IMG/VR virus record: IMGVR_UViG_3300019764_000022
Span: 1 to 25,146 of that record
Reading direction: 5' to 3' (one strand)
Source: a virus
Length of the DNA stretch: 25,146 nucleotides
In this document: positions 1 through 25,146 of the stretch, piece after piece
Layout of the letters: each line of letters begins with the position of its first letter
Position numbering within the stretch: position 1 is the stretch's first letter
The notes under the pieces: generated by a model
What the model was told of the DNA's origin: nothing
The model's input: only the letters and a program-made list of their open reading frames with translations
Databases searched by the model: none
Translations under genes and position numbers: made by a program

Positions 1-30
1 AATCCACATTTGCATATTCAAGTGTGGATT
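1..30. repeat. Imperfect 12-bp inverted repeat at the left edge
   Basis: AATCCACATTTG (1-12) pairs with CAAGTGTGGATT (19-30), with one T/G mismatch around a 6-base loop. It lies inside the truncated reading frame, so it may be coincidental; no uridine tract follows. Confidence 0.4.
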
Positions 31-618
31 AAAGATAATTATATACCATCTTGCCGACATCAGGAAAATGGTATTGATGAAGTTTATGGTATATATAAAA
101 AGACTATTGAAAAATTTAATCTAAATTTTATTAGATGTAAACTAACCACTCCTACACATGATAAAATAATATATGACTACATCATTAAGGATTATAGAAA
201 AGATATATTAGATACTGAACTATGGGCTAATGAGAACGCAAAAAAAGGAATTAGAAAACAATTAGGTAAACAAGTACGATTTTATAATATGTCAAGTGAT
301 AAGTATAGTCAAAAGATATATAAAATTATGTATAGATATTATGGTAAGTTAAGAGAATATGTCAATAAATTTGTGAGTAAGTTTATTGATATGTTTTTTG
401 CTTTAAATAGTGATGGTATTGATGATTTTATGGAGTTAAAAAGTGAGTTATTGGATATATTAGAACAAGTAGTCAAGTATTCCTTGACAACTGAATCAGA
501 TAATAAAAAAGCTACATACCTAGATATTAGACTATTAGAATATTGGATATACGGCTTTTTATCTAAATTATGCTATTATTTATTATATTTAAAAAAAGGA
601 AAAGCATATGGCACTTAA
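1..618 (+). CDS. Hypothetical protein, 5'-truncated
   Basis: The frame is open from the first base of the window (Asn-Pro-His-Leu-His...), so the gene almost certainly starts upstream; the TTG at 10 has no ribosome binding site and is unlikely to be the start. I do not recognise the family. The visible part, about 205 residues, is rich in Lys, Tyr and Ile and looks soluble and largely helical, with no clear signal peptide or catalytic motif. The C-terminal 40 residues are hydrophobic and aromatic (YWIYGFLSKLCYYLLYLKK) and may pack on a membrane or be a helical core. Its end overlaps the HNH endonuclease start by 11 nt, so the two are probably co-transcribed. Confidence 0.6.
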   Translation, partial: NPHLHIQVWIKDNYIPSCRHQENGIDEVYGIYKKTIEKFNLNFIRCKLTTPTHDKIIYDYIIKDYRKDILDTELWANENAKKGIRKQLGKQVRFYNMSSDKYSQKIYKIMYRYYGKLREYVNKFVSKFIDMFFALNSDGIDDFMELKSELLDILEQVVKYSLTTESDNKKATYLDIRLLEYWIYGFLSKLCYYLLYLKKGKAYGT

Positions 619-1273
619 AAAACTAAATCAGAACGATTTTAAAATGAGAATAATTAGAGATATAGGCAATTTATGTTATTTGTCTACCAAAAAATCGTAT
701 AGAGCAGGTGAGTTTGAATGCTTAAGGTGTAAAAATGGATTCGTTACTGCTGTAGCAGATGCAAAAAAAAGCAAAACAGGTAGGTGTCAATCTTGTAAAA
801 TTAAAACTGTAGATAGAAGAAATAACCCCCTTTACTCAATATGGATTAATATTAAAACTAGATGTAATAATCCAAATACTGAATCTTTTAATAGATATGG
901 TGGTAGAGGTATATCTATATGCAAGGAATGGGAAAATAATTTTTTAACTTTTGAAAAATGGTGCAATAATAATGGATATGGTAGTAATTTAACTATTGAT
1001 AGAATAAATAATAATGGGAACTATGAACCTAGTAATTGTAGATGGGTTGGGTCTGAAATACAAAATAGAAATAAAGTTGTTATCCAAAAAAACAATACTA
1101 GTGGATATAAAGGTGTAAGCTTTAATAATACTAAAAAAAGATGGATAGCTACCATATGCGTTAATAAAAAACATATCACTCTTGGTTCTTTTCATAATGC
1201 AAAAGATGGAGCAATTTGTTATAACGAGTATGTTATTAATAATAATTTAGAGCATAACTTAAATAGTATATAA
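608..1273 (+). CDS. Free-standing HNH homing-type endonuclease with AP2 domain
   Basis: This 221-residue protein has three parts. Residues 38-63 form a zinc ribbon (C38-x2-C41, C60-x2-C63). Residues about 77-160 are an HNH module of the phage type, with RYGGRGISIC, then LTIDRINNNGNYEPSNCRW, where D131 and N143 belong to the active-site core. Residues about 163-215 are an AP2-like DNA-binding domain (SGYKGVSF...KRWIATI...LGSFHNAKDGA). Proteins of this architecture are selfish site-specific nucleases that cut cognate phage DNA and spread by repair. The ATG at 608 follows AAAGGAAAAGC. It overlaps the preceding gene by 11 nt and sits just upstream of the lysis promoter, a typical intergenic position for a homing gene. 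The target site is unknown. Confidence 0.85.
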   Translation: MALKKLNQNDFKMRIIRDIGNLCYLSTKKSYRAGEFECLRCKNGFVTAVADAKKSKTGRCQSCKIKTVDRRNNPLYSIWINIKTRCNNPNTESFNRYGGRGISICKEWENNFLTFEKWCNNNGYGSNLTIDRINNNGNYEPSNCRWVGSEIQNRNKVVIQKNNTSGYKGVSFNNTKKRWIATICVNKKHITLGSFHNAKDGAICYNEYVINNNLEHNLNSI

Positions 1274-1274
1274 C

Positions 1275-1307
1275 AAAAAGTAACAAAATTTAAAATTAAT
1301 ACTTTTT
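1275..1307 (+). terminator. Weak AT-only hairpin after the endonuclease gene
   Basis: AAAAAGTA (1275-1282) pairs with TACTTTTT (1300-1307) directly after the endonuclease stop, and the right arm merges into a T run. With only A/T pairs plus one G-C pair and a 17-nt loop it would be a weak terminator. It lies just before the lysis promoter, where a terminator would make sense. Confidence 0.3.
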
Positions 1308-1321
1308 TAGTGTTGTTTTAA

Positions 1322-1350
1322 TTGACTTGCTTTTTGTTTTGTGTGATAAT
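1322..1350 (+). promoter_or_regulatory. Sigma70-type promoter of the lysis pair
   Basis: TTGACT (1322-1327), a 17-nt spacer and GATAAT (1345-1350), with TGT directly before the -10 (extended -10). A start near 1357 would give a short leader containing the ribosome binding site AAAAAAGGA in front of the ATG at 1371. It reads only into the two lysis genes, so these can be expressed apart from the genes upstream. Confidence 0.65.
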
Positions 1351-1370
1351 AAATAAAAAAGGAATAATAA

Positions 1371-1544
1371 ATGAATAAAGAAAATTTAATTCTTGAAATA
1401 ATAGGCTTAATCGCCTTTATTGTAGGATATGGAATAATAGCATATTCCTATGGTATTAAATTAGCTATTGCAGTTTTTTTAATATTATTAAGCCGTGGAA
1501 TAAGTACAGAATTAAGAAGATTATATAAAGAAAAGGATAAATAA
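1371..1544 (+). CDS. Small membrane protein, probable holin
   Basis: A 57-residue gene with a good ribosome binding site (AAAGGAATAATAA before ATG). Residues about 6-28 (IGLIAFIVGYGIIAYSYG) and 31-42 (LAIAVFLILLSR) are hydrophobic, separated by a short loop, and the C-terminus is strongly charged (RRLYKEKDK). Its stop codon TAA is immediately followed by the ATG of the lysozyme-like gene, so the two are translationally linked under one promoter. Size, membrane segments, charged tail and position before an endolysin candidate suggest a holin that times membrane permeabilisation. Holins have no conserved motif, so this call rests on context. The hydrophobic stretch could also be a signal-arrest-like or antiholin segment. 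Confidence 0.6.
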   Translation: MNKENLILEIIGLIAFIVGYGIIAYSYGIKLAIAVFLILLSRGISTELRRLYKEKDK

Positions 1545-2060
1545 ATGACAAAAAACGAAAAACTAAAAACATACGGATTTACTGAAAAATCACAAATACT
1601 ATCAAGTATTGAAAGATGTTGTGATATATTTGGAAATGGATCAACTAATGCTGCTAAGGTTATGATTGAGAAAACAATTAAGCATGAAACACATTTTGGA
1701 GAGTTTCCAGATAAACATAGAAAAACAGGAGAGGGTTTATCACAATTTGATGAGCCTACATTTGATTGGGTTATTAAAAAATTAACTACTGATACAGACT
1801 ACAAAGATGATATTGAATTATTATATAAGTATTATGGAATAGATATATTTAATGTTACATATCAAAATTTAAGATTTAATCTTGATTTACAATCTTTTTT
1901 AACTCGAATGAAGTATAAGTTTGTTCCTAGTGCTTTTCCTATTGATGATTTAGGTCAATATGAATATTATAAAAAGCATTGGAATAGCAGTAAAGGTGAT
2001 GCAACTTATGAAAAGTGGGTGCAAGATACTAAAAATTGTTTTTTTAAAGTTGGGGATTAG
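1545..2060 (+). CDS. Putative endolysin (lysozyme / transglycosylase-like)
   Basis: This 171-residue protein has no signal peptide, as expected if a holin releases it. The pattern HETHFGEF (47-54) with E48, then GLSQFDEPTFDW (64-75), resembles the E-S-x-F-G ... G-x-x-Q-x-x-x-x-T-x-D layout of phage lysozyme and transglycosylase-like proteins. The C-terminal RMKYKFVPSAFP and KKHWNSSKGDATYEKW (143-158) resemble the conserved tail of that phage group, in which a Tyr/Trp-x-x-x-x-Asn motif precedes a Gly-x-x-T segment. It would cleave peptidoglycan at lysis, with E48 the likely catalytic acid. The start abuts the holin stop. The final TAG lies inside the convergent inverted repeat. The family assignment is from memory of motifs, not from a search. 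Confidence 0.6.
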   Translation: MTKNEKLKTYGFTEKSQILSSIERCCDIFGNGSTNAAKVMIEKTIKHETHFGEFPDKHRKTGEGLSQFDEPTFDWVIKKLTTDTDYKDDIELLYKYYGIDIFNVTYQNLRFNLDLQSFLTRMKYKFVPSAFPIDDLGQYEYYKKHWNSSKGDATYEKWVQDTKNCFFKVGD

Positions 2061-2083
2061 TAAAGAGTTAATTCTCTTTACTA
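2058..2083. terminator. Convergent inverted repeat between lysis and adhesin transcripts
   Basis: TAGTAAAGAG (2058-2067), a 6-nt loop TTAATT, then CTCTTTACTA (2074-2083): a perfect 10-bp stem. It contains the TAG stop of the endolysin gene and the TAA stop of the minus-strand 73-residue gene. It is placed to end both converging transcripts, but neither side has a good uridine tract, so termination may be weak or the hairpin may serve as a 3' end stabiliser. Confidence 0.55.
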
Positions 2084-2289
2084 TCCACTACTAAATCCTT
2101 TAATCCCAATATAGAAACAAACTCATTAAATTCTTTACCATTAAAATAAAAAATATACTCTTCAACTTTAACTTTGTTTTTTGATATATAAAATAAGCTA
2201 TCAACTGGTATTATGTAAGTATCTTTATTTACATCTATTCTTATTCTTTTTTGTTGAGCTGTTACTTTTGTTACTTTTTTATTAAACAT
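2068..2289 (-). CDS. Hypothetical 73-residue protein downstream of the adhesin
   Basis: Not recognised. The protein is small, basic at its N-terminus (MFNKKVTKVTAQQKRIRI) and acidic at its C-terminus, with alternating hydrophobic residues (DTYIIPVDSLFYISK, VEEYIFYFNGKEF) that suggest a small beta-rich fold. There is no signal peptide or membrane segment. Its ATG overlaps the stop of the 505-residue candidate adhesin by one base (TAATG), so it is translationally coupled to it and is likely a partner: a chaperone, assembly factor or small virion component. Its stop lies inside the convergent hairpin. Nothing in the sequence decides between these roles. Confidence 0.6.
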   Translation of the reverse strand: MFNKKVTKVTAQQKRIRIDVNKDTYIIPVDSLFYISKNKVKVEEYIFYFNGKEFNEFVSILGLKDLVVDSKEN

Positions 2290-3806
2290 TAGAATCTATC
2301 CTTATAAGTTATATATAAATTTGTTTGATTAGTGTTGTCACTTCCTGCTGCTCCTGCTAATCTTTTTGTTAAAAAAAACTCTCCATTTTCTGCATAAGCT
2401 ACTAATCCTAACCCTTGAAGTATTTTTGCAGTATCTCCTATACTTGTAGATGATGATGGAGTGCTAGATACTACTATAGGTACTCTATAAACTGGAGTAT
2501 CGTTTGAAAAGTCATAAGTCGTTGCAGTTGTTTTTTCTAAAGCTGACAAATCTAATTGGTCACTATCTATTGGTACTGTTCCCCAATTTGTACCTGTTAA
2601 TGTTCCACGAGGAACATTGTAAAAACAAATTTCATAGAATCCCTCACTATCTGTATTCGCTCTAAAGTCTATTAATTCACTTCTTATTTTATTTGTTTTT
2701 CCACCTATTGTAGCTTTGCTTCTATATCCTAATAAAAATTGTTCTGTTGGACTAGCATCAACTATTCCCTTAAATGTATCAAAATTAACTTGGTGCTGTG
2801 TACCTTTTCCATCTCCCCATGATTGACCATTTAGCGACCCTGATAATATATAGAAGTCATTTCCATTTGACTCTATTTCAAATCCTAAAGACAATATAGG
2901 GCAACCTATATGCGTTCTCTCTATTAGTATTCCATCTGTATGAAATATATGTACAGTTTCCCATTTTCTATTAGGTATGTCTGGCTTTATTTCTATAGCA
3001 ATATCCCCTACTCCTAAATATCCTAATGTTATTCTCATTCTATGTGTTTTTGTTTTGTTTGTTAACAAATAGTTTTCAATATCAAAAGTACCATTAAAAT
3101 TATCACTTGTAACTGTTTCAGTTGGAAAGTTAGAGTTTCTATATCCTGCTACAAAATCCCCACTTCCATCATATCCAAATATAATACCGTCTTCAGTATC
3201 TCCAAAAACTGCTAAAGCTTTATCTGTACCGCTTATAGTTCCTTGAAAAGATATTGTAAAGTTACATCCTATCGTGCTTCCTGCTTCATACTCTACGACT
3301 TGAGCTGTTTTAAATATTGCACTCCCTACACCGTTGCTTTGAACTTTCAAAAGTGACCCATTATATTGAGCTTGTATTGTTGCATTTCCTGCTGTTGATG
3401 TTAAAACTCTTCTTGTATTAAGTGGATATTCAAAAGTTATTGCAATTTGTGATATTCTTTGATTTGTTGCTAGCCCCCCAAATGCTCCTACTTGTACCTC
3501 GTTCCCTAATCTATCGCTTAATTTTACTGAGTTGTTTTGTATTGAAGATTGGAAATGTCTTTTTATTACTATATAATTCTTTTTAATTAGTATCCATAGT
3601 TTAGATACTCCATCGTTTGTAAAAGACCTTGGTTTGTCATTTAAAAACTGCATTTTATTATTTGGATTAGTTTCTGTTGGTTTTGTTTTTGATTCAACAA
3701 AAGCAACTGGAAAGTTTATAGCTTCAATTTCGCAAGATTCATACTCGCTACAAGCTTCTATCCATTCTAAAATTTCGCTATTTGATATTATTGCTTCTGT
3801 TGCCAT
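2289..3806 (-). CDS. Putative phage structural adhesin / receptor-binding protein
   Basis: A 505-residue protein. After an N-terminal region of about 110 residues, residues about 115-260 look like a domain known from fibre, tailspike and other structural proteins of large phages and viruses, recognised by patterns such as GDTEDGIIFGYDGS. The rest is beta-rich (many Gly, Thr, Ser and Asn), ending in TNQTNLYITYKDRF. It probably binds the host surface or decorates the virion. There is no signal peptide. The ribosome binding site AAAGGA precedes ATG by about 6 nt. Unlike the late genes to its right it has its own extended -10 promoter behind a hairpin, so it could be expressed separately, as moron-type genes are. 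An alternative is a minor capsid or baseplate-attached protein. Confidence 0.55.
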   Translation of the reverse strand: MATEAIISNSEILEWIEACSEYESCEIEAINFPVAFVESKTKPTETNPNNKMQFLNDKPRSFTNDGVSKLWILIKKNYIVIKRHFQSSIQNNSVKLSDRLGNEVQVGAFGGLATNQRISQIAITFEYPLNTRRVLTSTAGNATIQAQYNGSLLKVQSNGVGSAIFKTAQVVEYEAGSTIGCNFTISFQGTISGTDKALAVFGDTEDGIIFGYDGSGDFVAGYRNSNFPTETVTSDNFNGTFDIENYLLTNKTKTHRMRITLGYLGVGDIAIEIKPDIPNRKWETVHIFHTDGILIERTHIGCPILSLGFEIESNGNDFYILSGSLNGQSWGDGKGTQHQVNFDTFKGIVDASPTEQFLLGYRSKATIGGKTNKIRSELIDFRANTDSEGFYEICFYNVPRGTLTGTNWGTVPIDSDQLDLSALEKTTATTYDFSNDTPVYRVPIVVSSTPSSSTSIGDTAKILQGLGLVAYAENGEFFLTKRLAGAAGSDNTNQTNLYITYKDRF

Positions 3807-3816
3807 ATTTATCCTT

Positions 3817-3839
3817 TAATACTTTTTAATATAGTATTA
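3817..3839 (-). repeat. Inverted repeat overlapping the adhesin promoter
   Basis: TAATACT (3817-3823) and AGTATTA (3833-3839) form a 7-bp inverted repeat that overlaps the -10 box of the adhesin promoter and the predicted first transcribed bases. It could be an operator or a hairpin at the 5' end of the message; AT-rich chance is also possible. Confidence 0.3.
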
Positions 3840-3844
3840 TACCA
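3836..3844 (-). promoter_or_regulatory. Extended -10 promoter of the adhesin gene
   Basis: On the minus strand TGG then a perfect TATAAT (3841-3836), preceded by a T-run (ATTTTTTAATG) but no -35 match at 17 nt. Campylobacterota sigma70 promoters commonly lack a -35 and use an extended -10 with T-rich upstream DNA, so this is a credible promoter about 30 nt before the start codon. Confidence 0.6.
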
Positions 3845-3867
3845 CATTAAAAAATACTACCACCAGC

Positions 3868-3899
3868 AAGTAATAGAGATATATTTATCTCTAATACTT
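3868..3899 (-). terminator. Hairpin after the lipoprotein gene
   Basis: Arms of 13 bases (3868-3880 and 3887-3899) pair with a single A/A mismatch around a 6-base loop. The hairpin begins within the lipoprotein stop codon. There is no immediate uridine tract; a six-T run follows about 12 nt later on the minus strand. It separates the long late transcript from the adhesin transcript. Confidence 0.5.
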
Positions 3900-4134
3900 A
3901 CTTTGCAATTTCGTTTCCCTCATTTGTAACTGTCTCATAAACATCTTCAACTGTATTTCCTATTGGTCTTAATGTATCTTTTGATTTATCACTTCCATAT
4001 ACTTTAATAGCACCTTTTCCGATACTGTATATTGTTTCTACATCTTCTTTTTCATATTGCTTACCTGTTATTGCACCAGTACAACCACCAAATAATAACC
4101 CTAAGCATATAACTGTTAATACTAATTTTTTCAT
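3898..4134 (-). CDS. Small lipoprotein, possible outer-membrane spanin component
   Basis: A 78-residue protein with a classic lipoprotein signal: MKK, a hydrophobic core, then LLFGGC, with C18 the predicted lipidated cysteine. The mature part (about 60 residues) is polar and acidic, with no repeated domain. The start follows AGAAGGGAAAATTTAAG, one base after the DUF1353 stop. A lipid-anchored small protein at the end of a phage late operon, next to a coiled-coil inner-membrane protein, could be the outer partner of a two-component spanin that fuses inner and outer membranes at lysis. It lacks the proline-rich stretch usual in Rz1-type proteins, so a superinfection-exclusion or envelope-modifying lipoprotein is an alternative. 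Confidence 0.65.
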   Translation of the reverse strand: MKKLVLTVICLGLLFGGCTGAITGKQYEKEDVETIYSIGKGAIKVYGSDKSKDTLRPIGNTVEDVYETVTNEGNEIAK

Positions 4135-4135
4135 C

Positions 4136-4603
4136 TTAAATTTTCCCTTCTACTAAAATTAAAGTTGGATTATTAACTGATTTAATTCTATCAGTAGGAT
4201 TTAACCATTTATAATAACCACCAATCTTTACCGCTGTTCTAGTTAAATATATCTCACTCCAACTACACCCTGCTAACTTATGTATATCTTGCATTATACG
4301 ATTTGTTTCTTTAAAACTTATCTTATAATATTCATACTCATTTTTATAAAAAAATCTATGTCTCCAAAGTTCATCGTGAATAATGAAGCCGTGAGCTGTT
4401 TTATCTAGCAATGGATCAAATACACCCTTAGCGAAATTTGGAATACTTCCGCCGTCAGTATCTCCACCACTCATAACTAACAAAGTGATATTAAGCTTTT
4501 TATCATAATACTTTAAAGCGTAATCGTCTTTATCTTTTTTGTCCTGAGTGATAATATATTCCCCTTGTGTTCCGAAAGGTTTTTTAATTACTAAATCTTT
4601 CAC
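4136..4603 (-). CDS. DUF1353 family phage protein
   Basis: A 155-residue protein with the DUF1353 pattern: a beta-rich N-terminus, GGDTDGGSIP, then AHGFIIHDELWRH, followed by a helical part with NRIMQDIHKLAG and a C-terminal VKIGGYYKW. Members are small phage or prophage proteins of unknown biochemical role, often among late or lysis genes; the conserved His-Asp pair hints at a metal or active site. The start is GTG, sharing its first G with the TAG stop of the upstream 21-residue peptide gene, with AGGAAG as ribosome binding site. This indicates strict translational coupling. Confidence 0.75.
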   Translation of the reverse strand: MKDLVIKKPFGTQGEYIITQDKKDKDDYALKYYDKKLNITLLVMSGGDTDGGSIPNFAKGVFDPLLDKTAHGFIIHDELWRHRFFYKNEYEYYKISFKETNRIMQDIHKLAGCSWSEIYLTRTAVKIGGYYKWLNPTDRIKSVNNPTLILVEGKI

Positions 4604-4668
4604 TATCTTTTACTTCCTGGCATTACTTTTCTCTTTGTTTTTGATTTTTTTGTTTTTGGTTTTACCAT
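4603..4668 (-). CDS. Very small basic peptide (21 residues)
   Basis: ATG at 4668 lies two bases after the stop of the coiled-coil membrane protein gene and has a strong ribosome binding site (AAAGGGGGAATATAAA). The peptide is MVKPKTKKSKTKRKVMPGSK plus Arg: ten of its first 15 or so residues are Lys, Arg or Thr. The stop TAG overlaps the GTG start of the DUF1353 gene. Spacing, ribosome binding site and overlap all argue that it is translated. The role is unknown: a nucleic-acid- or membrane-binding peptide, or a translated leader whose main job is to set DUF1353 translation. Confidence 0.55.
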   Translation of the reverse strand: MVKPKTKKSKTKRKVMPGSKR

Positions 4669-4669
4669 T

Positions 4670-5191
4670 TTATATTCCCCCTTTATGTTTTGAATCAACT
4701 ATTCTATTCATTTGCATTTGTAAAGTTTCTATATCTTTACTATTTATTATTATCTTTTTTAAAAAGTTTTCATCAAATAAAATCCAATCTAAAGTATTTG
4801 CATTTGATTCAGCTTTTCCTTTTATACCGCTAATCTCTTTATTTGTTAGTTGTATTTGTCCTTGAAACTGCATTAATAAAGTATTTTGAGAAGATTGAAT
4901 ATTTGATAATTGGTTAATTTGTGTTGATAGTGGACTATTCATAGATGATATTGTCCATACCACACTACCAAAAAGAATTGCTAAGATAGTTAAAACTGAT
5001 ACTATACCAGCCAATATTGTCATATTTGATACTGGCTTAGGTGCAGTGTCTTTTTGATGGTCTTCTAGTTTTGAAAATAGCTTCCCTATCAAGTCTTTAA
5101 GTTCTGAAAATCCACTTGTTAATAAGTGTACTTCGGTTTCTAATTTCCCTAATCTTTCACTATCTTTTAGTTCTTTTTTATCTATTGACAT
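4670..5191 (-). CDS. Coiled-coil membrane protein
   Basis: A 173-residue protein with three parts. Residues 1-55 are a charged, helical N-terminus (RLGKLETEVHLLTSGF..LKDLIGKLFSKLE) with coiled-coil spacing. Residues about 57-81 are a single transmembrane segment (MTILAGIVSVLTILAILFG). Residues 90-165 are a second helical region rich in Gln, Asn and Ile with heptad-like spacing. The coil flanked by a membrane anchor and followed by a small lipoprotein two genes on suggests envelope disruption (inner spanin-like) or a holin-associated role. Typical inner spanins have the membrane segment at the very N-terminus, which does not fit well. The ribosome binding site is weak (TGGTAGT), so translation may depend on the upstream gene, whose stop is 6 bases away. 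Confidence 0.6.
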   Translation of the reverse strand: MSIDKKELKDSERLGKLETEVHLLTSGFSELKDLIGKLFSKLEDHQKDTAPKPVSNMTILAGIVSVLTILAILFGSVVWTISSMNSPLSTQINQLSNIQSSQNTLLMQFQGQIQLTNKEISGIKGKAESNANTLDWILFDENFLKKIIINSKDIETLQMQMNRIVDSKHKGGI

Positions 5192-5197
5192 AATTTA

Positions 5198-5713
5198 CTA
5201 CCAGTTAATACTTTCTATCTCTTCTATAGTTGTGGCTTCATTTACTTGTGTAATTAAATCATTTCTTTTGTACATATCATCTAAATATTTTTTACCTATT
5301 AACTTAGATATTCTTAAAGCTTCTGTTAGTGTAACTAAATGAAGTTCATTATCTATATCCCAAATTCTCATAGTAGTAGCTTCTGGTGTTAGTTGTTGAA
5401 CTAATGTAACACCACCACTAATAGCACTTGCCGAACTATCTCCACCATTGAAAGTGATACTTTTTTCTTCTGCTGTTGATAGTGTAACTAATATTGTTAC
5501 TGGGTCGTTTGCTGTACAGTTTTGTTTTATTTCATTTATCTTTGATACTTGGTACTCTTCTATACTTTTTATTGGTAATTCAAATAAATCACTATTTTTT
5601 ACCATACCTGCACATATATTCTCTGTTGTTTGCAAAAAACCATCTATTGCAACTTTTTTAGACTTATCTACTAAAATAACAATGTTATTTTCATCTACTT
5701 TATAATTTATCAT
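5198..5713 (-). CDS. DUF4376-type protein next to the tail fibre
   Basis: A 171-residue protein. The C-terminal half (about 60-171) resembles DUF4376: a predicted helix entering (VSKINEIKQNCT), a beta segment with KSITFNGGDSSAS, then MRIWDIDNELHLVTLTEALRIS and a final helical stretch ending in ATTIEEIESINW. Proteins with this domain are commonly encoded directly after tail fibre genes and are thought to be fibre-attached or fibre-assembly components. The ATG is four bases after the fibre stop, with TAGGG as ribosome binding site. It carries no membrane segment or enzyme motif. The role as a fibre partner is inferred from family habit and gene order. Confidence 0.6.
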   Translation of the reverse strand: MINYKVDENNIVILVDKSKKVAIDGFLQTTENICAGMVKNSDLFELPIKSIEEYQVSKINEIKQNCTANDPVTILVTLSTAEEKSITFNGGDSSASAISGGVTLVQQLTPEATTMRIWDIDNELHLVTLTEALRISKLIGKKYLDDMYKRNDLITQVNEATTIEEIESINW

Positions 5714-5717
5714 TTTG

Positions 5718-6719
5718 TTACCCTACTTTCCAAACTTTTACATCTGAGTATACTTCTACATCTCCAGTTGTTAATGCTAAGCCTAATCCAGAAGTTGATA
5801 CAGCTGTAAATATTCTATGTCTTAATTCAAATGTTTTTGAACTAGCAATAGTAATTAATCCAGACACCATAGCAGTAGTGGATGATGATTGTGCATTTTC
5901 TGCTTCTGAATTTATACCTATCAGCTCTGTTGCTGAATCACTTACATTATAAATAAAATTTCTATGTCTATCTGACCGTCTACCTACACTCAAACCCTCT
6001 ACCCAATATGTTCCAGATGATAGAGTAAACTGGTTAGCTAAAAGTGAAGAACCTGAAATATTGTTTACAAGAATAGTATTTAAATCTCTTGTATTATCCC
6101 CTGCAGAAGAACTACCGCCGTTTGTTCCTGATGGTTTTTGGTCTTGAATATGTAGTAAGTTATCTGTTGACAATAGTCCTGTAGTGTCAAATGAATTTAT
6201 ACCAGCACTAATAATAATTGTACCATCACAATATAAATCTGCACTACTTCCACTATCTACATCTATACCAGTTCCATCTATAGTTTTAAAAGTCAATGTT
6301 TGTAATGTGTTATTTTGTACTAAAAATCTTTTTTGTACTTTATCAACTATTACATTTCTAGTAGCTGTTAAAACTGGACTTGTATCTGTTATAACATATC
6401 TTTTTTTTAAGTTTTGAGATGCGGTTAGTGTGTAATCTGCATCTGTTGTAAAGTTATGTGTTACTGTTCTATCATTTAATATTTTCCATATTGCATCAAA
6501 CTGCTGATTAGTTGTTGCATCATCTGGGCTTCCATTTGGAACTATTCCTGCTTCTTTTATTAGATATTGCTGTAATCCTAATATATCGTTATATAGGGAT
6601 GCTACAAAAGGTGTACCTGTATCATCTCCACTTGTTGTTATATTCCTAGCACTTCCATAAGGATAGTCTGCACTTGGTGCATTTGAGTTAGTAGGAAAAC
6701 TATTATTCAAATTAGTCAT
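5718..6719 (-). CDS. Tail fibre protein
   Basis: A 333-residue protein from ATG 6719, chosen because AAGGAG lies 9 nt before it; an upstream in-frame ATG at 6767 would overlap the gp48-like gene by 31 nt and lacks such a site. The N-terminal 80 residues (YPYGSARNITTSGDDTGTPF, then NDILGLQQYLIKEAGIVPNG) match the attachment domain of many phage tail fibres that dock on the baseplate. The middle is beta-rich, and the C-terminal domain (SSGTYWVEGLSVGRRSD, RHRIF) is a compact beta fold likely to bind the receptor. It follows the baseplate genes directly. At this length it is a short fibre. Confidence 0.75.
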   Translation of the reverse strand: MTNLNNSFPTNSNAPSADYPYGSARNITTSGDDTGTPFVASLYNDILGLQQYLIKEAGIVPNGSPDDATTNQQFDAIWKILNDRTVTHNFTTDADYTLTASQNLKKRYVITDTSPVLTATRNVIVDKVQKRFLVQNNTLQTLTFKTIDGTGIDVDSGSSADLYCDGTIIISAGINSFDTTGLLSTDNLLHIQDQKPSGTNGGSSSAGDNTRDLNTILVNNISGSSLLANQFTLSSGTYWVEGLSVGRRSDRHRNFIYNVSDSATELIGINSEAENAQSSSTTAMVSGLITIASSKTFELRHRIFTAVSTSGLGLALTTGDVEVYSDVKVWKVG

Positions 6720-6736
6720 TTCGTAAATCTCCTTTT

Positions 6737-7546
6737 TTATTCGTATTGTACCATAATTCCTAACCATATATGATTAGGGCATATTCTGAGACATAATCTC
6801 TCAAACTCATCTCTTCTTTTTGGGTCTATTGTTGCGAATTCTCCAAATGTTGAACTTCCTATATATAAAAAGTATGGAAACTTTGTCACATCATTTGGAA
6901 TTGTATATTTTTTTAGTTTTTGACCATATCCCAAAGTCTCTCCACATTGTGCCAAAGTTTCTCCACATTGTGCCAAATTTTCTCCACACTGCATAAATGC
7001 TAAAGATGGCTCGTAAACTTTGTTTACAAGTGCATAGCCTAGTTTTCCTAATGTTTGTCCACATTGTGCTAAAGGCTCTCCACATTGTGCTAGTGGCTCT
7101 CCGCATTGTATTGTGTATATTATATCTCCATTATCACTAATATATTGAAGTGGATTTCTTGGAGTAGCACACGCTTTAACATTCACACTTGGCTCAGTTC
7201 CAATTTCCCACCATTCATGGACATATACATCAAATCCGTAAGATTGCAATGTATCTTGTATGTATTTTGGCGATTGACCTCCTATCTCTTTCCATCTTGC
7301 GTCTAATCTTTGTCTTCTTTGGTCTTCTGTTAACCCTGTTGATATTATTCCGAATTGAAATTCCCATTGCTCCAATTGTGTTGTAGTCATTGCAAATAAA
7401 TCTAAATAAATATTATAGAAAAAGTCTTTTATTGCTGTTGGTGTTTGACTTAATCCCTCAATAAAACTTTTTAAAGTCTTTTGAATAGTTAAGCTAAACG
7501 ATCTCCCCCTTGGTAATAAATGTTCTATAATATTAAAAAAATTCAT
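6737..7546 (-). CDS. Mu gp48-like baseplate protein with Cys-Gly repeats
   Basis: A 269-residue member of the gp48/YmfQ (DUF2313) group that joins the tail fibres to the baseplate in Mu-like phages. The N-terminal half (LLPRGRSF..., LDLFAMTTTQLEQWE, DQRRQRLDARWKEIGGQSP) is typical. The family normally has one or two Cys-Gly-Glu-Pro-Leu motifs before the C-terminus; here there are six QCG(E/Q) units at residues 147-163 and 186-202, plus C126, C252 and C256. The C-terminal RICPNHIWLGIMVQYE matches the usual Pro-x-His ending. The ATG overlaps the baseplate J stop (ATGA), so it is translationally coupled. Function as a baseplate or fibre adaptor is established for relatives; the repeat expansion is unusual. 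Confidence 0.8.
   Translation of the reverse strand: MNFFNIIEHLLPRGRSFSLTIQKTLKSFIEGLSQTPTAIKDFFYNIYLDLFAMTTTQLEQWEFQFGIISTGLTEDQRRQRLDARWKEIGGQSPKYIQDTLQSYGFDVYVHEWWEIGTEPSVNVKACATPRNPLQYISDNGDIIYTIQCGEPLAQCGEPLAQCGQTLGKLGYALVNKVYEPSLAFMQCGENLAQCGETLAQCGETLGYGQKLKKYTIPNDVTKFPYFLYIGSSTFGEFATIDPKRRDEFERLCLRICPNHIWLGIMVQYE
6929..7108 (-). repeat. Two blocks of a 21-nt (seven-residue) Cys-Gly repeat
   Basis: Inside the gp48-like gene, three heptads (QCGEPLA, QCGEPLA, QCGQTLG; 7046-7108) and three more (QCGENLA, QCGETLA, QCGETLG; 6929-6991) flank an 18-residue linker. At DNA level CCACATTGTG recurs on the plus strand with 21-nt spacing. It is coding sequence, not a CRISPR or iteron array. Confidence 0.85.
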
Positions 7547-8739
7547 AGAAAAGTCACCGTTCCTGGCTTTGCTTTTTCCCCAGTCTCTAATACATAAAAT
7601 TCTGTTTGTACTGCATTAACTGTGATAAAAACATTTGTAAATATTGCATCGTTTGCGTTAGTAATATCAACTATTGTTCCTCCTACTGAAGCTTTTGTGA
7701 TTCTGTCTTTTCTTGGAGGTATTGATAATCCCTCAATATAAGGTTCTCTGCTTAAAAAATATTCTTTTATCGCATTTGTTATATCTGTTTGTAGTTGCGA
7801 TATATCCTCTCCACTTAATCCTACTACTCTTACATCAAAAGGAACTCTTGTTATTGCAAAAGTATTTACTAAAGCTGTCGCAGGTCTTCTTGAAGCTAAT
7901 CCACTTTCATTAAAATTTATTGAATCTAAAACAGCTTGAAGTTGTGCTGTTGTTGGTATTCCATCTTCATTTCCACTTGACGCTTCTGTTGCTTCTACAT
8001 ATACATCTACTTGCCCAGGACAATCTGAAGTGTAAGGATATACATTAACTATACCTTCTACCTCTTCCCCCCATATTTCATAGTCCGAATACGCTCCGCC
8101 TTGTGGCGGTTTTTGCCATCTGTCTAATACTCTTTGTCTATAAACTTCTGTATCTTCCTCATTTGCACCAGTTACTATTTGACTAGTTACTGTTGTTTCT
8201 CTAGATACATTAGCAATAGGATTAGCGAATGATAATATCTCTCCATTTGATAAATTTCCTATAACACCTGCACCGCTTCCCCCTTGTTGGTCTGAAACTG
8301 CTTTAACTGTTGCTGTTACAGTTGCACCATTTAATGCTATTGAAGTTAATGTAATATAGGTAACTCCATTTGTATTCCCTAATAGTTGAGTATTTGCATC
8401 TAAAAATCCAGTTTGATTTTCTACATTTATTTCAATTTCTAATTGTGCATTTGTTGAGCTTGTTGGGTCTCCAACTCCTACTTGTCTTCCCCACTCTAAA
8501 AGAGGGCTAAATGTTTTTCCGTTTATCGTTGTTTCTTGAACACTCGCTGTTCTGATAAACATTTGTAAAAATATGAATCCACCAAATTTATATAACAATA
8601 CAAATACACCTGCTAATGCTTTTGCCAATACTCTTATAAATGCTTTTGGAAGTAGTGGTATTGTTTGATTAAGTGAAGCTTGTATTTGTGAAACTATGTT
8701 ATCTGATATCTCTTTAGTTGTTGGTGTATTTAGTGCCAT
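7543..8739 (-). CDS. Baseplate J-like protein (Mu gp47 family)
   Basis: A 398-residue protein from ATG 8739, which overlaps the gp46 stop as TAATG and has GGAG 9 nt upstream. A longer TTG start at 8754 would read through its own ribosome binding site and overlap gp46 by 16 nt, so I reject it. The order of features fits baseplate J proteins (P2 gpJ, Mu gp47): a hydrophobic N-terminal region (LAKALAGVFVLLYKFGGFIF), NTQLLGNTNGVTYIT, SGAGVIGNLSNGEILSFANP, then GANEEDTEVYRQRVLDRWQ and PPQGGAYSDYEIWGEEVEGI, which are family hallmarks. It forms the baseplate wedge that triggers sheath contraction on fibre binding. Confidence 0.92.
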   Translation of the reverse strand: MALNTPTTKEISDNIVSQIQASLNQTIPLLPKAFIRVLAKALAGVFVLLYKFGGFIFLQMFIRTASVQETTINGKTFSPLLEWGRQVGVGDPTSSTNAQLEIEINVENQTGFLDANTQLLGNTNGVTYITLTSIALNGATVTATVKAVSDQQGGSGAGVIGNLSNGEILSFANPIANVSRETTVTSQIVTGANEEDTEVYRQRVLDRWQKPPQGGAYSDYEIWGEEVEGIVNVYPYTSDCPGQVDVYVEATEASSGNEDGIPTTAQLQAVLDSINFNESGLASRRPATALVNTFAITRVPFDVRVVGLSGEDISQLQTDITNAIKEYFLSREPYIEGLSIPPRKDRITKASVGGTIVDITNANDAIFTNVFITVNAVQTEFYVLETGEKAKPGTVTFL

Positions 8740-9176
8740 TATTGATTTCTCCAATTTTCAATAAATACAAATGTTTGATTATCTATATTAATTTCTAATT
8801 TTACCATATTTATCTGAGGAATGGAAGCATTTACTGTTATTTCTGTTGCTAAATTTGTATTTATCATCCATTTTAAATCTTCTTTTGCTAATTCTTCAAC
8901 TTTTTTTAAGTTACTAGATATTGGTGGCATACCCTCTAAAAAGTTTTGAGTTTTAGAAATATATTTATTTTCTTCATCTTCTCCACTATTTCCCCACCAT
9001 TCTTTAAAAGTCTCTGTTTCTATGTTTTCATTTTCATCTTTATTATATTGATTTCCACCAAACAGTGATAAATAAGCTGCTGTTTGTAGTCCACCACTCA
9101 TTGTTATTAATCCGTTTACTGATTCTATATCTCCACCATCTAAACTTTGATATAGTATTACATCGCCTTGCTGCAT
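8739..9176 (-). CDS. Mu gp46-like baseplate wedge protein
   Basis: A 145-residue protein starting MQQGDVILYQSLDGGDIESVNG, the pattern of phage GP46 proteins, followed by ITMSGGLQTAAYLSLFGGN and the hallmark KEWWGN segment near residue 60. The C-terminal half (LKKVEELAKEDLKWMINTN ... KLEINIDNQTF) resembles the T4 gp25/GpW-like wedge fold. It builds the inner baseplate with the neighbouring baseplate J protein. The ATG is preceded by TTAGGAGTAACAA, 9 bases after the spike stop. Length is normal for the family. Gene order spike, gp46, gp47, gp48 is the Mu order. Confidence 0.9.
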   Translation of the reverse strand: MQQGDVILYQSLDGGDIESVNGLITMSGGLQTAAYLSLFGGNQYNKDENENIETETFKEWWGNSGEDEENKYISKTQNFLEGMPPISSNLKKVEELAKEDLKWMINTNLATEITVNASIPQINMVKLEINIDNQTFVFIENWRNQ

Positions 9177-9185
9177 TTGTTACTC

Positions 9186-9863
9186 CTAATTTGGTACATC
9201 TGTATCATCTCCACCTGTTACTACACCACCGTGTGTATGACTATTTAAACTTATTCCACTAGCTATTATATCTTCTGTTGTTTCTATATTTACATTTGTT
9301 GTCATTGATGTTCCACTTAATCCACTATAAGAAAATGCACTTAATAACCCTAGTGAATTAACGATATCGCTAAACTCTGAAACTGGACTTACTACTGTAA
9401 ATTTTGATGTTGCGCTTATTGTAACATCTGTCCCATTAATATTTATAATTCCACTATCCAGTTGTTCTATTTTGCTATTTGTATTTTCACTTATTATATT
9501 ACCGTTTGGTAACTGCTCTATTTTTGATTTGCTATTTTCGCTTATGATAGTTCCATCATTTTTAAGCCATATTTGAGCTATTTCATTACCATTTGAATCT
9601 CTCGAATAAATTCTTTTATCCCCTGCATTTGACTTTTGTGCATTTTTAGGGTCAATGTATCCTACCGCAATACTTCCACCCGTTCTAGGTATTTCTACTA
9701 TCGCAACATAATCATTTGCTAATGGAAACGAATCATCTCCAATATCGCTAAAATGTTCTGTAGTTATATTATCCCCAGCTGTTTTATTTATTTTTGTTTC
9801 GCTGTATTTTGCTCCATTTTTTGAAGTTCTGAGAAATGATAATAATTTAGTTATTCTACCCAT
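9186..9863 (-). CDS. Baseplate spike protein (Mu gp45-like)
   Basis: A 225-residue protein with the layout of contractile-tail spikes: an N-terminal OB-fold-like region (to about 100), a central repetitive beta-helix with two 17-residue repeats (IISEN.SKIEQL, residues 106-139), and a C-terminal tip ending in LNSHTHGGVV. The His209-x-His211 motif corresponds to the HxH signature that binds an iron ion at the spike apex in P2 gpV and Mu gp45-type proteins. The trimer would pierce the outer membrane. The start overlaps the gpP-like gene by 13 nt, with AGAGGAATTACC before ATG. The mature spike is relatively short. Confidence 0.88.
   Translation of the reverse strand: MGRITKLLSFLRTSKNGAKYSETKINKTAGDNITTEHFSDIGDDSFPLANDYVAIVEIPRTGGSIAVGYIDPKNAQKSNAGDKRIYSRDSNGNEIAQIWLKNDGTIISENSKSKIEQLPNGNIISENTNSKIEQLDSGIININGTDVTISATSKFTVVSPVSEFSDIVNSLGLLSAFSYSGLSGTSMTTNVNIETTEDIIASGISLNSHTHGGVVTGGDDTDVPN
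9447..9548 (-). repeat. Two 51-nt tandem repeats in the spike gene
   Basis: Residues 106-122 and 123-139 of the spike share IISEN-x2-SKIEQL-x2-G. The period of 17 residues fits one turn of a trimeric beta-helix, so the repeat is probably structural and could vary in copy number between relatives. Confidence 0.75.
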
Positions 9864-11074
9864 GGTAATTCCTCTGGTATTTTACCTGTAAATGATTGTG
9901 GTATGACTATTTTTAAAATAGCTGTTTTACTTTTATCGTCTTTATTGAGTTCAACTTCACTTATTATAAAATTGTATGCTTTGTATATCATTGCATCTGG
10001 AGCTGTTAATTGAAGTAATGTGTTTGGCTTCCATAATTCATTATTTGAATCTCTCCACCCTACTACTTCTATAGTGTAACTTGCCATGTTTCCAAACATT
10101 CGTCCCATTTTTGCATTTACAGTTTCTTTTATATCTGCTGTCTCTGTATCTGAAACTTCAAAGACTAAAGGTCTTAAAGTTGTTTCTAGTTGATTATTTT
10201 TTACTGTATATTTTGAACCGTTACCCCCAACACTATAATCCTCTAATCCTGTTATGTGCGTGTAATAATTTTGCGGATTAAAAGTTGCTATAACTGCTAT
10301 TGTTGGAGATAACCCCTCTTCTAGTGTGGCTACTAATTTTCCTTGCTCTATTGACTTTTGAAATATCAAATCCCCATTTTCATCTGATGATATTATTAAG
10401 TTTCTTTTTTTTGCTAACTCTGATAAAAAATCAAAAATCATTCTATTTGGTTCTAGTGCTACCCTTTCAAATGTAGCCCCTGCACTATCTTTAAAAATTG
10501 CTTTTATTCCAAATGGTTTTATTAATGAGTTTGATATCTCATCTAATTTTTGATTGTTGTATTCTATCGGATATTGATTTGATGTCGCTGTGCAATCATT
10601 TAAAACTCCACATCTTGCGTATGCACTTATATTTACTGTTTTACTGTTGTTTTGTACTATTGGTTGTACATCTAGCATTGTTCCATTAAATAATATATTA
10701 CTACCTATATATATTTTTATATTTCTAAAACTAAATGGTCTAAAAGTATTTTTAAAATCTATATTATCTGATTCCATTGGTGCTTGAAAATTAATTGTAC
10801 TTATTCCATCTATTAATAATCTTATGCTAATATTTGTAAAAAATTCAAACTCTTTATTATCTATCAACATTGTTACATCATCTAAATTTTTATTTAATTT
10901 TGCATTTTTATTTGTTAATTCGTTTGTGTCTATAGGTATATTTAAAGTTGTCCCTACAGTTAAAGGCTCTACTACATTAGGATTTGCTTGAGATATTAAG
11001 TATGCTTTATCTTCGCTTCCATATTGTTTTTTTGATATTATTTCAAAGGTATCATTTTTAACTACTTTATACAT
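9851..11074 (-). CDS. Baseplate hub protein (Mu gpP / P2 gpD family) with N-terminal LysM-like domain
   Basis: A 407-residue protein. Residues 1-50 (YKVVKNDTFEIISKKQYGS, then VGTTLNIPID) look like a LysM or tail-X-type domain. The remainder matches the late-control gene D / gpP hub family: FTNISIRLLIDGISTINFQAP, the first beta domain, KIYIGSNILFNGTMLDVQP, a region ending NRMIFDFLSELAKKRNLIIS, and the closing YNFIISEVELNKDDKSKTAILKIV. In T4 terms it corresponds to gp27, the trimeric hub on which the spike sits. In Mu and P2 the LysM/tail-X function is usually a separate small protein, so this looks like a fusion. The ATG overlaps the gpN-like stop by 8 nt; the ribosome binding site is weak, so coupling is probable. 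Confidence 0.88.
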   Translation of the reverse strand: MYKVVKNDTFEIISKKQYGSEDKAYLISQANPNVVEPLTVGTTLNIPIDTNELTNKNAKLNKNLDDVTMLIDNKEFEFFTNISIRLLIDGISTINFQAPMESDNIDFKNTFRPFSFRNIKIYIGSNILFNGTMLDVQPIVQNNSKTVNISAYARCGVLNDCTATSNQYPIEYNNQKLDEISNSLIKPFGIKAIFKDSAGATFERVALEPNRMIFDFLSELAKKRNLIISSDENGDLIFQKSIEQGKLVATLEEGLSPTIAVIATFNPQNYYTHITGLEDYSVGGNGSKYTVKNNQLETTLRPLVFEVSDTETADIKETVNAKMGRMFGNMASYTIEVVGWRDSNNELWKPNTLLQLTAPDAMIYKAYNFIISEVELNKDDKSKTAILKIVIPQSFTGKIPEELPWVE

Positions 11075-12284
11075 AATATAGTATCTCTTTTCCTTTTGGT
11101 AGTTCTAATATTTCATTTCCACTTAATTTATTTGAGTTTATTAAAAAATCAATTTGATTATCAACCTCACCATATATCTCATAAGATAAATCTATAAGTG
11201 TTCTATCTCTATCCAATATTATACTTCTTTCTTGCTTTAATGAAAATGATAATTCTACTAAAAACCCTGCCGTAAGTGATATTGTTTCTTGTAGTTTTTG
11301 ATATGATTCTCCCGTATCAATGATACTTAAATCTTCCGATATATCATCACTCCAATTTGTTATTAATTCTAATGTTTCTAGTAATAAAATAGCTACTTCT
11401 ATAGCTTCGTTTTTTGTATCAAAAGTGTTATTTATAGCTGAACTTGATAATCCAGTTAAATATGTATTATTATAATATGCTAAATTTTGATATTCATTAT
11501 TGCTTGTTGGTTTTGTATTTACATTTGTATTTATTAAGTTTCCGTACGAATTTAATTTAGATAAAAAAGAGATTTCTACTTTTGATGGTAGCTGTATAAG
11601 TTTATTCGCTTGACTTATTAATGTTTTTGGGTCATCTACTAACGAATCTAATCCACCTAATATACTATCTTGAATTGTATTGAACTGAGTTTCTGCACTT
11701 TTAGAAGTTTTTACTAATCCGTTTAAACTTGATCCTGTATTTTTAGTTAAGCTTTCAAATCCATTTTTAAAAGTAGCTTTGCTTACTTCACTTGATAAGT
11801 CTATTTTGTTTCCAAAATTATCTGCTGTTACTGTGTTATATTCTTCTATTGAATTTATAACTACATTTTGAGTGTTATTTTGTGAATTTGGATATAAAAT
11901 ATTAATAGTATTGAAAAATGTGATTTCAAAAATAGCTTGATTTCCTGCTGTTTTTAAATCATCTCTTCTTGTAATTGTTCCAAATGGTATTACTTGAACT
12001 ATTCCATACATTGGATGCGATAGTGTCGCTATCCCTTTTTGCTCTAAAGCATTTAAAAACTTTTCACTTTCAATATCATAATCAGTACCCCAAAAGAATA
12101 TTCTTAAAGGGTATCTTCTTGATGTATTTCCATTATCTTGAACATAAGTATTATTTGAATTAGCAAACTCAAAAGCTGTCGTTTTTTTATCAAACGACAA
12201 ACTTACATCTTCGTAATCAAAATTAAATACTTCCCCTTTAGGAGATGTATATGAAGCTTCTTTTAATCTATCTATCCAACTCAT
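11067..12284 (-). CDS. Mu gpN-like baseplate protein (DNA circularisation N-terminal domain)
   Basis: A 405-residue protein starting MSWIDRLKEASYTSPKGEVF, the signature of the phage DNA circularisation/gpN N-terminal domain, followed by FFWGTDYDIESEKFLNALEQ and HPMYGIVQVIPFGTITRRDDL. The middle is helical, Asn- and Ser-rich and less conserved, and the C-terminus (RDRTLIDLSYEIYGEVDNQ, LSGNEILELPKGKEI) looks like a LysM-type module. Despite the historical domain name, Mu gpN is a baseplate/tail protein bridging tape measure and hub. The start overlaps the tape measure stop (TAATG), with GGAGG six bases before ATG. Confidence 0.85.
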   Translation of the reverse strand: MSWIDRLKEASYTSPKGEVFNFDYEDVSLSFDKKTTAFEFANSNNTYVQDNGNTSRRYPLRIFFWGTDYDIESEKFLNALEQKGIATLSHPMYGIVQVIPFGTITRRDDLKTAGNQAIFEITFFNTINILYPNSQNNTQNVVINSIEEYNTVTADNFGNKIDLSSEVSKATFKNGFESLTKNTGSSLNGLVKTSKSAETQFNTIQDSILGGLDSLVDDPKTLISQANKLIQLPSKVEISFLSKLNSYGNLINTNVNTKPTSNNEYQNLAYYNNTYLTGLSSSAINNTFDTKNEAIEVAILLLETLELITNWSDDISEDLSIIDTGESYQKLQETISLTAGFLVELSFSLKQERSIILDRDRTLIDLSYEIYGEVDNQIDFLINSNKLSGNEILELPKGKEILYYV

Positions 12285-13963
12285 TAAAAACCTCCGCTTC
12301 TAGTCATATTTATATTATTTGATAATGTTCCTTTAGTTACTTCTGCTCTTCCGCTATCATCTCTTATTGTAATCTCTGCAGATGATGATTCTCGTGTTTC
12401 TTGTATATTTTTAGCAACTCTAGAAGATGGACTTACCATTTGTGTTTGTGGTTTACTTGTTTGTTCTTTTTTATTGTCTCCTAATCCTAAGAATCCTAAT
12501 ACATTATTTCCTAATGACCCTATATTGTCTTTAACAACTTTTGAAGATGGCCTTATCATTTGCGTTTGTGGGTTTGATGATTGTTCTTTTTTATCATCTC
12601 CAAACCCCAAGAATCCTAGTACATTATTACCAAGTGAGCCTATATTTTCTTTGACAAATCTAATACCTTTTAATAGCAATTCCAATGGTGTAAGTATCAA
12701 TCTTATAGCATTTGGCATACTTTCAAATGATTTTATAATGTCATCTGTCCATACAAATAAGGCTGTAAATACTCCTATAAGTGCAACAGCTCCTACTACC
12801 ATTAAACCAAATGGATTAAGTGTTGCCAATACATTTATTATCCCTAATGTTATACTTACTGCTTTAAGTGCTAGATTAAGTCCCAAAATTGCAGCTGTTA
12901 ATATTGCTATTGTTTTTCCATGTTTTCCCAAAAAGCTAAATACACTAACTAGCGATTCAAAAGCATCTGTAAAACTTTTTAGTATGTCATTTTTTTCATT
13001 TAGTGCTATGATGTTATCAATTAATGTTTTTGTTGTTGTTTTTATAGACTCCACAAATTTTAAAAATTTTTCACTTATTAGTTCTTTATTTGCCTTAACC
13101 CAATCTCTTACTTTTTGAGCTATTGATATTGAGTTTCCTAATAAATCTTTTACAACTGGGGATAATACACTTCCTATTTCTGCTGCTGTAAGTGAAATAT
13201 TATCTTTTAATGTACTCCATAAACCAGATGTAGTTTTACTCGCAATTTCCATACCACCAAAGAATATACCCCCTTCGCTTGTCATTTTTTCAAATGCTTT
13301 AGTAAGTTGTTGCGTTGTGACTTTTCCTGCACTTATCATTTTAAAAAAAGATTCGTTTACTTCTGTTCCCATTACTGATGCTAATTGTTGAAAAATTGGA
13401 ACTCCTGCTTCTCCAATCATATTAAGCGATTCTAAATCTACTTTACCTTTTAGCATAGCTTTAGTAAATCCTCTTGTTATTGAGTCTAGTTTTTGAGCAT
13501 TACCGCCAGATGTATCCCCTAACATTCTAATAGTTTTAATTGTTTTTTCAATATTTCCATTCATTATAGGCAATAGTTGATTTGCTGTATCTGCTAGATT
13601 TTCAAACTGAAAAGGTGTACTTGCTGATGTTTCATTTAGTGCATCTACTAACTCTTTTGCTCTTTTTGCTCCCCCCATAAGTGGAGTAAATGCAGCTTCT
13701 GCATCTTCTATTTTTGAAAACTCTCTAGTAAATAATGTTACAGACGCAGCTATTCCACCTATTCCAATTGCTGCAATATTAAAAGCTGTTTTTGCTACTC
13801 CCATAATATTACTTGATAATTTACTCATAGATCTATCTACTCTCTCAACTCCAGCTCTAGTAGCTCTCAAAGTTCTATCAATTCTATTACGCATTTTATT
13901 AATTGGTGCTGATACTTTATCGTTAGCTGTAAATACTGTCGCTATACTATATCTTGAAGCCAT
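12284..13963 (-). CDS. Tail tape measure protein
   Basis: A 559-residue protein. The N-terminal region (about 10-60) is helical and basic; residues about 85-270 match the tape measure N-terminal domain (FTPLMGGAKRAKELV, STPFQFENLADTANQLLP, then MGEAGV/GVPIFQQLA and SAGKVTTQQLTKAF). Hydrophobic stretches lie at 60-78 and 351-406, as expected of a protein that enters the host membrane on injection. A perfect-length 40-residue tandem duplication covers 439-518. Known scaling of about 1.5 angstrom per residue predicts a tail near 80-85 nm, shorter than Mu or P2. The ATG is one base after the chaperone extension stop, with AAAGGAAAA. Confidence 0.9.
   Translation of the reverse strand: MASRYSIATVFTANDKVSAPINKMRNRIDRTLRATRAGVERVDRSMSKLSSNIMGVAKTAFNIAAIGIGGIAASVTLFTREFSKIEDAEAAFTPLMGGAKRAKELVDALNETSASTPFQFENLADTANQLLPIMNGNIEKTIKTIRMLGDTSGGNAQKLDSITRGFTKAMLKGKVDLESLNMIGEAGVPIFQQLASVMGTEVNESFFKMISAGKVTTQQLTKAFEKMTSEGGIFFGGMEIASKTTSGLWSTLKDNISLTAAEIGSVLSPVVKDLLGNSISIAQKVRDWVKANKELISEKFLKFVESIKTTTKTLIDNIIALNEKNDILKSFTDAFESLVSVFSFLGKHGKTIAILTAAILGLNLALKAVSITLGIINVLATLNPFGLMVVGAVALIGVFTALFVWTDDIIKSFESMPNAIRLILTPLELLLKGIRFVKENIGSLGNNVLGFLGFGDDKKEQSSNPQTQMIRPSSKVVKDNIGSLGNNVLGFLGLGDNKKEQTSKPQTQMVSPSSRVAKNIQETRESSSAEITIRDDSGRAEVTKGTLSNNINMTRSGGF
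12410..12649 (-). repeat. 120-nt tandem duplication in the tape measure gene
   Basis: Unit 1 (12530-12649) and unit 2 (12410-12529) encode 40-residue repeats that share NIGSLGNNVLGFLG, KKEQ and PQTQM and differ at about ten positions, so the duplication is not brand new. It lies near the C-terminus, past the hydrophobic region. Confidence 0.9.
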
Positions 13964-13964
13964 A

Positions 13965-14213
13965 TTATTTTCCTTTCGGTCTAGTGTGTTCTTTTAATTC
14001 ACTTCTTAGCCCATTATAATAAAATCTAATTTCATTTAACTTTAAACTTCGTGGGTCTGGTAAACTAGAATAATCTCTACAAATTTGCAAAAACATTTCC
14101 CCATATACATTTAAAAGAGTGTGATTCTCAATAGGATGTATTTTTGAATCTTCTCCGTGCCTTACTAATAAGGTCTTTACTGTCCCAAAAAAAGCAAGTA
14201 TAAAGATATACAT
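13965..14213 (-). CDS. Tail assembly chaperone extension, read by -1 frameshift
   Basis: This frame has an ATG at 14213 but no ribosome binding site there, and it overlaps the end of the chaperone gene. It is best read as the downstream half of a -1 frameshift product: the ribosome slips at 14186-14192 and continues GGG-ACA-GTA in this frame to the stop at 13965. The fusion would be 207 residues (134 from the first frame plus 73: GTVKTLLVRHGEDSKIHP ... LKEHTRPKGK). In lambda, P2 and Mu the long form binds the tape measure and brings it to the growing tail, and the extension is absent from the virion. The position just before the tape measure gene is diagnostic. Confidence 0.8.
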   Translation of the reverse strand: MYIFILAFFGTVKTLLVRHGEDSKIHPIENHTLLNVYGEMFLQICRDYSSLPDPRSLKLNEIRFYYNGLRSELKEHTRPKGK

Positions 14214-14587
14214 ACTTTTAAATCTCTATTTTTCATCTTAGAAAATAGTCCTGCACTTTGTTTTGTCATATCTGCCATTGATGAATACATCATTTTAAAA
14301 CTTTCATTTTTCCCTTTACCATCTGACGCTGATAATGTTGCACCTGTAGGCTCGTAAAATGTTATTGGATTTGCTCCATCTACCATTTTAGGAGTATATG
14401 TAGGCTCTCCATTTTCACTAATTACTAAGCTTCCATCCATAATACATTTGATAATTCTTTTTTTATGTAATTCAAAATCTTTTTTTGTATCTTCGTTCAT
14501 CAAATTCATATCAAAATCCAAATCCATTGAATCACCAAATCTATTAAACTCGTTTTCTGCTGTTTCTAAATTAATTTTATTTTCCAT
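14177..14587 (-). CDS. Tail assembly chaperone, short form
   Basis: A 136-residue protein between tube and tape measure genes, starting MENKINLETAENEFNRFGDS, with EDTKKDFELHKKRIIKCIMD and FYEPTGATLSASDGKGKNESF. It matches the gp41/gpE type of tail chaperone in size, place and the 'tube protein, chaperone, frameshifted chaperone, tape measure' order; sequence similarity in this family is weak. The last five codons run through the slippery heptamer and end in GGA-CAG-TAA. The ATG has AAGGAAATAAT upstream. Most ribosomes should make this form, a minority the 207-residue fusion. Confidence 0.75.
   Translation of the reverse strand: MENKINLETAENEFNRFGDSMDLDFDMNLMNEDTKKDFELHKKRIIKCIMDGSLVISENGEPTYTPKMVDGANPITFYEPTGATLSASDGKGKNESFKMMYSSMADMTKQSAGLFSKMKNRDLKVCISLYLLFLGQ
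14186..14192 (-). promoter_or_regulatory. Programmed -1 ribosomal frameshift site, T TTT TTG
   Basis: In the chaperone frame the codons are CTT-TTT-TTG-GGA; the last T of CTT plus TTT-TTG gives the heptamer T_TTT_TTG, an X_XXY_YYZ slippery site. A -1 slip puts the ribosome in the extension frame at GGG (14186-14184). The same heptamer serves the P2 E/E' tail genes. Confidence 0.8.
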
Positions 14588-14612
14588 ATTATTTCCTTTT
14601 TTTATTTATTAT

Positions 14613-14640
14613 GTTAAATGTTCCACATGGAACATTTAAC
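14613..14640. repeat. Perfect 13-bp inverted repeat after the tube gene
   Basis: GTTAAATGTTCCA (14613-14625), CA, then TGGAACATTTAAC (14628-14640). The right arm begins at the last base of the tube stop codon. No uridine run follows on the minus strand, so it is not a standard terminator; a transcript-stabilising or processing hairpin after the most abundant tail protein fits. The central 16 bases (14619-14634) also match 15 of 16 bases of a ParB-binding parS. Confidence 0.75.
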
Positions 14641-15023
14641 TATTGTTGTGTTAATTCGCCTGGACCCATTAAAGATATTGCTGCTGTTGCATTTTGTGAA
14701 CTTGTTTGAAATTCTCCTACAATTTGAGCTTGACCTTGATAAGTTACACCACTAGCGTAAGTAATAGCGATTACAAAATAATCTGTACCGTCAGCTAGTC
14801 CTTTTAAATACTCTTGATCTTCTCTACTGTCATCTATTGAAACTGTTATACCATCTATTGAAAGTGGTACTCTAGTCTTAATTAATCTAGCTGTACCATC
14901 TCCATTTGCTTGTACTTCATTTTCAAATCCACCTAATTTTCTTTGAGATTCAATATCTGCAGGAACTGCGAATAATCTTCCACCCAAAGAAATTGACTCT
15001 ATACTTCCACCTATTGCTGCCAT
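14640..15023 (-). CDS. Tail tube protein (Mu gpM-like)
   Basis: A 127-residue protein, the usual length for Mu/P2-type tube proteins. IGGSIESISLGGRLFAVPAD, KLGGFENEVQANGDGTARLI and TRVPLSIDGITVSIDDSRED are typical of the Mu-like tube family. It forms hexameric rings that stack into the inner tube through which DNA passes. It lies directly after the sheath gene, as in Mu, with AAGGAG 8 nt before the ATG. The stop overlaps a strong inverted repeat. Confidence 0.9.
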   Translation of the reverse strand: MAAIGGSIESISLGGRLFAVPADIESQRKLGGFENEVQANGDGTARLIKTRVPLSIDGITVSIDDSREDQEYLKGLADGTDYFVIAITYASGVTYQGQAQIVGEFQTSSQNATAAISLMGPGELTQQ

Positions 15024-15033
15024 AATTTACTCC

Positions 15034-16527
15034 TTACGCTACTACTGTTGGTGTTCCAAAAAAGAAACCAAAGTTTAAATCTACACTAATAATATTAGTA
15101 TTACCGCTAAGTTGTACTGTTGATGCAATATCTAGTCTTTTTGGATTTACCGCACTAATCTCTGCTAAAGTATTCTCTTTTGCTGTTTTAGGGTCTGAAA
15201 TAAGTGCATTTAATCCTAAAGAATCAATAACTGCACCTAATGCAGCTATTGCCATTTTAGGCTTTTTAGCTTCTGGATTAACTGTTGCTTGATTGTCTGG
15301 AATAAGCGGTGCACCGTCCCATTCATCATTTGCAAAAGTCAAATCATAGTTAAAAATTATGTTTTGCAGCTTGACAATATCACATACATATCTATATGCT
15401 GGAACTGGCTCTCCTGTTGGATGATACATAGTAACAGTGTCTGATACCTCAACTACTCCATCTTTTACCTCAACCGTTGAGCTACCTTTAGTAACTGCTA
15501 AATTTCTTTGTACATAATCCCATTGCTCTTCATCTGTTCCTGGTGTTAAATTTGTAGCTTTTTGCGACCCATAATCTCTAGCAGGATTGTTATTTGCTAC
15601 TTTTATGATTCTTGCCAACTCTCTAGCAGCTACTACAAAAGGTAAATCTTTACTACCAGGTGCTACAAGTTGAACATTTGTTCTGTCTGTTTTTCTTGCA
15701 TCTGTTACTGTTGTTGCTGTTGTTACATCAGTTTCTACATTTCCTACAAAAGACATCATAGGTTTCCTTGTTAAAGCTCCCCATCTTCCCTCTCCAAAAA
15801 TAGAAAATTTATCAAGTGTATCTGTATCATCCCAATTCATACAATTTAGGAACATACTTTCCCAAATATTACCAACTTGAACTAGCGCATCATCTACATC
15901 TGGATTTACTAATCCACCTAAAAGCTGACTAATCGCAAATGTAGTTCCTGCTGTTGTTGAGCCATCTATTTTTACATAGATGTCGTTTCCAGTTTCCCCT
16001 TTCCATTTTGCTGTTAGTTGAACATCTGTTGTATTATCAACTGCAACTACTGGCATATCTAAATTTGAATTTATAACCTCAGTAATTTTTGTTACAATAG
16101 TTGCTACTGTATCGCTTGTTGTAATTACGAATTGATCTGATTGAATATTGTTTATAACTACTCTATATGCTGCTGCTTCTGTTTGTGTTCCGCTTGGAGT
16201 AATATCTCCCGTTGCTGCAACTCCACTCTCGTCATCTTCTAGCGGGTAAATAGTTAGAGGAATTGTTCCTATACCATCTCCATTTGCTGGTAGTAATTGT
16301 TGTGTAGCTAAATGAATAGGCGACCCATATCCATAAATACTTCCAGCTTCACTTGCACTTGTTATTTGTCTTTTAGTAGTATCATATACTGCTGTTGTTG
16401 ACCCTTGCCCTACTAATGCTAATCGTTGAGGTAAAAAAAATATCCCACCTTGTAAATTAACAAATTTTGTAGCAATTCCAACAACTCTTGCAACTGCTGA
16501 TATATCTACTGCTGTACTAATTGACAT
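15034..16527 (-). CDS. Contractile tail sheath protein (Mu gpL-like)
   Basis: A 497-residue protein. The N-terminal motif (GGIFFLPQRLALVGQGSTTA, then TSASEAGSIYGYGSPIHLAT) and the C-terminal segment (LNALISDPKTAKENTLAEIS, then PKRLDIASTVQLSGNTNIIS) are hallmarks of the Mu FL-type sheath; the middle (VDDALVQVGNIWESMFLN, GRWGALTRKPMMSFVG) is the variable outer domain. The C-terminus exchanges strands between subunits so that the sheath contracts as one unit. This gene establishes a myovirus-type tail. The start has AAGGAG 6 nt before ATG. Confidence 0.95.
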   Translation of the reverse strand: MSISTAVDISAVARVVGIATKFVNLQGGIFFLPQRLALVGQGSTTAVYDTTKRQITSASEAGSIYGYGSPIHLATQQLLPANGDGIGTIPLTIYPLEDDESGVAATGDITPSGTQTEAAAYRVVINNIQSDQFVITTSDTVATIVTKITEVINSNLDMPVVAVDNTTDVQLTAKWKGETGNDIYVKIDGSTTAGTTFAISQLLGGLVNPDVDDALVQVGNIWESMFLNCMNWDDTDTLDKFSIFGEGRWGALTRKPMMSFVGNVETDVTTATTVTDARKTDRTNVQLVAPGSKDLPFVVAARELARIIKVANNNPARDYGSQKATNLTPGTDEEQWDYVQRNLAVTKGSSTVEVKDGVVEVSDTVTMYHPTGEPVPAYRYVCDIVKLQNIIFNYDLTFANDEWDGAPLIPDNQATVNPEAKKPKMAIAALGAVIDSLGLNALISDPKTAKENTLAEISAVNPKRLDIASTVQLSGNTNIISVDLNFGFFFGTPTVVA

Positions 16528-16540
16528 TGTATCTCCTTAT

Positions 16541-17209
16541 TTAATTTATTGCGTATTGATAATCAGCTTCCGCTATTATCATGCCATCTTCATTTCTTTT
16601 TATATCATTTGATATATACTCTAATTCTTGACCCTCGTATTGTGGCGAAAACTCCAAAAATTTAACAGATAATGACATTCTCATTGCCTGTACTTGTTCT
16701 ATTTGATTTCCTTGCTGTTCTGGTTGAAAAGCTGTAACTGATTGAATCCATCTTTGAGACACTAAAGGTCTTAAATCTAAATATGTGTAAAATGATGACA
16801 TCAATATATTTCTAATTAGTCTATATGCTCTCTGTGCTTCTTTTGCTGATTCTTCATCTCCTGCAAAATGTCCACCTGCAATATTATTTGACGATACTGC
16901 AAATCCATATATATCAATATTAAAAGTTCCATTTATTGTTTGATATTCTACCGTGTTACTTGCGTTACTATCTAAGTTATAATTTTCAAACCATACATTT
17001 ACAATTGGTGTTTTATCTGCAGATTGATTTAACCACTTTTCAAAAGGATTTGACCTTTCTACATAAACGCTTAAATCCCATTTTGTTTGGTCTTTACCAT
17101 CTGTTATTGCTAAAGCTTTTTGATTTGCTATTTCATTTGCTAAAATTTTAGCTATTTTATCTCTTACTATTTCAAATGTATCTCTCTTATCAATTAACTT
17201 ATCAATCAT
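16541..17209 (-). CDS. Tail terminator / neck protein (Mu gp37-like position)
   Basis: A 222-residue protein just before the sheath gene. The N-terminus (MIDKLIDKRDTFEIVRDKIA) is helical; the middle contains TPIVNVWFENYN and TFNIDIYGFAVSSN, an alternating beta region; then AQRAYRLIRNILMSSFYTYL and a C-terminal beta part (AMRMSLSVKFLEFSPQYEG). The pattern (helix, beta sheet with NIDIYG, helix, final 'x-L-x-V' strand before a species-specific tail) suits tail-completion proteins that cap the tail and join it to the head. The ATG overlaps the previous gene by 8 nt, with GGAGC six bases before it. The exact homologue is uncertain. Confidence 0.6.
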   Translation of the reverse strand: MIDKLIDKRDTFEIVRDKIAKILANEIANQKALAITDGKDQTKWDLSVYVERSNPFEKWLNQSADKTPIVNVWFENYNLDSNASNTVEYQTINGTFNIDIYGFAVSSNNIAGGHFAGDEESAKEAQRAYRLIRNILMSSFYTYLDLRPLVSQRWIQSVTAFQPEQQGNQIEQVQAMRMSLSVKFLEFSPQYEGQELEYISNDIKRNEDGMIIAEADYQYAIN

Positions 17210-17600
17210 TATAAAGCTCCAAAATTAATGTAACTATTCCTATTGTTCTATCTGGATTTGATTGCATAACTTTAAAAGTTCCACCATTTCCATTTATGTC
17301 ATTAAACTTGCAAATCCAAGGTTTCATATTTGTATCTGCAATTCCAACTGGTAGTGAAAATCCATTATCCAATAAAGTTGATATTCTAACTGCAACACTT
17401 GCACTTCTACCACTTACTATTGTTCCAGTATCTGGGTCTACAACTTGTGATATGTCGTTTGAGTATCCTTTTAGTCCACCATCTATAATATCTGTTGAAT
17501 TTCCACTTGGATCAATAAGCGTAATACTCCAGCCGAAACCACCTATACTATCTTCTAGTATAAGTTTTAAATCGTTTTCGACTAGAGTTCTTAAATTCAT
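17202..17600 (-). CDS. Head-tail connector / neck protein
   Basis: A 132-residue protein with NDLKLILEDSIGGFGWSITL, IDGGLKGYSNDISQVVDPDT, GRSASVAVRISTLLDNG and the closing SNPDRTIGIVTLILELYN. The same combination recurs in phage proteins placed between FI-like and tail terminator genes, sometimes labelled 'ATP-binding' by legacy annotation without evidence. Its size and position fit lambda FII-type joining proteins, but I see no unambiguous motif. The start overlaps the preceding stop (TAATG), with a weak AGAGAAG ribosome binding site, suggesting coupling. Confidence 0.6.
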   Translation of the reverse strand: MNLRTLVENDLKLILEDSIGGFGWSITLIDPSGNSTDIIDGGLKGYSNDISQVVDPDTGTIVSGRSASVAVRISTLLDNGFSLPVGIADTNMKPWICKFNDINGNGGTFKVMQSNPDRTIGIVTLILELYND

Positions 17601-17953
17601 TATGCTTTTACTTCTCTTTCAACTTCAATGATAAACTTTTTAGTTTTTAAATCGTCAAATACTTTTTTACCACCTGCAAACATACTAGCTTCAATAATAT
17701 CTCCATCTGATTTAACACCTTTTTTTGTTGTTAAACTTTTTCCAGCTGCTATTACATCTACTTTTATCTTTTTTGTTTTGTTTTTTGAAGCTTCTGCAAT
17801 TGCTTCTGCTTCTGCTAGTTTTTGAGCTTCAATTATTTTAGTGATAATATCGTCTTCTTTATCATTACTTGTAAATTCAACTTCTAACTCTTTTAAAATA
17901 GCTTCTTGCTCTTCTCTGTTTAGTTTTTTTAATTCTGCTTTAGTTTGTGCCAT
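17600..17953 (-). CDS. Lambda FI-like DNA-packaging / head protein
   Basis: A 117-residue protein. Residues 1-45 (MAQTKAELKKLNREEQEAIL, then NDKEDDIITKIIEAQK) look like the helix-extended-loop-helix module at the N-terminus of lambda gpFI, which helps present proheads to terminase. A helical Ala/Glu-rich linker (AEAEAIAEASKNKTKK) follows, then a small beta domain (VDVIAAGKSLTTKKGVKSDG). The position directly after the major capsid gene is that of FI in lambda. SD AAGGG precedes ATG. Similarity is of shape rather than strong identity. Confidence 0.55.
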   Translation of the reverse strand: MAQTKAELKKLNREEQEAILKELEVEFTSNDKEDDIITKIIEAQKLAEAEAIAEASKNKTKKIKVDVIAAGKSLTTKKGVKSDGDIIEASMFAGGKKVFDDLKTKKFIIEVEREVKA

Positions 17954-17966
17954 AATTTACCCTTTT

Positions 17967-19049
17967 TTATGCAGTTGTAGTTAAACAACCAAATGTGTCA
18001 ATCGCTGTTGGAATTAATAGAGGTCTTGTTCCAACTTCAATTTCAAGTCCGTCTCCATTACCTAAAATTTGTCCGAACATTTGAATATCTACCATCAACT
18101 CTCCGTTAGAAATTCTTTGAAATAGTTCTTCTGGAACTCGTGGGTCTCTTCCTCCAATTTTTGGAATAAGTCCAAATGTTGCATCTAGTCTCCCCTGAGA
18201 AGAACGAATAATCACTTTATCCGAATCTATATATTGTTTAGTTGTACCATCAGCTGGGTCTTCGTACCAAGCGTCATAAGTCCATACATCATATTTTCTG
18301 TTACCAATTTCCGCAACACCTCTATAGATTCCACCGTTCCCTAATCGTTGCATAGGAACAATTCCGCTACCCTCAATTCTTAATGAATCAAATCTTTTGT
18401 TTATAGCATCATCTGCTATGAAGTTTTCAAATGCTGTCTCTCCCATTTCTAATAAATCAGGGCTTCTTTTCCCATTTTTAGAAATTTCGTTAGCTAAAGC
18501 TGTAATATCTGCTGCAATTGTTGCACCTGATGCACCCCATGAAGCTGAAACAGTTGGAAAGTGTGATGTTTTTGGTTTGAAGTCAATTTCATAAACTGTT
18601 TTGTTTGATTCATCAACTAAATCAATTTTACCAGTTTGTAGAACTTGTGAAGCTTGAAGTTCGATTGTTCTTTGAATTTTCTCATTCATTCCCATACCAA
18701 CATCAACCGCTTTTCTAATTGCGTTTACTTGGAAATCTACAGATTGAAAAGGATCTTCCCCTGGATTTCTTTTAGTTAAATCAAAAGCGTTTACAACTGC
18801 TTTTTCTCTAAGAATTGCAGGTTTATATGCTTTATTTGTAAAAAGTTCCGCAGCGTTCATTCTTGCACCTGTTGAAAGGTCTTGAACTGCAATAGCTACT
18901 TTTCTACCACTTCTTTTTATATCAATTTCTACTTCTTCACTTGAATGAAAGTTTTGTGGTGGTGCTTGAAATTGACCTGCTAAAAATCCTATTGGCTCTA
19001 CGCCATCTTTATACGCTTGAAGCATTACTTTTGTAGTTGTATCACTCAT
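17967..19049 (-). CDS. Major capsid protein, lambda gpE family
   Basis: A 360-residue protein, close to lambda gpE (341). The patterns LSTGARMNAAELFTNKAYKP, LREKAVVNAFDLTKRNPGED and the C-terminal region (KVIIRSSQGRLDATFGLIPK, DIQMFGQILGNGDGLEIEVG) match the gpE family, as do the proximal PDLLEMGETAFENFIADD and the surface NRKYDVWTYDAWYEDP. It forms the icosahedral shell with the HK97 fold. The gene order decoration, capsid mirrors lambda D-E. AAGGAG sits before the ATG. Proteolytic trimming of the N-terminus is possible, but no cleavage site can be assigned. Confidence 0.93.
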   Translation of the reverse strand: MSDTTTKVMLQAYKDGVEPIGFLAGQFQAPPQNFHSSEEVEIDIKRSGRKVAIAVQDLSTGARMNAAELFTNKAYKPAILREKAVVNAFDLTKRNPGEDPFQSVDFQVNAIRKAVDVGMGMNEKIQRTIELQASQVLQTGKIDLVDESNKTVYEIDFKPKTSHFPTVSASWGASGATIAADITALANEISKNGKRSPDLLEMGETAFENFIADDAINKRFDSLRIEGSGIVPMQRLGNGGIYRGVAEIGNRKYDVWTYDAWYEDPADGTTKQYIDSDKVIIRSSQGRLDATFGLIPKIGGRDPRVPEELFQRISNGELMVDIQMFGQILGNGDGLEIEVGTRPLLIPTAIDTFGCLTTTA

Positions 19050-19060
19050 TTTATAACTCC

Positions 19061-19462
19061 TTATTGATTATCTAAAATAGATAATTCTTGTTCACTTAAA
19101 CCAATGATTGTAAAATCTCTTAGTTGGTCCAGCACCGCTTTATCAATGTTTGAATTATCTCCATCTGCATTAATAACTAATCTTTCAAATGAATATTCTC
19201 CACTTAAAGCTGCTCTAATAGAAATATCCCCTGCGCCTGTTGCAACTACATCATAAGTTACTACTGCTTTAGGTATTCCATTTTCATTTGTTACTCCACC
19301 TTTTACAAAAGGTACTAATTTTAAAGATACTGAATCTCTTGCTAGTATTGTTCCTGCAACTATAGTTCCAGCTCCAGCAAATGTTAATAAATCATCCTCA
19401 AAAACACCGTTTTTAATTTCGCAACTTCCTGTATCACAATTTGTTACTGTTAAGTTTGACAT
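19061..19462 (-). CDS. Head decoration protein, lambda gpD-like
   Basis: A 133-residue protein containing the core of the head decoration family: FEDDLLTFAGAGTIVAGTIL (residues about 21-42), a polar loop, AVVTYDVVATGAGDISIRAA, and the closing DQLRDFTIIGLSEQELSILD. gpD-like trimers lock the capsid lattice after expansion. It lies between scaffold and major capsid genes as in lambda. AAAGGAGC precedes ATG by six bases, and the protease stop is one base upstream. Slightly longer than lambda gpD (110) because of its N-terminal CDTGSCEIKN segment with two cysteines. Confidence 0.9.
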   Translation of the reverse strand: MSNLTVTNCDTGSCEIKNGVFEDDLLTFAGAGTIVAGTILARDSVSLKLVPFVKGGVTNENGIPKAVVTYDVVATGAGDISIRAALSGEYSFERLVINADGDNSNIDKAVLDQLRDFTIIGLSEQELSILDNQ

Positions 19463-19463
19463 T

Positions 19464-19838
19464 CTAAGCTCCTTTTACTTTTGATAAGTCTACATTTAAA
19501 ACTTTTGCTAAAGATTGCTCTTTTGCTTCTTGTTTTGCTGATTCTTCATCTTTTCCATTGTCTAGATTCTCTTGTGGAGTTTCTACATTTCCTAAATTTT
19601 CATTTTCTCTATCTTTTTTTTGTTGGTTATTTAAACCAAATGCAGTGTATTTTGCAATAACTGTTTGAGATAAAGATTCGCTCCCCTCAATACATTCTAA
19701 AGCGAATTTATCCGCACCTGTACTTTTTGCCATTTCGATATGAGCGTTTACTCTATCTTTTTCTCCTGCAACACCAGCACTAAATACTTGAGTGTATAAG
19801 TCTGGATATTGCGACTTAAATTCTTCAACTGTTTTCAT
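19464..19838 (-). CDS. Nested scaffold protein (internal start in the protease gene)
   Basis: ATG 19838 encodes Met188 of the protease gene and is preceded by a textbook ribosome binding site (AGGAGA, 5-nt spacing), although it lies in the middle of a coding region. It would give a 124-residue protein (MKTVEEFKSQYPDLYTQVFS ... DLSKVKGA) identical to the C-terminus of the protease. The E-F-K-x-x-Y-P-x-L start followed by G-E-K-D-R-V-N-A-H and Gln-rich helices is characteristic of C-terminal scaffolds in lambda-type heads. Lambda expresses Nu3 in the same way from inside gene C. Separate scaffold would be made in excess of the protease. Confidence 0.7.
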   Translation of the reverse strand: MKTVEEFKSQYPDLYTQVFSAGVAGEKDRVNAHIEMAKSTGADKFALECIEGSESLSQTVIAKYTAFGLNNQQKKDRENENLGNVETPQENLDNGKDEESAKQEAKEQSLAKVLNVDLSKVKGA

Positions 19839-20399
19839 TGATTTCTCCTGTTCTATTTTTTTTTCGATTTGTGCTGACGCTGGGTTTTCTCCCAAATCTT
19901 CTTCACTAAGCCCTACTTTTGCATTTGGTATAGCTGGTATTGTTACGACACTAGCTTCCTGTAGTTGCCATTTTGTAGCCTTATATGTTTTTCTTCCATT
20001 CTCGTTATTCTCTTCTATTAATACTTGTTTATCTATTTGTATCCCTACTGAAAAAGATTTCATTATATTTCTTTCAATTTTTCCAAATATCTCCATAGCT
20101 TTTGAATCTTCTGAATCGAATCTTGCCATTGCTTTAACTTTACCGTCTTCAAGTCTTACATTTTCCCATATTCCTATAGGTAATGAATAATCGTTATGCT
20201 GTAAAAGAACTGGCATTATATCTTTTCTACTAAAATCTATTGCATTTTCACTATGATCTAATATAAGGTCATATACCCCGTCTTTATAATTGTACCTTAT
20301 TACTTTTGTTTCCTCAGATAATACTGCTTTAACTGTTTTGTTTTCACTATCTATAGTGGCATCTACTATTATTGCACTATTAAAATTTGTTTTATCCAT
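19464..20399 (-). CDS. Prohead protease with C-terminal scaffold domain
   Basis: A 311-residue protein. Residues 1-160 match the HK97-family prohead serine protease: H68 in MPVLLQHNDYSLPIG, S117 in IMKSFSVGI, and the following LQEASVVTIPAIPNAKVGLS. H and S would be catalytic, with a nearby acidic residue (E153 region). Residues 188-311 are a helical scaffold module. It directs capsid assembly and then degrades the scaffold. The gene overlaps the portal stop by 8 nt, with GGAGTAAGTA before ATG. Lambda gpC uses a ClpP-like fold instead, so the head is lambda-like with an HK97-type protease. Confidence 0.85.
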   Translation of the reverse strand: MDKTNFNSAIIVDATIDSENKTVKAVLSEETKVIRYNYKDGVYDLILDHSENAIDFSRKDIMPVLLQHNDYSLPIGIWENVRLEDGKVKAMARFDSEDSKAMEIFGKIERNIMKSFSVGIQIDKQVLIEENNENGRKTYKATKWQLQEASVVTIPAIPNAKVGLSEEDLGENPASAQIEKKIEQEKSMKTVEEFKSQYPDLYTQVFSAGVAGEKDRVNAHIEMAKSTGADKFALECIEGSESLSQTVIAKYTAFGLNNQQKKDRENENLGNVETPQENLDNGKDEESAKQEAKEQSLAKVLNVDLSKVKGA

Positions 20400-21984
20400 T
20401 ACTTACTCCTATATTTGTTAAATCTGCTATAAGCCCAGCATCTTGAAGTGGTTTTTGTGCTATAGCTTTTTGCTCGTTTTCTCTCTTTTGTTGCTGAATT
20501 ACTTTAGAGTATTTCATACCTGTAATATCTCTACTCGCTCTATCTGCTGTAACCCAACCTCTATCGTACAACTCTCCATATGCTTTAGCTGTTTTAAGTA
20601 AATCAATACTAGGCTTAATTGCACCAGCCCAATTTGACATAACCCATGCACCGTATTTATCCCACTGATTAGTTCTGTATGCTTCTAAAAATCCATCTGC
20701 TTTTATATTATCATTTAGTATTTCAGCTAAAAAGAAGTCTTCGTAAACATAGCTTAAAAAATTATCTCCGAAATCATCTCGCATTTTTTCAAGATACATT
20801 TTAAACTCACTAACCGCGGCTTGACTTGCGGAATAATTTGAACTAAATCCTAATGTCATTATTTCTGGTGGCATTTCATTCGCCCACGCTATTGCGTTTA
20901 TAATAGCCTCTTCAAATACTGCAAAATTAACATTTGGTCTTTTAGTATCGTATGAATGTGGTTTTTCTCCATGTTGTAATTCTTGGAAAATTAGCCCTGG
21001 CATTTGTGCTGAAAATTCAACATCTTTACGACCTTGGCTATCATTTTGAGTTTGAATAGTATCTTTTCTAGTAGCTGATTGAGAAAATGGGGTCGACGAC
21101 ATTTTATCCTCTCCCTTTTCAATCCATAAAGCTAACATTGCATTTATAACAGCTGCTCTCTGTTCACTATCTCTATATCTATCAATCTCTTTTAATGATT
21201 GCATAACTAATCCCAATAGTGACTGACCTCGCACCTGTCCTATTAGTTTTTCAGTACCATAATATAAAAATGCTTGTTTTCTTCCAGTTCTAGAAGTATT
21301 TACAGGTATTCTTGTATATTTTCCTTTTTCATTTTGAACATAGTATGCAATGTGTCTTTTTGATTGATTTAATTCTACACCATAATCAATGGTATTTCCT
21401 CTTGCTTTTATCTCTTTTAATAAGCTATCACTCATTGGTGTTTTTACATTTTCAGCGTCTATAAGTTGAACATTAGGAGTTCCATTTTTATTTGTTCTTA
21501 GAACTACAAGCACATCTCCACTTACTATAGCCATCATTCTAGCGTTTCTTTGAATAGCTGCAAATTTTTCTTGTCTTGAGTAATCACAAAGCTTTTCAGA
21601 TTTTCCCCATATCTCAAATCTTCTCTCTATTGTTTCCGCAAATTTATCCGCTTCCTCATCTGAAATACCTAAAATAATATTATCTGGCATTGCTTCTAGT
21701 TTTAAGCCTTTATTTATTTCATTTGTGATTAATCTTCTAATTAATCCTCTTGCATATAAATTTTCATTAAAAAGTTGTTTTGATCTTTTTCTCAAAGTCC
21801 AATAGTCTACTATCTCAAAGTCTTTTGTAACTCCAAATCCTCCAGGGAACTTTTCCCCACTCCAATAGTTAGATTGATAAGGTACATCATAGCTCGGTAA
21901 ATTTGCTAAATCTATTTTTTGTTTGTTTTGTTTTTTTTGTTTGTTTTTTTTGTTTTGTTTTTTTTGTTTGTTATGTTTTACCAT
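20392..21984 (-). CDS. Portal protein, lambda gpB family
   Basis: A 530-residue protein, close to lambda gpB (533). Motifs: ENLYARGLIRRLITNEINKG, SGDVLVVLRTNKNGTPNVQL, DRYRDSEQRAAVINAMLALW, MPGLIFQELQHGEKPHSYDT and the strongly conserved NEMPPEIMTLGFSSNYSASQ. Twelve copies form the ring through which DNA is packaged and which binds the tail. The first 24 residues are unusual: almost only Lys, Gln and Asn in two repeats. The start codon lies within the gpW stop (ATGGTAA), with GGGAG six bases before it, so they are coupled. Confidence 0.93.
   Translation of the reverse strand: MVKHNKQKKQNKKNKQKKQNKQKIDLANLPSYDVPYQSNYWSGEKFPGGFGVTKDFEIVDYWTLRKRSKQLFNENLYARGLIRRLITNEINKGLKLEAMPDNIILGISDEEADKFAETIERRFEIWGKSEKLCDYSRQEKFAAIQRNARMMAIVSGDVLVVLRTNKNGTPNVQLIDAENVKTPMSDSLLKEIKARGNTIDYGVELNQSKRHIAYYVQNEKGKYTRIPVNTSRTGRKQAFLYYGTEKLIGQVRGQSLLGLVMQSLKEIDRYRDSEQRAAVINAMLALWIEKGEDKMSSTPFSQSATRKDTIQTQNDSQGRKDVEFSAQMPGLIFQELQHGEKPHSYDTKRPNVNFAVFEEAIINAIAWANEMPPEIMTLGFSSNYSASQAAVSEFKMYLEKMRDDFGDNFLSYVYEDFFLAEILNDNIKADGFLEAYRTNQWDKYGAWVMSNWAGAIKPSIDLLKTAKAYGELYDRGWVTADRASRDITGMKYSKVIQQQKRENEQKAIAQKPLQDAGLIADLTNIGVSNG
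21922..21972 (-). repeat. Two 24-nt A-rich repeats at the portal N-terminus
   Basis: Codons 5-12 and 14-21 both encode NKQKKQNK with identical DNA, separated by one Lys codon (period 27 nt). Several runs of eight A make the stretch a likely site for polymerase slippage and copy-number change. Confidence 0.85.
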
Positions 21985-22229
21985 GCTGGTCTCCCAACTT
22001 GTACACCTCTATTGCTTAATCTATTTTCTAAAATAGTAAGTCTATTATATAATGAATCTAATGTTTTATTTAATTCATCTATGTTAAATCTTGTTACTTG
22101 CGTTGTTGATTGACCTGTATCTAGTCTATATGATTGAACTCCACCACTTAATGCTATAAGCGCATCTTCAATGGCTTCTATTTGAGCTTTTGTTTTAGTA
22201 ATCCGTTCTTGTATGTAAGTTGAATCCAT
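21978..22229 (-). CDS. Head-tail joining protein, lambda gpW-like
   Basis: An 83-residue protein. The N-terminal helix (IQERITKTKAQIEAIEDALI), the small loop ALSGGVQSYRLDTGQS, and the second helix (IDELNKTLDSLYNRLTILEN) follow the helix-beta-hairpin-helix plan of gpW, and the ending GVQVGRPAW corresponds to the Gly-Pro-x-Gly-Phe-Tyr end of gpW. In lambda, gpW stabilises packaged DNA at the portal and is required before tail attachment. It is the first gene of the second transcript, 12 bases after an 11-codon leader, with TTAAAGG nine bases before ATG. It overlaps the portal start by 7 nt. Confidence 0.8.
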   Translation of the reverse strand: MDSTYIQERITKTKAQIEAIEDALIALSGGVQSYRLDTGQSTTQVTRFNIDELNKTLDSLYNRLTILENRLSNRGVQVGRPAW

Positions 22230-22241
22230 TAATATAAACCT

Positions 22242-22277
22242 TTAAGTCATAATTTCAGACTCTTTGTTTGTTGCCAT
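22242..22277 (-). CDS. Eleven-codon leader ORF before the gpW-like gene
   Basis: ATG 22277 opens MATNKESEIMT then TAA, with AAAAGGAAA as a good ribosome binding site. It is the first ORF in the transcript from the promoter at 22314-22342, and its stop is 12 bases before the gpW start. It may be a leader peptide that sets gpW translation, or simply a chance short ORF. The site is inside a 12-bp palindrome. Confidence 0.35.
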   Translation of the reverse strand: MATNKESEIMT

Positions 22278-22280
22278 TTT

Positions 22281-22292
22281 CCTTTTAAAAGG
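22281..22292. repeat. Palindrome covering the leader ribosome binding site
   Basis: CCTTTTAAAAGG is a perfect 12-base palindrome. Its right half on the minus strand is the AAAAGG of the leader ribosome binding site, so folding in the mRNA could hide it, or it could be a protein-binding site just inside the transcript. Confidence 0.4.
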
Positions 22293-22313
22293 TACTTTGG
22301 ACTTAATTGTGTA

Positions 22314-22342
22314 AGTATATCATAAGTTAAGCTTAATTACAA
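22314..22342 (-). promoter_or_regulatory. Promoter of the head-tail operon
   Basis: On the minus strand TTGTAA (22342-22337), a 17-nt spacer and TATACT (22319-22314) preceded by TGA (extended -10). It lies between the terminase stop and the gpW leader. The spacer contains the perfect palindrome TTAAGCTTAA (22327-22336), a possible operator. TATGATATACTT is identical to the core of the terminase promoter. Confidence 0.65.
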
Positions 22343-22343
22343 G

Positions 22344-24320
22344 TTAATTAAAAAAAACTTTTTCACTCTCTAAATAATCCCAAAATTTAACCCAGTCTAT
22401 ATTATCCATTCCGAAATGGTCTATACATATTTTCTTAGCTAAAACCTCAACTGCACAGTTTCCATACACTAACAAATCCCACAACTCATTTTCTTTTCCA
22501 CTTGGTCTAAACCATATATAAGATATATTACCTCTTGTATCTTCTACTTCTTTTAAATATTCTGCCGTTAATTCTTTTATTGCTTTATCTGTTAAATCCA
22601 TTGGTGCGTTAAAATGATATGGTCTTTGTATTCCATCTACTTCGTGCCACTCTCTTCTTAATACTGGTGCTAATCTGTCTTTGTAATGGTCTACTGTTAT
22701 TCTATATCCCTTTGTACCTTGTTGGGTTGTAAACTCTCCAAATTCTTGGATTTTTTGATTTTTGCTTGGTCTCTCTCTTCCTAAAATAGGATAAACATTT
22801 GAAACATAGTCGCTACAAAAAGAAGTAACTGTATCATTAGCATATCCCGCATCTACAAATGTAATTGCTATTTTGTATTGAAGTCCGTTATCTGCAAAAT
22901 ATACTTTTTCCTCAATTATTTCTCTTAACTTATTCCACGGCGTTGATGATAACTCGGTACAGTCTGTCTCACCCTCTTTTGTTTCAAGTCTCCAATAATC
23001 TATCACATAACATCTGAATCCTTTAGTCCATCCCATAACAGATACTGCTAAATTTCTTTTATGTACATCTACTTGACAAGTCAATAATAAAATATCTGAT
23101 CCACTATTTTTATTTGCATATAAGTTTGGCACTTGACCGCTCTTATATTCATATCTTCTATGAGCCGAAACTGATTGAAACTTAATATTTCCTCCTAATT
23201 TTTGGAAAGGCTCTCCTAAAACTTCATTATAAAAAGTTTGCAAATCTTTTATATTTTTTGTTTTTTTAGTTTCTGGTTCATAAGCGTCAAGATATGAAGC
23301 TACACATTTATACCATGGCTGGAATCCAATAGGAGAGTAAAAAGCTGGTAAATGATAACTTCTTATCCCCTCTTCTATTGGTTTTGCTGTTGGAATCCAT
23401 TCTGCATTGTCTTCACTAAATAATTTTTGTTTATCGTGTTCATAATGTGAATGTCCACACTCTATACAGTCATATCTTACTGAATCATTTATGAGTGTTC
23501 CTTTTTCTGTTTCCCACTTGAAACCTCCGATAAGTCCTGTCTCTTTATCTGTATATGACCATCTTAAAAATTGAGAATGACCGCATTTTAAACATTTTAC
23601 AAAGTATTTTCGCTGGTCTCCTTTTTTATATGATTTTAGTATTTTAGAGTTTGCTTTTATAAGTGGGGTTGATCCTCTTAAAATTTTTCGTTCTTCCCAA
23701 AATGCAGAACACCTATTATCTGTTAATTTGTCTGGGTCTCCATCATCTCCTAGTGAATCTTTCCATTTATCTAACTCATCTTTAAGCATAGCCAAAATAG
23801 ATAATGACTGTTTTGTGAATCCACTTTGTGCCGACCCCATAGCCATATAACCGCCGCCCTCAAACTGTAGTATGTCTTCTGTTTGTCCTGTTTTTCTTGT
23901 ATTTTCCTTATCGTTTGACCTTATAATATCTCTAAATCCACTATGATTAATCATAGGCATAATACTATTATCGAGTCTAGCTTTTTTTATAACATTATCA
24001 ACAGTTACAAACATCATTGGCAATGTTTTTACATGAGCCATAAAATATAATAATGCAGATTCTAAAAATGTGGTGTATCCAACTTGTACACCTTTCATCA
24101 TTGACACCTCTCTTACATCGCTATCTATATCCATGCAATCCAAAGGTTCTTTTAAATATGGAAATAAATCATATCTTATATACCCCGGGGAACTTGTAAC
24201 AGATTGAGGAAGGTATCTATATTTTTCATTGAATTCTACTGGAGTTAATCTCTCAATATTGTCTGTTATGTTTTCTATTTCACTTAATAACCATTCAATA
24301 CCTATTTTATCTAAATTCAT
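22344..24320 (-). CDS. Terminase large subunit, lambda gpA family
   Basis: A 658-residue protein, close to lambda gpA (641). The adenine/Walker A region is degenerate as in gpA (MKGVQVGYTTFLESA, residues 75-89), Walker B is LSILAMLKDELDKW with D181-E182, and the coupling motif is ILRGSTPL (213-220). A four-Cys zinc ribbon follows (C243-x2-C246 and YDCIECGHSH). The C-terminal nuclease has the acidic residues of TCQVDVHKRNLAVSVMGW and TFVDAGYAND. It cuts concatemeric DNA and drives packaging through the portal with ATP. The ATG overlaps the small subunit stop (ATGA). Its stop lies beside the next promoter. Confidence 0.95.
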   Translation of the reverse strand: MNLDKIGIEWLLSEIENITDNIERLTPVEFNEKYRYLPQSVTSSPGYIRYDLFPYLKEPLDCMDIDSDVREVSMMKGVQVGYTTFLESALLYFMAHVKTLPMMFVTVDNVIKKARLDNSIMPMINHSGFRDIIRSNDKENTRKTGQTEDILQFEGGGYMAMGSAQSGFTKQSLSILAMLKDELDKWKDSLGDDGDPDKLTDNRCSAFWEERKILRGSTPLIKANSKILKSYKKGDQRKYFVKCLKCGHSQFLRWSYTDKETGLIGGFKWETEKGTLINDSVRYDCIECGHSHYEHDKQKLFSEDNAEWIPTAKPIEEGIRSYHLPAFYSPIGFQPWYKCVASYLDAYEPETKKTKNIKDLQTFYNEVLGEPFQKLGGNIKFQSVSAHRRYEYKSGQVPNLYANKNSGSDILLLTCQVDVHKRNLAVSVMGWTKGFRCYVIDYWRLETKEGETDCTELSSTPWNKLREIIEEKVYFADNGLQYKIAITFVDAGYANDTVTSFCSDYVSNVYPILGRERPSKNQKIQEFGEFTTQQGTKGYRITVDHYKDRLAPVLRREWHEVDGIQRPYHFNAPMDLTDKAIKELTAEYLKEVEDTRGNISYIWFRPSGKENELWDLLVYGNCAVEVLAKKICIDHFGMDNIDWVKFWDYLESEKVFFN

Positions 24321-25039
24321 TTTAGCAGACTTTCTAGAGTTTTTTTCATTTCATTTTTAACTGGTTTTATATATGATGATATTTGTTCATTAATAAAACT
24401 TCTAACTTCTATTTTTGTACTTCCACTTTTTACCATATTATAAACTTGGTTACTTATTGACTTTGACCCATCTTCTAATAGTTGATTAAATCCTGTATTT
24501 ATTGGGTCAAATATTCCTAACTTCACAAGTCTTACAGATACTAACTCTTTTTTTCTCTCTTTGTTTTTTAAATTCTTTTCTTCAATATCTTCTATTAATT
24601 TTCTAGCTCTTAGAAAATCTACCAAAGCATAATCAGTTCCAAATTCATTTATGGCTTCTTCTATTGTATATTTTAAGTATTTTTTTAAACTTTGTGGTAT
24701 TGGTGTTCCGTTATCTGTTATATCTAGTGATACATTTTTTTTATTTTCTTTTGCTGCTCTTTGTCCTGTTGAGTTTTCTTTTTTATCAACTTTTACAAAT
24801 TCATATACTTCTGGCTCTTCATTAAAATCATTTTTAACTTTTTTAACTTTTTGCGTATAGGCGTTTTTTCTTTCATTTTGTTCTGATTTTTTTTTAATAT
24901 AGTTTTTTGTAACTTCGTGGTCTAAGTCTATACGCTTACCGTCAAAAGCTTCTTTAAGTTGATTATTACACGCTTTTGTTATTGCAGCTGGACTTACATT
25001 TACTAGCCTTGCTAGTTCACTTTTTGATATATTTCTCAT
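24317..25039 (-). CDS. Terminase small subunit, Nu1-like with N-terminal helix-turn-helix
   Basis: A 240-residue protein. Residues 5-24 (SKSELARLVNVSPAAITKAC) form a helix-turn-helix as in lambda Nu1, which binds DNA beside cos. A long charged middle (EQNERKNAYTQ, KVKKVKND..., NKKNV) and a helical region (TIEEAINEFGTDYALVDFLR, ARKLIEDIEEKNLKNKERKK) for oligomerisation and large-subunit binding follow. The ATG is only 7 bases after the -10 box, the frame is closed by a TGA five codons upstream, and there is no ribosome binding site. The start is nevertheless forced by the HTH at residue 5, so a leaderless mRNA is predicted. It overlaps the large subunit by 4 nt. Confidence 0.85.
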   Translation of the reverse strand: MRNISKSELARLVNVSPAAITKACNNQLKEAFDGKRIDLDHEVTKNYIKKKSEQNERKNAYTQKVKKVKNDFNEEPEVYEFVKVDKKENSTGQRAAKENKKNVSLDITDNGTPIPQSLKKYLKYTIEEAINEFGTDYALVDFLRARKLIEDIEEKNLKNKERKKELVSVRLVKLGIFDPINTGFNQLLEDGSKSISNQVYNMVKSGSTKIEVRSFINEQISSYIKPVKNEMKKTLESLLK

Positions 25040-25045
25040 TTTGCA

Positions 25046-25095
25046 AGTATATCATAAAAGTTAAAAAAAGTTAAAAAAGTTTTTGAAAAGTTAAA
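25046..25095 (-). promoter_or_regulatory. Terminase promoter with phased A-tracts
   Basis: Minus-strand TATACT (25051-25046), preceded by TGA, is an extended -10. Upstream, AAAAGTTAAA or close variants recur with GTT at 25060, 25070, 25079 (imperfect) and 25090, so T-tracts repeat every 9-11 bp on the transcribed face. Campylobacter sigma70 promoters show just such periodicity in place of a -35. TTAACT 17 nt upstream is at best a weak -35. Confidence 0.65.
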
Positions 25096-25126
25096 AGAAG
25101 TAAAAACATTGGAGTTTGTTTTTTTT

Positions 25127-25136
25127 CCGCCGTGGC
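25127..25136. other. GC-rich patch, candidate cos or terminase site
   Basis: CCGCCGTGGC is nine tenths G/C inside DNA that is otherwise nearly all A/T, and lies about 90 bp upstream of the terminase small subunit gene, where cos lies in lambda and P2. Cohesive ends of such phages are GC-rich and 9-19 bases long. The window ends 10 bases beyond it, so the flanking symmetry cannot be judged. Confidence 0.4.
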
Positions 25137-25146
25137 AAAACAAAAG

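Follow-up and report, generated by a model that had tools for sequence, protein, structure and literature searches.

The start of the terminase small subunit gene (terS) of this virus lies on the minus strand at 25039, 107 nt from the end of the record, which raises the question of where its mRNA begins, how that mRNA is read and what the neighboring DNA end has to do with either; the window, i.e., the whole stretch of DNA that was analyzed, is the complete virus record of 25,146 bases. The gene (24317–25039, minus strand) encodes a 240-residue protein with an N-terminal helix-turn-helix (HTH), assigned from phrog_57 (E 4.9e-06) and a structural model, and is directly followed by terL (22344–24320, minus strand), a GpA-type large terminase. 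An ORF resembling HNH endonucleases, which also matches AP2 weakly, is found at 608–1273 on the plus strand, opposite to the late genes.

The start codon can be judged from the protein itself. In an AlphaFold2 model of TerS (mean pLDDT of 85, with residues 1–50 at 95–98), a strand at residues 3–5 precedes the two HTH helices (residues 6–13 and 17–25), and since these elements are modeled confidently from residue 3 onward, the N-terminus looks complete from the ATG at 25039. The preliminary description of this locus had argued from the closeness of the HTH to the N-terminus that no other start would serve, and the model agrees with it. The best PHROG for the protein is phrog_13700, “FtsK/SpoIIIE-like” (1.3e-31), ahead of phrog_57, a name that may be owed to those members whose TerS bears an FtsK-gamma domain (PF09397). 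Many relatives carry this domain (39/65 TerS by our own profile, built from three members; above the Pfam cutoff in L012, 2364–3239, and L004, 3100–4002, and below it in L003, 90–902), and the TerS of the window is without it. A Pfam search of the latter gave no family above its cutoff, a Foldseek search with its model gave nothing at E 0.001 or better, and an Rfam search gave no match. Structural alignment (VIA-align) gave Z-scores under 8 throughout, with a weak match to the G20c small terminase (Z 6.5, rmsd 10.6) and, for the HTH part, BldC at Z 5.1; a profile search of solved structures returned designed helical proteins as best matches and, weakly, the lac repressor headpiece.

Upstream of the ATG (25039–25037), the minus strand carries an extended −10 element, TGATATACT (25054–25046), recognized from the sequence and a promoter scan and ending 6 nt before terS; it comprises the hexamer TATACT (25051–25046) with TG at −15/−14 and is followed by TGCAAA. 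The hexamer had been placed at −12 to −7, and the minus-strand sequence bears these coordinates out, so that the spacing predicts transcription to start at the A of the terS AUG (25039). A −35 element, TTAACT (25074–25069), lies 17 bp from the −10 and overlaps the middle one of three direct repeats of TTAAC (25094–25090, 25074–25070 and 25064–25060, minus strand; spacing 20 and 10 nt), which, from their sequence and their enrichment in the family, are candidate TerS-binding sites of a cosB-like kind (25060–25094). Read toward terS, the layout is thus CTTTTGTTTTGCCACGGCGG at the record end, the TTAAC repeats, TTAACT, 17 bp, TATACT with its TG, 6 nt and ATG. The reading frame is closed by an in-frame TGA (25054–25052) five codons upstream, with no ATG, GTG or TTG in between, and the computed energy of anti-Shine-Dalgarno pairing upstream of terS is +0.6, i.e., no pairing; both had been expected from the first inspection, as had the leaderless transcript to which they point. 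For comparison, a Shine-Dalgarno (SD) motif precedes 17/24 of the other minus-strand genes tested in the window. The predicted start of transcription on the start codon, the missing SD and the AUG are the sequence features of a leaderless gene. Taken alone, the window’s promoter is within chance: over positions 20000–25146, promoter-like sites number 24 by comparison with 25.6 in shuffled sequences, and an 18-nt pattern joining extended −10 and ATG has 6 matches for 6.0 expected, the terS site being the only one without a mismatch. Its significance comes from relatives.

The upstream regions of related terS genes were gathered from IMG/VR, two bacterial assemblies and annotated phages by way of terL and alignment searches, the best 80 of 166 terL loci being kept in one search; a direct search of viral contigs for close relatives of the window’s TerS found none, and searches of genome contigs gave 0 and then 2 loci. 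TerS matches lacking the N-terminus (e.g., L005, L013, L059, L065, L068, L084, L113, L125 and L142) were dropped, as were duplicates of one upstream sequence, leaving 76 regions, of which 65 are non-redundant at 80% amino acid identity. Among the former, L013 (3403–4005), a TerS relative of Acinetobacter phage Scuro, has no HTH part in the frame concerned. In each gene, the ATG closest to the HTH served as start codon (GTG or TTG only if there was none), the −10 being ignored, and a −10 hexamer had to match at least 4 of 6 positions, including A2 and T6.

Such a hexamer precedes the start by exactly 6 or 7 nt in 44/65 non-redundant terS genes (26 at 6 nt and 18 at 7 nt), while every other distance from 0 to 59 nt is occupied in 0 to 6 genes each and shuffled sequences average 1.4 per position (maximum 8). 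The same spacing occurs at 4/145 other gene starts of these loci (3 at 6 nt and 1 at 7 nt; Fisher p = 1.6e-24), and after clustering at 50% amino acid identity it is retained in 16/33 clusters; no −10 is present within 4–10 nt in 16/65 terS genes. In the 6-nt group, G occupies −14 in 23/26 and T−12 is fixed, neither being forced by the hexamer rule, which imposes A−11 and T−7. For the counts of −35 elements and repeats, 55 and 54 of the 65 rows, those with a −10 of at least 3/6, were used: a −35-like hexamer beginning with TT is found at 17 bp in 32/55, with a mean match of 2.93 by comparison with 1.07–2.09 at other spacers. As the layout from promoter to start codon is common to these relatives, it probably reflects genuine control of the gene rather than coincidence.

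The layout is placed at what appears to be a chromosome end. The contig stops at the probable left cohesive end (cos; 25127–25146, minus strand), the one end that the window contains; in its alignment with the chromosome end of relative L044, 15/20 nt are identical, a score reached by 0/2000 shuffles over 46 relatives. Among the 76 upstream regions, 53 begin less than 130 nt before terS, and a GTTTTGATT-like motif marks the exact beginning of 34 of these 53. When records were compared at both ends, leaving out G009, W01 and W02, an exact 15-nt terminal direct repeat, GTTTTGATTCNNNNN, was present in 7/9, its last two bases being CG in six and AC in G007; in the other two, the G008 contig ends away from cos on both sides and the PY6 record (W03) ends without the repeat. 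Such a repeat is what 15-nt 5′ cohesive ends would leave once filled in at the library stage. Given the end motif and repeats of the relatives and an alignment to L044 beyond that of shuffles, the phage chromosome very probably ends physically, with its cohesive end, at base 25146. The seven repeat-ended contigs measure 40775 to 48288 bases, and the window very probably covers the left portion, with the late genes, of a genome longer than itself. Across cos, a conserved A-run followed by GGTACTG is observed some 30–40 nt before the cohesive end, at the right ends of G001–G008 and W03 (L148–L166) and at about 2235–2273 in L012. A hairpin before cos was considered as a terminator and rejected, as its stems vary and its T-run is only 3–4 nt long (11 folded). 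For a myovirus whose tail sheath gene resembles that of Shewanella phage SppYZU01, pac-type packaging is reported on the basis of PhageTerm (PMC10132091); packaging modes may thus differ among neighboring phages.

With the predicted promoter and the probable DNA end in place, the translation signals bear on how the mRNA is read. An SD motif precedes 1/44 terS genes with a −10 at 6–7 nt by comparison with 53/92 control genes (ORFs of at least 200 amino acids), anti-SD pairing energies differing accordingly between terS and controls (Mann–Whitney p 2.8e-10), while it is found in 6/16 terS genes without a −10 at 4–10 nt (Fisher p 6e-4). From these two frequencies, a nearby promoter and an SD tend to be alternatives in the sequences sampled. 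Base −1 is a pyrimidine in 17/18 genes at 7 nt, where a purine would favor earlier initiation of the RNA, and in 19/26 at 6 nt; 43/44 genes start with ATG, which had been preferred in choosing starts. Both are as expected of an RNA predicted to begin at the A of the ATG. The fixed distance from −10 to ATG, the absence of an SD, the pyrimidine at −1, the −35-like element at 17 bp and the return of SD motifs where the −10 is missing all uphold the earlier proposal, and leaderless transcription of terS, judged from sequence, is the best-supported reading of the locus and a likely one.

Several other explanations have to be weighed. On circular or concatemeric DNA, most terS mRNA could come from a late promoter upstream of cos, as in phage lambda, the leaderless promoter being a minor one. 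Phage SppYZU01 has a gene in the same orientation whose end lies about 86 nt before cos, and read-through from it would provide terS with a leader; a leadered mRNA does not favor the loss of the SD from 43/44 promoter-bearing terS genes and its presence in 6/16 of those where the −10 is missing, and this explanation is accordingly unlikely, though far from negligible. It is improbable that the mRNA has a very short leader, with TATGAT (25056–25051, minus strand), which overlaps TATACT, as the true −10 and a start about 5 nt before the AUG. This hexamer matches at 5/6 positions and lies 11 nt from the ATG, and in relative L012 a TATAAT stands at 10 nt, so that leaders of 3–5 nt may occur in the family; TATACT nevertheless has the TG extension and a −35 at 17 bp, and the family peaks at 6–7 nt, with only 6/65 at 11 nt. 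Slightly less probable again is the idea that the TATAAT-like sequence is kept for the complex of cos and TerS, for instance because it bends or melts readily, and does not serve as a promoter: it does lie between the chromosome end and terS, adjoining the putative TerS boxes, but G at −14, a −35-like element at 17 bp, a pyrimidine at −1, a fixed distance to the ATG and loss of the SD are features of promoters and translation and not of packaging. A chance match in AT-rich DNA, in line with a window promoter scan that equals shuffles, is very unlikely as an explanation for the family, in which the geometry is repeated in 43/64 non-redundant relatives other than the window.

Leaderless transcription being the preferred reading, the repeats between the end and the promoter deserve attention. 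Direct repeats with a period of 9–12 nt are enriched there, in 12/54 regions at 10 nt and 12/54 at 11 nt (means under 2 in shuffles). Five box 5-mers, TTAAC, TTTGC, TTGAC, TTTAC and TTCAC, are encountered across the relatives, the copies varying together; at least two identical copies of one of the five are present in 24/65 upstream regions (mean of 0.46 and maximum of 3 in shuffles), and a box often falls at the −35 position, where the TT-initial hexamers stand. The type of box tracks the predicted recognition helix of TerS. Helices of the xPSx type (PS) go with TTTGC in 10/14 cases, with TTAAC in 1 and with neither or both in 3, and helices of the AA type go with TTAAC in 23/27, with TTTGC in 0 and with neither or both in 4 (Fisher 8.4e-8; 34/65 rows classed for both). 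On a poorly supported tree of the rest of TerS (63 rows, 33 of them classed for both helix and box), there are at least 8 changes of helix type and 7 of box type, and the independent helix–box pairs on well-supported branches number 2, both agreeing. As helix and box occupy adjacent DNA, recombination may also transfer the two jointly.

The FtsK-gamma domain of the relatives prompted a test for KOPS, the motif GGGNAGGG, near the promoter; sites with at least 6/7 letters are found in 2/38 by comparison with 3% of shuffles and are not enriched. An inverted repeat whose arms flank the −10 is observed in 11/38 gamma-type regions by comparison with 3.8 in shuffles (maximum 9), and in 3/26 without gamma. 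It is seen in L105, L037, L032 and L012, often with a G-rich 5′ arm and a C-rich 3′ arm, and a wider inverted repeat surrounds the −10 upstream of terS in L094. In these relatives it is a possible operator; it is not present in the window and was dropped from the explanation of that locus.

Downstream, the terS stop and the terL start overlap in an ATGA (24317–24320, minus strand), and terL has no SD of its own in the window, which is why its translation is probably coupled to that of terS and hence to leaderless initiation. Past terL, a second promoter-like site (22342–22314, minus strand) holds TGATATACT at 22322–22314 and shares the 10-mer TGATATACTT with the terS promoter; the next gene (22229) is preceded by a weak SD and would receive a leader of about 78 nt. 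A like site is present in 36/83 distinct terL 3′ regions by comparison with 45/695 terL-internal windows, which are coding and make a rough control. Given this leadered second site, the head genes may be expressed apart from the terminase, a requirement of the earlier suggestion that leaderless expression would keep the packaging initiator scarce relative to the capsid; the site is consistent with that suggestion. TerS boxes of a phage’s own type are not regularly recurrent at this second promoter among the 64 relatives examined, and the TTAAC copies there in the window may be due to chance in AT-rich DNA.

Taken together, these elements suggest a mechanism for a cos phage whose terminase is of the GpA type and whose left cohesive end is formed by positions 25037–25146. 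From a promoter of the sigma70 type, with its extended −10 and its −35 at 17 bp, RNA synthesis would start on the A of the terS AUG and yield a leaderless terS–terL mRNA, on which the ATGA overlap would allow terL to be translated by coupling. TerS would bind the TTAAC repeats that separate this end from the promoter, one of them doubling as the −35. Because of this double use, TerS bound at cos would both start packaging and shut off its own leaderless promoter. The sequence layout, its conservation, the lack of an SD and, in relatives, the location at the chromosome end are seen in the sequences, and we infer each of the exact 5′ end, TerS binding, autorepression and coupling; the joint reading of a left cos end, a leaderless sigma70-type terS–terL promoter, TerS boxes with autorepression, and coupling is likely. 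More tentatively, and with less than even probability, TerS may be at once the initiator of packaging and the repressor of its own leaderless promoter, such that occupancy of cos halts terminase synthesis from that copy, with helix and boxes having co-diverged many times.

Known systems offer several points of comparison. In phage lambda, the cosN–cosB–Nu1 region runs from the cohesive end through TerS-binding repeats to terS and a GpA-type terL, and terS is read from a distant late promoter, with a leader. The order of end, repeats (candidate TerS sites here), terS and GpA-type terL resembles that of the window; unlike in lambda, the window’s promoter is embedded among the candidate TerS sites, one of the boxes serving as its −35. 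The closest isolate, SppYZU01, shares the terS–terL order and the conserved end motif at its left end (KY622015.1), along with a box pair, there TTTGC, and a −10-like TATAAT, there 10 nt from the terS ATG; it differs in its predicted leader of 3–5 nt and in a TerS with the FtsK-gamma domain that is lacking in the window. The cI mRNA of lambda begins at its AUG without a ribosome binding site (PMC3342100) and is, as predicted for terS, the leaderless transcript of a phage gene. By comparison with terS, however, cI encodes the repressor of lysogeny and not a packaging protein, and is located away from the chromosome end. Leaderless promoters, PL1 and PR2, are reportedly predicted in cluster O mycobacteriophages; these differ in that their hosts are mycobacteria, in which leaderless transcripts abound. 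Examples of leaderless phage mRNAs exist (PMC3342100, PMC4351075), and phage transcripts are described as often leaderless (PMC5312081); the portions of the literature retrieved for leaderless together with terminase, cos site or terminase small subunit contain no leaderless terminase gene. The parts are of known kinds, and their combination was not found in print.

Leaderless phage genes have been known singly; here, one gene at the physical chromosome end retains a common geometry throughout a diverse set of phages. Of more interest than the leaderless prediction is its setting, with a promoter placed within the proposed packaging site. If true, packaging, terminase dosage and mode of translation would be tied together, and the correspondence between the recognition helix of TerS and its box would constitute a readable protein-to-DNA code for the recognition of cos, a step that is difficult to approach except in a handful of model phages.
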